IMG/VR virus record: IMGVR_UViG_3300033156_001040
Span: 1 to 48,322 of that record
Strand: one strand, 5' to 3'
DNA length: 48,322 nucleotides
Origin: a virus
In this document: one piece after another, positions 1 to 48,322 of the stretch
Position numbering within the stretch: the stretch's first letter is position 1
Layout of the letters: every line of letters begins with the position of its first letter
Made by a program: the position numbers and the translations under genes
Notes under the pieces: model-generated
Database searches by the model: none
The model's input: the letters and a program-made list of their open reading frames with translations, nothing else
Told to the model about the DNA's origin: nothing

Positions 1-114
1 CGACGGCTCCCTTGACTTGGTGCGGGATTTAGGCCTGCGGGAGATGGACGTCAACGTGGTTCCTTACAATGAAGTGCTCCGGCTGGGCAAACTCAATTTC
101 ATTCACGGCTGGTT
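1..114. repeat. Terminal redundancy, left copy (circular contig)
   Basis: These 114 bases are identical to the last 114 of the window and lie inside the metallophosphoesterase gene, whose reading frame continues exactly across the joint. This is what assembly of a circular or circularly permuted molecule leaves at its ends. The repeat sits in coding sequence, so a true packaged terminal repeat is unlikely. Confidence 0.95.
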
Positions 115-412
115 CACTAACAAGTACCACGCCATGAAGCATTTGAACGAAATGGGAGACCACATCTTCTACGGGCACACGCACGACCACCAAGTGGTGA
201 TAAAGCGTGTCCGGTCGGAGAGGGAGCCGTACATTGCTATGTCCCTCGGCTGTCTGTGCGACTTGAACCCGGACTACATGCGGAACCAGCCCACAAACTG
301 GATTAATGGGTTTGGCTTATTCGAGGTCAGGTCGGGTGGCTACTTCACGCCGTTGTTTATTCCGATTGTGAGGGGGGAATTTACTTATGCGGGCGTACGC
401 TACACGGGCTAA
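2..412 (+). CDS. Calcineurin-like metallophosphoesterase, C-terminal part (gene crosses the joint)
   Basis: This is the 3' part of a phosphoesterase whose 5' part is at 47889 onward; joined across the circle it is about 243 residues. The metal-binding GHTHDH motif is encoded here, while the D-x-H, GDYLD and GNHEH motifs are in the other part. Such enzymes hydrolyse phosphomono- or phosphodiesters with two bound metal ions; the substrate cannot be predicted. The stop overlaps the start of the following XRE-like gene, so the two are probably co-translated. They form the end of the rightward transcript that begins at the 47634 promoter. Confidence 0.85.
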   Translation, partial: DGSLDLVRDLGLREMDVNVVPYNEVLRLGKLNFIHGWFTNKYHAMKHLNEMGDHIFYGHTHDHQVVIKRVRSEREPYIAMSLGCLCDLNPDYMRNQPTNWINGFGLFEVRSGGYFTPLFIPIVRGEFTYAGVRYTG

Positions 413-674
413 AGTGGTCGATATCCGCGGCAGGATGATGGTGGTCGACGGCGAGTTGATTATCATCGCCAGCGTCTACCGCAAGCTCAAAGCCATCGGC
501 TACGACGTGTCTTACACACATCTTACTAAAGTGTTTAAAGGGACCCGCCGACCTAGCGTGTCCCTTCTGAGAGCTTTGGCCAAAGTGTTGAACCGCACGG
601 TGGACAAGGTCTTGGTTCTGTTAGACAAAACCGCCAAAGGGGAGTTCAAGACTGCCACTCATGTACAAATCTGA
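387..674 (+). CDS. XRE/Cro-CI-like helix-turn-helix protein, paralogue of the lysogeny repressor-like protein
   Basis: A 95-residue protein. From about residue 18 it shows the pattern DGELxxI..YRKLKAIGYDVSxxxLxxVFKGTRRPSxxLLRALAKVL...DKVLxLLDKTA. This matches, position for position, the 82-residue protein encoded leftward at 16237-16485 (DGKLLVI..KRK.EAxGxxVSxxTLxxIFxGxRKPS). That supports a lambda-repressor-like HTH fold and common origin. The start at 387 follows a G-rich Shine-Dalgarno site; an internal ATG at 435 or 438 would give a product closer in length to the paralogue. Its 3' end overlaps the convergent zinc-ribbon gene by 54 bases. A role as a second repressor, Cro or antirepressor is inference. 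Confidence 0.75.
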   Translation: MRAYATRAKVVDIRGRMMVVDGELIIIASVYRKLKAIGYDVSYTHLTKVFKGTRRPSVSLLRALAKVLNRTVDKVLVLLDKTAKGEFKTATHVQI

Positions 675-998
675 GTTTTCGGCCTCGCAAGCCGGGCAGA
701 GTCGGTCGTGTGGCCCCTCCGAATAGAACTCTTTTCCACACTTTAGGCATTTGGGCGGCGTTCCGTACGACGTGAGCCAGCCATCCCAAGGGTCCCTGGA
801 CATGGGACCCTTTTCTTCTGCCATGTTTTTGGCAAGGCGCCGGGCTTCCTCCAGGGTGGTGGCCTTCATGAGTCTTTGGAGTGTTCGGTTCCAGTGCTTC
901 TCTAGCGGCCTGCATTTGCTACAAGCAATGTGGTCGCGCCTCCATGTCCGGAATTCTCCTTTGCAGAAAAAGCATGTCATTTTAATCCCCTTCGCCAT
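621..998 (-). CDS. Double zinc-ribbon protein, last gene of the leftward early operon
   Basis: A 125-residue protein with two separated zinc-ribbon-like cysteine sets: CFFC (about residues 9-12) with CSKC (26-29), and CLKC (84-87) with CPAC (100-103). The middle is helical and rich in basic residues. Paired C4 ribbons usually bind nucleic acid or mediate protein contact; no specific family is recognised. The start is preceded by GGAGAGG and overlaps the end of the TSCPD gene by 17 bases. Its 3' end overlaps the convergent XRE-like gene. A host-takeover or transcription role is possible but unproven. Confidence 0.7.
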   Translation of the reverse strand: MAKGIKMTCFFCKGEFRTWRRDHIACSKCRPLEKHWNRTLQRLMKATTLEEARRLAKNMAEEKGPMSRDPWDGWLTSYGTPPKCLKCGKEFYSEGPHDRLCPACEAENSDLYMSGSLELPFGGFV

Positions 999-1314
999 CT
1001 CGCTTGTACCTCTCCTCTAAAGCTGTGCCGATTGCCTCCGGGCAAGACGGTATCCCTAGAACCGGGTTGCTGGTAGAGCATTGCATCCCTTTCAAGTATT
1101 TGGCTATTTTCAGCGGGTCTGCGCCGTGCTGCAAGGCGAATGAGATAACCAGGGCCAAACTCTGCATGAGGGCCTTGGCGCAAGTCCCGCTTTTGCCGAT
1201 TTCGGCCCGGACTTCCGGGTAGTCTTCCTCGGAGATGGTAATGTAAATGTTCCCGCATCCAGTCCTGACTCGGTGAGTGCGGGTCTTCAGCGTTCTGGGT
1301 CGTTTCTTTCCCAT
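982..1314 (-). CDS. Stand-alone TSCPD-domain protein
   Basis: 110 residues that match the TSCPD domain otherwise found at the C-terminus of B12-dependent ribonucleotide reductases and in small phage or bacterial proteins. Visible signatures are GCGNIYITI, then GKSGTCAKALMQSLALVISFALQHG, and a C-terminal SCPEAIGTALE. The family's conserved cysteines (GCGN, SGTC, QC, SCP) are present. No ribonucleotide reductase catalytic gene exists in this genome, so the protein probably works alone or with a host partner. The ATG at 1314 lies two bases after the upstream stop; a longer start at 1395 would overlap that gene and is less likely. Confidence 0.75.
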   Translation of the reverse strand: MGKKRPRTLKTRTHRVRTGCGNIYITISEEDYPEVRAEIGKSGTCAKALMQSLALVISFALQHGADPLKIAKYLKGMQCSTSNPVLGIPSCPEAIGTALEERYKRDGEGD

Positions 1315-1316
1315 CT

Positions 1317-1526
1317 TTACACTGCTTTCTTCTTTAAAGACAAAAGGATTAGAGGGTGGGGTTTCCTGAAGTAAAACGTAGGAAAGTCGGGGCAATCCTC
1401 GCTACCGGTGGCGTTCCAGAAGAGCAGACCTGGGAACCGCTTGGATTCCTTCACCTCGTCTATCCTTCCGTGGCAACCGAGTGCCCCGAGAAATTCAAGT
1501 GCCTCTCTTTCACGCAGGAACTTCAT
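1317..1526 (-). CDS. Hypothetical protein, 69 residues
   Basis: A small protein in the leftward early operon, directly upstream of the TSCPD gene. The sequence has a charged helical N-terminus (MKFLREREALEFLG) and a C-terminal stretch rich in Pro, Phe and Leu ending in Lys residues. I recognise no family. A GGTGGTGG stretch about 9 bases before the ATG may serve as ribosome binding site. The seven-base gap to the upstream gene and two-base gap to the next fit an operon. Confidence 0.5.
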   Translation of the reverse strand: MKFLREREALEFLGALGCHGRIDEVKESKRFPGLLFWNATGSEDCPDFPTFYFRKPHPLILLSLKKKAV

Positions 1527-1532
1527 ACGTAT

Positions 1533-1823
1533 TTACCACCACCATACGTGTCTACAGTATGGACACCGATGAGCTCGGTGCACCCTCACTCCTATTTCGT
1601 CGGAAATGCATAATACCGGCGTAACTCCACTTACTAACTCCCATTGGGGTACAGAGTAGAAATGCCTTGTCTCCAAGCCCTCGGAGTTTGTACAGCAGCC
1701 GCCTTGGTCAAACGACATCGGGTCTTCTTTCTTTATCCGTGCAATAATCTCCCGAGTTTTAGCTGCTCCTTTAATAAGTGTGTAGTAATCTTCTCCCTCT
1801 AAGGTATCAATCCATCCAGGCAT
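1533..1823 (-). CDS. Divergent member of the phage's CPFR-motif paralogous family
   Basis: 96 residues. The second half follows the order seen in the family at 1994, 3157, 3485, 4164, 5519 and 9212: an H-F/Y-x-S/x-x-P segment (RHFYSVP), then a VLCISD segment at the place of the usual ECLA, then a terminal H-x-x-x-x-C-P-Y-C. The final motif reads HRAHRCPYCRHVW rather than HxVGxCPFRxY, so the glycine is lost and a second Cys appears. Function is unknown. ATG 1823 follows GGGGAGGG; GTG 1826 is an alternative. Confidence 0.5.
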   Translation of the reverse strand: MPGWIDTLEGEDYYTLIKGAAKTREIIARIKKEDPMSFDQGGCCTNSEGLETRHFYSVPQWELVSGVTPVLCISDEIGVRVHRAHRCPYCRHVWWW

Positions 1824-1977
1824 CACTCTTCCCTCCCCAAAGACCTAATGCCTTCTGTATTTTAAGGCTCACTACCCGGTACAGTTGAAGGGACAAACAT
1901 GCTTGCAATGTTAAGGTAGTATTATTAGGGTTTTCCGTCATCTCGATTAATGTGCTGAAAAACAGGAAGGTAGCCAT
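1807..1977 (-). CDS. Hypothetical small protein, 56 residues
   Basis: An open reading frame beginning MATFLFFSTLIEMTEN and ending KSDAWMD. A GGAGG Shine-Dalgarno site lies about 10 bases upstream. It fills the gap between the CPFR-family gene ending at 1994 and the one starting at 1823, overlapping the latter by 17 bases. This is the same 17-base overlap spacing seen repeatedly in this operon. The centre is a leucine-rich amphipathic helix. No family is recognised; the support is the ribosome site and the operon fit. Confidence 0.45.
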   Translation of the reverse strand: MATFLFFSTLIEMTENPNNTTLTLQACLSLQLYRVVSLKIQKALGLWGGKSDAWMD

Positions 1978-1993
1978 TCCTTTTTATCCTCCA

Positions 1994-2329
1994 TCAGTGT
2001 TTAAAAGCTTCGTCTCCATATTTCCTAAATGGGCACTCTCCCACCCTGTGTTTACCGAAGTAGAACTTGCCGTCCTTCGTGGCAGCCAAACACTCCGCTT
2101 TTATTATCCTTTTAAAGAGCCGGAAGAGGAGGCCGTTACAGGCCACAGGCAGGAAATGCCATGTGCCCCGAACATTATCAGCCGGAAGAGAAGGATAATC
2201 CCAATGCATGCTGTGTGATGCATATACCGTAGAAGACTCGAGAAGCCCAAAAAACGTGGATTTCACAAGCGCTCGCCATGTCATCTCGGCGAGACGGACT
2301 TTAAATTCCTTCTCACTTATCTCTTTCAT
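1994..2329 (-). CDS. CPFR-motif family protein (copy 2)
   Basis: 111 residues. Conserved features of this genome's paralogous family are TWHFLPVACNG (residues 56-66), ECLA (79-82), and the terminal HRVGECPFRKY (94-104). Cys64, Cys80, His94 and Cys99 recur in the closest copy (4164-4487), which could suggest a metal site, although spacing differs from classic zinc ribbons. The N-terminus (MKEISEKEFKVRLAEM) is an amphipathic helix also seen in copies 4164, 5519 and 3485. It starts inside the upstream zinc-ribbon gene with a 17-base overlap. No known function is recognised. Confidence 0.65.
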   Translation of the reverse strand: MKEISEKEFKVRLAEMTWRALVKSTFFGLLESSTVYASHSMHWDYPSLPADNVRGTWHFLPVACNGLLFRLFKRIIKAECLAATKDGKFYFGKHRVGECPFRKYGDEAFKH

Positions 2330-2486
2330 GGCGCTGCTCCTGCATCCTTTCGAAGCAAGTTCTGCTTATCTTCCAGTTCTCAGGGTCGACTCTCCCGTCG
2401 ATATAGAACCTCGTTGCTGAGGTTCCGCAGGCGAAAGAAGCGACTCCTGTCTCGGGTGCCCCGCAGAATGGACACCTACGAGGCAT
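2313..2486 (-). CDS. Small zinc-ribbon protein (CPFCGAPE type)
   Basis: A 57-residue protein starting MPRRCPFCGAPETG, with a second Cys-Gly (ACGT) and a later TC, giving a CxxC...C...C arrangement. It is clearly paralogous to the protein at 9028-9222: both share CPFCGAPE, the CGTxAxxFYxD segment, and WKIS-x-TC-x-x-RMQE. The downstream partner is a CPFR-family gene; at the 9 kb copy a CPFR-family gene lies immediately upstream. It resembles Lar-type or other phage zinc-ribbon peptides only in the CPFCG motif. Function unknown. Confidence 0.65.
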   Translation of the reverse strand: MPRRCPFCGAPETGVASFACGTSATRFYIDGRVDPENWKISRTCFERMQEQRHERDK

Positions 2487-2488
2487 AA

Positions 2489-3082
2489 CTACCCCTCCTT
2501 TCTGAGCACCCAGAAATACGAATGGTACTTCCGGGCGTGTCTCTGCCGTTTGTGTTTTGGGTGCATCATGCGGAACTTGGCCAGCAGGATAAACAAGTCA
2601 ATCGGTTTGAACCCAATGGCGACGGCCAGGTTGTACACTTCGCAATGGGTAAAGTTGTTGACGCCGCTTAGCACGCCGTCTTGGCACTTGAACACCAGCC
2701 AGCCATCCCGCACCAGCACCCGGTAGAACTCCATCATGGCCAGGGCGTAGAATTTCCACAAATCCCGGATTGTCCCCACCAATTCCCCGAATCTGGCCTT
2801 GAGTGCCGCCCCAGGCCCGGTTCTGGCCATGAACGGCGGGTCGAACACGATGCTTTCCACGCTCTCTGCTGCAAGCGGCAGTCGGCGGCAATCCGCTTGC
2901 ACAACGCCGGGGACCAGAGGCACCAAGTCGAACTTCAATTCCGGCTCCGGCACGCCGTCCCGGTAGAAGTTGCCCTTCCCATAGGTTACGTCGCAGTGGA
3001 ATGGGCCAGTGTGGAGTTGGATTATCCACTTCAAGATATCGTGTTGGTCATAACTTATGGAAGGGATGATATTACTGCTCAT
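2489..3082 (-). CDS. DNA methyltransferase (amino-methylase type, DPPF motif)
   Basis: 197 residues. CDVTYGKGNFY (about 30-40) looks like the glycine-rich S-adenosylmethionine-binding motif of phage N4/N6 methylases. DPPF (81-84) is the catalytic motif IV, and LVRDGWLVFKCQD follows the usual RVLxxGGxLxxK pattern. It should methylate an exocyclic amino group of A or C in host or phage DNA. No cognate restriction gene is adjacent, so it is best seen as a solitary protective or regulatory methylase. Its start overlaps the end of a 24-codon membrane-peptide gene by 11 bases. Confidence 0.8.
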   Translation of the reverse strand: MSSNIIPSISYDQHDILKWIIQLHTGPFHCDVTYGKGNFYRDGVPEPELKFDLVPLVPGVVQADCRRLPLAAESVESIVFDPPFMARTGPGAALKARFGELVGTIRDLWKFYALAMMEFYRVLVRDGWLVFKCQDGVLSGVNNFTHCEVYNLAVAIGFKPIDLFILLAKFRMMHPKHKRQRHARKYHSYFWVLRKEG

Positions 3083-3146
3083 AACCTATGACGAGGGCCA
3101 CGAGAGCGGCCCACACCGCGAGAATGATGAAGTACAGGTTCACCAT
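3072..3146 (-). CDS. 24-residue single-pass membrane peptide
   Basis: A tiny frame, MVNLYFIILAVWAALVALVI plus a polar GYEQ tail, with AGGAG seven bases before the ATG. Nearly the whole peptide is one hydrophobic segment. It lies precisely between two operon genes and its stop overlaps the methyltransferase start, so translation coupling is likely. It could insert in the inner membrane to alter host physiology. Size makes the call uncertain, but the ribosome site and fit are good. Confidence 0.5.
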   Translation of the reverse strand: MVNLYFIILAVWAALVALVIGYEQ

Positions 3147-3156
3147 TGTATATCTC

Positions 3157-3492
3157 CTATTCGTAGCTCAGCCGGTAGGAGCGGAACGGGCACAGCCCTG
3201 GACGGTGCCTGCCGACGTACCCGCAATTTTCGGTTTCTACCAGGCAAATCACGTCTTTGTTCTCGAAGTTCCGCTTGTCACACCCAGCGGCAGTGAAATG
3301 AGCGACTTCGAAGCCCCTCTCGTCATAATGGGACGCGTATCCCACCACGTCTGCTTGATTGTCCTGCTCCCAGTGGTGCACAAAGAGGGTCTGCCTCCCC
3401 TTCCCGCCGCTTAATCGACGGGCCGCTTTGAAAAGGCCTTCTTTCAGCTTTAGGAATTCGCCAGCATCCACGATTTTGTAGCCGTCAATCAT
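3157..3492 (-). CDS. CPFR-motif family protein (copy 3)
   Basis: 111 residues. The C-terminal HRPGLCPFRSY (about 96-106) and a preceding VICLVE are the family signature, with the H-x-x-G-x-C-P-F-R-x-Y core intact. The N-terminal half (MIDGYKIVDAGEFLKLKEG) differs from the other copies but also begins with an amphipathic helix. It overlaps the end of the upstream fusion gene by eight bases. No function recognised; family membership rests on motif order and spacing. Confidence 0.6.
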   Translation of the reverse strand: MIDGYKIVDAGEFLKLKEGLFKAARRLSGGKGRQTLFVHHWEQDNQADVVGYASHYDERGFEVAHFTAAGCDKRNFENKDVICLVETENCGYVGRHRPGLCPFRSYRLSYE

Positions 3493-4156
3493 TTTTCTTT
3501 ACCTCCGCTTGGTACCGGTCGTCTAAATCCGGCCTGGTCTCCGAGAAGTGGAGCAGGGCCATAATGTTCCAGAAAGCGTGGGCCAGGTGGTCTTCCTCTT
3601 TATCCCTCTGTGCGAAAAGATAAAGGTGACGGATGGCCCGGTTCAGCAGGTCGGAGAAGGGAATACCCTGTACCCAGTTCCATTCTCCGTACTTTGCCGC
3701 CCCCTCGGCGCAAGTTTCGGCCAGCCGCCGCAGGGCGAAAGGGCTGATAAGGTCGAACCGTTGCGGTCTCGCCAGTGCTTGCCGTACTGCACCGGATTCA
3801 AAACGGTGAATGTTACCCTCGTTCATGTCCGGCTTCTCCTTTGGCGTTCTGTCTCTGTAAACCCGAAATGGGCATTGCCCCACCTTGTGTGTTCCTTTGA
3901 ACCACTTATTGAGGCTGGGGTTGTAGGCCAAGCATTCCACCACGTCGCCGGGTTGAAGCAACCAGCAAGGCACATTGCTGAAGTGAAGCGTTTTCCAGCC
4001 TTTCAAAAGACGGCTCGGGTACAAACCGAGGTCGCCCATGGACAGGTAAGCCCGCGGATGCCTTCCGACGACTCCAGGCGTCCCCGCCAGCTTGTGGGCT
4101 TTCTCCACCATTTCTTGGAGCAGCTTTTGGAATGACTCGGGCGAAAGCTCCTGCAT
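3485..4156 (-). CDS. CPFR-family domain fused to a dATP/dGTP diphosphohydrolase-like (DUF5664) domain
   Basis: 223 residues. Residues 1-104 are a CPFR-family copy (VVECLAYNP, then HKVGQCPFRVY at about 90-100). Residues 111-223 resemble the MazZ/DUF5664 nucleotide pyrophosphohydrolases: RFDLISPFALRRLAE, EGAAKYGEWNW, LLNRAIRHLYLF, EDHLAHAFWNIMALLHF. That family converts dNTPs (dATP and dGTP in characterised phage members) to dNMPs. ATG 3826 (residue 111) has its own AAAGGAG site eight bases upstream, so the hydrolase may also be made as a separate protein. The fusion could be a recent stop-codon loss. Confidence 0.7.
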   Translation of the reverse strand: MQELSPESFQKLLQEMVEKAHKLAGTPGVVGRHPRAYLSMGDLGLYPSRLLKGWKTLHFSNVPCWLLQPGDVVECLAYNPSLNKWFKGTHKVGQCPFRVYRDRTPKEKPDMNEGNIHRFESGAVRQALARPQRFDLISPFALRRLAETCAEGAAKYGEWNWVQGIPFSDLLNRAIRHLYLFAQRDKEEDHLAHAFWNIMALLHFSETRPDLDDRYQAEVKKND

Positions 4157-4163
4157 GTTTTAC

Positions 4164-4487
4164 TCACCTCCCCAGATAACGCCGCCAGGGACACTCTCCT
4201 ACTTTGTGCTTTGTGTAGTAAGCGCCATTTGGTGTGTAAGCGAGGCACTTGACTTTGAAAAGACGGAGAATCAAGTACAAGAGCCGGAACAGGCGCCCGT
4301 TACAGGCTATCGGTACGTAATGCCATGTTACATGACCGTCATGGGGCTCCGAGGGACAAGAATGGTGCCCGTCACATGACAAGTAACAGCCGAAGCTCTG
4401 CCTGGTGATGCTCATATGTTTCCACAACGCTTCTGCTTCCCACGATGCCAGCGTCTTCATATATTCTTCTTCAGTCAGCTTTCTCAT
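4164..4487 (-). CDS. CPFR-motif family protein (copy 4)
   Basis: 107 residues and the closest relative of the copy at 1994-2329: both carry TWHxxPxACNGxLFRL followed by a hydrophobic stretch, xCLA and HxVGECPxRxY. Here the motif reads CPWR instead of CPFR. Cys62, Cys81, His94 and Cys99 are the shared potential ligands. The start at 4487 is preceded by AAGGAGGG at 11 bases; a longer start at 4520 has no such support. It overlaps the small zinc-ribbon gene upstream by 17 bases. Confidence 0.65.
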   Translation of the reverse strand: MRKLTEEEYMKTLASWEAEALWKHMSITRQSFGCYLSCDGHHSCPSEPHDGHVTWHYVPIACNGRLFRLLYLILRLFKVKCLAYTPNGAYYTKHKVGECPWRRYLGR

Positions 4488-4626
4488 AGCGGTCGCCCTC
4501 CTTCGCAGCGCAAAGAGCACATTTGCCTTGCTTCAATTCTTTGGTGTAAGCCCCACATTTGCCACATTTCACGAAGCAATCCCGGTTTATTTTTTGGCAG
4601 TTCGGTGGAATTTTGTTACAATCCAT
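4471..4626 (-). CDS. Small zinc-ribbon protein, 51 residues
   Basis: The frame begins MDCNKIPPNC and contains KCGKCG and CALC, giving a CxxC...CxxC ribbon of about 20 residues. A GGAGGG site lies about six bases before the ATG. It overlaps the upstream gene by 40 bases and the downstream CPFR-family gene by 17. Lysine-rich flanks suggest nucleic acid contact. It differs from the CPFCGAPE pair elsewhere in the operon. No named family. Confidence 0.55.
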   Translation of the reverse strand: MDCNKIPPNCQKINRDCFVKCGKCGAYTKELKQGKCALCAAKEGDRYEKAD

Positions 4627-4859
4627 CGCCCGCCCTCCATAATCGTGATTTCAACCCTCTCTCGGAACACCAGCTTGAGCTTCCCCGGCTCGTAGCTGGT
4701 GCTGGGCTTAATGTAGTTGGTAAACCAGCCCTCATGGCCGTATTTGCGCCGACTAAGGTACCTGGCTGCTCGTACTAGGCCGCGAATCAGTTGCTCGTCA
4801 GTATTTGCCTTCTCGGAGGAGGATTCCGCAGCGGGTTGCCATCTGCCTGGACAGTTCAT
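4587..4859 (-). CDS. Hypothetical protein, 90 residues
   Basis: A small basic protein in the early operon. The most recognisable part is RGLVRAARYLSRRKYGHEGWFTNYIKPS followed by beta-like VFRERVEITIMEGGRWIVTKF. The only ATG with a good ribosome site (AGGGGAG, eight bases upstream) is at 4859, inside the deaminase gene, giving a 62-base overlap. No upstream alternative fits better. No family is recognised. Confidence 0.5.
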   Translation of the reverse strand: MNCPGRWQPAAESSSEKANTDEQLIRGLVRAARYLSRRKYGHEGWFTNYIKPSTSYEPGKLKLVFRERVEITIMEGGRWIVTKFHRTAKK

Positions 4860-5271
4860 CGTAGAACTCCCCTTTCCCCGGCGGCACCACCACTTCCTTA
4901 ATGCCAGCATTAATGATGGCCCCCATGCACCATTTGCATGGAAAGACTGTGTTTAGGTACAATGTGGCCCCCCTGAGCGACACGCCGACCCTGGCTGCAT
5001 TCACGATAGCGTTGACCTCAGCGTGGGTCGCCGGGCAATACTCCAGTCCCTCCCCTGACTTGTATCCCATCTCCCGGCGAGGACACGGCGGCCCCGGACA
5101 ATGCGGGAACTGCCTGGGCGGGCCGTTATAGCCAACCGACAATACCGTGTGGTCAGGCGCTGCGATGACGCACCCCACTTTGCGGCTGTGACACTTCGAT
5201 TTACGGCTGACTATTTGAGCAAGCTCCAAGAAGTATCTGTCCCACGTCATTTCCGACACACGCCCATTCAC
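4798..5271 (-). CDS. dCMP deaminase (ComEB/deoxycytidylate deaminase family)
   Basis: 157 residues. The catalytic zinc motif is HAE (83-85) plus PCKWC (111-115). Extra Cys residues around 58-79 are typical of phage-type dCMP deaminases with a second structural zinc. The enzyme turns dCMP into dUMP, feeding the ThyX thymidylate synthase encoded upstream in the same operon. The start is a GTG whose bases overlap the previous stop (GTGA), suggesting coupling; ATG 5250 is an alternative seven codons in. No dUTPase gene is seen, which makes the polymerase-linked uracil glycosylase more interesting. Confidence 0.9.
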   Translation of the reverse strand: MNGRVSEMTWDRYFLELAQIVSRKSKCHSRKVGCVIAAPDHTVLSVGYNGPPRQFPHCPGPPCPRREMGYKSGEGLEYCPATHAEVNAIVNAARVGVSLRGATLYLNTVFPCKWCMGAIINAGIKEVVVPPGKGEFYDELSRQMATRCGILLREGKY

Positions 5272-5510
5272 GGGGAGGGGGGTAGTACCCGTACTGCTCG
5301 TCTCCCACGCATTTCTTTGAGCTCGCTAAGGAGCTTCTCCAAAAAGGTGATTATCTCCGCTTTGGGTCCTTCGAGGCGGATAGGGGGCAGTTTAAGATAA
5401 GGCCGCTTCGACTGCATCGATATTGCGACATAGCCCGACTTGGGGTCCGGGTTTTCTATCCGCGCTTCCCTTAAGGCGAACTGGCCGTTCCTTCCTCGGC
5501 AGTTAATCAT
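5268..5510 (-). CDS. Hypothetical protein, 80 residues
   Basis: A small mixed alpha/beta protein: an N-terminal basic beta region (MINCRGRNGQFALREARI), a GYVAISMQ strand, and a C-terminal helix TFLEKLLSELKEMRG. The ATG at 5510 follows GAGAGGG and lies eight bases after the upstream stop. Its TGA overlaps the deaminase GTG. The fold order recalls small phage beta-beta-alpha proteins, but no family is recognised. Confidence 0.5.
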   Translation of the reverse strand: MINCRGRNGQFALREARIENPDPKSGYVAISMQSKRPYLKLPPIRLEGPKAEIITFLEKLLSELKEMRGRRAVRVLPPSP

Positions 5511-5518
5511 TTTCCCTC

Positions 5519-5830
5519 TCACTTTCCTTTCCGATACATCCTGAATGGGCATTTTCCGACTGGGTGTCTCGTGAGGAAGTGTTTCCTCTCTCTGGTGTCG
5601 TAGGCCAAGCAGGTAACTATGTCACCATCCCTCAGCTTGCTGCACGGCAGACTGGTGTAGTGGTAAGTGTGAAGGTATTTCACCGGCGTTGATGGATAAG
5701 CTGGGTGTTCCCTGGTGCTAATGTAGCTGCTGGGCACTTCTCTGAGTGTTTCACACTTCCTCCTGGCCAGAGTTATCAATTTGGTCAGTATCTCGGTCGC
5801 TTTCTTCTCGCTGATTTCGTTGACCCTCAC
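5519..5830 (-). CDS. CPFR-motif family protein (copy 5)
   Basis: 103 residues starting at GTG behind GGGAGGG. The N-terminal NEISEKKATEILTKL helix matches the EISEKEF start of the 1994 copy. The second half has LHTYHYTSLPC, VTCLAYD and the terminal HPVGKCPFRMY. All four potential ligand residues (Cys, Cys, His, Cys) are conserved. It overlaps the upstream hypothetical gene by 80 bases. Function unknown. Confidence 0.6.
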   Translation of the reverse strand: MRVNEISEKKATEILTKLITLARRKCETLREVPSSYISTREHPAYPSTPVKYLHTYHYTSLPCSKLRDGDIVTCLAYDTRERKHFLTRHPVGKCPFRMYRKGK

Positions 5831-6143
5831 GGTAGCCCTCCCTCAGAAAGAAATCGTAAGCACCGCAAGCAAGGCTGAGGGTGTCAATGTCTCCATCATG
5901 CTGTCTGAGGTAAGCTGCGTTTTCCTTCATCCATTGTTTTACGTCTTGCCACTTGCAGGTGAAACCATGCCAATCGGCGAAGCGGCTGAGGCACTCGTAC
6001 CCCACGCAGATTAGCAACGCCCACCTGAAGGCGTCTGAGCCAGGGTCCTGCTCCGGCGCGTGGGACCTTGCCGCCTTCAGAACCCGAAAGGCGTCCTCAC
6101 TACCGAACCTCTCCACAAAGGATTTCCACAGTGGGCTCTTCAT
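5751..6143 (-). CDS. Hypothetical protein downstream of the DNA polymerase, 130 residues
   Basis: The start overlaps the polymerase stop (ATGA), so it is very probably translated from the same message. The sequence is helical with aromatic residues (ALLICVGYECLSRFADWHGF) and ends in a hydrophilic, acidic tail. A central LSLACGAYDFFLREGYREG segment recalls the small helical proteins at 8599 and 14604 in composition but not clearly in sequence. No enzyme motif is seen; a replication accessory role is a guess from position. Confidence 0.55.
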   Translation of the reverse strand: MKSPLWKSFVERFGSEDAFRVLKAARSHAPEQDPGSDAFRWALLICVGYECLSRFADWHGFTCKWQDVKQWMKENAAYLRQHDGDIDTLSLACGAYDFFLREGYREGQRNQREESDRDTDQIDNSGQEEV

Positions 6144-8602
6144 TCCATGTCCCCCCATCTCTTTCCTCGTTTTATGTCCACCGTCACGGGGACTTTTAAC
6201 TCTACCGCTCCTTCCATCACGGCCTTGATTTTCGGGGCCACTTTGTCCGCCAAGGCTTCGATGACCTCCCACATCAAATCGTCGTGAATCATGACCAGGG
6301 GTACCACGTGCTTTCTCTTGGCCCGCAAGCTCCGATAGTAAGGGACCAGCAGCCCCATCGCCGTTTTCATGATTCCGACAGCAGTTGATTGAATCGGCAT
6401 GTTCCCGGCATTCCGCAGGCCTTTCTCCACAATGTAGCCAAAGTACGACCGGACCTCGGGAATGAGCCGCCGCCGCCCAAACATGTCGGTCACGTAGCCG
6501 TGCCGCCATGCTTGCCTGTGGACGGCCTGCATAAAGTCCCGGACCCCAGGAAAGAAGTCCAGCCACGTGTCGATGAATTTCTGGGCCGTCTTCTCGTCCC
6601 AGCCGGTGTATTCGGCCAGCTTCTTGGCAGTGATGCCGTAAGCGATGCCGAAGTTGACTGCCTTGGCGGCTTGGCGCTGCTCCTTGGTCACCTCGTTGAC
6701 AGGTACACCAAAACAAAGGGCGGCGGTCTCCGTATGTAAGTCTTTCCCCTCCCGGAAGAAGGCTATCATTCTCCGGTCTCCGCTCATGTGGGCCAAGACC
6801 CGGAGCTCGATTTGCGAGTAGTCGAAGCTCAAAAACACGCAACCGGGCCGGGCCACGAAGACATTTCGGAGTGCCTTGGCGTCCGGTGAGTGGTGTGGGA
6901 CTGTCAGAAGCAGGCTGGCCGCCGGTCTCCCGGTAGCCGTCTTGACCATGTTTATCTGGTCTCGAACCACGCCGTCGTTGGCAGACATTTCCAAGATGCG
7001 TTCCAAGAATGACCCGCAGAGCTTGTCCAGTTCCCGATATCTCAGTATCTTCTCCACAATCGGGTGGTTCAGAGCCCCCAAAGCTTCTTTGCTGGTTGAC
7101 GGATTCCGGCTTTTCTTAGTCTTCTTGGGCGCCCGGAGCCCCAGTTTTTTGTAGAGGAGTTCCCCTACCTGGCTTTCGGAGCATGGGTTCACGTAGTAGC
7201 CTATATCGTCTTTTATGCTCTCCAGGATGGCATCTTGTTCCTGCCGGTAGGTGGCCATCAACCTCTTGGCGTAGTCACGGTCTACAAGGAAACCAGTCCG
7301 CTCCATGTCAGCTATCATCGGCAGGGCGGCCTGGTCGATTGTCAAGGCCTTGTGCTGACGGGACCACACGATTCTTTCCTTCAGAATCGGGAATATTCTG
7401 AATGTGGCGTCTGCATCTCGGGCGGCATATTCGACAGCGACTCCCTCATCTATGGCATCCAGCCCCGGTAATTTGACAGGCCACCTCTCCATTGGGTCCG
7501 GAACTTTGCCTTTTTCCAAGTCGGCCAGGAATTTCTTGGCCCGCCACGATTCGCTTCGAGGTTGCCTCCACCGGATTTGACCATCTTTGATTTCACGGAC
7601 CGGCGGCGGCTCGGGCAGATTTGCCTCGGCTACTTTCCGCGCGTCTTGAATTATTCGGTTCAACAGGGCGGGGGAGACCACCTCGTCGTATGTCTGCATC
7701 TTCATTCCGGCCAGCCGGAGAGCCAATGCCTTGAGGCCCCGAGGCAAATCCCCCAGGAGGTGAGCCATGAGCATGGTGTCGTACCACGCGGGAAGGGAAA
7801 AGCCTAGGGCCTCAAGGATTGGCAGGTCAAATTTGGCGTTGTGCAAGACGACGATTCGCTCCCGCACGTACCGTTTCAGTTCGCGTAGCGCCTGGTCGTC
7901 ACTAACTCGGATGACATTTCCCGTGCCGGGCGCTGTCGAATATTGGATGAACAGCGGATTGCCCTCAGAATCCAATTCCGTGTCAATGGCCACCACGGTG
8001 GCTTTTTTATCCAAAGGTAGCGGGCTTGTGACCAGCCGATACGTAGGCTCCGGGTATTTGTCAGCGAAGTCCTCCGGCCGCGATTTCGATTTAATGACGT
8101 CCGCTAAAGCCGTGAACCCTTGCATTATCTGGGTCATCATTCTGCCGTCGTGCAACCCCGCCGCCGGGTGGTAGCATGGCACTACCACGATGCTGCCCAC
8201 ACGGTGCGGAATGCCGTAGACCATCTCCATTCCCACCTCGCTACCTAGGAGGCAGCGGGTGGCAATGTGTCCCAGGGCGCCGATGACAGTACCGGGTGGG
8301 CATTTGCTCATCTCCGCCTGCAAATGGACAGAACAGGCGGCTATCTCGTCCGGCTTCGGGTCCCTGTTGCCAGGGGGTCGGCACTTTACGACGTTGGTTA
8401 TGTAGAAATCCTGCCGGGACAGGCCGACACGGGTCAAGTAGTTGTTCAACTCCAGACCAGCCTTGCCAACAAACGGTACCCCCTTGCGTTCTTCTTCTTC
8501 ACCCGGAGCTTCGCCTATCAGCCAAAACCTGCTTCGAGGGTCTCCGCTTCCAGGAACCGGCGTCGTCTTTCTGCCTAAAGCACACCTTTTGCAGTACATC
8601 AT
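6140..8602 (-). CDS. Uracil-DNA glycosylase / 3'-5' exonuclease / family A DNA polymerase fusion
   Basis: 820 residues, the phage replicase. Residues 1-175 are a family 4-type uracil-DNA glycosylase: Cys4, Cys7, Cys74 and Cys90 fit its iron-sulfur cluster, GEAPG (30-34) is the uracil-site motif, and YHPA (144-147) is motif 2. Residues 200-400 are a DnaQ-like proofreading exonuclease with DTE (207-209), NAKFD (255-259) and a final Asp396. Residues 430-820 are a Pol I-type polymerase: motif A with Asp593, motif B R643-K647-F651-Y655, motif C HDD (773-775). Phe651 at the position of E. coli Phe762 predicts strong ddNTP discrimination. ATG 8602 overlaps the upstream stop. Confidence 0.93.
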   Translation of the reverse strand: MMYCKRCALGRKTTPVPGSGDPRSRFWLIGEAPGEEEERKGVPFVGKAGLELNNYLTRVGLSRQDFYITNVVKCRPPGNRDPKPDEIAACSVHLQAEMSKCPPGTVIGALGHIATRCLLGSEVGMEMVYGIPHRVGSIVVVPCYHPAAGLHDGRMMTQIMQGFTALADVIKSKSRPEDFADKYPEPTYRLVTSPLPLDKKATVVAIDTELDSEGNPLFIQYSTAPGTGNVIRVSDDQALRELKRYVRERIVVLHNAKFDLPILEALGFSLPAWYDTMLMAHLLGDLPRGLKALALRLAGMKMQTYDEVVSPALLNRIIQDARKVAEANLPEPPPVREIKDGQIRWRQPRSESWRAKKFLADLEKGKVPDPMERWPVKLPGLDAIDEGVAVEYAARDADATFRIFPILKERIVWSRQHKALTIDQAALPMIADMERTGFLVDRDYAKRLMATYRQEQDAILESIKDDIGYYVNPCSESQVGELLYKKLGLRAPKKTKKSRNPSTSKEALGALNHPIVEKILRYRELDKLCGSFLERILEMSANDGVVRDQINMVKTATGRPAASLLLTVPHHSPDAKALRNVFVARPGCVFLSFDYSQIELRVLAHMSGDRRMIAFFREGKDLHTETAALCFGVPVNEVTKEQRQAAKAVNFGIAYGITAKKLAEYTGWDEKTAQKFIDTWLDFFPGVRDFMQAVHRQAWRHGYVTDMFGRRRLIPEVRSYFGYIVEKGLRNAGNMPIQSTAVGIMKTAMGLLVPYYRSLRAKRKHVVPLVMIHDDLMWEVIEALADKVAPKIKAVMEGAVELKVPVTVDIKRGKRWGDME

Positions 8603-8907
8603 TGCAGGACCGCTGCTTCTCCTCTCCTGTACACGAGTTCATCTTCTTGGCAGACGAACCAAGCCTTAACCACCAAACCGATGACCTCAGACAGGCTGAC
8701 ATCCGGCAATGCAACCTTCAGAGACTGCACGAACATGTGTGCCAGGTTCCCTGCCTTCAAACCCCCGCCGGTGATGCCGCCGTAAAGGTCTGCTTCCTTA
8801 AGCCAAAAGAGAAAAGCATACTCGAAGTCGTCTTTCTCCTCGGCCTTGGCAGACAAGAAGTCTTCAATCCCCTTCAACCACTCAAGGTCTCTTTCGCGCT
8901 GGCTCAT
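8599..8907 (-). CDS. Hypothetical protein, paralogue of the 14604 protein
   Basis: 102 residues, mostly helical, starting MSQRERDLEWLKGIEDFL. It aligns with the first gene of the operon (14604-14891) through an F-x-F-x-LFW segment, then a glycine-rich loop, then LxxLAxxFVxSxxxAxPxxxLxxVIxLVxxA. The two copies flank the replication block. The ATG overlaps the previous stop (ATGA) and its own stop overlaps the polymerase start. Function unknown. Confidence 0.55.
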   Translation of the reverse strand: MSQRERDLEWLKGIEDFLSAKAEEKDDFEYAFLFWLKEADLYGGITGGGLKAGNLAHMFVQSLKVALPDVSLSEVIGLVVKAWFVCQEDELVYRRGEAAVLQ

Positions 8908-9065
8908 AGTTCTATGATTCCCTCCTCCATTGCTTGTATCTGCTCCGGGGTAGGCGGCTCCGGGTCGGTGAAGCCAGCCGTCACCCGATAGAGCCACTTG
9001 GCTCGTTCTTCCTCAAGCTGCTTCTCCCTACGTCTCAGGAATGTATCGACGACTGCGTTCTTCAT
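8904..9065 (-). CDS. Hypothetical protein, 53 residues
   Basis: A small charged helical protein (TFLRRREKQLEEERAKWLYRV) with an acidic proline-containing C-terminus (DPEPPTPEQIQAMEEG). ATG 9065 has GGAG seven bases upstream; a longer start at 9134 lacks this. It overlaps the zinc-ribbon gene upstream by 38 bases and the downstream gene by four. No family recognised. Confidence 0.45.
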   Translation of the reverse strand: MKNAVVDTFLRRREKQLEEERAKWLYRVTAGFTDPEPPTPEQIQAMEEGIIEL

Positions 9066-9222
9066 CCACCTTCTCCTGCATTCTGCTGAGGCAGGTCGCT
9101 GAGATTTTCCACTCTTCCGGCGGTTGCTTGTCATCTAAGTAAAACTTCATCGCCATTGTGCCGCAGGAGAAATGGTACAGACCAATTTCCGGGGCTCCAC
9201 AGAACGGACACTTATGCTCCAC
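9028..9222 (-). CDS. Small zinc-ribbon protein (CPFCGAPE type), second copy
   Basis: 64 residues starting MEHKCPFCGAPEIG. The CxxC, the later SCGT and the TC before SRMQE match the copy at 2313-2486, including WKIS-x-TC. Both copies neighbour a CPFR-family gene, which suggests the two families function or were duplicated together. The ATG lies inside the end of the CPFR gene (11-base overlap). No named family beyond a zinc ribbon. Confidence 0.6.
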   Translation of the reverse strand: MEHKCPFCGAPEIGLYHFSCGTMAMKFYLDDKQPPEEWKISATCLSRMQEKVDEERSRRYIPET

Positions 9223-9580
9223 TTGCAGTCACCCCCCCGGACGGATATTCCCGAAAAGGGCACTCCCCGACAGCGTGAACGGCTTTCCTGACCTCGCCGT
9301 CATCCATCAAGGCGAAAGAAACCGCCTCTCTTGCCCTAAAACAATGCGTGAAAGTGAAAAGCACCACCTTCTTGACCCCTGGCTTCAAGAAAGACGTCGC
9401 AGCCGTCATGAGCAAGCAATAATTTACGGAGCACTTACTCTCTACCCACATTACATCTCCCCAGCCAGGGACGTCGTCCCCGTAAATGTACCGCTCGGCG
9501 AACCTGGCCAAGGTAGAGACGGAGTTGCCCCTCAGCCAGACACGCAAACCCCACCACCAACCACGTAACTTGTTCAACAT
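9212..9580 (-). CDS. CPFR-motif family protein (copy 6)
   Basis: 122 residues. The C-terminal HAVGECPFREY and the preceding VVLFTFTHC region follow the family plan; the N-terminal half contains a tryptophan-rich LRGWWWGLRVWLRG stretch not seen in other copies, possibly membrane- or nucleic-acid-associated. ATG 9580 is preceded by GGAGGT. It overlaps the end of the XPF-like nuclease gene by seven bases. Function unknown. Confidence 0.6.
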   Translation of the reverse strand: MLNKLRGWWWGLRVWLRGNSVSTLARFAERYIYGDDVPGWGDVMWVESKCSVNYCLLMTAATSFLKPGVKKVVLFTFTHCFRAREAVSFALMDDGEVRKAVHAVGECPFREYPSGGVTASGA

Positions 9581-10260
9581 CTCAAGGACCTCCACACATT
9601 TTTTCCCAACACCTTGCCGATGCCGGGAATCTGCTGCCATTCATGCTGGTCGGCATTGACCATGTCCACCACGGTTTTGAACCTCTCAGCCACTGCTTGC
9701 GCCCGGACTGCCCCGATTCCTGGCAATTGGGCCGCTATTTTGAGCAAGAGGGATGGCTTTTCGAGCGGCAGGTGGACTCGCGGCAGGCTCACCTTCCTGC
9801 CGTGCTCCGGCCAGGGTTTCTGCCACCACTTCCACAAGTCAACCAGCAGCTTGGCTGTGTCTTGGGGGTACATGGTATGCCAGGGGATAATGCCCACGAC
9901 TACGGCCAGACTGTTCAGAATCGAATGGACCCGACCGCCAGGGAAATTGAACCGCTTCCATCGGCGGCCTACCAGGACCTCGGTATGCCGAGCCCTGGGT
10001 TTGTAAAGCCCTTCGACCACCAGGTACACGTAATCGTAGGTCTCCAGCATGCCGTGAAGTTGATGACCCAGAAACCGGTCTATGCCGTAGATGAAGTCCA
10101 CCATACGTTTTCTCTCTACTCCCACCCGGACCTTCTTGCCGTTCGGCCCCAAACCGTGGAAGCAGAAGTCGCCGAAGTTCAATTTGGTTCTCCGGGCAAT
10201 ACCGGGCGGGAGCAGTGGGGCGATATCTGCACTCCCGACCCGTTTGTCCACCAAAATCAA
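9574..10260 (-). CDS. ERCC4/XPF-type structure-specific nuclease with helix-hairpin-helix tail
   Basis: 228 residues. The nuclease domain has an early Asp31 and the hallmark VERKRMVDF (48-56), a form of the GDxxERKxxxD motif. The C-terminal 60 residues carry tandem helix-hairpin-helix motifs (LPGIGAVRAQAVAERF and IPGIGKVLGKNVW). Relatives (XPF, Mus81, archaeal Hef) cut branched DNA at ss/ds junctions. Next to a Sak4-like ATPase and a Cas4-like nuclease it probably resolves replication or recombination intermediates. The start is TTG behind GGAGGG, overlapping the previous stop. Confidence 0.85.
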   Translation of the reverse strand: MILVDKRVGSADIAPLLPPGIARRTKLNFGDFCFHGLGPNGKKVRVGVERKRMVDFIYGIDRFLGHQLHGMLETYDYVYLVVEGLYKPRARHTEVLVGRRWKRFNFPGGRVHSILNSLAVVVGIIPWHTMYPQDTAKLLVDLWKWWQKPWPEHGRKVSLPRVHLPLEKPSLLLKIAAQLPGIGAVRAQAVAERFKTVVDMVNADQHEWQQIPGIGKVLGKNVWRSLRC

Positions 10261-10445
10261 CAGTTTCCCTCCACCTCGCCGACCCCCTGCATAAGGTCGG
10301 CCAGCTTCAGCAGTTGGGGCCTGGTTCCTTGCAGCCCCACTTTCAGGTCGTTGGTTTCTGGGTGGTGAATAACAGCGAATACCACTACCCCTTCCTTTTC
10401 CGCCACGTTCAATAGACTTGAAAGCATTTTCATCGTGCTATTCAT
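10257..10445 (-). CDS. Hypothetical protein, 62 residues
   Basis: A short protein beginning MNSTMKMLSSLLNVAEKEG, then a beta-like VVVFAVIHHPE and a C-terminal helix PQLLKLADLMQGVGEVEG. The ATG sits inside the Sak4-like gene end, with GGAGAT upstream. Its stop overlaps the nuclease TTG. Sandwiched between two recombination genes, it may be an accessory factor, but nothing in the sequence says so. Confidence 0.5.
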   Translation of the reverse strand: MNSTMKMLSSLLNVAEKEGVVVFAVIHHPETNDLKVGLQGTRPQLLKLADLMQGVGEVEGNC

Positions 10446-11142
10446 AAGCCATCTCCAACAACGTGTTGAAATTGGGATTTTTGACCTTGACCCCGGCCAG
10501 CATCGGGTTATGCCGAGAATAGTCGATAGTCGCTGCGAAGCCGCCTTTCGGGTCGTAAACCGTGGTGACACCCATCTGGGCGTTGTATGGCACGTCCTTC
10601 ATACAAGCCACAACTTTGCGGCCCGTGGGATTGCCATCTATCCACTCTTCCCGGACTTTGTGGACCATGATAATGTGCTTGTCCACGAGCTTCGCCTTCC
10701 GCAGGATAGACCGGAAAATGGCGTTCACTTCAGGGTAATATTGGGGCATTACCCTGGTCAGGTCCCGTATCTTCTCGTTTTTGGCGAAGTGGGCCAACCG
10801 TGCCAGTTCCCACGCCTCGGTGAAGGTGTCGTACACGATGGTCTGTGCTTCCCGCAGGGCTTCCTCGTTGGCTTGGACAAACTTCTCCCATTCTCTGGCA
10901 AAAACTGCCCGGTTTCCGGCATTCTCGGTCAAAAGAAAGCCGCCGGGGGTCATCTCAATGACAAAGACGTCGTCCCGGTCCAGCTTGGGCAACACACCCT
11001 CCAGGCCCCAGTCGAAGTCAAAATAAGCGATTGGTCCGGGAGCGGTTAAAGCCAAGTGCGTTTTGCCCGTCTTCGGTTCTCCGTGCACATCCAGAATGAG
11101 CCTTCTCACCCGGCTGACTTTCGGTTTGCTGAAGTACCTCAT
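10438..11142 (-). CDS. Sak4-like RecA-fold ATPase (recombinase/annealing helper)
   Basis: 234 residues. Walker A GEPKTGKT (21-28) follows a beta strand; YFDFDWGLEG and later TIVYDTFTE (Walker B-like) and HIIMVHKV complete a RecA-like P-loop fold typical of phage Sak4/AAA ATPases (PF13479-type). Such proteins act in single-strand annealing or strand exchange with a phage ssDNA-binding protein. The start overlaps the stop of the Cas4-like nuclease (ATGA), consistent with a recombination operon. No canonical DNA-binding loops can be read with confidence. Confidence 0.8.
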   Translation of the reverse strand: MRYFSKPKVSRVRRLILDVHGEPKTGKTHLALTAPGPIAYFDFDWGLEGVLPKLDRDDVFVIEMTPGGFLLTENAGNRAVFAREWEKFVQANEEALREAQTIVYDTFTEAWELARLAHFAKNEKIRDLTRVMPQYYPEVNAIFRSILRKAKLVDKHIIMVHKVREEWIDGNPTGRKVVACMKDVPYNAQMGVTTVYDPKGGFAATIDYSRHNPMLAGVKVKNPNFNTLLEMAYE

Positions 11143-11765
11143 TTCAAATCCTTTCTCAGACAGTGCAGCCGTCTAAGGAGTCGGAAAACCTCGGCCCCGG
11201 CGGCAATCTTAGAACGCGCTATGTAATGGTAGGAAAATCCGCCGTCTTTGCCCAATTGCAGGATATAGAAGTCTTCAATCGGGTCATCGGGGAAGTTCTC
11301 GTTCCAAAGCAAGCCGTAGGCAGCGACCTGAATAATGTGGTCCGGATAGACGTTGTTCGAGCTCTTGATATCCACAATGGCCTTCCGGTTCAGGATGGCC
11401 GCAATGTCCAGTGTGCCGCCGACTTGCAAAACCTCGCTTACTAGAGATAGTTCCGACTCCAACGGCTGGAATTCCACACTTTGCTTCCATTCGTGATATG
11501 CCTCGAAAGTCGGTGTAGCCAGGGTCAGGAGCTTCTTGGGGAATTCTTCCCGCCGGAATTCCTTCCCCCGAATATCTGCCTCGACATATTTGTGGCAGAT
11601 TGTCCCGATGTCCGCCGCCTCCTTCTTGCTCTCACGGTAGTCCCGGCGGTTGAGCCCTTCTTCCCAAGCCCAGTGCATCAAGGCCCGAGAAGACCAGCCC
11701 AAATTGGCCGAGATTATTGTCGTTACTCCGGGAATCACCTTCCCTTTCCTGTTTTGGTATCGCAT
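11139..11765 (-). CDS. PD-(D/E)XK nuclease of the Cas4/RecB type
   Basis: 208 residues. The catalytic core is His58 (ICHKY), Asp120 in GGTLDI, the D-x-K pair 132-134 (VDIKSS), and QVAAY (146-150), the full RecB-like motif series. There is no obvious cysteine cluster for an iron-sulfur centre, unlike true Cas4. With the neighbouring Sak4-like ATPase it likely works as a recombination exonuclease. A GAGG site precedes ATG 11765. A strong hairpin lies just upstream in the gap before the gene. Confidence 0.83.
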   Translation of the reverse strand: MRYQNRKGKVIPGVTTIISANLGWSSRALMHWAWEEGLNRRDYRESKKEAADIGTICHKYVEADIRGKEFRREEFPKKLLTLATPTFEAYHEWKQSVEFQPLESELSLVSEVLQVGGTLDIAAILNRKAIVDIKSSNNVYPDHIIQVAAYGLLWNENFPDDPIEDFYILQLGKDGGFSYHYIARSKIAAGAEVFRLLRRLHCLRKDLK

Positions 11766-11788
11766 GTGCCATCCTCACAGGGTGAGAG

Positions 11789-11811
11789 GGGAGAGGGGGA
11801 AACCCCTCTCC
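11789..11811. other. Perfect 9-bp hairpin in an operon gap
   Basis: GGAGAGGGG and its exact complement are separated by four bases in the 62-base gap between two early genes. In the transcribed (minus) direction no U-run follows, so it is not a classical terminator. It could be an attenuator, mRNA stabiliser or processing site. Confidence 0.4.
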
Positions 11812-11827
11812 TCTTTCAGTTAACCAA

Positions 11828-12523
11828 TTAGCCAATCCAGACCTTTCGACCGTCGTAGTTCCAGCCGTTCTGCTTTTGCAGGAACTCCTCATCGGAGAGA
11901 AGCTCGGTGACGGCCTCAACCTGCTCCGGCGTCAGGTCCATCTCCCGAATAACTCTCATCCCTTTGGCCAGGAGAGTGCCTTTTTTGATTTCCCCGCCTT
12001 GAGCCGCCTCGACGATGACCTCGGCGGCAATGGCTTCAATGTCACCTTGTTCTTGGACGTCGGCCTCCCCAGGCAGGGCAATCAGGTCGGTCATTACCAA
12101 GTCTTCGGTGTCCTTGGCCCCCCGCCGCTCGGTCTTGATGCGAACGAAATGTCCTTTGAGACCTACCAAGTTGGTAATGTCTTCCGAGAGCTCTTCGAAG
12201 AAGGCCTCCGGAGCCCCGGCGGTGTAAATGGAGTTCAGGAAGATAGCCACCTTAGTGGTCTCTTTCAAAGCAGTGGCCCTCCCGACGGGTTGAATTTTTT
12301 TACCGTCAGGCGAAGGAGCCCAATCGTTCCGGTCCCCAACGGTGAAGTATTCGGTGAATTCCTCCCCGTCGTCGGTCTGGAAAACCACCTCCAACGCCGG
12401 GACCGCTTGCGGCATGTTGCCACGGTAATCGAACATTACGAATTTCGCCGATACGACCGTGGCGTCCCTGTCGTTCAGCAGACCGCCGCCAGCAATGTAG
12501 TTTTTAGGATTCAGCAACCCCAT
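11828..12523 (-). CDS. Unknown replication-region protein, 231 residues
   Basis: The N-terminal 100 residues look like a beta-rich domain (DATVVSAKFVMFDYRG, ALEVVFQTDDG, EYFTVGDRNDW, RATALKETTKVAIFLNSI), followed by GLKGHFVRIKTE and an acidic helical C-terminus ending in an EFLQKQNGWNYDGRKVWIG segment. Its place between a DinG-like helicase and a Cas4-like nuclease suits a ssDNA-binding or processivity factor, which the genome otherwise lacks. That assignment is positional inference. ATG 12523 follows AAGGAGG and overlaps the helicase end by 20 bases. Confidence 0.6.
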   Translation of the reverse strand: MGLLNPKNYIAGGGLLNDRDATVVSAKFVMFDYRGNMPQAVPALEVVFQTDDGEEFTEYFTVGDRNDWAPSPDGKKIQPVGRATALKETTKVAIFLNSIYTAGAPEAFFEELSEDITNLVGLKGHFVRIKTERRGAKDTEDLVMTDLIALPGEADVQEQGDIEAIAAEVIVEAAQGGEIKKGTLLAKGMRVIREMDLTPEQVEAVTELLSDEEFLQKQNGWNYDGRKVWIG

Positions 12524-13988
12524 AGACAGGAACCTCCTTAATAGATTTAATGAACCAGTGGGGTGCCAGGTATTTGCACCTCCACAGCAGGCGGAAGGCG
12601 TCGTCCGGTATGTAGGACTTACAGTAGTCCTGGGCACTTCGGACACCTCGCCCACACGCCTGGATTAGTTCTCTCCAAGCAATTTGGTAACGGAGTTCTG
12701 GGTTTTCGGCTTCCCTGGCCCTGAAAATCTCTCCCCGAAAGACCGGAAATGGCACCTTTGCAATGATTTGAAATCGACACTCGTCACCAGGGAAGTCGAG
12801 GCCGGTGTTTACGGCAGGGCTGATTAAGACCTTGGGCTCACTGGTATTCTTGAAGACAGCCACCGCTTGCGCTATCTCATGGGCACTGGCGGGGAAAATG
12901 AACCGCGCTTTGTACCTGCTGAGTCCCAGGATGGTCTCAGCCCTGCCGTAACTCACCGTATGGATTATTCCTTTCTCATGCGGGTGGGCTTCCAAGATAC
13001 GGTCAATAACGTTTAACCATAGCCGTTCCTTCCCAGGCGGAAGCCCATATCTCAAGGAAATACCGGTCCTCACCCAGTACACCGGGCGATTCTCCACAGG
13101 AAAGGGCGAATCAGCTTCCCAATACTCGAAGTTGGTTATGCCCAAGCTTTCAGCATGATGCGGAGTCAATGTGCCCGAGGTCAGGACGACGGTCTGCGTG
13201 CCCCTGAAAAGGAACGGTTCCACGAATGGCACAACTTTCTCCGGCCCGACTTTCCACCTCCTTCCTTTTTCCACCACGACTGGCCGGTGCAGCAGGCGAC
13301 CGACCAAATCCAACTCTTTCTTCACACGGGCCAATGCCGCCAACCGGCAAATATCATTTTCTTCCCGCACGACTTCCTTGAGCACAGTAGTGAGCCCCCG
13401 GTGCCAAGCCTCAATGTCATGGGGCGGTGTGACCCGTGTCCGTAAAGAGCGGGCGATTGACACAAAATCGAGGTCGGCTGTCAGGAAGGCGGCTAAATGG
13501 TCCAAAGCCTTGTGCGCTTCGTCCAGTACCAGGTTGTCGAACCGCCCCAGGAAGTCCCCCGAAGCCAGCCAATAAGCGTAGTTAGTCACCACCATCCTGG
13601 CCTTTCGTGCTGCTTCCACGGCGTCAAAATAGAAGCATCCCCCGTCACGAAGGACGCACTCCTTGCCAAAATGACACGGGCCTTGTTCACATGAAGGTGC
13701 CCCTAACAAGCAACGATAATTGGCCATACCCCTGACTTCCACCAAACCATGTGGTGAGAAGTCCGCGGCCAGTTGGTCTTGGAGCGCTTTCGTCGACGTC
13801 ACTATGACAGTTCTCCCGCCCCGGCCTATACAACCGGCGATATAGGCCAAGCTCTTGCCCACTCCGGTCGGCAAGCTCAACAAGAGAAAGCGCTCTTTTT
13901 GGTTCATGATTTTCTGGACAGCCTCCGCTTGCCCCGGCCTGAATTCCGCGTATTCAGCAAGCCCGAAGTCAGCCGGTCTTAGTTGCAT
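12504..13988 (-). CDS. DinG/XPD-type superfamily 2 helicase
   Basis: 494 residues. Walker A LPTGVGKS (39-46), the DEAH box (156-159), SGTLT (motif near the middle) and a C-terminal QACGRGVRS motif VI are all in place. Cysteines 93, 100, 105, 111 and 118 between Walker A and DEAH fit the iron-sulfur cluster of XPD/DinG. These enzymes unwind DNA or R-loops 5' to 3'. It is shorter than E. coli DinG, as phage versions often are. The first codons overlap the ThyX gene end by 20 bases. Confidence 0.88.
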   Translation of the reverse strand: MQLRPADFGLAEYAEFRPGQAEAVQKIMNQKERFLLLSLPTGVGKSLAYIAGCIGRGGRTVIVTSTKALQDQLAADFSPHGLVEVRGMANYRCLLGAPSCEQGPCHFGKECVLRDGGCFYFDAVEAARKARMVVTNYAYWLASGDFLGRFDNLVLDEAHKALDHLAAFLTADLDFVSIARSLRTRVTPPHDIEAWHRGLTTVLKEVVREENDICRLAALARVKKELDLVGRLLHRPVVVEKGRRWKVGPEKVVPFVEPFLFRGTQTVVLTSGTLTPHHAESLGITNFEYWEADSPFPVENRPVYWVRTGISLRYGLPPGKERLWLNVIDRILEAHPHEKGIIHTVSYGRAETILGLSRYKARFIFPASAHEIAQAVAVFKNTSEPKVLISPAVNTGLDFPGDECRFQIIAKVPFPVFRGEIFRAREAENPELRYQIAWRELIQACGRGVRSAQDYCKSYIPDDAFRLLWRCKYLAPHWFIKSIKEVPVYGVAES

Positions 13989-14634
13989 CGCACGACGCCT
14001 CCCCTATGTCATCGAACAAGACAGGGGTCTTTTCTTTCAGGAGAGCCAGGACTTTGAGCATCAAATCCCTCATTTGTGGGTGAGCCGCCGCCGAAGTACG
14101 GAGCTTAAGGATATGCCGCCACTCCCGCATATTGGCCGTGACTACAATCCTGGTAGCAAGGGAATTAGGCAGAACCGCTCTCGCTTGCTCCGCCCGCCAT
14201 CCGTGCTTGAGTAGGCGGTGGTAAAGCTCTTCGGCGAGGAGCATGGCCACGGCCCAGCATCTCTCTGTCTCAGGTAACTCCAAAAGCTCCGAAGAGTCAG
14301 TCGAGTACCGGCCAGGTCGCAGTACCTCGCACCAGACCGGTAGGACAAACTCTATTTCCCCCCGATACGTGCAGTACCGGGTTGATTCTTGGGAGTAGGA
14401 AGCGAGCCGGTGCCTGACTAACTCGTGGGTAACGCCCCGGTCCGTGGTCAAGGCGATGGTTGCGACAGCGTGTTCAATGACTGACTCGTGGCCTTTCTCC
14501 ACAAGCCGTCTCACGAAGTCAGCCGCCTTTCCCCTCGGTTCGCTCCGGTAGCAGGTCCTTCCAGCCATTTCGATAAGCCGGAGCGGGTGCGGCGTGACGC
14601 TCACTATTTCTGCTGTTTGGCGTACGATATCCAT
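13969..14634 (-). CDS. thyX: FAD-dependent thymidylate synthase
   Basis: 221 residues. The ThyX signature RHR-x7-S is at residues 74-84 (RHRLASYSQES), followed by TRY. The flanking ESVIEHAVATIAL and the late NMREWRHILKLRTSAAAHPQMR match the FAD- and dUMP-binding regions. It converts dUMP to dTMP using methylenetetrahydrofolate and NADPH, with FAD carrying hydride. With the dCMP deaminase of the same operon it forms a dCMP to dUMP to dTMP route. The start overlaps the upstream gene by 31 bases. Confidence 0.95.
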   Translation of the reverse strand: MDIVRQTAEIVSVTPHPLRLIEMAGRTCYRSEPRGKAADFVRRLVEKGHESVIEHAVATIALTTDRGVTHELVRHRLASYSQESTRYCTYRGEIEFVLPVWCEVLRPGRYSTDSSELLELPETERCWAVAMLLAEELYHRLLKHGWRAEQARAVLPNSLATRIVVTANMREWRHILKLRTSAAAHPQMRDLMLKVLALLKEKTPVLFDDIGEASCDATKTG

Positions 14635-14891
14635 TCCCCTTCCCTCTCCTCAATGCGTTTGTAAGCACGGGCAACCAAGGCAATAACGTCCTCAAGGTTA
14701 GCACCCGGTTTCGCCGAGCGGACAGTGTTGACGAAGCAATCGGCCAGGTGCCTCAAGCTCATACAGCCGTTTCCGCCGAGCCGACCTTCCGATGACCAGA
14801 AAAGCATGAAATCGAAGCCTGTAAGCTCCTTTCTGAGCCAACGTTCGGCATGCATCGCTTTTGCAGCCAAGTAATAGTCAAGCGCTTTCAT
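14604..14891 (-). CDS. Hypothetical protein, first gene of the early leftward operon
   Basis: 95 residues starting MKALDYYLAAKAMHAERWL. The body (DFMLFWSSEG, then SLRHLADCFVNTVRSAKPG, then LEDVIALVARAYKRIEE) aligns with the 8599-8907 protein, so this phage keeps two copies of the family. It lies about 70 bases downstream of a consensus promoter. A GTG at 14945 would extend the frame but sits almost at the predicted transcript start, so ATG 14891 is preferred. No known function. Confidence 0.55.
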   Translation of the reverse strand: MKALDYYLAAKAMHAERWLRKELTGFDFMLFWSSEGRLGGNGCMSLRHLADCFVNTVRSAKPGANLEDVIALVARAYKRIEEREGEWISYAKQQK

Positions 14892-14965
14892 TTCTTCTCT
14901 TCCCGTGGCAATTCCGTGGCAGGCCCGTGGTAAGGCCTCTCTCACCCACGGTTTGCTTTGTTGGG

Positions 14966-14994
14966 TTTATAACACCCTGTTTCCGCTTTGTCAA
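14966..14994 (-). promoter_or_regulatory. Leftward early promoter, TTGACA-17-TATAAA
   Basis: On the minus strand a perfect -35 (14989-14994) and a TATAAA -10 (14966-14971) are 17 bases apart. It lies upstream of 14 kb of co-directional, overlapping genes and appears to drive the whole replication operon. Confidence 0.8.
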
Positions 14995-15011
14995 CTGGTT
15001 TCCCCAATAAG

Positions 15012-15037
15012 CCCCTTTTTTTCCTGAAGAAAAGGGG
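15012..15037 (-). terminator. Possible terminator hairpin after the integrase transcript
   Basis: CCCCTTTT and AAAAGGGG form an eight-base stem read leftward, followed by C-TTATT. It separates the integrase/attP end from the early promoter. The U-tract is weak, so the call is tentative. Confidence 0.35.
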
Positions 15038-15051
15038 AGGGGGTGAACAGA

Positions 15052-15096
15052 CTACGAATCCGCAGGTCCCAGGTTCGAATCCTGGTGGGCGCGCCA
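15052..15096 (+). other. attP core: 3' half of a tRNA-Arg(ACG) gene
   Basis: The 45 bases read as the end of a tRNA: anticodon loop CTACGAA, stem TCCGC, variable AGGTC, T-arm CCAGG-TTCGAAT-CCTGG, acceptor TGGGCGC, discriminator G and CCA. The five upstream bases do not complete the anticodon stem, so no full tRNA is encoded. Lying directly beyond the integrase 3' end, it is the expected identity block for recombination with a host tRNA-Arg gene, restoring its 3' half on integration. Confidence 0.88.
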
Positions 15097-15273
15097 TTCA
15101 GTGGCAGGCGCGTGGCAAGCGGCTAAAGAGAGAACCCACTCGATTCCGTCTCTAAATCCCTCGGCGTATCTCTCGTCAACCCAGTCTGTGACCGGTAACC
15201 CGAACAAGTTATTCTCCACCCGAACGCGAACCTTCCCCGTCTCGTGTGTTTCCAGCCGTGTCCATAAACGCAT
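15052..15273 (-). CDS. Small protein whose C-terminus is encoded by the attP core
   Basis: 73 residues starting MRLWTRLETHETGKVRVRV; ATG 15273 has GGAGGG six to seven bases upstream, inside the integrase gene (65-base overlap). The centre (VDERYAEGFRDGIEWVLSLA) looks like a genuine helical protein. The last 15 or so residues (RAHQDSNLGPADS) are the antisense translation of the tRNA-Arg 3' half, and the stop lies in the anticodon-loop triplet. After integration the tail would be supplied by whichever att copy is adjacent. A directionality factor role is possible from location only. Confidence 0.55.
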   Translation of the reverse strand: MRLWTRLETHETGKVRVRVENNLFGLPVTDWVDERYAEGFRDGIEWVLSLAACHAPATEWRAHQDSNLGPADS

Positions 15274-16240
15274 CGATTCCCTCCAGAGCGGTCCGTACTT
15301 CCTGGCCAATCAGAGAGAGATAACGGTCTGTCGTCGTCGCCCTCTCATGGCCTAAGACCTGCTGTATCACTGGCAGGGGCGTCCCTCGCTCCGCCAACGC
15401 CGAGGCGGCGTTGTGCCGAAGGTGGTGGTAAGTGAACTTCCCCCCGGACAGCCGCTTTATGAGTTTCCATCGATAACCGTAACGAGTCCCCGTTCTCGGG
15501 TTGGTGAAGACCCAAGGGCTCCCCGGTTGCCTGTGTTTCCAAGCGTATTCCAGCGCCCGCCTGACGCTGGTAGTCATGGGAATTTCCCGAGGCGTCAAGA
15601 CACCGCCCCGCTTTTTCCTGGTCCAAAGCGTAACACAATTACGCTGAAAGTCAACATCCTGCCAAGTAAGGCGGGACACCTCGCCGACTCTTGCACCTGT
15701 TTGCCATATCACGGTCAGAAAAGAGCGCTCCATCGGCGGGGCTTTAAGAATGGTTTGCGCAACCTCGCCCGTCGTAGGGACTACTTTCTTGGTCAACTGG
15801 ACCGGGAGAGGTTTGACAGACTTGGCCGGGTTCTTGTCCAAAAACCCATCAGCAACGGCCATATTGAACAGGGCTTTGACAGCCCTCAGATGGCGGTTGA
15901 CGTTATGGGGTGTAGTTTGCTTTGCGAGCTCAAGGATACGGTCTTTGACCATTTGGGGGGTGATTTCTGTCAAGAGCAGGTCGCCCCAGGACGCGAACGC
16001 CCTCAAAAGGGCTTTGGTGTCGCGATAGTGGGTGTGGGTGCAGTAGGCTGCTACATGCTCAATCCGGCGGCCTACCATTTGTCTGAACGTCACGCCGCCG
16101 AGGCCCGCCCGCCGCCTGGCCTCGATTTCGGCCTTGGCGGCTTCTTCGTAAGTAGCGAAGCCGCCCTTGGAATACCGTTTCCCTTGGTGGGAAAACCGGT
16201 ATTCGAACCTTTTGGTGTCCCTGCGCCGGTAGACGCTCAT
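15209..16240 (-). CDS. int: Tyrosine site-specific integrase
   Basis: 343 residues. The N-terminus is an AP2-like arm-binding region (YRFSHQGKRYSKGGFATYEEA), followed by a core-binding SAM-like domain (about 50-150) and the catalytic domain. Catalytic residues visible are Arg184 (GARVGEVSRL), His272 and Arg275 (HHLRH), His298 (LGHE) and the nucleophile Tyr307 (TDRY). It recombines attP with attB; the attP core is 110 bases beyond its stop. ATG 16240 overlaps the repressor stop (ATGA), so repressor and integrase are co-expressed from the 16504 promoter. Confidence 0.96.
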   Translation of the reverse strand: MSVYRRRDTKRFEYRFSHQGKRYSKGGFATYEEAAKAEIEARRRAGLGGVTFRQMVGRRIEHVAAYCTHTHYRDTKALLRAFASWGDLLLTEITPQMVKDRILELAKQTTPHNVNRHLRAVKALFNMAVADGFLDKNPAKSVKPLPVQLTKKVVPTTGEVAQTILKAPPMERSFLTVIWQTGARVGEVSRLTWQDVDFQRNCVTLWTRKKRGGVLTPREIPMTTSVRRALEYAWKHRQPGSPWVFTNPRTGTRYGYRWKLIKRLSGGKFTYHHLRHNAASALAERGTPLPVIQQVLGHERATTTDRYLSLIGQEVRTALEGIDAFMDTAGNTRDGEGSRSGGE

Positions 16241-16485
16241 ACCATCCTCTTCATGCGCTTTTCCTCAGCCGCTAGGCGGGCTGTGCGACTGAGGAGCAAA
16301 TCCAAGTCGTCAAGCCCTACATCCAGGGCTCGGGCCATAGCTTTCGCCAAATCGTAGGAGGGTTTCCGCTGCCCCGAGAAAATCCGGGACAACGTACTTT
16401 TGGAAACCCGTGTCCCCTGTGCTTCCATCTTGCGCTTCAGAGCCTCGATTACCAATAACTTCCCGTCAATAATGTATCGTGCCAT
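16237..16485 (-). CDS. XRE/CI-like repressor, candidate lysogeny regulator
   Basis: 82 residues, a single lambda-repressor-like HTH domain: EALKRKMEAQGTRVSKSTLSR followed by IFSGQRKPSYDLAKAMARALDV and a basic tail ending MKRMV. There is no peptidase or dimerisation domain, so control by RecA-stimulated cleavage is not expected. The ATG lies behind GGGAGG, 19 bases from a TATATA -10. A divergent promoter lies about 110 bases away, the usual layout of a lysis/lysogeny switch. A second XRE paralogue is encoded at 387-674. Confidence 0.82.
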   Translation of the reverse strand: MARYIIDGKLLVIEALKRKMEAQGTRVSKSTLSRIFSGQRKPSYDLAKAMARALDVGLDDLDLLLSRTARLAAEEKRMKRMV

Positions 16486-16503
16486 GCTCAACCTCCCACC
16501 TTT

Positions 16504-16532
16504 TATATAGCCCGAAGTAGCCTCCTTGTCAA
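16504..16532 (-). promoter_or_regulatory. Leftward promoter for repressor-integrase, TTGACA-17-TATATA
   Basis: On the minus strand -35 TTGACA at 16527-16532 and -10 TATATA at 16504-16509 with exact 17-base spacing. The predicted leader to the repressor ATG is only about 12 bases and contains GGGAGG. Confidence 0.82.
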
Positions 16533-16537
16533 CCCCT

Positions 16538-16577
16538 CCCCACACATTTTTTTGTGACAGGCCCTCACGGCCCTCAC
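16538..16577. promoter_or_regulatory. Candidate operator region between divergent promoters
   Basis: Two motifs lie here. CCCCACACATTTTTTTGTG starts beside the leftward -35 and nearly matches a sequence beside the late promoter (19672 onward). GGCCCTCAC is repeated directly twice (16560-16568 and 16569-16577), and its inverse occurs at 19525-19533. Shared motifs at two control regions suggest binding by one regulator, plausibly the XRE protein. Confidence 0.45.
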
Positions 16578-16614
16578 GACAAGACACACAGGGCAGGAAA
16601 AAGCAGAGGTAGGG

Positions 16615-16643
16615 TTGACAGGAGGGCAACATGGTGTTATCTT
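16615..16643 (+). promoter_or_regulatory. Rightward promoter, TTGACA-17-TATCTT
   Basis: -35 TTGACA at 16615-16620 and -10 TATCTT at 16638-16643, spacing 17. It is divergent to the repressor promoter and drives the 63-codon gene at 16673, which ends at a strong intrinsic terminator. Confidence 0.75.
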
Positions 16644-16672
16644 TTAGGCAGAAAGAGCAAGAGGAGGGCAAC

Positions 16673-16864
16673 ATGATGACCAAACGGCACTTCAAAGCGT
16701 TGGCTGAGGCGCTAAAGAACGTCCCTCGCAACAGCGATACCGAAGAAAATGTCTGGTGGAAAACAGTTCAAGCGGTCGCCCAAGTTTGCTTCCAGTTCAA
16801 CGAACGGTTTGACGAGGAGCGGTTTTATGAAGCCGTAAAAGGAAGCAAGCCATGCCGGTCGTGA
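16673..16864 (+). CDS. Small conserved-type protein opposite the repressor, 63 residues
   Basis: Starts MMTKRHFKALAEALKNV and contains WWKTVQAVAQVCFQFNERFDEERFYEAV. Short proteins of this pattern (KRHFxALAxAL...V..VA..C..FNxRFDxxRF) are common on plasmids and phages, but no function is assigned to them that I know. GAGGAGGG precedes the ATG. Its position divergent from the repressor is where a Cro-like gene would sit, although no HTH is visible. The transcript ends at the hairpin at 16894. Confidence 0.65.
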   Translation: MMTKRHFKALAEALKNVPRNSDTEENVWWKTVQAVAQVCFQFNERFDEERFYEAVKGSKPCRS

Positions 16865-16893
16865 ACTGACAATCACCCCCAATTAATTGACAA

Positions 16894-16926
16894 GAGAGCC
16901 GCTCTCACTGGGCGGCTCTCACTATT
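16894..16926 (+). terminator. Intrinsic terminator of the rightward early gene
   Basis: GAGAGCCGC (16894-16902) pairs perfectly with GCGGCTCTC (16912-16920), followed by a T-containing ACTATTTTC. It isolates the short rightward transcript from the MoxR/VWA cassette. Confidence 0.75.
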
Positions 16927-17060
16927 TTCTGGCCCTCCCCCCGCCTTTGGGGGGGGTGCCCGCCCGCCCAACCCCGCTTGTATATATCAGGCTAATCTAT
17001 ACCCCGCCGGTAGGGAAACAAGGTGCCCCAAAGCCGCACGGTTGACGCATGGAAAAGAGG

Positions 17061-17089
17061 TTGACAATGAGGAAACCCTGCCCCATAAT
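17061..17089 (+). promoter_or_regulatory. Promoter of the MoxR/VWA cassette, TTGACA-17-CATAAT
   Basis: -35 TTGACA at 17061-17066 and -10 CATAAT at 17084-17089, 17 bases apart, 27 bases before the MoxR ATG. No operator-like motif shared with the switch is visible here, so the cassette may be expressed in the lysogen. Confidence 0.75.
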
Positions 17090-17116
17090 AGAGGAAAACT
17101 CCTAGGAGGTGAGCCG

Positions 17117-18058
17117 ATGAAACCCAAAGAGTTACAAGAAACCCTGCGCAAACTGTGGCTAGGTGGCAACCGCCAGGCAATACTGGTGGTGGGGCCTCCC
17201 GGTATTGGAAAGACCGAGATTGTCCGCCAAGTGGCGGACAGCCTAGGCTTTTCCTTCTCCGTCAGCCATCCCGTGGTGGCTGACCCGACTGATTACAAGG
17301 GTTTGCCCGCCCTCGTAGGGGAGCGGGAGGCAGATTTTCTGCCATATGGCCCGCTCCTGGAATTGGTGAAAGCTGACAGACCACACATTCATTTGGTAGA
17401 CGACCTGGGGCAGGCGCTCCCCAGCGTGCAGGCCGCGCTAATGCAGTTAGTGCTGGCGCGGCGTGTTGGGGAGCACCAAGTCTCCCCGCATGTGCGGTTT
17501 GCCCTGGCAACTAACCGGCGCGAAGACCGCGCCGGAGTAAATGTGTTGCTGGCTCCACTATTGAACCGCTGTATCGTAGTGGAGCTCCAGCCCTCGGTCC
17601 GCGACTGGTTAAAGTGGGCCGAGCAAGTGGGGGTTCACCGCACGATTATCCATTTCGTGGAAATATTCCCTCGCCACTTGACCGAGCCAAACGGTAAGGA
17701 ATTAGAGGCGGGGAACACTCCGCGTTCAATCGCCGCGCTGGACAGCGTTTACCGGCTGTTCCGGCGGCATAGCTTACTGATTGAACTTGTCCGAGGAACC
17801 ACGACTACCGCGGTAAGCCAAGACTTCAAATGGTTCCTCGAGCACCGCGGCGAGCTCCCCCGCCTGAGTGATATGGTCTCCCGACCCGAAAGCGCACGAG
17901 TCCCCGAAAACCCAGCGGCGCGCACCGCCCTGGCCCGCGCCGTGGTGGCGCACGCGCGGGAAACGGATGAGGGTGAGGCGCGGCGGTTGCGGAAATATGT
18001 CGAAAGACTAGGTCCCGAAGCCGCGGCTATGTACGACGCCGAGCGGCGCTACCGTTAA
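17117..18058 (+). CDS. MoxR-type AAA+ ATPase
   Basis: 313 residues. Walker A GPPGIGKT (26-33), Walker B-like IHLVDDLGQA (91-100), and ALATNRREDRAGV as sensor 1 with LLNRCIVVEL after it are the usual MoxR/RavA-type order. Such ATPases act as chaperones that remodel or load a partner, typically a von Willebrand A protein, which is exactly what the next gene encodes. The C-terminal 100 residues are helical and Arg-rich. ATG 17117 follows GGAGGT; an upstream frame start at 17042 lies in the promoter and is rejected. Codon choice (many GCG and CGC) looks richer in G/C third positions than the structural genes. Confidence 0.88.
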   Translation: MKPKELQETLRKLWLGGNRQAILVVGPPGIGKTEIVRQVADSLGFSFSVSHPVVADPTDYKGLPALVGEREADFLPYGPLLELVKADRPHIHLVDDLGQALPSVQAALMQLVLARRVGEHQVSPHVRFALATNRREDRAGVNVLLAPLLNRCIVVELQPSVRDWLKWAEQVGVHRTIIHFVEIFPRHLTEPNGKELEAGNTPRSIAALDSVYRLFRRHSLLIELVRGTTTTAVSQDFKWFLEHRGELPRLSDMVSRPESARVPENPAARTALARAVVAHARETDEGEARRLRKYVERLGPEAAAMYDAERRYR

Positions 18059-18074
18059 AAGGGAGGGGAAAATA

Positions 18075-19226
18075 ATGGGGAAAAAGACCCAGGAAGATAA
18101 GGAAGCCCGGAAAGCAATCAAGGGGGTTTACGGTTGCTTGTTTAGCGCCGCTAGGAGGCTCCCCTTACTGTTGTCGTATTTAGGACGCATACCCATCCGC
18201 CTAATGCCCAATGAGTACGGGCCGTTGGCCGCCGTAGACGGCCAGTGCCTGTATATAAATCAACCCCGCTGGGAGTCGCTAGAGCGGAAGCACAAAGAAA
18301 CGGTAGTGGCTCACGAAGCCCTTCACTTGATACTAGCACACATACAGCGGCGCGGGAATCGCCAGCCGCGGCGCTGGAACTACGCTTGTGACGCGGTTAT
18401 AAACAGAATCCTGATAAACGCGGGGTTTTCCCTGCCTTATCCATGTGTTCCCCCGGCAAGCGCCGAGGTATCAGCCGAGGAATATTACGAGCGCCTCAAG
18501 TGTGAAGATGACAGGCTTGTCCCTATTCCCGCGGTGGTGACGGACATAGCCGACTTACACGAGGCAGGTATCGCCGAAGAGGTGGAAGCGGAAGAAGGCG
18601 GTGACGACCGCGGAACCGGCCGTGGTGTAGCCACACCCTTGCAAGGCGCGGAGCACGAAGCCGAACTACTCGGCATCGCGGCCACGACCCTGCTCACTCG
18701 CGCTTTGCCTGGTCTGCGGCGCGCCATTGCCGCCTTTGCCGGTAAATGTGACTATGGGTGGCAAAAACCGCGGCAGTACGGACAAATAATCTTGCCAACT
18801 GTGGAGCCCCGCCGCCCCAGGGTGGTCATTGCCCTGGACGCTTCGGGGAGCGTGCGGGAGGTTTGGTTACGCTCCTACTGCCACACGGCAGGGGAGATTG
18901 CTCAAGCCGCCGGTTGTAATGTGGACCTAGTGTTCTTTGACTGGGACGTCAGAACCGCGGTCATGGACGCGACGCCGCCCTTCGGCAGGTACGCGGTCTA
19001 TCCTGGCGGTGGCACCAATTACCGCGCCGCTTTCAATTGGGTGCAGGAGAACCGCCCTGGCGAGGCGGTTCTGCTTGTCTACTTCACCGACGGGAGGTGC
19101 CCCGACAGGATATGCGAGACTGAGCTGATAAACCTGGTATGGGTAATCCATCCGCGGCCGCTGGGTGCGCACCTTTATCATTATGGCCCGTGGAACCGTT
19201 GTGAAGGCGAGGTGATATTTTGTTAG
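18075..19226 (+). CDS. VWA-like protein with N-terminal HExxH metallopeptidase-like domain (DUF2201 type)
   Basis: 383 residues. An N-terminal metallopeptidase-like domain has AHEALHLILAH (HEALH at 80-84) and WNYACDAVIN (101-110), the pattern of DUF2201_N. A low-complexity acidic linker (about 165-195) leads to a VWA-like domain with the metal-ion-dependent adhesion motif DASGS (255-259) and GGGTNY (311-316). MoxR and such proteins occur as a pair in many bacteria with unknown targets. The start has GGGAGGGGA upstream and a 16-base gap after the ATPase. A tiny membrane peptide overlaps its end. Confidence 0.85.
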   Translation: MGKKTQEDKEARKAIKGVYGCLFSAARRLPLLLSYLGRIPIRLMPNEYGPLAAVDGQCLYINQPRWESLERKHKETVVAHEALHLILAHIQRRGNRQPRRWNYACDAVINRILINAGFSLPYPCVPPASAEVSAEEYYERLKCEDDRLVPIPAVVTDIADLHEAGIAEEVEAEEGGDDRGTGRGVATPLQGAEHEAELLGIAATTLLTRALPGLRRAIAAFAGKCDYGWQKPRQYGQIILPTVEPRRPRVVIALDASGSVREVWLRSYCHTAGEIAQAAGCNVDLVFFDWDVRTAVMDATPPFGRYAVYPGGGTNYRAAFNWVQENRPGEAVLLVYFTDGRCPDRICETELINLVWVIHPRPLGAHLYHYGPWNRCEGEVIFC

Positions 19227-19294
19227 AAGCCGTGTTCGTAACCGTGTGCCTGGCTTGCTTGCTGGCCGTTCTCTATGACTGGTTAGCCAGGTAA
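19220..19294 (+). CDS. 24-residue single-pass membrane peptide
   Basis: TTG start overlapping the VWA gene stop, with GAGGTG seven bases upstream. The peptide is MLEAVFVTVCLACLLAVLYD plus WLAR: one hydrophobic helix with a positively charged end. The intrinsic terminator begins 13 bases after its stop, so it is the last gene of the cassette. It resembles in kind the 24-residue membrane peptide at 3072-3146. Short length makes it tentative. Confidence 0.4.
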   Translation: MLEAVFVTVCLACLLAVLYDWLAR

Positions 19295-19307
19295 GCAAGC
19301 CGACCCG

Positions 19308-19340
19308 CCGCCCGCGGTTGCCCGCGGGTGGTTTTTTTTT
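19308..19340 (+). terminator. Strong intrinsic terminator of the MoxR/VWA cassette
   Basis: A 10-base stem (CCGCCCGCGG with CCGCGGGTGG, one G-T pair) with a TTGC loop is followed at once by nine T residues. It closes the accessory cassette before the late control region. Confidence 0.92.
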
Positions 19341-19713
19341 GGGCTGGTGCCTGGCAAGTCCGGCGCTTACCGCCCACCGAGTCGGCGCGACTGCCCCGCC
19401 CTCTACCACGCCCACTCCCCCACGCCCAGCAATCACGCCCATGACCCACGGACTCACTGTCTGTTCGCCCCCTGGCCCGCCCCCTCGCAAGTCCGCGGTT
19501 TTCGCCGGTTTTCGCAAGGGGGGGGTGAGGGCCTCACGGCCCCCGCCGCCCCCTGGCCTACCCCGAAAAATTCACTGCACACCCACCCAAACTACTTGCC
19601 ACACCGACCACTCCACCCTACCCCACCAGTCAACCCCTTCCCCCTCTGTCTTGACAACACCGAAAAAAATGACCCCACAATGCATTTTTTGTGTCCTCAC
19701 TGGCAACAAGGTC
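19341..19713 (+). other. Non-coding C-rich, G-poor region
   Basis: No convincing gene lies here; apparent long frames are a by-product of the absence of T-rich stops in C-rich DNA and lack ribosome sites. From about 19571 to 19660 the plus strand is strikingly poor in G and rich in C and A. The region also carries GTGAGGGCC (19525-19533), inverse to the repeats at 16560-16577. It may act as a Rho-utilisation-like site, packaging site or operator region. Confidence 0.5.
19672..19695. promoter_or_regulatory. Candidate operator upstream of the late promoter
   Basis: CCCCACAATGCATTTTTTGTG is nearly the same as the sequence at 16538 beside the repressor promoter, and ends about 20 bases before the late -35. 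Recurrence at both control regions suggests a shared regulator. Confidence 0.4.
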
Positions 19714-19742
19714 TTGACAACTCGTTCCCAAGAGATTATACT
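19714..19742 (+). promoter_or_regulatory. Late promoter, TTGACA-17-TATACT
   Basis: -35 TTGACA at 19714-19719 and -10 TATACT at 19737-19742 with 17-base spacing. It is upstream of the terminase and all structural genes, and is followed by an untranslated leader of about 100 bases containing the CTAG array. Confidence 0.82.
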
Positions 19743-19774
19743 ATGGGTGGGCGGGCGGGGAAAGAAGGTAAGTA

Positions 19775-19843
19775 TTCTAGTTCTAGCTAGTTCTAGATTC
19801 TAGGTCCTAGGTTCCTCTTCCAGGTCTTAGGTTTTATTCCTAG
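19775..19843. repeat. CTAG-rich array in the late leader
   Basis: Four copies of TTCTAG (19775, 19781, 19791 and 19798) and further CTAG units at 19787, 19807 and 19840 lie within about 70 bases. CTAG is rare in most bacterial DNA. The array sits immediately before the packaging genes, so it could be a small-terminase (pac) binding site or a leader regulatory element. Confidence 0.55.
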
Positions 19844-19846
19844 ATA

Positions 19847-20029
19847 ATGAGTGGCGACGTCCTCTTGACCGTTCCCGAGTTCGCCTTCCTGGTCAGCGCC
19901 AGCGAGACCCAGGTCAAAGAGTGGCTCAAAGCTGGCAAGGTCAAAGGGAAGAAGATTAAAGGGAGATGGAGAATCCCTCTGGAGGAACTAGAAAGACTGG
20001 GAATCAGGGCTGAGAAATGGCTGACCTGA
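19847..20029 (+). CDS. Excisionase/MerR-type winged-helix protein, candidate packaging DNA-binding protein
   Basis: 60 residues: TVPEFAFLVSASETQVKEWLKAGKVKGKKIKGRWRIPLEELERLG is the standard pattern of small MerR/excisionase-like domains (helix-turn-helix then GRWRIP wing). It is the first gene after the late promoter and CTAG array, overlapping the zinc-ribbon gene that precedes the terminase. That position favours a role as small terminase component rather than excisionase, which would be expected beside the integrase. No good ribosome site precedes the ATG. Confidence 0.65.
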   Translation: MSGDVLLTVPEFAFLVSASETQVKEWLKAGKVKGKKIKGRWRIPLEELERLGIRAEKWLT

Positions 20030-20349
20030 AGGTTTGCGGGACGTGTGGCCAGCGGTACGTGAACTTCTGCGTGGCCTGTGCCAAGCGGTCACGTGAGGAG
20101 AAGGTCGATGCCCTCATGGAGCGGGTCGGCCTGACCGAGGAAGCCCTGGTTGCCAAGCTGGCCGAGCTTGTGGAGGCTGGTCACTTCGGCGCGCTGAGCC
20201 TGGCTATCTCCCTGCGTGGAATGCGGCCAGCCACCAAGACCGAAGTCCAAGTAGGAGGACAAGCGCTTGAGGACCTCAAGGAGGCCCGGAAGCGCCTTGC
20301 TGAGAAAATTGAAAGACTTGTCGGCCACCGAGTCGCGAAAGTTGATTAG
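20017..20349 (+). CDS. Zinc-ribbon protein, candidate terminase small subunit
   Basis: 110 residues. An N-terminal CGTCGQRYVNFCVAC ribbon (8-22) is followed by helices; LVAKLAELVEAGHFGALSLAISLRGMRPATKTEVQVG resembles the end of small terminases, in which a repeated K/A-L-x-LG segment precedes a beta strand. It overlaps the large terminase start by 83 bases. The evidence is position plus loose pattern, so the small-terminase call is tentative. Confidence 0.5.
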   Translation: MADLKVCGTCGQRYVNFCVACAKRSREEKVDALMERVGLTEEALVAKLAELVEAGHFGALSLAISLRGMRPATKTEVQVGGQALEDLKEARKRLAEKIERLVGHRVAKVD

Positions 20350-21013
20350 CGGCCTGGGCGTGGCCGAGCTCAAGGCGTTCCTGGGTGAGTTGGATGAGGC
20401 TTACAAGCGAGATTTCTGGGCCTGGTTGATAAACGAGGTTTACACCCAGGACGAGGCGACTCAGAGCAAGCGGCCCTGGCCGGACAAAGCATATCTCCGG
20501 GACGTCGCTTGGCTTTTGCAGAATGAGCAGCTTCTCTTGCTTCCCAAGAGTCGCCGGATGATGATTTCCTGGATTTTGGCGGCTTACTGTGTGTGGAAGG
20601 CCCGGTATTTCCCTCACAACGCCGTCTTCATCCAGTCCGAGACCGAGCAAAAGTCCGCGTTCATCGTGGACAAGCGTTGCGTCTTCATTGAGGAGAACCT
20701 GGCCGAGCCGTTGCTCAGGCGCCCGTTCCGGTCGATTCGGACTCATCAGGGCTCTATTGGCCGCATCACTTACGAAGACACCGGTTCGTACATTTGGGCC
20801 ATTCCCCAGGGGGAGGACGTCATCCGGACTTACACTTTCTCTGTCCTGTTTATGGACGAGTGTGAGTTCCAAGCTGAAGGGGCTCGTGCCTTGGCGTCAG
20901 CTTTGGCCATCGCCGAGAAGAAGGCTCAGATAATCCTGGTTTCCACCAGCAACGGGCCGACCGGGCCAATGGCCGAAATCTGTCGAGCTTCAGGTTTTCA
21001 CAAGTTCCAGTGA
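20267..21013 (+). CDS. Terminase large subunit, ATPase half
   Basis: 248 residues containing the packaging motor ATPase: Walker A-like LPKSRRMMISW (92-102), Walker B VLFMDECE (193-200) and the coupling motif STSNGPTGP (226-234). The start is a TTG with AGGAGG at eight bases, the best ribosome site in the region. The frame ends in TGA just after motif III where a normal TerL continues into its nuclease. The nuclease half follows in another frame from about 21033. It is either a frameshifted gene or a genuine two-polypeptide motor. Confidence 0.8.
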   Translation: MRTSRRPGSALLRKLKDLSATESRKLISGLGVAELKAFLGELDEAYKRDFWAWLINEVYTQDEATQSKRPWPDKAYLRDVAWLLQNEQLLLLPKSRRMMISWILAAYCVWKARYFPHNAVFIQSETEQKSAFIVDKRCVFIEENLAEPLLRRPFRSIRTHQGSIGRITYEDTGSYIWAIPQGEDVIRTYTFSVLFMDECEFQAEGARALASALAIAEKKAQIILVSTSNGPTGPMAEICRASGFHKFQ

Positions 21014-21032
21014 CTATGAATGACACATTGCT

Positions 21033-22001
21033 TTGGTGGCTCAGTCAACCACCGGTCGTCGGTCATCCGTACCTCTTTCATTTCATCGTGCTAATCGCTT
21101 GTATTTGGCTATGTCGGCTGATGCGCAGACCGGAAAGAAAAGACCGTTGAAAATCCTGGAGGTCATCGAGTCGCCGACCGGCTTTGTTATCGCTCCGGTT
21201 CACTACTCGATGGACCCGGAGAAGGATGGTGCTTGGCTTGAGCGGGAAATCGCCAAGTATCGGCGGGACAACGTCGAGTGGCTCAAGACCTGGGCGCGGG
21301 AGATGGAAATTGATTTCACTGCCGTCTCCGGGGCGCCCGCATTCCCCAACTTCTCCGAGAAAAATTTGGCCAAGGAGCTTCCTTACAATCCTTCCCTTCC
21401 TCTTTGTCTGTGCTGCGATTTCAACGTTGAGCCGATGGTCTGGCTCGTGGCCCAAGTTGTCAATGATAAGGTTTTGGTTCTGGACGAAATCGTCATGAGT
21501 CCGGGGACTGTCGAGGAAATGGTCCGGGAGTTCCGGAATCGCTATCCGGCTCATCCTGCCGATATCTGGGTTTACGGCGACGCGACGGGCCGGGCCAGGA
21601 CCGCCCAGACGGCCCGTTCGTGCTACGATATTCTCCGCCTGGCGTTCCGTGGTTACCCGGTTCCGCTCCGCCTGAAGGTTCCTCTCGCCAACCCTTCCAT
21701 CCGGGACTCCCTGAACGCCGTAAATCTCAAGCTCATGAGTCCGGATGGCGACGTTTCTCTCTACATTGACCAGGATAAGTGCCCCGAACTCATCAAAGAT
21801 ATGAAGGAAGTCGTCACTAAAGCTGACGGCACCAAAATTGTCAAAGTTGACAAGCGGGAAGACCCGTATTTCTGGCGTACCCACGCCGCTGACGCTCTCC
21901 GGTACTTCATTGCCAGGGAATGGCCGACTGTCCACAAGGTTTATTTGCGTCGGCAGCGGGTTCGTCCCCGTCTTTATTCCCGCTTGTTGGGGGAGATGTG
22001 A
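21033..22001 (+). CDS. Terminase large subunit, RNase H-like nuclease half
   Basis: The C-terminal part of TerL: GFVIAPVHYSMDPEKDG is the usual linker to the nuclease, LCCDFNVEP supplies the first acidic residue, DIWVYGDATGRA the second, and the terminal HAADALRYF the third. The start is unclear: TTG 21033 or ATG 21111, neither with a good ribosome site. It is in a different frame from the ATPase half and separated by 20 bases. Headful nucleases of this type cut concatemers during packaging. Confidence 0.8.
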   Translation: MVAQSTTGRRSSVPLSFHRANRLYLAMSADAQTGKKRPLKILEVIESPTGFVIAPVHYSMDPEKDGAWLEREIAKYRRDNVEWLKTWAREMEIDFTAVSGAPAFPNFSEKNLAKELPYNPSLPLCLCCDFNVEPMVWLVAQVVNDKVLVLDEIVMSPGTVEEMVREFRNRYPAHPADIWVYGDATGRARTAQTARSCYDILRLAFRGYPVPLRLKVPLANPSIRDSLNAVNLKLMSPDGDVSLYIDQDKCPELIKDMKEVVTKADGTKIVKVDKREDPYFWRTHAADALRYFIAREWPTVHKVYLRRQRVRPRLYSRLLGEM

Positions 22002-22002
22002 A

Positions 22003-22332
22003 ATGTCCGATTACACCATTCTCGTGAACAGGCCCGACCACAAAATCTTGCAATGGAACCTGACCGGGGGCGACCCGGAGGGCACGCCATTCCGTCTGTT
22101 GGGCCGCTGTCTGGAGTTCAGCATCCAGGTGTTAGGCGATTTGGGTGGCGGCGTCATCGTACTCCAAGGGACTAACGAGGTCAATGGTAGCCCTGCCAAC
22201 TGGGAACCGCTAATCAGGTTCCCTGGCAGCGGCCAGTCCCAGGTCAGCGCTCGGTTGTATCAATTCCGGCCTGTTTTGCTCGGCGGCTCTTCTGGAGCCA
22301 ATGTCACTGTCTTGGTGAGGATAGCTAAATGA
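22003..22332 (+). CDS. Small beta-rich structural protein, relative of the 34629 protein
   Basis: 109 residues. The layout ILQWNLTGGDPEGTPF, FSIQVLGDLGGGVIVLQGT, NWEPLIRFPG and a C-terminal RPVLLGG...VTVLVRI matches the protein at 34629-34976, which has the same W-x-L-x-x-GD, QV-x-G-x-x-G-x-GG-x-V, W-x-x-L and RP-x..LTV blocks. Such short beta-sandwich proteins are often capsid or tail decorations. ATG follows the terminase TGA by one base. Confidence 0.5.
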   Translation: MSDYTILVNRPDHKILQWNLTGGDPEGTPFRLLGRCLEFSIQVLGDLGGGVIVLQGTNEVNGSPANWEPLIRFPGSGQSQVSARLYQFRPVLLGGSSGANVTVLVRIAK

Positions 22333-22655
22333 CCTCGCGTTGTGACCTTTGTGTTTTTTGGGACGGTAACCGGTGTACCAATACTTTCCGCCTTGTCATC
22401 TTCATAGAGCCGGTTGGCGGCCAGGTCGACCTGGTTACCACGCCTGGCATGGTCCCCGACAGTCTCAAGGGCGAGCTCCACGAGCAGTTCAGTGCCTTGG
22501 TCTGTCGTTTCCTGGTTCCCCTGATTGAGAAGATGCCCGTCTGGGCCAAAATCAGAGAGTATCAAGCCCAGCACCCGGAAGCTCATGAGTGTCCGGGCCG
22601 CGTGGCCAGAGGTGCTCCTTATCTCCGCGTAATTAAAGGAGGAAGTGGTTCATGA
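22329..22655 (+). CDS. Hypothetical protein, 108 residues
   Basis: An N-terminal CDLCVFWDGNRC cysteine cluster, a middle VVDLVTTPG-like beta segment (GQVDLVTTPGMVPDSLKG), and a helical end with CPGRVARGAP. Cys pairs suggest a small metal site. Its ATG overlaps the previous stop and its TGA overlaps the following membrane protein start, in the block between terminase and lysis genes. No family recognised. Confidence 0.5.
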   Translation: MTSRCDLCVFWDGNRCTNTFRLVIFIEPVGGQVDLVTTPGMVPDSLKGELHEQFSALVCRFLVPLIEKMPVWAKIREYQAQHPEAHECPGRVARGAPYLRVIKGGSGS

Positions 22656-22786
22656 CTGCTTGGCAAAGATGGCTATGGGGTTGGGTAAAGATTGCCCAAG
22701 GTCTTGTTCTCGTCCTCTCCGCTGGTTTCTTCACGACCGGCTGGGATATTCGTTTTGTGAGGTGGCTCCGCAAAGATGCTGATTAA
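22652..22786 (+). CDS. Small membrane protein next to the endolysin, 44 residues
   Basis: Begins MTAWQRWLWGWVKIAQGLVL with a hydrophobic segment LVLVLSAGFFTTG and ends in a basic FVRWLRKDAD. AAAGGAGG precedes the ATG. It overlaps the stop upstream (ATGA) and the endolysin start downstream by 11 bases. A pinholin or antiholin-like role is possible from its place in the lysis cluster, but it has only one clear membrane segment. Confidence 0.55.
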   Translation: MTAWQRWLWGWVKIAQGLVLVLSAGFFTTGWDIRFVRWLRKDAD

Positions 22787-23570
22787 GCGTGGTCATACCG
22801 GTGCTTCCGTCCGTCGCATTCAAAGATTACTGAACAGCCACGGTTTCCGGGTACTCGTGGACGGTGTTTTCGGGCCGCAGACCGAAGCGGCTGTTCGGGC
22901 GTTTCAGCGCCGTGAACGCCTTCTCACTGACGGCGTTGTGGGGCCGGTCACGATGGCTGCTCTTGAGCGCTGCCAGCGGGATTCCCGCCGGGGTTTCCAA
23001 CGCTATTGTCCCGTGTTGGAGGTTCTCGCTGAGGAACTCGGAGTAGACCCTTGCATCATTGCCGCCATCGCTTGGCAGGAGTCCCGTTGGGGTGCCGCTT
23101 TAGACCATGATTATCGTGGCGACCGGGGTCACGGTCGTGGCATCATGCAAATCGATGACCGGGCTTGGCGGCCTCTCTTCCATCCCGGTTATCCCAAGTG
23201 GTGGTATTCTCACGCGTGGGGTCTGGCCACTGGTGCTCTCATCTATAAGCAGGCCCGTGAAATCCTGTTCCGCAGTTTCCCCTTCAAAGATAGTGATTCC
23301 CTCGATTGGGCCGCCGTGGCCGCCTACAATTGCGGCCCTGGTAATGTGGCCTATCCCGAGTCTCCTTTCCATGAGAACCCTGAATGGTTCCTTTTGACTG
23401 TCAGCCGCCACACCACCGGCGGCAATTACGCCCTGAAGGTTTGGAAGAAATGGAAGGAACTCAAGAGCTCGCAAGACTCGGCGAAATCCTCGAGCGAGTC
23501 ATCCGGGAAGAAGTTCGGGCGCATCTTAAGACGTCTCCGAGGCGTCACCGGCTGGTTGAAATCTTCGTAG
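22776..23570 (+). CDS. Endolysin: peptidoglycan-binding domain plus lysozyme-type transglycosylase
   Basis: 264 residues. Residues 4-70 are a PG_binding_1 repeat (VRRIQRLLNSHGFRVLVDGVFGPQTEAAV). From about 80 a lysozyme-like domain has the catalytic Glu102 (AWQESRWG), GRGIMQID (120-127) and AAYNCGPGN. The C-terminus is a basic linker. No signal peptide is present, so export through the holin is expected. It lies directly before the holin and spanin genes. Binding domain first, enzyme second is unusual for Gram-positive phages but common in Gram-negative ones. Confidence 0.9.
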   Translation: MLIKRGHTGASVRRIQRLLNSHGFRVLVDGVFGPQTEAAVRAFQRRERLLTDGVVGPVTMAALERCQRDSRRGFQRYCPVLEVLAEELGVDPCIIAAIAWQESRWGAALDHDYRGDRGHGRGIMQIDDRAWRPLFHPGYPKWWYSHAWGLATGALIYKQAREILFRSFPFKDSDSLDWAAVAAYNCGPGNVAYPESPFHENPEWFLLTVSRHTTGGNYALKVWKKWKELKSSQDSAKSSSESSGKKFGRILRRLRGVTGWLKSS

Positions 23571-23788
23571 ACCCGTCCAGCGACCAGTTGTCCTGCTCTC
23601 GCCTGGGTATGTTCATCCTGGTTGCTGTCTTGTTTCCCGCTGCTCTTACCCTCCAAGCCGCCGGATGTGACTTGGGCGAAGCCTGGACCAGCTTTGTCGC
23701 TTTGGCCGGAACCTTGGCTGGTATCTACGGTTTGAACTCCGCCGCGCGCGTTTGGAGGGTGCGGGACAATGGGTATTCTCAAGATTAA
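23450..23788 (+). CDS. Holin-like membrane protein
   Basis: 112 residues. After an acidic and basic N-terminal half, two hydrophobic segments appear: GMFILVAVLFPAALTLQAAG and SFVALAGTLAGIYGLNSA, followed by a charged tail. Two membrane helices, size and location (overlapping the endolysin by 121 bases) fit a class II-type holin that triggers lysis. ATG 23450 has GGAAG nearby; a longer frame start upstream lacks a ribosome site. Confidence 0.7.
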   Translation: MEGTQELARLGEILERVIREEVRAHLKTSPRRHRLVEIFVDPSSDQLSCSRLGMFILVAVLFPAALTLQAAGCDLGEAWTSFVALAGTLAGIYGLNSAARVWRVRDNGYSQD

Positions 23789-23966
23789 GCACTTCGATGA
23801 CGGGACCGTCGGCATCATGGTTGAGTTCACTGAGGAGTGGTCTGTGGGCGTTAAAATCGACCGTGACTACCTTGCCAGCGAGATTGCGTTCCCTCGTAGG
23901 ACCGAGGACGGCTCTTGGATTCGCCTGCGGGGGAATCCTCTTTACCCGAAGGAGGCAAAGCAATGA
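23769..23966 (+). CDS. Hypothetical protein in the lysis cluster, 65 residues
   Basis: A soluble beta-rich protein (MGILKIKHFDDGTVGIMVEF, then WSVGVKIDRDYLASEIAF) between holin and spanin genes, overlapping both by 20 and 4 bases. The GTVGIMVEF..WSVGVKIDRD pattern looks like a single small sheet. No family recognised; a role in lysis timing is only positional. Confidence 0.5.
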   Translation: MGILKIKHFDDGTVGIMVEFTEEWSVGVKIDRDYLASEIAFPRRTEDGSWIRLRGNPLYPKEAKQ

Positions 23967-24172
23967 TTCTGTTCAGCAAAATCGGCCTCTGTCTTTTTGG
24001 CGCGCTTGCTTTCCTTTTCACCCTCTTCTACCACCGTTACCGGGCTGAGAGGGCCGAGGCCAAGGCTAAAATGGCCGAGAAGTCCCTGGAGGTGGAGCGT
24101 GAGGTTCAAAAGCGCGAAGAAGCTCTTGACCATGCTGACCTTGACGAGCTTATTGACTTTTTCCGCAAGTAG
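23963..24172 (+). CDS. Inner-membrane spanin (Rz-like)
   Basis: 69 residues. One N-terminal membrane helix (ILFSKIGLCLFGALAFLFTLF) is followed by a charged coiled coil (RYRAERAEAKAKMAEKSLEVEREVQKREEA) and a short acidic end. This is the plan of i-spanins. The gene for the matching lipoprotein starts inside it in another frame, the classic embedded Rz/Rz1 arrangement. GAAGGAGG precedes the ATG. With Rz1 it would fuse inner and outer membranes at lysis. Confidence 0.72.
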   Translation: MILFSKIGLCLFGALAFLFTLFYHRYRAERAEAKAKMAEKSLEVEREVQKREEALDHADLDELIDFFRK

Positions 24173-24353
24173 TTGTGTCCATCGGCCTGTGGTGGCCCCG
24201 CCGCCGTTGCCGTCGAAGCCGGTTCTGGCCAGCATCTGCGCTGACAGGAACGACCGGACCGGCGAGCTTGGTGCTTGGATGTCCGTGGAAGACCTGCGGG
24301 TCTTGGCCAAGTATATCAATCGTGTTGAAACCGTACGCGAGGTGTGGAAGTAA
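24132..24353 (+). CDS. Outer-membrane spanin lipoprotein (Rz1-like)
   Basis: 73 residues. A signal MLTLTSLLTFSASSC ends in a lipobox-like cysteine at residue 15, followed by the proline-rich HRPVVAPPPLPSKP typical of Rz1 proteins. It overlaps the i-spanin gene by 41 bases in a different frame. The rest (from SICADRNDRTG) is longer than lambda Rz1. Presence of an o-spanin argues for a diderm host. Confidence 0.68.
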   Translation: MLTLTSLLTFSASSCVHRPVVAPPPLPSKPVLASICADRNDRTGELGAWMSVEDLRVLAKYINRVETVREVWK

Positions 24354-24532
24354 TGCCTTCCAAATCTGAGAAACAACGCCGTCTTTTCGGGACCGCCCTG
24401 GCAATCAAGCGCGGCGAGACTCCCGCTAGTTACTCGCCCGAAGCTGCCAGGATTGCCCGCACTATGTCAGAAAAGGAAATCCGGGAGTTCGCTAAGCGGC
24501 CCCGGCGCAGAAAGAAGCGGAAGCGGGGGTAA
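24353..24532 (+). CDS. Small basic protein of the MPSKSxxQ type
   Basis: 59 residues beginning MPSKSEKQRRLFGTALAIKRGE and ending in a run of Arg/Lys. Many phages carry such short proteins (pattern S-K-x-Q-x-R-L-F-G-x-A-x-x-x-K-R-G), usually between head and lysis genes, with no known role. ATG overlaps the spanin stop (TAATG). Confidence 0.6.
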   Translation: MPSKSEKQRRLFGTALAIKRGETPASYSPEAARIARTMSEKEIREFAKRPRRRKKRKRG

Positions 24533-24534
24533 TT

Positions 24535-24810
24535 GTGGGTGATGTTCTTTCTTTGGCTGAGCGTTCCCACTTAAACGCTCATTGGAATGTGGAGCAGATG
24601 CTTGAGTATGCCCTCGAAACTATCAGGAGCGGCCAGTTAAGTGCCAACCGGGGCGTCGTCGTTCTTCTGGACGATGAAAGCCGCCCCGAGGGTTATGACG
24701 TCTACATGTTTGTGTCTCGCTTGGAAGGCGACCGTGCTTCTGCCCTCTTAGCGAACGCGTCTCTTCGCCTCCAGATGGTTATGTTGGGAATTCTCGATGA
24801 TGGGCCTTGA
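24535..24810 (+). CDS. Hypothetical protein, 91 residues
   Basis: A GTG-started protein (MGDVLSLAERSHLNAHWNVEQMLEYALETIRSG) with an alpha/beta pattern: helices, a VVVLLDDES strand-turn, YDVYMFVSRL strand, and ALLANASLRLQMVMLG helix. It ends just where a promoter-like element begins. No family recognised; it may be a small regulatory or accessory protein. Confidence 0.5.
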   Translation: MGDVLSLAERSHLNAHWNVEQMLEYALETIRSGQLSANRGVVVLLDDESRPEGYDVYMFVSRLEGDRASALLANASLRLQMVMLGILDDGP

Positions 24811-24835
24811 CATTTGTACCAGGAGGTGTTATATT
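24807..24835 (+). promoter_or_regulatory. Promoter-like TTGACA-17-TATATT overlapping a ribosome site
   Basis: -35 TTGACA at 24807-24812 and -10 TATATT at 24830-24835, spacing 17. The AGGAGG of the next gene lies in the spacer and its ATG is three bases after the -10, so a transcript from here could not carry that start. It may boost portal and capsid expression. Confidence 0.55.
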
Positions 24836-24837
24836 AA

Positions 24838-25152
24838 ATGGAAGAGTGCTTAAGTTGCGGACGCAGCGACCGTCCCCTTTTCCCTCTTCCTTCTTCCCTT
24901 AATCCTTCCCTCAAAGCTTGCATCGTTTGCCTCCAAGAATACGGTGAGGAAGTTCTGGCCAGGGAAGCAGACCGCCTCCTGGCGGCTGGAATCCCCCTGG
25001 ATAATAAACCCCGTTGCCTTCTTTGCAAAAGCCCGGTGGTGGTTAAGCCGGATGGAAAAGTTCCTCTTTACTGCCGTTCCTGTCTTGACAGCCTATGGCG
25101 GGAATTGAAGAGCGTCTACAATATGGTACCGCTCTCCACGCCGAGGTCCTGA
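24838..25152 (+). CDS. Zinc-ribbon protein preceding the portal, 104 residues
   Basis: Several CxxC pairs: CLSC (4-7), CIVC (about 28-31), CLLC (about 60-63) and CRSC (about 79-82), making two C4 clusters joined by a helix (EYGEEVLAREADRLLAAG). AGGAGG precedes the ATG. The end overlaps the portal gene by 58 bases. Function unknown; zinc ribbons here may bind nucleic acid during packaging. Confidence 0.55.
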   Translation: MEECLSCGRSDRPLFPLPSSLNPSLKACIVCLQEYGEEVLAREADRLLAAGIPLDNKPRCLLCKSPVVVKPDGKVPLYCRSCLDSLWRELKSVYNMVPLSTPRS

Positions 25153-27044
25153 ATCGCATTAACGCCCGTCTTAATCTTTCCTACGACAAGATTTCCCAAC
25201 GTTTCTCCGATTGGGACCGAGTGGACCGGCAGGTCAGGATGTACCTCGACTTGACCGAGGGTGCCATTCGCGGGGACCGGACTACGCTCTACGGGCCGGA
25301 CGGTACTCCGGTCCGGGAGATGCCGTTTGAGCGGTCTATCGTCATCCCAGTCTCCTATGCGGTTCTCAACGTCCGCTTGGCTCAGTACATGTCCATCCTC
25401 CAGGGCCGTAAACCGCTCTGGAGTCTGGAAGGCCGAGGCCCGGAAGACGTCCGCCCTTCCCGGCTCATGGAAGCGGTTCTGGATTACGACATGGAGCAAT
25501 GTCGGGCGTTGCTGGCTATCTACTCGGCTTTGCAGGACGCCGAGAAGTACGGCATTGGTGTCATTTACGACGTCTGGACCGAGGAGTACGGTTGGAAGAC
25601 GAATCCCCGTCTGAACAACCCCTTGGCTCGCCAGTTGGCTCGAATCGCCGGTCTTCCCTCGAACTTATGGCGGGTTTGGGGTGTAACTAAAGAATACAAC
25701 TCCTGGACGTCCATCGACCCTTATCTGTTCCGCCCCGACCCTCGCGTTCCCAAGACCGCTGTCCAGGAAGGTGAATTCGTAGGGCACCGCACCTTTGTCA
25801 GCTACCTTTACTTGCTGGAACGGTCGGTTGAGAACGGTGGCATTTACTTCAACGTCGGCGTCTTACCGCGTTTCCGGGGTGAGACCACGCAGGAATACAT
25901 TCCGAAGCGCGACACCATCTTGACTGCTGGTCCCGATTACCGGGCCACGGTGGACCCCGACGACAAGGGATATTTTGCTGTCGACCACATTCAAATCCGC
26001 CTCATCCCCAAGGAGTGGAAACTGGGCGACGGCACCACTCCTGAAGTCTGGTGGTTCTCCGTCGTCAACAAGGCCGTAATTGTTCGGGCGCACCGGAGTT
26101 CCTATGAGCACGGCCAGTTCACCTACGCCGTGGGCGAGTCTAACTTCGACCCTCACAGCCTGGACAACATGGGCAATATCGAGTCTCTGGCCGGGCTCCA
26201 GCGTTTTATTAACTGGATGCTCAACAGCCACTTTGAGAATATCCGCAAGACGCTGAATGACGTCCTGATTTACGGCGCCTCGTTCGTCGAGGAAACCGAT
26301 ATTGTGAACCCCGGCCCCGCCCGGCACATTCGCCTGACTCAGCGTGGTGAGGAACTGGTCGAACTTGGGATGCCTATCACCCATTTTGTCTCGCAATTGC
26401 CCGTAGTCGATATTACTGCCCCCCACTTGCAGGCTAGCCAGTTCCTCTGGGAAATGGTTCAGCGGATGATGGCCACGTCGGACCCGCAAATGGGCCACCC
26501 CACCCAGAAGAAGAAGACTTTGGGGGAAATCCAGCAGGTCATTTCCGGGGCCTCCATGCGGTTGTCCGTGGCGTTCCGCCTCTATGAAGAGATGCTCTTC
26601 CTTCCTTTGGTTCGGCGGGCAATAGCGAATCGGCAGCAGTTTACTACTTTGGAGCAGTACTACCGCATCACCGGCGAGGCTATTAAGGAATTCGCCGGTG
26701 CTACCCGTGAGCTTATTACTGTTTCTGATTTGCAGGGTAATTTTGACTATTCCCCTCGCTCCGAGGTTCTTCCGCCTGACCCGGCGAAGGCGGCAATGGC
26801 CTGGACTCAGTTCATGCTGGCTATTTCCAAAGCGCCCCAGGTGTTCCTGGCCCCCGGCCCGGACGGGAAACGCCTCGACCCTCGGACTATCATCAACGAG
26901 ATGGCTCGTGCCCTAGGCATCAAGAACGTCAGTCAGCTTTACGTCCAGGATAACATGCCGGTTCCGCCGGTGCGGGTAGTGCCGGACGAGGAAGTTGAAA
27001 AGCAAGTTCAGCGTGGCAACATGGTACCAGTGGTGCAGCAATGA
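25095..27044 (+). CDS. Portal protein
   Basis: 649 residues, the size of P22/SU10-type portals. The order (helical N-terminus with RFSDWDRVDRQVRMYLDLTEG, stem segment RLAQYMSILQGRKPLW, a central ENIRKTLNDVL, and QKKKTLGEIQQVISGASMRLSVAFRLYEEM tunnel-loop/stem region) and the location between terminase and scaffold support the call. The portal ring is the DNA entry and exit channel of the head. ATG 25095 overlaps the upstream gene. Confidence 0.82.
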   Translation: MAGIEERLQYGTALHAEVLNRINARLNLSYDKISQRFSDWDRVDRQVRMYLDLTEGAIRGDRTTLYGPDGTPVREMPFERSIVIPVSYAVLNVRLAQYMSILQGRKPLWSLEGRGPEDVRPSRLMEAVLDYDMEQCRALLAIYSALQDAEKYGIGVIYDVWTEEYGWKTNPRLNNPLARQLARIAGLPSNLWRVWGVTKEYNSWTSIDPYLFRPDPRVPKTAVQEGEFVGHRTFVSYLYLLERSVENGGIYFNVGVLPRFRGETTQEYIPKRDTILTAGPDYRATVDPDDKGYFAVDHIQIRLIPKEWKLGDGTTPEVWWFSVVNKAVIVRAHRSSYEHGQFTYAVGESNFDPHSLDNMGNIESLAGLQRFINWMLNSHFENIRKTLNDVLIYGASFVEETDIVNPGPARHIRLTQRGEELVELGMPITHFVSQLPVVDITAPHLQASQFLWEMVQRMMATSDPQMGHPTQKKKTLGEIQQVISGASMRLSVAFRLYEEMLFLPLVRRAIANRQQFTTLEQYYRITGEAIKEFAGATRELITVSDLQGNFDYSPRSEVLPPDPAKAAMAWTQFMLAISKAPQVFLAPGPDGKRLDPRTIINEMARALGIKNVSQLYVQDNMPVPPVRVVPDEEVEKQVQRGNMVPVVQQ

Positions 27045-27346
27045 GCGACGAATTGATTGAGCGCCGCCGCAAAGAGTTAAACCAGCTACTCAAACGTTAC
27101 AATGACAGTGTCGCCCGGTTGCAGGAACTCCGGGACCCGATTCTCCGTCGCTTGGTTTCCGAGATTGAGTCCTTCAAGCCGGGTGACAGTGGCGACAAGG
27201 CAGTTTATCTGATGGGGCGGTTGCGGGAGGTGGCGGCTGAAGTCGCCGGTCTGTACCGCTTCATCTCGTATTACGAGGGCAGACGTGCCCATTACGATAG
27301 GTTAGTCGGACGCCGACCTGTCGATAGCGACGGGAGCGTCGTGTAG
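27041..27346 (+). CDS. Coiled-coil hypothetical protein between portal and scaffold
   Basis: 101 residues, almost entirely helical (IERRRKELNQLLKRYNDSVARLQELRDPILRRLVSEI, then REVAAEVAGLYRFISYYEG). ATG overlaps the portal stop. Possibly a head-assembly accessory; no family recognised. Confidence 0.55.
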   Translation: MSDELIERRRKELNQLLKRYNDSVARLQELRDPILRRLVSEIESFKPGDSGDKAVYLMGRLREVAAEVAGLYRFISYYEGRRAHYDRLVGRRPVDSDGSVV

Positions 27347-27354
27347 GAGGTTTC

Positions 27355-28287
27355 ATGGACGTTATGGAGCCAGAAGAGGTTGACATTATCAACGATTTAA
27401 TTGATGGGCCTACCGGGGAGCCTCTCCCTGAAGCCGAAGCGGAGCCCGAGCCGGAACCGGAGGCCGCTCCCGAGGCGGGGCCGGAACCGGAGGAGGAGCC
27501 AACCGCACCGGAAGGAGAGCCGGAGCCCGCGGAGCCTCCGAAGAGGACCTACAAGTACCGGGGGCGTGAGTACACCCTGGACGAAATGGTCAAGCTCGGC
27601 ATTCTGGAGGATGTCTTGACCTCCGCCGAGCAGCTTCCGCACCTCCAGAAGAAGTACTTGGAAGTCCTGGAAAAGGCTCGTGCGGCTGACGCTGCCAAAC
27701 CGCAGCCGGGGCCAACTGAGGCCCAGCCTCAGCCTGCTGCTCCGAGCCCTGAAGTGGTTGTGGCGCAATGTGAGCCGTTGGTCAGGACTCTTGTCGACCA
27801 GGGTTATGTGGAAGAGGATTTCGTCCAGGCATACCCCCGATACGCGGCCGCTCAGGCTTACGCGTACCAGGAACTCCAACAGGTCAAGGTTCTTTTGGCT
27901 CAGGTCCTCGATTACCTGAGCCGAGAGCACATGGCTCGTATGGGGCAGACTGTGCGTGGCCAGCTTGAGTCCATATTCGACCAGCTTGCTCAACAGGGCG
28001 GTTATTTCAGCGGGCTGGCGGATAGGGCCGCACGGGACGCTTTTGTTAAGTATCTTGCCGACCTGAATATCGAGGCGGGCAAAATCAGTCCTGACCTCGT
28101 GGCCAGGGAGTGGGTGGCTTTCAACTACGAGAATATCGTCAAGCCCCAGCAGTCTGGCCAGTCTGACCGGGAGCAAGAGCAGCGGAAGCGTGCCGTAGGA
28201 GAAGGAAAAGGGGCTCCGAGGACCAAGCCGCCCGCGGAGGTCGATTTCGACCAACAACTCATGCTCGACTTAATCAAAACCGAGTAA
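27355..28287 (+). CDS. Scaffolding protein
   Basis: 310 residues placed directly before the capsid gene. Residues 20-65 are a Glu/Pro/Ala repeat (PEPEPEAAPEAGPEPEEEP), followed by a YKYRGREYTLDEMVKLG motif seen in many phage scaffolds, then long helices and a charged, Lys/Arg-rich C-terminus that would bind the capsid interior. Scaffolds guide procapsid assembly and are later lost. TAGGAGG precedes the ATG. Confidence 0.78.
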   Translation: MDVMEPEEVDIINDLIDGPTGEPLPEAEAEPEPEPEAAPEAGPEPEEEPTAPEGEPEPAEPPKRTYKYRGREYTLDEMVKLGILEDVLTSAEQLPHLQKKYLEVLEKARAADAAKPQPGPTEAQPQPAAPSPEVVVAQCEPLVRTLVDQGYVEEDFVQAYPRYAAAQAYAYQELQQVKVLLAQVLDYLSREHMARMGQTVRGQLESIFDQLAQQGGYFSGLADRAARDAFVKYLADLNIEAGKISPDLVAREWVAFNYENIVKPQQSGQSDREQEQRKRAVGEGKGAPRTKPPAEVDFDQQLMLDLIKTE

Positions 28288-28307
28288 GGAAGGGAGGTTA
28301 ACCGGAT

Positions 28308-30774
28308 ATGGCCGCGATTCAGGGTATGCGCGGCACCGGTTCGTGGGGAGCCGACCCCCGTCCTAAGTCTTACCGGGAGACCATTCTTTACTTGTACCCT
28401 CACGGGAAATCCGTGTTGGTTCCCATGACTTCGAAGCTGCGGGAAGAGTCCGTCGACGACCCTGAATTGATTCGGGGCCTCACCTGGTAACAGGTGAGTG
28501 AAAACGGTGCTGTATGCGGGGACACCCTAAAGCCGTTGCCGACCACCAGAGTAAAACTGGCACGGATGCAACAATGGGCAATCCGCAGGTAACCGAGCGT
28601 GAACTCGTTTGGCTGGCCTGCTTCATAGATTGTGAGGGCAGCATCCAGCTTGTAAAAACGCACGGCAGTAAGAGCGCAGTTGCTCTTCATGCTCGAGTTC
28701 AAATGCCGTCAACCGACAGCGGCCTGGTTTACGAGTGTTACCGAATCTTGAACAAGCTCGGCGTAAACCCGTACATTCATCAGCATGTGTCGAAAAGCAA
28801 GAACGCTGCCGCAAGAGGTGCATACACTTTGTATTTTCAGCGGTTCGGCCAAATCAAACGGGTTCTTGAGGCAATCTTGCCTTACCTGGTTTCGAAAGCC
28901 GGACAGGCCAGGTTGATGCTTGACTACATTAACCGCCGTACTGACGGCGGCAAGCATAGCGGCAAGCGCAAACCCATTACTGAGGAAGACCTGAAGTACT
29001 GGGAACAAATGAAACGCCTCAACGCTCGTGGAACCCCAGAGACTATACGCACCGCACCCATAGACAGTGGGTGATGATATAGTCCGGCCCCATGCGAAAG
29101 TATGGGAGAAAGCTGGAATTCAAAGTTTTCATCAAGGGTCTTCCCACTCAGCGCGTCCTTGTTGGCGCCAACTACGATAACACCACTGACCCTATCACCA
29201 TTACCTTGAAGACCGCCGGTGATTACACCTACTTCAAGGCCGGTCACGTGGTGATGAACGAGCGGACCCTTGAGGTTATGTGGGTCACTTCCGTCGACAC
29301 CTCTAACAACAAAATTACCTGCAAGCGGAACGTGGGAACCAGCAAGGCTGCCGGTCAGGCTGACGACGGTCTAATCATCATCGGTTCCGCCCACGAAGAA
29401 GGTGCCGATACTCCGACCGAAATCACCTACGACCCCACGGTCGTTACGAATTACACTCAATTTGGGTGCGCCGCCTGGTAACAGGTGGATGAAAACGCGG
29501 CTATATGCTGGGAACGCCTAAAGCTGAGGGCTACTGCCAAGGTAACAATGCCCCGGATGCAACAATGGCCAATCAGCAGGAAAGACTTGCCTTTGTAGCT
29601 GGCTTGATAACCGGGGAAGGCTGGTTTGGTCTTACTTGTCAGAAGTCGGTAAAGCAGTTGAAGACCAAAAACGGCTTCACCATTTACCCCCGGTTCTGCC
29701 TGCAAATGAACGACATGGAAACGATGGAAAGCGTCGCTGGGCTCTTCAACGAACTGGGCCTCTCCTATCATGTCTCTCACACCAAAGGGGGAATGAGGAT
29801 AGAGGCCGTCGGCATGAAGAGGGTGAAAAGGATAGCTTCCACCTTTTCACCATACCTTCAAGGCAATAAGAAGGCGGCGGCGCGGATAATCCTTGAGTAT
29901 ATCGCCCTGCGGGAATCCAAGCCTCAAAATGCCCCGTACGGCGATGAGGAATTTCGGCTGGTCAATCTACTCAGAAACGTCGTGAATGCAGGCAATGGGA
30001 AAAGGCAAGTATCCTCAGAGACTATACGCCGCGCCCCTGTCGAGGAAGCGAACAGGGTGAAGATATAGTCCATGCCCGTTCCGAAAGGGCGGGGGTCACA
30101 TGCAAATCTTCCGTAACGCCGTGGCTATGACCCGGACCGCTATGAAGACCCGGCTGCGGACCGGTGACCAGGTCCGGCAGGCCCAGAAAGAAGCTCTTCT
30201 CCTGCATACCATCGAGATGGAGAAAGCGTTTATTTTCGGGGCTGGCAAGGAGGACCTGACTGGTTCTCAGCCGAAGCGGACCACGAAGGGCGTTGTGAAT
30301 TTCATTTCCAGCAACGTTTTCGATTACAACGGCGGTGTGGACATTGACACCTGGGAGAACAACCTGGAAGACGTTTTCCGGTATGGCAACTCCCAGAAGT
30401 TCCTCATCTGCGGTGCTCGGGTTATCAACTGCATCAATAAGCTGGCCCGGATTCATTCCAAGGTCCAGCTTGTGCCGCGGGACGAGACTTACGGCCTGCG
30501 GGTGTGGAGCTATGTCACGCCGTTTGGCGAGCTTATCTTGAAGGTCCACCCGCTGTTCTCTGAGAACCCCACTTTCAACAAGTGGGGAATCATCTTGGAC
30601 CTGGACCAGTTGGTTTACCGGTACCTGCGTGATTCCGACACCAAGTACCTGCGCAACCGGCAGGGTCCGGGCATCGACGGCTTCAAGGACGAGTACCTCA
30701 CTGAGGCTGGCCTTGAGTGCCGTTTCGAGCAGACTCACGCAATCATCAAGAACATGGACACCGTGATTGCGTAG
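28308..30774 (+). CDS. Major capsid protein, three exons split by two group I introns
   Basis: Exons are 28308-28463, 29116-29457 and 30103-30774. Joined they give one 389-residue frame. Exon 1 ends ...EESVDDP and exon 2 starts EFKVFIKGLPTQR, restoring the VDDPEF...LPxxR block of SU10-type capsid proteins (DUF5309 family). Exon 2 ends ...VVTNYT and exon 3 starts QIFRNAVAMTRTAMK, restoring the NYTQIFR block. Without splicing the frame would stop at codon 61. ATG 28308 follows GGGAGG. Each exon ends in U and each intron in G, as group I splicing requires. The product forms the head shell. Confidence 0.88.
28464..29115 (+). ncRNA. Group I intron 1 in the capsid gene
   Basis: 652 bases. The guide sequence AUUC-GGGG (28470-28477) pairs GGGG with exon 1 CCCU (U-G at the splice) and AUUC with exon 2 GAAU (P1 and P10). 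P2 is an eight-base stem with a GUAA loop (28479-28498). P7 is GACUAUA (29041-29047) with UAUAGUC (29078-29084); P8 CACCC/GGGUG lies between. A P9-like hairpin follows. The endonuclease gene occupies the loop between the P/Q and R elements. Confidence 0.88.
28574..29074 (+). CDS. LAGLIDADG homing endonuclease of intron 1 (I-CreI type)
   Basis: 166 residues from ATG 28574. One LAGLIDADG motif (LACFIDCEGSI) near the N-terminus and a later ILPYLVSKAGQARLMLDYI helix are the arrangement of single-motif enzymes such as I-CreI, which cut as dimers. It would cut intronless capsid alleles near the exon 1/2 junction. The frame begins in the Q element and runs through R, P7 5' and P8, so ribozyme folding and translation compete. 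An upstream frame start at 28514 lies in P2-P3 and is less likely. Confidence 0.83.
   Translation: MGNPQVTERELVWLACFIDCEGSIQLVKTHGSKSAVALHARVQMPSTDSGLVYECYRILNKLGVNPYIHQHVSKSKNAAARGAYTLYFQRFGQIKRVLEAILPYLVSKAGQARLMLDYINRRTDGGKHSGKRKPITEEDLKYWEQMKRLNARGTPETIRTAPIDSG
29458..30102 (+). ncRNA. Group I intron 2 in the capsid gene
   Basis: 645 bases. Guide AUUUG-GGUG (29460-29468) pairs GGUG with exon 2 CACU (U-G at the splice) and AUUUG with exon 3 CAAAU (P1 and P10). P2 is CCGCCUG/CAGGUGG with GUAA loop (29471-29488). P7 is GACUAUA (30020-30026) with UAUAGUC (30064-30070); P8 is CCCUGU/ACAGGG. The 5' domain closely resembles intron 1, so the two are sister elements in one gene. Confidence 0.88.
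29565..30068 (+). CDS. LAGLIDADG homing endonuclease of intron 2
   Basis: 167 residues from ATG 29565. The single motif reads FVAGLITGEGWFGL; the later IASTFSPYLQGNKKAAARIILEYI matches the I-CreI-type second helix. It is only distantly similar to the intron 1 enzyme apart from these blocks, suggesting different target sites. The stop codon lies inside the 3' strand of P7 (S element). Predicted to promote homing into intronless capsid genes at the exon 2/3 junction. Confidence 0.83.
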   Translation: MANQQERLAFVAGLITGEGWFGLTCQKSVKQLKTKNGFTIYPRFCLQMNDMETMESVAGLFNELGLSYHVSHTKGGMRIEAVGMKRVKRIASTFSPYLQGNKKAAARIILEYIALRESKPQNAPYGDEEFRLVNLLRNVVNAGNGKRQVSSETIRRAPVEEANRVKI

Positions 30775-30784
30775 TTGGCAATCC

Positions 30785-30811
30785 GGGGGGAGCCTTCCCG
30801 AGGCTCTCCCC
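30785..30811 (+). terminator. Stem-loop after the capsid gene, partial terminator candidate
   Basis: GGGGGAGCCT pairs with AGGCTCTCCCC (one bulged T) 11 bases after the capsid stop. No strong U-run follows. A leaky terminator or RNA stabiliser here would lower downstream expression relative to capsid. Confidence 0.45.
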
Positions 30812-30837
30812 TCATTCCCCTTCGTTGAGGTGAGGCT

Positions 30838-31149
30838 ATGGCTATCTCTGTCTCTATTGCCAAATACTACAACCCGGCTGTGGATTACCGGATTCGTGTG
30901 GCTGACGTCACTTTCGACGACAGCTACCCCAGTGGCGGGTACAGCTTGTCTGCTTCCGACTTCGGCCTGAACGGCATTATCTGTGTCCAGCCTCTGGGGC
31001 AGCTTGACGGCTATGTTTGTATGTGGGACCGGGCCAATTCCAAACTCAAAATTTTCCAGTCTGCCGGGTCTGCCGCCCCGCTGGCTGAGTTGTCGAACGG
31101 CGCGGACCTGAGCAATAAGAAAGTCACTGTCAAGGTCGAGGGTTACTGA
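30838..31149 (+). CDS. Small head structural protein following the capsid gene
   Basis: 103 residues, beta-rich: RIRVADVTFDDSYPSGGYSLSASDFGLNGII is a block seen in many short phage proteins encoded right after capsid genes, then a LKIFQS and VTVKVEGY end. A decoration or head-completion role is likely from pattern and position. GAGGTGAGG precedes the ATG. Confidence 0.65.
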   Translation: MAISVSIAKYYNPAVDYRIRVADVTFDDSYPSGGYSLSASDFGLNGIICVQPLGQLDGYVCMWDRANSKLKIFQSAGSAAPLAELSNGADLSNKKVTVKVEGY

Positions 31150-31406
31150 TGAAGGAGTATGTTTGCAGCCGTTTCCCATTCCTGAAGATTGGAAGTGGCC
31201 CGGACCAGGCACGCTTTGAGAATGGCCGTCTCATTACCGGCAACCCCAAGACCATCGAGTTCGTGGAGAACTCCGACTGGTTCGGTGTGTACATTTTCGA
31301 GGTAGGCGGTGAAGGCGTGGTGGTCGATTACTACGCTGAACCCGAACCCGAAATTGGAAACGCCGAAGTTCTCAAAATCGTCGAGGAGTCTGGCATCGGG
31401 AAATGA
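31149..31406 (+). CDS. Hypothetical head-region protein, 85 residues
   Basis: A beta-rich start (MKEYVCSRFPFLKIG, RFENGRLITGNPKTIEFVENSDWFG) and an acidic helical tail (EPEPEIGNAEVLKIVEESG). TGATG overlap with the preceding gene and ATGA overlap with the adaptor gene show tight coupling. Similar short proteins with an NGxxxTxxxxxxExxxxxxW pattern occur near phage capsids; role unknown. Confidence 0.55.
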   Translation: MKEYVCSRFPFLKIGSGPDQARFENGRLITGNPKTIEFVENSDWFGVYIFEVGGEGVVVDYYAEPEPEIGNAEVLKIVEESGIGK

Positions 31407-32032
31407 ACTTCGGGGAATTCAAGGCGCTAGTGCGGTCCTGGCTGAATCAGGATACAAGCACGCTCCCGGACAATGTTCTGGATTCCGTGGTCAACATTTG
31501 CCGCCGTGAGATTCTTCGCAAATGTGACCTGCGTTACGGTGAGGCATCCGCCACTGTCCAGACGTCGGCGGGAACGACTGATTACTCCCTGCCCACCGGT
31601 TGGAGCCGTCCTCATACTGTCTGGTACCTGACTTCTGAGGGTGCTTTCCGACCGGTGTACTATCTCACCAAGGAAGAGTTTGACCGTCGCTTCCCCGACC
31701 CAACTGGAAACCCCGGAGCTCCTGGCTATTACACTGTCTGGGGCGGCCAGGTCTCATTCGGGCCTACTCCAGACAGCGTTTACAATATCAAGTTCACTTA
31801 CTACCGTTTCTTGCCGGACCTCTCCGGTGATTCCGACACGGACGACCTGCTGGACACTGCTTGGGAGGCCCTGCTTTTTTACTGCCTGTGGTATCTGTGT
31901 TTCTACTTCTTCAATGACAATCGGGCTGACCGTTTCCGCCAGTTGGCCCTCGAGCATGTGGGCGACCTTGGTCGGGAGTACCGGCGTTCCGCCTCGGCGG
32001 CTCGCAGGCCTGTCTCTCGCGAGGTAACCTAG
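31403..32032 (+). CDS. Head-tail adaptor protein
   Basis: 209 residues. The N-terminal helical FGEFKALVRSWLNQDTSTLPDNVLDSVVNICRREI and the following TTDYSLPTGWSRPHTVWY beta part, then YYRFLPDLSGDSDTDDLLDTAWEALLFYCLWYLC, are the usual plan of podovirus and SU10-type adaptors that bind under the portal. The C-terminal Arg-rich tail is also typical. Position after the capsid genes agrees. Confidence 0.7.
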   Translation: MNFGEFKALVRSWLNQDTSTLPDNVLDSVVNICRREILRKCDLRYGEASATVQTSAGTTDYSLPTGWSRPHTVWYLTSEGAFRPVYYLTKEEFDRRFPDPTGNPGAPGYYTVWGGQVSFGPTPDSVYNIKFTYYRFLPDLSGDSDTDDLLDTAWEALLFYCLWYLCFYFFNDNRADRFRQLALEHVGDLGREYRRSASAARRPVSREVT

Positions 32033-32911
32033 ATGCCCGGTGAGATTGACGTCGTCCTGCCGCTTGAAGATGCCCGCGAGATGATGCGGGAGTTCAAACG
32101 TGCCCATCCGACGGCGGCAACCATTGGCGAATTCGTTGAACCCACGCCTCTGGATTATATCCTGGTTCACCCGGCGGCTGGTAAGGTGTTGATGGCTCCC
32201 CTGGGAGCGTACCTCCGCTACATTAAAAGCGCCCCGTGGGCCGAGCAGGTGGCTCGGTCAATCTCCAGGCGCTACGCTCGGTATGCTGGGAAGTCCCCTT
32301 CGTGGGAGTCCGTTCTTCCACGTGTGTCACAGCTGATGGACACCGCCAGCCGGTTCGTGGAGCGCGCTGTTCCCGAGGAACGTGTGTCGGGTGTCAGCCT
32401 CCGTGGCTCGTTTGATTGGAGTTATAGCCCCCCGAGGCGTGCAATCTACTACCCGGAAGCGGGCCTGAGCTACGATATTATTCAGTGGCTTGAGGGTAAA
32501 GCTCCTTTCCGGAGCGCTCTGGCTGGTTTTTTAACGCCGCTTGGTCATGAGAGTGGGCACCACTTCGTTTACAGTTATCGCCCCGCCGCCACTGCCAGCG
32601 ATATCCTGGACAGCCTGGCTCGTATTCGCCGGAGGGAGCTCGAGTTTGACATAGCTGATGCTTTCAGGCGCGGGTGGTATCCGCCGTGGGGGGTTCGCCA
32701 CACGGCGCGGTTATATAATTTCGACCCGAGCGATGTTAGGACGTTGGCTATGATACGGCTTCGTTACCTGCTTTCCAATCCAGGGGAACTTGCCGGTGAC
32801 GTGGTAGGCTTCAGGTTTCTGGGTGTTCCGCCCTCCCGCATCCTTCCCAGGGCTTTTCCAGAGGAGGGACTGAAGCGGGAGGTCCTGAAATCCTTGTTAG
32901 TGGAGAAGTGA
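32033..32911 (+). CDS. Putative HExxH metallopeptidase in the structural operon
   Basis: 292 residues. The LGHESGHHFVY segment (171-180) is a zincin-like HExxH motif (His172, Glu173, His176) in a long helix context; a third ligand may be in the RRRELEFDIADAF region. No signal peptide. Its position between the adaptor and fibre genes suggests a virion or assembly protease, or host-surface-degrading enzyme, but no family is recognised. TAG and ATG are adjacent to the upstream gene. Confidence 0.55.
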   Translation: MPGEIDVVLPLEDAREMMREFKRAHPTAATIGEFVEPTPLDYILVHPAAGKVLMAPLGAYLRYIKSAPWAEQVARSISRRYARYAGKSPSWESVLPRVSQLMDTASRFVERAVPEERVSGVSLRGSFDWSYSPPRRAIYYPEAGLSYDIIQWLEGKAPFRSALAGFLTPLGHESGHHFVYSYRPAATASDILDSLARIRRRELEFDIADAFRRGWYPPWGVRHTARLYNFDPSDVRTLAMIRLRYLLSNPGELAGDVVGFRFLGVPPSRILPRAFPEEGLKREVLKSLLVEK

Positions 32912-32912
32912 A

Positions 32913-33938
32913 ATGGCGCTACCTACCCGGTTTAAAGCTGCCCGTATGACTAACTTGACGGTCGGCGAGTATATCGACGACCACGTGGGGGACCTCGAGC
33001 AGGCGATTTGCGATGCTCTCGGCTTCACCATCGACTCCGACATTACCGAGTCTCCCCTCTCCTGTGATAATGCGGGCCGAATTACCAAGCAACTACTGAG
33101 GTTGGCTGCTGCCGCTCCATGTGGAATCCGCTTCCGGGATACTACTAATGGCAAAGAGTTCCGCCTTGCTCTGAATAATGACTCCATCCTGATTGATGAG
33201 AACACCGGAACCGAGTCTTCTCCTACTTGGACGAACCGGCTTACCATTCGCCTTTCCGATGGCGCTCTCGTCGGCGACCAGTCCTTGGTTGCTAACCTCC
33301 TGAAAGTGATAAACTCCGGCAATAACATGCAAGCCCTTCTCCAAGCTTATGCGACTTGGGCAGGGGTGAGGCTTGAAGAAGTAGCATCCGGGGATTTCGT
33401 TCGGCTAAGGTTGAAAGATACGGGGGAATTCTTCCTCGACACTCCGACGGGAAACATTTTTCAAGGCAACCTCACCGATAAAGTGGTCAACTTTGTACAT
33501 ATCCCCGTCCTCCCCGCTTCCGACCCGACTTCTGATAACCAGGCGGCCCGCAAAGCTTATGTTGACTCCCAGATTAGCTCTTTAAAGAAGAAGATTGTCA
33601 TCCCGCATACTTGGGCCATACAGGGAGAAATCAAGGTTCCTTCGGGTGATGACAATTACATCCCTCCCTTCTTTGTCCCGGTTCCGCCAGGACAGACGGC
33701 TAAGTTGATTAAGGCTCGGCATCGTATTAATTCCGGTACTTCTGTGACTGTGAAGTTGACAAAGAATGGTGAAGATATATCGGGCTGGACGGACATTTCC
33801 GTAACCACTACCAGCACTACTACGGATGCGGCGGATGTAACCTTCTCTGATGGAGACGCATTGGCTCCGGTGGTAACAGCGGCAGACGGCAGCCCCGAAA
33901 ATATGACTTTCACGGTCTGGCTGGAATACGAGGTATAA
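32913..33938 (+). CDS. Tail fibre or appendage protein
   Basis: 341 residues. DPTSDNQAARKAYVDSQI (about 204-221) is a hallmark of phage tail fibres, where a beta-helical stalk meets a coiled segment. Before it is a head-binding-like N-terminal domain with DNAGRITKQLLRLAAAAPCGIRF; after it a beta-sandwich (PHTWAIQGEIKVPSG, TVKLTKNGEDISGW, TFTVWLEYEV). It likely helps recognise the host surface. Confidence 0.72.
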   Translation: MALPTRFKAARMTNLTVGEYIDDHVGDLEQAICDALGFTIDSDITESPLSCDNAGRITKQLLRLAAAAPCGIRFRDTTNGKEFRLALNNDSILIDENTGTESSPTWTNRLTIRLSDGALVGDQSLVANLLKVINSGNNMQALLQAYATWAGVRLEEVASGDFVRLRLKDTGEFFLDTPTGNIFQGNLTDKVVNFVHIPVLPASDPTSDNQAARKAYVDSQISSLKKKIVIPHTWAIQGEIKVPSGDDNYIPPFFVPVPPGQTAKLIKARHRINSGTSVTVKLTKNGEDISGWTDISVTTTSTTTDAADVTFSDGDALAPVVTAADGSPENMTFTVWLEYEV

Positions 33939-33939
33939 G

Positions 33940-34614
33940 ATGGGCGTAACTTTCAGAGATTCATGGAATAACGTAGTTCACCAAACTACCACTTTAACGG
34001 TGCAGAAGCCTACTAACGCCCAAACCGGAGACCTGCTGATTGTTTGCATCATGGCCCATCATTTAACTACCCAGGCTATTACCATTAATACTCCTTCGGG
34101 CTGGACGGCCATTCAGGAGACCGACATTCTGGGGAGTAGCAGGTCTCACATGGGCACCTACTGGAAGATTTTGGAAGCCGGGGAGACCAGTTGGGACTGG
34201 ACGGAGGCAAACGGAAAGAACGTGGATGCCTGCCTCGCCTGCTTAGCTTACTACGGCCATGACCAAAGCAATCCCATCTGCGCTTCTTCTGAGGTGGCTG
34301 AGGACGACGGAGACAACCAAGTAACTGGTACTGGGATTAACATGAGCCGGGATGGGATATTGTTGGGCCATTTCGCCTCTTCAAGCGCTTCTCCGGTTAC
34401 CTGGACACCCCCTTCCGGTATGACTGAACGGATAGACCAGGCTACTAACCGCCCGTCTTACCGGGATGCCAGCCAAGAGGTTTGTGAGGAGGTTGTAGGC
34501 TCGGGGGCTACCGGCAGTCGGACGGCCACCGCTTCTAACTCGATGAATTATGCCGGTGCCCACATGGTGGGTATTATTGAGGCAGCAGGAAACCCAATCG
34601 TAATGATGATATGA
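33940..34614 (+). CDS. Beta-sandwich appendage protein, 224 residues
   Basis: The sequence (TVQKPTNAQTGDLLIVCIMAH, TINTPSGWTAIQET, SRSHMGTYWKILEAGETSWDW) follows a pattern common in phage and environmental proteins: T/V-P-G-D-x-L-x-x, then P-x-GW, then YWK, an immunoglobulin- or lectin-like repeat. It directly follows the fibre gene. A surface-adhesion function is likely but not demonstrated. Confidence 0.55.
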   Translation: MGVTFRDSWNNVVHQTTTLTVQKPTNAQTGDLLIVCIMAHHLTTQAITINTPSGWTAIQETDILGSSRSHMGTYWKILEAGETSWDWTEANGKNVDACLACLAYYGHDQSNPICASSEVAEDDGDNQVTGTGINMSRDGILLGHFASSSASPVTWTPPSGMTERIDQATNRPSYRDASQEVCEEVVGSGATGSRTATASNSMNYAGAHMVGIIEAAGNPIVMMI

Positions 34615-34628
34615 CGAGGTAAAACATT

Positions 34629-34976
34629 ATGGCAACTGTGAATTACGAAATCGTTACTGACAAAGTCAACTACAAAGTGGTGAAATGGGCCGGTCTCGCA
34701 AACGGCGATGTGGGCCAGGCGGTTGAAATGCCTGGTTACATAGTGAAGTCGTTCCAGGTCAAGGGAACCTTCGGCTCGGGCGGCAAGGTCGCCATTGAAG
34801 GCTCTATTGACCCCACCCCCGCCTGGAGGACTCTGAACGACCGCTATGGTGTGCCCGCTGAGTTCACCGAGGCGGGCATCAAAGAGATTGGGGAAGCAAC
34901 TCCCCTCATCCGGCCTAACGTCGCTGCCGGAGACGGAAATACTGATTTGACAGTTTATGCATTCTTGGTGAGCTAA
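34629..34976 (+). CDS. Small beta-rich structural protein, relative of the 22003 protein
   Basis: 115 residues, with KVVKWAGLANGDVG, KSFQVKGTFGSGGKVAIEGS, WRTLNDRYG and LIRPNVAAGDGNTDLTVYAFLV. These blocks align with the shorter protein at 22003-22332. Such proteins are frequent among phage tail or decoration genes. Location between appendage genes suggests a virion component. Confidence 0.52.
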   Translation: MATVNYEIVTDKVNYKVVKWAGLANGDVGQAVEMPGYIVKSFQVKGTFGSGGKVAIEGSIDPTPAWRTLNDRYGVPAEFTEAGIKEIGEATPLIRPNVAAGDGNTDLTVYAFLVS

Positions 34977-34977
34977 G

Positions 34978-36651
34978 ATGAGAGGAAGTATTCTTCGTCG
35001 TAGGGTTCTGCCGGTTGCTTACCTCCTCCGAGACGAGTTCCTCACCGACCGTGCCGCCGGTGAGGTAAATGGCACTCCTGCTGAGCCGGGGCCGGGGATA
35101 AGGAATGTTACCGACGTGGAAGGCAATATCTCCATCAGCAACAGCAAGCTTGTGATAGACCAGGCTACTGGTGTTTATGGGGAGACTGTTTATCTACAAA
35201 CGGTCGCTAGGGAGGCAGGGAGGATAATAATCTGCAAGGTTGACCAAGCTGCTTTTGGGAAAACGAGATATTTTGGGGTCTCCAACAACATAACCGCTCC
35301 GTATGATGGGTATTGCTTGTTTGATATGGGCGCCGCCGGGACGGCAAGATTATACAACCACAACTATCTTGGAGACCATCCCGCAGAGCAGCCTTTTCGG
35401 GCAGCACAGGTTCTTAGAAGTGCTGGCTGTTATACTTTTATCCGTCGTAATGGTTTATGGCGGTTGTATTATGTTGACGGTAGGGGTAGCGATATCACTG
35501 TCTATGTGCACCTTGGAGCGCAAGGCTCGGGCGTTGCGGATGAGACACATTACGATTTTCTACGGCTTCCCTCTGCCCTCTACCTCCCCTCCCCCCTCGC
35601 CTCTGACGGCTTCTCCCAAGCAGGCACAACCGACGGCAAAGGCCACCCTGAAGGCGTAGCAGGCGGCCTTGGCTCTGGCGGAGCAGGGCTTTCCTGGCAG
35701 TCTGGCGGCTCCACTTGGAGCGTGAGCGGCGGGAAGGCGGTGAATAGCCCTAATGTTGGCGACGAGATGATAACCGATGGGGATATGGAGCAGGACAATG
35801 TGGATAACTGGCTTGATTACGGCACGCCAGTTACCAAAGAGAAAAATACCACCAACCCCATTAATGGGGTGAGGGATTTGCATATTGTTACTGATAGCAC
35901 TTTTGAGGGTGCTAAGCAGAGCCTTACTCTTAATACCGGAACCTTTTACCGTTTTGAGGGGAAGCTTAAGGTTGTTTCAAGTGCGTTTTCTCTTGTTCTC
36001 CATGATGGGGCAGGGAGCATTGTGGTTACTCCAGCGTGGGGTGTGAGTCCGACAGAGCCGACAGCGTACAAAGGAGTTGGTCTCGTTTTTAACGGTGGGA
36101 CAGGAACGGTATTCCTGTCTAATTGGAACAGTGCCGGTGGCGAGGCTTATTTTGATGACATTAGTGTAAAACCGCTTATTACCAATGAACTGCTTCAAGG
36201 TGTTCGGGTATCCACCCCTGACGTTTTTGCCTCAGTTGAGGTTACTTTGGACAACCATCTTCTCGGTGGATTGGCTTTATGTGTTGACGACAAAGACGAC
36301 CCCAAGAATTTTGTGCTTGTCTGTTTATCCCGTGCAGTAGGTGAAACGACTGACAGGGTCAAAGTTGTAAAATTCGTGAATGGCGTTCCTGCTGTAGTTT
36401 CCAATGTTACCAAAACCTATGTCCCCGGTGCTACTTTAAAAGCAAGAAAAGAGGGCACGAAGTTATGGGTATGGTACAACGATGAACATGTCTGTAACGT
36501 CACAATAAGTAACGAGTCCATCATCAACAACCGGTTACATGGCACGTTCAGTGTGGGCAATCCCAACGAAGTGCAATTGGACAATTTCGTGGTTTGCCCG
36601 GTGGGAAGCGAGGGCCAATACTCGTTGTTCGACAAATGGGCAAGGGATTAA
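34978..36651 (+). CDS. Large appendage protein with lectin-like domains
   Basis: 557 residues. Two or more jelly-roll-like regions can be seen: RDEFLTDRAAGEVNGTPAEPGPG with a later RNGLWRLYYVDG and, after a Gly/Ser-rich linker (about 215-250), a carbohydrate-binding-module-like MITDGDMEQDNVDNWLDYGTP with GEAYFDDISVKP. The C-terminal LKARKEGTKLWVWYNDEHV segment repeats the first theme. This suits a tail-spike or receptor-binding protein. No catalytic motif is visible. Confidence 0.65.
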   Translation: MRGSILRRRVLPVAYLLRDEFLTDRAAGEVNGTPAEPGPGIRNVTDVEGNISISNSKLVIDQATGVYGETVYLQTVAREAGRIIICKVDQAAFGKTRYFGVSNNITAPYDGYCLFDMGAAGTARLYNHNYLGDHPAEQPFRAAQVLRSAGCYTFIRRNGLWRLYYVDGRGSDITVYVHLGAQGSGVADETHYDFLRLPSALYLPSPLASDGFSQAGTTDGKGHPEGVAGGLGSGGAGLSWQSGGSTWSVSGGKAVNSPNVGDEMITDGDMEQDNVDNWLDYGTPVTKEKNTTNPINGVRDLHIVTDSTFEGAKQSLTLNTGTFYRFEGKLKVVSSAFSLVLHDGAGSIVVTPAWGVSPTEPTAYKGVGLVFNGGTGTVFLSNWNSAGGEAYFDDISVKPLITNELLQGVRVSTPDVFASVEVTLDNHLLGGLALCVDDKDDPKNFVLVCLSRAVGETTDRVKVVKFVNGVPAVVSNVTKTYVPGATLKARKEGTKLWVWYNDEHVCNVTISNESIINNRLHGTFSVGNPNEVQLDNFVVCPVGSEGQYSLFDKWARD

Positions 36652-36884
36652 TCACTATCCTACTTTTGTTTGTCTTTGGTTGCTCAGCCATGAAGCCCCC
36701 TCGCCTCTTGGTGGTAGAAAGACACCAACTCGGAGGCCATCTCGGGGCCTACATGGGCGGGACGATTTACCTTGCCCCTGGGGCCGATGAAAAAGTTTTA
36801 ACCCACGAACTGGGCCACTGGCTGGGGGGTAAGAACGAAAGAGATGCTCAATGGTATGAAATTTATCTGTGGGGGATAAAGTGA
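36636..36884 (+). CDS. Small lipoprotein with HELGH metallopeptidase motif
   Basis: 82 residues. An N-terminal lipoprotein signal (LITILLLFVFGC, Cys about 16) is followed by a mature part containing LTHELGHWLGG, a zincin HExxH plus the WLGG seen in metzincin-like sites. The rest is too short for a full protease. It might modify the lysogen's surface (superinfection exclusion) or help penetration. It overlaps both flanking genes. Confidence 0.6.
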   Translation: MGKGLITILLLFVFGCSAMKPPRLLVVERHQLGGHLGAYMGGTIYLAPGADEKVLTHELGHWLGGKNERDAQWYEIYLWGIK

Positions 36885-37270
36885 AAGCTTTCGCATTAAT
36901 CAAAAACATTGGGCAGATTGACTCGCTTGAATACCCATATCATGGGTACGTCGAGATTGAGTCTTTTCGCAAAATCGGTGCCTGGAAGCCATTCATTATT
37001 TCAGGTACGAAAGAGCGACTAAAGAAACTCAATTCCCTGCCCAATGTAATTGGCTTGTGCGTAGTGACTGAGACCGGGGAGACAAGGTGGCCCGAGCTCG
37101 ATGAACCCGTGGCTGAAGCCCTGCGCTCCAAATTGAATAACTGGCTTGAGGAGCATGGCTATCCGACCATTCCCGAGGGCTGGACTAACCGGCGGGTAGT
37201 GAGAGAAGTCGTGGGACGGTTTAACGACCAATACAATATCTTTACCGATTACGATGTAACGGACGAGTGA
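36881..37270 (+). CDS. Hypothetical protein, 129 residues
   Basis: GTG start overlapping the previous stop (GTGA) with GGGGGA upstream. An alpha/beta protein: KAFALIKNIGQID, YVEIESFRKIGAW, PFIISGTKERLKKL, IGLCVVTETGE, then helical RSKLNNWLEEHG and an acidic end. The strand-helix order is like small phage assembly chaperones, but no family is recognised. It precedes the stopper gene. Confidence 0.5.
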   Translation: MKAFALIKNIGQIDSLEYPYHGYVEIESFRKIGAWKPFIISGTKERLKKLNSLPNVIGLCVVTETGETRWPELDEPVAEALRSKLNNWLEEHGYPTIPEGWTNRRVVREVVGRFNDQYNIFTDYDVTDE

Positions 37271-37280
37271 TAGCAACGAT

Positions 37281-38795
37281 ATGAGATTTCATTTGCCATT
37301 ACCCAGTGCCGGGTTGCGTTCCGATTTGCCACAGGTCGGGCTTCCCCTGGAGGCCGCTTGCGACCTGACCAATTTGGTCTACCGCGGCGGTAAGCTCTTG
37401 TCCCGCCCCGGCTACGTTAAGTTCGGGAGTTCCCTGTCTCAACGGCCCTCCAATATTTGCAGCTTCAGGAGCGAGACCGGCGTTTTCCACGTCGTGGTGG
37501 GCACGACGTCCGGTTGGTGGCACTGGGACTTAAGCACGAAGCAGTGGGTCGATATCACCCAAGCGGGCAACGGCCTGAACGGCATTCCGGAAGTTCCTCA
37601 AGTTTTTCGGGTTTTTCACAAGAATGGCGTGGCCTACCTTATCGGTGTGAACGGCTTCAACGACGTTCCCAAAAAGTGGGACGAGTCGGCCAGCACTTAC
37701 AGTGATTGGTCCGGTCCGCCGCCTAAAGCGCGGTGCATGGCGGTTCTGGCCAATCGGTGTGTCCTGGGCAACGTCTACGACACGGAGCCTCACCCTACCA
37801 GGGTAGTCGTTAGCTCCTTCAACGATTTCGAGTCGGGTTATGACTCGGTCCAAGTGGTGGAAATCATCGACACGCCCGGTCCTATCGTGGAAATCCGGGA
37901 ATTGGGTAATTTGAACGCAGTAATATACAAAGAAGACTCGATTTACCTAATCACGGCCCAGGCGGCTTTGGCTCCTTTCCGTATTTCCCTAAAAGAGGCG
38001 TGGGTTTCCGGGCCGGTCTCGCCGAAGGCAGTGGTCCCGACTCCTCGGGGACATTACTACTTCTCCCTTGACGGCCACATTGTCTTCTTTGACGGCGTGC
38101 GTTCCAGGGTCTTGCGGGGACCATCCGAGGCTCTGCTGGCCGCTACGGTCGATTTCTCCAGAATCAGGAAAGCGTTTGGTTTCTATGACGCACGGCGGGG
38201 TGAGGTTTGGTTCATTTACGCTGATTCGACGTCCGAGGAGCCGAACCGTGGCGTGGTGGTCCGCCTCCAAGACGAATCCGTGTGGCCCGTCAGGTGGGCG
38301 TCGCTGCGTCCCGTTTGTGGCAAGCATTTGGAGGTCGAAGAAGGAACCACCATCGGCGATTTGACCATGACCCTCGGGGAAATCTCCGGCACGGTTGGTG
38401 ATTTGAGTGCGGTTTCGGTCCGGCCAGTGCTTTGCGACGTGGGGGGCCAGGTTTACCGGGAGAGTGGCAACTCTGATGACGGCACTGCCATCGACGTCAT
38501 CTATGAAAGTGGCTTGATTCCCCCCTTTGGTGGCATGCGCTCCACCCTCCGGTCCGTGGAGCTCTTGGCGCGGCGGAACGGCGGCACTCTGACGGTGAAG
38601 GTCGGGAAGTCTGAAGGTGGGGAGTCCCCCGCGTACACTAACGGGAAATCCGCTGACCTGAGTCAAAGTGGCAGGTTACACCTACCTCACCGAGAGGCTG
38701 GCCGTTACTTTTCTTTGCGCCTTGAAGGCCCTTTCACGACCGAACTCGACTACGAGGGCGCTTACTTCGACGTAGTCCAGGTAGACGGGAGATGA
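37281..38795 (+). CDS. Tail stopper / packaged-DNA stabilisation protein (P22 gp10-like)
   Basis: 504 residues. Repeated beta-blade patterns (FHVVVGTTSGWWHWDLSTKQW, VAYLIGVNGFNDVPKKWD, AVIYKEDSIYLI, GHYYFSLDGHIVFFDG, GEVWFIYADS) suggest a beta-propeller, and NDFESGYDS followed by IVEIRELGNLNAVIYKEDSI is common in podovirus head-closure proteins. It plugs the portal-adaptor channel after packaging. Position and length agree. Confidence 0.7.
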   Translation: MRFHLPLPSAGLRSDLPQVGLPLEAACDLTNLVYRGGKLLSRPGYVKFGSSLSQRPSNICSFRSETGVFHVVVGTTSGWWHWDLSTKQWVDITQAGNGLNGIPEVPQVFRVFHKNGVAYLIGVNGFNDVPKKWDESASTYSDWSGPPPKARCMAVLANRCVLGNVYDTEPHPTRVVVSSFNDFESGYDSVQVVEIIDTPGPIVEIRELGNLNAVIYKEDSIYLITAQAALAPFRISLKEAWVSGPVSPKAVVPTPRGHYYFSLDGHIVFFDGVRSRVLRGPSEALLAATVDFSRIRKAFGFYDARRGEVWFIYADSTSEEPNRGVVVRLQDESVWPVRWASLRPVCGKHLEVEEGTTIGDLTMTLGEISGTVGDLSAVSVRPVLCDVGGQVYRESGNSDDGTAIDVIYESGLIPPFGGMRSTLRSVELLARRNGGTLTVKVGKSEGGESPAYTNGKSADLSQSGRLHLPHREAGRYFSLRLEGPFTTELDYEGAYFDVVQVDGR

Positions 38796-39031
38796 ATAGT
38801 CGCCTTTTGCCTGCATTAGTAACGTGGCCCGCTCCCCGAGATTCCTGGGAAGAGGACCTGCTTTTCTGCCTGGACTGGGCTTATACGCTGCTCTCTGACC
38901 GGTCCGAGGAGATGATTCTGGAGGGGCCGGATGCCGATAAACCGGAAGCCGAGGGCAAACGTCGGTTTTACTTCGCTACGGACACGAACAAGCTCTACTA
39001 TGACAAAGGTTCTTGGGTCGCCATCAACTGA
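38792..39031 (+). CDS. Small tail appendage protein, 79 residues
   Basis: The C-terminal GKRRFYFATDTNKLYYDKGSWVAIN block is widespread in phage tail proteins (FYATDT...YYD-x-GxW) and forms a small beta module. The N-terminus is helical and acidic. ATG overlaps the stopper stop. Probably a virion appendage component. Confidence 0.58.
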   Translation: MNSRLLPALVTWPAPRDSWEEDLLFCLDWAYTLLSDRSEEMILEGPDADKPEAEGKRRFYFATDTNKLYYDKGSWVAIN

Positions 39032-39479
39032 CCGGGTTGTCCTACTCCAGCGAGATGACCCGCTTTCCTGGCAGTTAATGCCGGTTTTCTGTCGACGGGT
39101 GGCTCGTTTCTGTCAGCGATACGGTTCCGAGGCCGATGTTCCTCTTCTACTCCGGGCTATCGAGGTCAACTTCACGTCCGAGGAACCATTCTGTCTGGGA
39201 GCCGTGGGCCTTCGTGGTAACCGGGTAGTTGGTCATGTTTTCGCTTCCGTTGACGATTGGTTCGGGGTGAGATTCCTCACCTTGGTTCAGTTCGAAATCG
39301 ACGTCCCTGGCTTTGACCGGCACGCCCTTCGTGTCGCCTTTTCTAGAATTCTGGCTTGGGGAAAGACCAAGGGCTGCCGGAAAGCTCAACTCTTGGCTAG
39401 GGACGAGAGGTTAGCTCGTTATTTCAAGCGAGTCTGGGGCTTCAAGCCGGACAAAATCCTAATGCGAGGTGAACTGTAA
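39000..39479 (+). CDS. GNAT-like acetyltransferase-fold protein
   Basis: 159 residues. The order of strands and helices (CLGAVGLRGNRVVGHVFASVDDWFG, then LVQFEIDVPGF, helix DRHALRVAFSRILAWGKTKGC, AQLLARDERLARYFKRVWGFKP) matches a GNAT fold, although the usual Q/R-x-x-G-x-G/A acetyl-CoA loop is only weakly seen. Several podoviruses encode a GNAT-like protein between stopper and ejection genes. It overlaps the previous gene by 32 bases and the start is uncertain. Confidence 0.55.
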   Translation: MTKVLGSPSTDRVVLLQRDDPLSWQLMPVFCRRVARFCQRYGSEADVPLLLRAIEVNFTSEEPFCLGAVGLRGNRVVGHVFASVDDWFGVRFLTLVQFEIDVPGFDRHALRVAFSRILAWGKTKGCRKAQLLARDERLARYFKRVWGFKPDKILMRGEL

Positions 39480-40607
39480 ATGGGTGGCGGCGGAAGCAGC
39501 GGGTCCAGCACCAGCGTAACTAAGGCCGAAATTCCTAAAGAACTCAAGCCTCTGTACCGCCAGACGGCTCAGTACCTTATGACCGGGCAGTCCATGTTCC
39601 CGTTGTGGGGCAAAAGTTCCCCGTTTTCCTTGCTCCCTTCTTCTCGTCAACCTTACACGCAGCCGTCTGTGCAAACACCTTCCCGTGAATTACCGCCGTA
39701 TGCGCGGGAATGGCCGTATCCTTGGTCTGGGTCGTCGTATACGCAGGAGTGGCCATATTCTTGGTCTGGGTCGCCATATATCCAGCAACAGCCGCAACTG
39801 GTCTCGGCCCCGCCGCCATTTATGCCTGAGTTGCCTGCTATCTCTACTACTGTGGAAGTCCAAAGTCCCAACTTCCTGACACCCCACCCGTTGCAAGTAG
39901 CCCCGCTGACTCCGTACCAGGAGTTCGCTCTGAATGAGTTGCTTCCGGGCTTGGTGACACGCCCGGAGACGTGGGAAGAGGCGGTTCAATTTACCCGTGC
40001 GGCACCGGCGATTGGCTGGATGCGACCAGCTTTCACCCCCATTGCCCCGGCCCACGTGTCGCCTACCGTGGAGGATATCGAGTCTTCCGCCTATTATCAA
40101 GCGGCTAAGCGGGCGTATGAGGAAGGCGTGGCTCCGTTGATTGAGAACCAGATGACCCTGGCCGGATTGGGCCGCTCCTCTGCTTTGGCCGACGCCCTGG
40201 CTCTGGGATGGGGTCAGGTCGCCCCGAGCGTGGTTCAGCAGGCGGTGGCCGCTGAGCAGTGGAACGAAGCCCAGCGCCAAGCTATGGAACAGTGGAATGT
40301 GGCTCAGGAGCTCGGCTTGACCGAACGGGCTATCCAGCGGGCTGCGGACCTATCCGCGGGGGCCGGTGCTCAGCTTGGCGGCTTGGCTCAGCAAGATATT
40401 GGTCGGATGCTCTCTGCGTACCAAGCGGCTTTGTATGGCGGTGATGTAGCCCGCCAGGTAGAGCAAGCCGCCAATGTGGCCGAATTGGAAGACTTCCTGC
40501 GTCGTCAAGCTTTGGCCGAGCAGTTCTTGTTCGCTCCGATGGGCTTGCTGATGCAGTCGGTCGGCCAAAGGACCACTACCACGACTACACAGTCAGGAGG
40601 TAAGTGA
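39480..40607 (+). CDS. Internal virion (ejection) protein with tandem aromatic repeats
   Basis: 375 residues. The N-terminus (MGGGGSSGSS) is typical of podovirus ejection proteins. Residues 70-105 contain two 13-residue repeats, EWPYxWSGSxYxQ. The C-terminal half is Ala/Gln-rich helical (SAYYQAAKRAYEEGVAPLIENQMTLAGLGRSSALADAL). The last gene of the three upstream of the giant SLT protein and likely co-ejected with DNA. Ribosome site weak; ATG is immediately after the upstream stop. Confidence 0.65.
   Translation: MGGGGSSGSSTSVTKAEIPKELKPLYRQTAQYLMTGQSMFPLWGKSSPFSLLPSSRQPYTQPSVQTPSRELPPYAREWPYPWSGSSYTQEWPYSWSGSPYIQQQPQLVSAPPPFMPELPAISTTVEVQSPNFLTPHPLQVAPLTPYQEFALNELLPGLVTRPETWEEAVQFTRAAPAIGWMRPAFTPIAPAHVSPTVEDIESSAYYQAAKRAYEEGVAPLIENQMTLAGLGRSSALADALALGWGQVAPSVVQQAVAAEQWNEAQRQAMEQWNVAQELGLTERAIQRAADLSAGAGAQLGGLAQQDIGRMLSAYQAALYGGDVARQVEQAANVAELEDFLRRQALAEQFLFAPMGLLMQSVGQRTTTTTTQSGGK
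39708..39785 (+). repeat. Two tandem 39-base repeats in an ejection-protein gene
   Basis: The unit begins GAATGGCC (39708-39746) and GAGTGGCC (39747-39785); translated units are EWPYPWSGSSYTQ and EWPYSWSGSPYIQ. In-frame unit length keeps the gene open, so copy number could vary between isolates. Confidence 0.8.
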
Positions 40608-40987
40608 TGGCAGGCGGAATCATGGCCGGTAGCACACTTATGAAAGTGGCTCCCTTGATTTTCACTGCCGGGGCGATGGCCACTAAAGACCGCACCCTGA
40701 AGGACCTGTTGTCTGCGGGCGCGTTGCTGTCCAGTGGTGCTAATTTCCTGTCTGCTCCGGATGCCGGTGGTATAGACAGAGCGACGAAGGCGGCAGAAAT
40801 CGGCCTTGGTCTTGGCAACCTCTTGTCTGGCCAGGAACCGGCAACCGGGGCGTTTGGGCCACCGGTTCCTCAGTTCCAGACCCGGATTCCCGCGCATTTG
40901 TACCAGCCGACGGCCAAGCAAGGAGGAACATTTCTGAGCCGTTATACCATGAATCCGAATTTCTGGAGGGCGCTGACTGGTGGATAG
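40607..40987 (+). CDS. Small internal virion protein, 126 residues
   Basis: Ala/Gly/Leu-rich with a hydrophobic beginning (MAGGIMAGSTLMKVAPLIFTAGAMATKD) and helices DLLSAGALLSSGANFLSA and ATKAAEIGLGLGNLLSG. AGGAGG precedes ATG 40607. Placement between two ejection proteins and composition suggest it is also injected or lines the internal core. No named family. Confidence 0.58.
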   Translation: MAGGIMAGSTLMKVAPLIFTAGAMATKDRTLKDLLSAGALLSSGANFLSAPDAGGIDRATKAAEIGLGLGNLLSGQEPATGAFGPPVPQFQTRIPAHLYQPTAKQGGTFLSRYTMNPNFWRALTGG

Positions 40988-41786
40988 TCTGGCGAAGAAC
41001 CCGATAGCGCAGCTTATTGTCCCTGTGGTGATGGGTGGTTTGGCATCTTATTCCCGTCCGGCTGCCCGCGGTGTGGTTGGCTTCGGCACCGGCCTGGCCA
41101 TGATGAACAAGTTTTACCAGCAGGCCCTGGAACGCGAGCGCCTGCGGAAGTTGGTTGAGGCGGCTTCGCAGGTCCCCACGTCCGGTGTGCCCGCCGTCGA
41201 CTACCAAAAAAGGCTACTCCAATATGCAACCAGTCCGTCTGACGCACTCGCCATTGCCGGGCGCATCGGGGAGCTACTCCGTCCTCGGTATTTCTCGTAC
41301 GGTGGCACGGTCATCTCTGTGAAGCCTGGAGAAGAGCCTCGCATCCTCGACACCACGTTGGGTGAATTGGCCGCTCAACGCGAACTGGAGACTTACAAAA
41401 AGAAGCAAGATGTCAGGAAGCGGGTTTCGACTGAACTGGCTCTCCTGCGGCACGACCTGGACAAAAAGCTGGCTGTGTTTGACCAGGAGTTGAAGCAGGT
41501 AGCGGGTAAGCAACTGACGCCGCAGCAGGCGCTTGGTATCCTCTCTAAGATTAATAGCGATATCACCACGACTTTGACTGCCCTGAACACGGCCTTGCAG
41601 AATGCTCCGCTCGACGAACAAGCTAACATTCAGGAGCAAATCAATGAAGTCCTGAAGCGGAAGCAGCAAGTATCCCGCTACATGGACGTCTACATGTCGT
41701 ACGTGGACCCGAGCCGGAAAAGCAAGGTCGATGCTCTCTTGAACCGTGGTGTGTCGCCTCTCATCATCCAGAAGTACCTGCAATGA
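40980..41786 (+). CDS. Internal virion protein, 268 residues, coiled-coil
   Basis: A GTG-started protein with an N-terminal hydrophobic region (NPIAQLIVPVVMGGLASY), then a helical rod with heptad-like segments (ELETYKKKQDVRKRVSTELALLRHDLDKKLAVFDQELKQV and DEQANIQEQINEVLKRKQQVSRYMDVYM). Fits an ejection protein that forms a trans-envelope tube with its neighbours. The start overlaps the previous gene by eight bases. Confidence 0.6.
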   Translation: MDSLAKNPIAQLIVPVVMGGLASYSRPAARGVVGFGTGLAMMNKFYQQALERERLRKLVEAASQVPTSGVPAVDYQKRLLQYATSPSDALAIAGRIGELLRPRYFSYGGTVISVKPGEEPRILDTTLGELAAQRELETYKKKQDVRKRVSTELALLRHDLDKKLAVFDQELKQVAGKQLTPQQALGILSKINSDITTTLTALNTALQNAPLDEQANIQEQINEVLKRKQQVSRYMDVYMSYVDPSRKSKVDALLNRGVSPLIIQKYLQ

Positions 41787-44700
41787 CGACAAAGCTGTCC
41801 TGGGAAGACGCATCCCTCCTGGCGTCGCTGAAGCTCGGGCGCGACCCGAAGCCTGAAGAGGTGGCCGCCGTCGTAGCCGCCGAGGCCGAGGGAGTCGACT
41901 TCGACCACCTCATGGCTGTCATGGCCGCCGAGGGGAGCAGTATGAAGTCGGTCTCTCCGAAGGGCGCCCGCGGCGTGATGCAGATTATGCCCGGCACCGC
42001 TCGGGAGGTGGCCAAAGAGCTCGGTGTTTCGCCCGAGAAGATATTTTCCGACTTAGAGACCAACGTCAGGGCCGGAGCTCGCTATTACCGCAGGATGCTG
42101 GACCAGTTCAAAGACCCGGTTCTGGCCGCAATGGCCTACAATGCCGGTCCTGGTCGTATCCGTGCGTGGCTCGCCGGACGTTCGTCTTTGCCTGCCGAAA
42201 CAGAAGCTTACCGCCGTAAAGTCGAGGAATTCCTCGGTTCCAAATTGTCAGTCCAACCGTCCCCGCCTGAAGAAAAGGAGTCTTTCATCCCCGAGGTTCA
42301 CACCCTTCCCGGTGAGCCCGTCACGCCGTGGGGAGCCGGGGCAGCTTTGCCAGAAATCCGCCCCCTTTTGCCAGAAATCCGCCCCCCTCGTCGAAAAGTT
42401 GAAGGCCCGTGGGAGCCGCTTGCCGAGCTCGATGTCAAAATCCCGGTTATTCGGTCAGAAGAGAGGCCTTCGCTGCCCAAAAAACCACCGGAACCGCCGA
42501 AACTTTCTGCCCCGCTGCCAGTCCCGCCCCCTCCTGTTCCTCGCTTGCTGGCAGCGCGGGAATTGCCAAGGGAGGACCCGCTTGGAGTAATTCCCGAGTT
42601 CGGCTTCGTCCATGAGGCACCTGACCTGACCAAAGTGCCTTCTGCCATCAAGGCCGGGTTTGTTGACCAAGTTAAGCGGTTTATTGCCGCTGTTCCCCCC
42701 GTTTCTGCCACGATGGGGGCTGGAATTGACGTCCCCATCACTTCCCCCCTGTACAAAGCCCCCGAAACCAGGAAAGGAAGAGCCAAGGTCGCCGAGAAAG
42801 TCGGCGAGCTCTTGATGCCCGAGGAGGAACGTCCCGAGGCGAAAGGTGTAGCTGAGGCCGCTATCCTTGGCGCTGCGGAATCTATTCCCGCCCTCCTCGA
42901 ACTGGTCAATTACTCCCAGTTCGCCGGTCCGCTGGCCGGGACGATGCTCGCTCCGTCCGTGGCGTTTGGCATCATGGGGGCAACCGAGCCGGAACCTCTC
43001 AAGGGGGCCGTGACTGGAGCGGTATTTGGTGCCGCTCTTGGCGGCCTTCACGAGGCTGTCCGCCCCATCAAGGACTTGGTTTTGAAGTGGACCGCTCGTC
43101 TCGCTGGGGGGGCGTCCGTGGGTGCTGGTCAGGCTGCTCTGAGCGGTGCCGACTGGAAAGAAGTCATCAAGCAGGGCGCCCTTTTTGCCTTGTTCGAGGC
43201 GACCGGCGGGAAACATGAGGTTTTCGAGAAGAATCTTTCTCCTGTTGAGAAGGCTGAGGTAGCGAAGGCAGTCAGAAGCAAGAAGCCGAGCAAGAGAGCA
43301 GTGCAGGCCATCGCCAAGGCTGCCGCCAGCCTCCCCGAGACGGCGGGCCGCAGGGTAGGTCCTTTGTCCCCCGCTTCTGCCGCCCAACTACAAGAGCGCG
43401 GCGTCCTCCCTGTTGGTCCCCCTATCAGCCCGTCGAAGAGGGCCGCTTGGGAACGCAAGGCTGAGGCCCTCTGGGAAAAGTGGGCACAAGTAGACGCGGA
43501 AATCAAGAAGCGGGGTTCTCGGGCTCCTAAGAAGCTGCTTAGGGAAAGAGACCGTCTGGCCGACGAAATGTCCAAGGCACGGCAGCGGGCTGCTCAAGAG
43601 TCAGTAAGGGAGCTCCTCCAGTCGCCTTCCCTGAGCCCCATCCAGAGAGAGGTTCACCGGCTCCTCCAGGAACGCAAGCATGGCGAAGCTTACAAAAAAG
43701 CGCAGGATGAGGCGCGCAAGCTTGTGGCCGACGAAGCTGACCTCTCCGACGCTGAGAAAGACAGCGTGGCTCGCGATGCCGCTATTTCGTTCGCTCAGAC
43801 TGTCGGCCCGTTGAAGGAGCCGCTGGAGTTCTGGGTCAATCTTTACCTCAAGGCTCTCCGGGTCAAGAAAGAGGCGAGGCAGCTTATCGACCGTTTGGAC
43901 AAACACCTGTCCCCCTCTGAGGCCGCTTCCGTAGCCGCCGAACTTGAGGGAAAGATAACCCCCAGTCCGCACGTCGCCGAACTCGAGGAAGCGGTAAAAA
44001 GGGCCGAGGCTCGTTTCAACCAGTTGGCCGAACTGTCTGCCAAGGAGACCGGCGGGAAGGTGCCGGGTTATGTGGTAGAGCGCAGCTTAAATGTGGTTCC
44101 TTTTGACCCGACCGACGTCTCCTTGCCTGGGTTAGGTGCTGCGTGGAAAGGGAACCTCACTACCAGGAAGTCCCCCTATTACGTAGACGGCGAGACTCTG
44201 GTGGTCCGGAAGGCCGTTAAGCCGGGCCAGGCGGCCAACATCCTGAAATCCAAAGGCGAGCAAAGTTCGGCTCATGCCGACCCCGACCAGTGGGCGGAGA
44301 AAGTTGTCGGAATTGCCGAGAAAAAAGCCAACCTCAAAGCTGAAATTCTCGGCGAAGACGGCGATTGTGTTTACTTGGCCCCTGTAGGCAAGGAAAAACC
44401 CGTTGTCGTCCTTGCCAAAAGCAAAGTGGCTCTTGTCAAAGAAGCCACGGACTTTGACGAAGTTTTCATCAGTTCTGACGCTACTAAGCCAGCGGTTTTT
44501 AAGCAAGGCGGCCAAACGGTGGCTATCGTTGCTCCTATTAGCGGGGGCGATTACAGAATCTCCCCGGCTGTTGTCCGTAAAATAGCCGCCGGTGGCGAGA
44601 GGACCGGCCCCGAACGCCTCCACCGGGACCTCAACCGCAGCGCCGTCTTCGTTGGAGAGTACGACCAGAAAGAGACCGCCGTCCGCCGAGAGTACTTCGT

Positions 44701-47623
44701 CCGCAAGCTGGAGGACGGCTACGGCCTTTACGAGGTTCTTATCAAGGAAGGTGAAGTCCGGAACGCCGGTCTTATCAAGACAGCTAAGACCTTGGGGGAA
44801 CTTGAGCGGTACGTCGACGGTCTTGCCGCCGTAGCCCCGTGGTACAAAGCTATCGATTTGACCCCGGTCAGGGGCTCCGTTTTTGGAGGTCTCAGCGTCG
44901 GCGTCGACCCCACCAAGATAGTTCCCGCCGCCAAAGTTCTGGCGAGGGCTGTCCGCCGCCAAAGAACTCTGCCTCGTGTCGGGACAGACCCGAAAGCTGC
45001 CAAGGTCGATGACATGTACGAACGGTCCTTCCACGCCTCGCAGATGGTCGGGAGAATCACTTTTGAGAAGGCCAGAGATTTCTTGAGCCGCATGGTACTT
45101 GACACTTCCGCTCCGGCAAAGCGGCGGCTTCTGCAATGGGGCGGGAAACCCGCTATTTACGCTATCACCGAATTAGATTTAGCTCGTGGTGCCACTCCCA
45201 GAGGGGCTTGGGAATACGAGAAAGTGGTCGGCAAGGTCTTCCGCGGCCTTTCTTGGTCCGAAGAAACCCTTCTCAACAAACTGGTGCACACCAGGAACAT
45301 GATTGCTATCCTGAAGCGCCACCCACGGATGCGGCAGCCCGAGAGACTAAAACTGGACGAGCTTGAGGCGTGGCTGGACGACTTCATCCGCAATGTTCCC
45401 GAGAACCTGCGCAACGAGCTATGGCGGCGGTCTAACCTGGTCAGGGAGGTATTTGACGAGACCCTGCGGGAATTGCGCGACGAGGGTCTGATTTCCGCCA
45501 AACAGTACCGGGATATTATCTCGTCCAAAGAGTATTACAGCGCCAGGTCCTTCCTGAAGTTCATTGACCCGGTAATAACCAAGAAGCTGCTTGGCCGCAA
45601 GGTCCACGCCAGGGACAGCGGCGTCGAATTCCTGACCAAGGGTTCGGAAGACCTTATTGACTTCAACTTACGCCGTATTCTCAAGGAGGTCCTGGTCCGG
45701 CGCTACACCAGAATCTATAAGAACCGTGCGGCCAAAGCTCTTTATAGGTTTGTGAAAGAAAACCCCGATAACCCGTGGGTTCGCGTCGCTAGGAAGCGTG
45801 GCCGTGGTGTGGAGAGGCCTGGCCCAAATGAGTCGGAAATCCTTGTCTGGATTGACGGCGAGCCCATCCGAATGATAGCCAAAGACGAATTCGCCCAGGG
45901 ATGGGTGGTCTCCGACCCGCTAGTTCAAAGTAGCTTGCTGCGCCTGCTTTATTACCTGTCCGGTTCCTTCATCACCAAAGCCCTGGCAACCGGCCCCCTG
46001 GCTCCCTTTTTCTTCCTGACTAACCTTCCCAGGGATATCATGTATGCCTACGTTACCGCCCTCGGCCCCGAGGGTGAGGCAATTTTCTCCCGCGCCCTAC
46101 CTGTTTATGTGACTCAAATCGGCAAGTACATGGTTCGCACCTTCAAGGACGCCTGGAAGCGTGAAGGCCGGTATGAGGAAATGCTCGAAGACGGCATGGG
46201 TTACGAGTTTCTGACTCACACCGGCTTAACTGAGGTCGGTTTCCGGGCTGGGCGTGTAGCGGATTTCCTGACCAAGCTGGCCCGCATCGGTTCCAAATTA
46301 GGCGAGGTATCTGAAGTTTGGGTCCGGATGGCTATTCGTGAGCGCGCTTTGGATATGGGCTACGACCGCCGCACCGCCTCGTGGATTGCCCGCAATTACG
46401 TTGACTTCCACCAAGGCGGCTCCTTCGCCAAGTTTATTGACTCTTGGCACCCGTACTTCAACGCCAGTATTCAGGCCACCCGTGGTCTTTTCAAGGCGGC
46501 CAGGAGAGACCCGAGCTCGTTTACCCTCAAAGTGGCCCAATTATTCGCCACGCAGTTCATGCTCAGTCTTTTGTGGCGCTGCATTCCCGAGTATTACGAG
46601 GCGTACAAACAAATCTCTGACCATGACAAACGGAATAACTGGGTATTCCCGACTCCTATCTGGGAAAAGGACCCGACCGGCGACAAATCCTATTACTTCT
46701 TCAAGATTGCTAAGGACCAGGGGCAGAAGCTTTTCGCTACCATCGCCGAGGGCCTCGTGGCAAAAATGTTCGGTGAGCGGTTCGACTGGGAACAGGCCTG
46801 GCTGGCTGCCCAAGATGCTCTGGTCCTCGTCCCCGCTTCGTCTCCGGCCCTTATGTTCACTCTGGGATATCTCTCGAACCGCGACTTCTGGCTGCAACGT
46901 GATATTTGGCGCGGCGACCCGCATGTTAAGGAATGGGCGCAGTACTGGCTGGAGCCGGGCCGCCGCAGTAACCCGGTCCTGCGCTTCATCGGCGAGTCTA
47001 CCGGTCTATCTCCCGAGAAGCTGAAAGTGGCTCTCCAGCAGGTCTTCACTCGAGGCAATATTTACGTCTGGGCAATCGGCAACGCCCTCTGGCGTCTTAC
47101 TGAGGGAATGCCTTGGGAGATGGAGGAGCGTACTTGGGCGCAGGTCCTAGCCGATATTCCCGATATCCGCCGGGTGTTCTCCCGCACCAGGCCGTTCCAA
47201 ACTCAGTATCCGTTCCTCAAGGAGCAGTTGGAGAAGTCGGCCACCGAAGCCCACGTTATCGACCAGCAGTTCGTCGACTTGGCCGACCGTTATTATTCCA
47301 CCAAAAACAAGCGGGATTTAGAAGCCTTAAGCAAGTTCCTGGATACATTGCCGGTCGAGAAACGGAGGCGCTATCTGCGGGAGTTCCGGATGGGCGAGCG
47401 CCTCTTCAAACAACCCAACGCGCGGTTCTGGCGTGCCCTGCGTGGCATCTCTGACCCGCGGGCTAGAGCTCGCGCCTTCTACTCGGTGTGGGCATGGTCC
47501 GCTCCTGACCAGCGCGAAACTCTTACTCGTCAGCTTTACTCCAATCCGGGAGTCAGGTCCCGCAGATTCATGTCGGAACTGCGGTCGCTTATGAGAGAAC
47601 ATAATAAGCAAGGGTTGCCATAA
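41783..47623 (+). CDS. Giant internal virion protein with lytic transglycosylase domain
   Basis: 1946 residues, the largest product. Residues 30-140 are an SLT lysozyme-like domain with catalytic Glu50 (AAEGSSMKSVS), GARGVMQIMPGTA (61-73) and AMAYNAGPGRI. It would open a local hole in peptidoglycan during ejection, like T7 gp16. A Pro-rich linker (residues about 170-260, with LPEIRP repeated) leads to long helical regions. The C-terminal third (ITKALATGPLAPFFFLTNLPRD, ARNYVDFHQGGSFAKFIDSWHPYFN) has the pattern of large polyvalent phage proteins (LPD38-like, from memory). Confidence 0.82.
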   Translation: MTTKLSWEDASLLASLKLGRDPKPEEVAAVVAAEAEGVDFDHLMAVMAAEGSSMKSVSPKGARGVMQIMPGTAREVAKELGVSPEKIFSDLETNVRAGARYYRRMLDQFKDPVLAAMAYNAGPGRIRAWLAGRSSLPAETEAYRRKVEEFLGSKLSVQPSPPEEKESFIPEVHTLPGEPVTPWGAGAALPEIRPLLPEIRPPRRKVEGPWEPLAELDVKIPVIRSEERPSLPKKPPEPPKLSAPLPVPPPPVPRLLAARELPREDPLGVIPEFGFVHEAPDLTKVPSAIKAGFVDQVKRFIAAVPPVSATMGAGIDVPITSPLYKAPETRKGRAKVAEKVGELLMPEEERPEAKGVAEAAILGAAESIPALLELVNYSQFAGPLAGTMLAPSVAFGIMGATEPEPLKGAVTGAVFGAALGGLHEAVRPIKDLVLKWTARLAGGASVGAGQAALSGADWKEVIKQGALFALFEATGGKHEVFEKNLSPVEKAEVAKAVRSKKPSKRAVQAIAKAAASLPETAGRRVGPLSPASAAQLQERGVLPVGPPISPSKRAAWERKAEALWEKWAQVDAEIKKRGSRAPKKLLRERDRLADEMSKARQRAAQESVRELLQSPSLSPIQREVHRLLQERKHGEAYKKAQDEARKLVADEADLSDAEKDSVARDAAISFAQTVGPLKEPLEFWVNLYLKALRVKKEARQLIDRLDKHLSPSEAASVAAELEGKITPSPHVAELEEAVKRAEARFNQLAELSAKETGGKVPGYVVERSLNVVPFDPTDVSLPGLGAAWKGNLTTRKSPYYVDGETLVVRKAVKPGQAANILKSKGEQSSAHADPDQWAEKVVGIAEKKANLKAEILGEDGDCVYLAPVGKEKPVVVLAKSKVALVKEATDFDEVFISSDATKPAVFKQGGQTVAIVAPISGGDYRISPAVVRKIAAGGERTGPERLHRDLNRSAVFVGEYDQKETAVRREYFVRKLEDGYGLYEVLIKEGEVRNAGLIKTAKTLGELERYVDGLAAVAPWYKAIDLTPVRGSVFGGLSVGVDPTKIVPAAKVLARAVRRQRTLPRVGTDPKAAKVDDMYERSFHASQMVGRITFEKARDFLSRMVLDTSAPAKRRLLQWGGKPAIYAITELDLARGATPRGAWEYEKVVGKVFRGLSWSEETLLNKLVHTRNMIAILKRHPRMRQPERLKLDELEAWLDDFIRNVPENLRNELWRRSNLVREVFDETLRELRDEGLISAKQYRDIISSKEYYSARSFLKFIDPVITKKLLGRKVHARDSGVEFLTKGSEDLIDFNLRRILKEVLVRRYTRIYKNRAAKALYRFVKENPDNPWVRVARKRGRGVERPGPNESEILVWIDGEPIRMIAKDEFAQGWVVSDPLVQSSLLRLLYYLSGSFITKALATGPLAPFFFLTNLPRDIMYAYVTALGPEGEAIFSRALPVYVTQIGKYMVRTFKDAWKREGRYEEMLEDGMGYEFLTHTGLTEVGFRAGRVADFLTKLARIGSKLGEVSEVWVRMAIRERALDMGYDRRTASWIARNYVDFHQGGSFAKFIDSWHPYFNASIQATRGLFKAARRDPSSFTLKVAQLFATQFMLSLLWRCIPEYYEAYKQISDHDKRNNWVFPTPIWEKDPTGDKSYYFFKIAKDQGQKLFATIAEGLVAKMFGERFDWEQAWLAAQDALVLVPASSPALMFTLGYLSNRDFWLQRDIWRGDPHVKEWAQYWLEPGRRSNPVLRFIGESTGLSPEKLKVALQQVFTRGNIYVWAIGNALWRLTEGMPWEMEERTWAQVLADIPDIRRVFSRTRPFQTQYPFLKEQLEKSATEAHVIDQQFVDLADRYYSTKNKRDLEALSKFLDTLPVEKRRRYLREFRMGERLFKQPNARFWRALRGISDPRARARAFYSVWAWSAPDQRETLTRQLYSNPGVRSRRFMSELRSLMREHNKQGLP

Positions 47624-47633
47624 AGGTAAGGGG

Positions 47634-47662
47634 TTGACAAACCTCACCTAAGAGTGTATACT
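47634..47662 (+). promoter_or_regulatory. Promoter of the terminal module, TTGACA-17-TATACT
   Basis: -35 TTGACA at 47634-47639 and -10 TATACT at 47657-47662, spacing 17, the same -10 as the late promoter. It is 11 bases after the giant gene stop and separates three small genes from the structural operon. Confidence 0.8.
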
Positions 47663-47688
47663 CTGGGTGGGGGGGAGGGGCATAATAT

Positions 47689-47892
47689 ATGGAAACTTGG
47701 GTTATCACCAGCGTGGGTGGGCTCATATCGGCCATGTTCTGGCGCATCCTCTCTCGCATGGAAAAAAAGCTGGACCGAATCGAGGAGAGGATGGTGAACC
47801 AAGAGGAGTGCGAGAGGAAGCACCAGGAAGTGGAGGAGATGCTATGGGGACACCGCCACGAGGATGGGGTGGTGGTGGTCAAAGTGGAGTGA
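47689..47892 (+). CDS. Membrane-anchored coiled-coil protein, 67 residues
   Basis: An N-terminal hydrophobic WVITSVGGLISAMFWRIL is followed by a charged helix (RMEKKLDRIEERMVNQEECERKHQEVEEMLWG) and a short valine-rich end. This resembles XhlA/haemolysin-like and holin-associated small phage proteins in layout. GGAGGGG precedes the ATG. Its stop overlaps the GTG of the phosphoesterase. Confidence 0.6.
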   Translation: METWVITSVGGLISAMFWRILSRMEKKLDRIEERMVNQEECERKHQEVEEMLWGHRHEDGVVVVKVE

Positions 47893-48322
47893 AACTCGTA
47901 GTCGCTATCTACGACGTCCATTTGGAGCCAGGAGCCCCACTCCACCCGGCGTACCTGGCAGTCGAGAATTTTATCATTCGGAACCAGCCCGACGTTCTCG
48001 TGATTGGGGGGGATTACTTGGATATGGGTTGTTTCTGCTTCCACGATGCGGATAAACCCAAGCGGCTGGAGGGCAAGCGGTACTGGCTCTCTTGCCAATT
48101 AGGTCGTGAACGGCTTTCCAGGCTCCGGGAGCACGTCGGAGAGATGCACTATCTCATCGGAAACCATGAGCACCGGGTGATTCGTTATATTGAAAAACAC
48201 CCGGAACTCGACGGCTCCCTTGACTTGGTGCGGGATTTAGGCCTGCGGGAGATGGACGTCAACGTGGTTCCTTACAATGAAGTGCTCCGGCTGGGCAAAC
48301 TCAATTTCATTCACGGCTGGTT
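47889..48322 (+). CDS. Calcineurin-like metallophosphoesterase, N-terminal part
   Basis: The 5' part of the gene finished at 2-412. The GTG start overlaps the previous stop (GTGA). KLVVAIYDVH supplies the first D-x-H, VLVIGGDYLD the second Asp, and YLIGNHEHR the GNHE motif. Whole-gene length is about 243 residues. An ATG at 47844 in the same frame would add 15 Gly-rich residues and seems unlikely. The protein could act on nucleotides, phosphoproteins or nucleic acid; nothing here decides which. Confidence 0.85.
   Translation, partial: MKLVVAIYDVHLEPGAPLHPAYLAVENFIIRNQPDVLVIGGDYLDMGCFCFHDADKPKRLEGKRYWLSCQLGRERLSRLREHVGEMHYLIGNHEHRVIRYIEKHPELDGSLDLVRDLGLREMDVNVVPYNEVLRLGKLNFIHGW
48209..48322. 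repeat. Terminal redundancy, right copy
   Basis: Identical over 114 bases to the window start. Removing one copy gives a closed circle of 48,208 bases with all genes intact. Confidence 0.95.

Follow-up and report, generated by a model that had tools for sequence, protein, structure and literature searches.

The viral record IMGVR_UViG_3300033156_001040 was analysed over its full 48,322 bp (hereafter the window), and it is apparently that of a phage. Positions 28308-30774 almost certainly contain the only major capsid gene of an SU10-like phage, broken into three exons by two mobile group I introns (Table 1). With both introns removed, the three exons, each of whole codons, join into one stop-free frame of 389 codons, the product of which matches SU10_MCP over residues 40-384 (PF17236; Pfam, E 1.7e-39) and the major head protein phrog_1328 (PHROG, E 5e-41). 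This is the only major capsid gene in the window, and its neighbours are an SU10-type portal (25095-27044, 1.3e-8) and an SU10 adaptor (31403-32032, 4.6e-29), which places it in a head-gene cluster. An earlier note on this DNA, made from the letters alone, had given the splice junctions as 28463/29116 and 29457/30103 and had proposed a comparison of the spliced 389-residue protein with SU10-type capsids; the coordinates proved exact, and the comparison gave the SU10_MCP match above. In-frame ATG codons are found near the intron ends (29092-29094 and 30100-30102), and exons 2 and 3 resemble separate genes to a gene caller. Indeed, exon 3 read on its own from the ATG at 30100 is an ORF of 224 codons that still matches SU10_MCP at 1e-30, so the expectation of the note that a simple gene caller would find no capsid gene has to be replaced by that of a truncated capsid call.

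Table 1. Features of the interrupted capsid gene, in positions of the window.
Feature	Position	Strand	Remarks
Capsid exon 1	28308-28463	+	52 codons, ends in VDDP; homologues continuous over the junction
Group I intron 1	28464-29115	+	652 nt; RF00028 E 8.7e-9
Intron 1 P1	28460-28477	+	exon CCCU/GGGG, U-G pair at the 5′ splice site
Intron 1 P10	28470-28473 (AUUC) with 29116-29119 (GAAU)	+	4 bp
Intron 1 P2 hairpin	28479-28498	+	8 bp, GUAA loop; its UAA is an in-frame stop if unspliced
Intron 1 core	28505-29106	+	P3-P9, covariation
Intron 1 P3	28505-28510/29049-29054	+	
Intron 1 P4	28515-28520/28582-28587	+	
Intron 1 P6a	28594-28599/29023-29028	+	
Intron 1 P7	29041-29047/29078-29084	+	
Intron 1 P8	29055-29059/29069-29073	+	
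Intron 1 P9	29089-29095/29100-29106	+	
HEG1, LAGLIDADG homing endonuclease gene (intron 1)	28574-29074	+	166 codons; PF14528 4.7e-5
Capsid exon 2	29116-29457	+	114 codons, EFKV to NYT
Group I intron 2	29458-30102	+	645 nt; RF00028 E 8e-4
Intron 2 P1	29454-29468	+	exon CACU/GGUG, with U-G pair
Intron 2 P10	29460-29464 (AUUUG) with 30103-30107 (CAAAU)	+	5 bp
Intron 2 P2 hairpin	29473-29486	+	5 bp, GUAA loop with in-frame stop
Intron 2 core	29496-30093	+	P3-P9, covariation
Intron 2 P3	29496-29501/30028-30033	+	
Intron 2 P4	29506-29511/29573-29578	+	
Intron 2 P6 and P6a	29578-29591/30004-30015	+	
Intron 2 P7	30020-30026/30064-30070	+	
Intron 2 P8	30035-30040/30052-30057	+	
Intron 2 P9	30075-30078/30090-30093	+	
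HEG2, LAGLIDADG homing endonuclease gene (intron 2)	29565-30068	+	167 codons; PF00961 5.8e-5
Capsid exon 3	30103-30774	+	223 codons and stop, begins QIFRN; alone SU10_MCP 1e-30

Several other genes of the window can be named. These include a family A DNA polymerase with a fused N-terminal domain of the uracil-DNA glycosylase superfamily (6140-8602, 8e-28), a ThyX thymidylate synthase (13969-14634, 5e-51), an AAA ATPase followed by a DUF2201 metallopeptidase/VWA-like protein, in the manner of a MoxR-VWA pair (17042-19226), and a tyrosine integrase (15209-16240, 3.5e-24), the last of which suggests a temperate phage. The large terminase (20267-22001) is encoded by a pair of ORFs that do not share a frame; one gives the ATPase half (phrog_2, 3e-8), the other the nuclease half (phrog_10250, 5.6e-15). 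A third intron was considered here and rejected, since four relatives (L134, L135, L136 and L140) likewise have a divided terminase, the gap between its parts ranging from a few bases to 4.5 kb, and by this comparison it looks like a true two-gene terminase.

The joined gene is also supported by uninterrupted homologues. With the joined protein as query, 80 loci were retrieved from viral contigs; the majority encode the capsid in one piece, and in dozens of contigs the same protein runs uninterrupted through both junction motifs (SVDDPEFKVF and NYTQIFRN), with no extra alignment columns at either junction. The closest uninterrupted relative is 62% identical over residues 3-388. When 379 ten-residue segments of the protein are ordered by conservation, the NYT/QIF junction has rank 3, within the most conserved stretch, and the moderately conserved DDP/EF junction rank 140. 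A structural model of the relative L001, 62% identical to the capsid of the window, has a mean pLDDT of 81 and matches the solved capsids of Vibrio phage VP1 and SU10 (9in6, E 2e-34; SU10 7z45, 2e-11). The product is therefore predicted, by profile and by the fold modelled for this relative, to be an SU10-type major capsid protein with the HK97 fold.

At both introns the last base of the exon is U, paired to G in P1, and the last base of the intron is G, as is the rule for group I introns. When the two cut points were slid jointly by up to 12 nt in either direction, intron 2 had no alternative U/G solution and intron 1 had a single one (at -10), with neither P1 nor homologues in its support. 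The helices P1 (with its U-G pair) and P10 and the P2 hairpin with its GUAA loop, all of which had been claimed in the earlier note together with the terminal bases, were confirmed base by base in both introns; a point against is that each P1 has only four pairs. In-frame stops occur within 10 codons past each 5′ junction. Skipping from exon 1 to exon 3 would keep the frame, but the P10 strand of intron 1 does not pair with exon 3, and this variant was rejected.

Further inside, P3, P4, P5, P6, P7, P8 and P9 are present in both introns, P7 and P8 having been named in the earlier note as well. The introns have the conserved P3-P4-P5-P6-P7-P8 core and P3/P7 pseudoknot by which group I is recognized. 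A covariance-model search, proposed in the note as a check, gave no Rfam match at the gathering threshold; a relaxed search with RF00028 matched both introns at 42.2 and 25.7 bits, scores that lie below the gathering score of 50 bits, a curated cut-off by convention and not a property of ribozymes, with intron 2 aligned only in part. The low scores are probably due to the insertion of an ORF of about 500 nt in each intron. For the initial 137 nt of intron 1, phage records gave no match.

Further evidence for the core comes from an alignment of both introns with those of L014, L085, L089 and L090, from which the endonuclease ORFs were cut out. RNAalifold, with no structure supplied, recovered P3, P4, P5, P6, P8 and P9 (not P7), with compensatory changes in 23 of 39 pairs. 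Once P7 was added, 92% of the cells of the six introns pair and both partners are changed in 24 of 46 pairs, counts that come from cores cut and assembled by the analyst and from a structure for which this alignment was itself in part the source, a circumstance in that structure's favour. None of 500 shuffles reached 24 two-sided changes, and slid structures drop to 34-48% pairing. P3 and P7 are fully (100%) paired in the six introns, and five of the six pairs of P3 change on both sides. For these cores, chosen and trimmed by the analyst, the comparison is strong evidence that the RNA structure has been under selection. Together with the uninterrupted homologues and the covariance model, the compensatory changes support the central claim of the note, namely that two group I introns divide the capsid gene.

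The P6 loop of each intron also contains a LAGLIDADG homing endonuclease gene, which the earlier note did not mention. The Pfam cut-offs are barely passed (PF14528, 24.0 against 22.5; PF00961, 24.4 against 23.1), and single-endonuclease queries found no relatives in viral contigs or in 50,697 phage records, so that profiles were required. Both ORFs start in the P5/P4 strand and stop in or near P8/P7 (HEG1 at the end of P8, with a start conserved among its relatives), and the two ends of both proteins (M-x-N-x-Q and ETIRxAP) are therefore encoded by the ribozyme core; the endonuclease relatives have similar ends. In the motif expected to hold the catalytic acidic residue, HEG1 has FIDCEG and HEG2 has LITGEG, and its E-G pair is invariant in 13 relatives. 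In HEG2 a T takes the place of the usual D, which makes the activity of this enzyme less sure. The idea that one intron arose recently as a duplicate of the other was rejected, since the two endonucleases are only 23-27% identical; moreover, HEG1 groups with the endonuclease of L014 (91% SH-aLRT), and HEG2 does not.

From these structures and from what is established for the family, a course of events can be proposed. Each intron would fold within the transcript, P1 and P10 holding the exons while the P3-P9 core acts as catalyst; guanosine would attack after the exon-terminal U, and ligation of exons 1, 2 and 3 would yield the message for a 389-residue protein of HK97 fold. In unspliced RNA the UAA in the GUAA loop of P2 would end translation ahead of the core. 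The endonucleases, in turn, would cleave those capsid genes of related phages that lack an intron, by which the introns would spread. Because the window has a single capsid gene copy and in-frame stops just inside each intron, virion assembly may be expected to depend on splicing.

One could instead suppose that one or both introns have decayed and lost splicing, and that the pieces of the capsid assemble as separate proteins or the phage is defective. The in-frame ATG codons upstream of exons 2 and 3 would allow separate pieces, for which there is a precedent in the split NrdA of phage Aeh1 (PMC7344957). Yet the splice sites, P1, P10 and core pairs are all intact, the core is maintained by compensatory change, and pieces parted within so conserved a stretch as that of the intron 2 junction would hardly fold, all of which makes decay very improbable. 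That the interruptions are inteins (in which LAGLIDADG endonucleases are also frequent) or assembly errors can practically be discounted, as the stops close to each 5′ junction and the length of intron 1, not a multiple of three, exclude inteins, a frame reading through with intein splicing motifs is absent here, and insertions of the same kind occur in the same gene on independent contigs.

Group I introns in phage capsid genes, including several in one gene, are already published. In the mycobacteriophage LittleE the major capsid gene is interrupted by what is probably a group I intron, which has a LAGLIDADG ORF and the splicing of which was proven by RT-PCR and N-terminal protein sequencing (PMC3706429); this resembles the window, from which it differs in having one intron, an endonuclease on the opposite strand and a different capsid. 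Delta-group crAss-like phages have group I introns in their MCP genes, and in one Zeta-group phage the MCP is in five fragments (PMC7886860). They share with the window the presence of group I introns in capsid genes, whereas some of them have recoded stops and the window has an SU10-type capsid, the standard code and exact splice sites. As cited in PMC3706429, the lactococcal phage Tuc2009 also has an intron in a capsid subunit gene. The introns of Twort ribonucleotide reductase and of T4 td, nrdB and nrdD, as cited in PMC8541194 and PMC3706429, likewise belong to group I and lie in genes essential to the phage, one Twort gene having two, although the host genes given there are other ones.

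Closer parallels exist among the viral contigs. L014 (IMGVR_UViG_3300005568_000001) has a related intron of its own in an SU10-type capsid gene, inserted a few codons downstream of the site of intron 1, while the SU10-type capsid gene of L172 (IMGVR_UViG_3300009285_009257) has an intron at the exact NYT/QIF site of intron 2, although the endonuclease there is another one. Multiple insertions with endonucleases are seen repeatedly in capsid genes, and the SU10-type capsid genes of L172 (2001-5621) and L186 (2003-6380) have three or more of them each. In L100, L104, L106 and L110 the endonuclease ORF is antisense to the adjoining phrog_371-type capsid gene, as in LittleE.

A wider set of relatives was sought by the ribozyme core motif or by endonuclease profile, host genes playing no part in the search; the host genes were then assigned by PHROG matches and by a panel of the capsid exons so recognized. 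Two of the query alignments (A1 and A4) had been built from capsid-resident endonucleases. After clustering at 80% identity, with the two endonucleases of the window left out, 58 of 79 viral endonuclease clusters adjoin or interrupt a major capsid gene, four adjoin or interrupt another gene and 17 have no assignment. The capsid genes fall into seven groupings (SU10-type, HK97-type, P22-like, and PHROGs 1357, 9953/14242, 334 and 371). A P7 motif of the intron lies 3′ of the ORF in 24 of the 58 clusters, against none of 107 background windows, and so shows an intron for under half of them. On a quick tree with few firm branches, at least 19 changes of capsid grouping were counted (minimum 6, shuffled mean 37). 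The same core motif, without a LAGLIDADG ORF, was found at three further loci, beside a portal gene (L084), a terminase gene (L088) and an unassigned gene (L083).

This distribution suggests that a lineage of intron endonucleases is found chiefly in capsid genes, a pattern of which the literature compared here describes no example. It is quite possible, if short of probable, that a lineage of LAGLIDADG group I introns has settled on phage major capsid genes, moving between capsid families without detectable sequence similarity and often re-entering one gene, the window being a two-intron example with introns acquired separately. The enrichment might, on the other hand, be a sampling effect, given that capsid genes are conserved and easily recognized and that the queries were themselves capsid residents; we regard this as less likely than not, though a possibility of real weight. 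The origin of A1 and A4 and the 17 unassigned clusters speak for it, as do bacterial and archaeal genomes searched with the same profile, where the neighbours are mostly other genes (none of 15 loci matches the panel; three look like capsid genes, by eye only). Against it, the loci were retrieved without regard to their host gene, a phage has several dozen genes of which the capsid gene is one, and the relatives are spread over capsid groupings with no match to each other; in addition, a control scan with the HNH endonuclease of L084, whose intron has the same core motif, gave no match to the panel at any of 12 loci, in what is a small control with a panel that misses some capsid families.

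A phage that has to splice its capsid message twice would be a strict test of the efficiency of ribozyme splicing, given that hundreds of copies of this protein are required. Truncated capsid calls in such genomes also harm capsid-based classification of phages. Finally, should it be true that the clade favours capsid genes across unrelated families, the question is why, and the reason may be (i) the conservation of the target, (ii) its level of expression or (iii) harm to co-infecting phages, an effect reported for an intron endonuclease of PhiPA3 in one account (PMC11620839).
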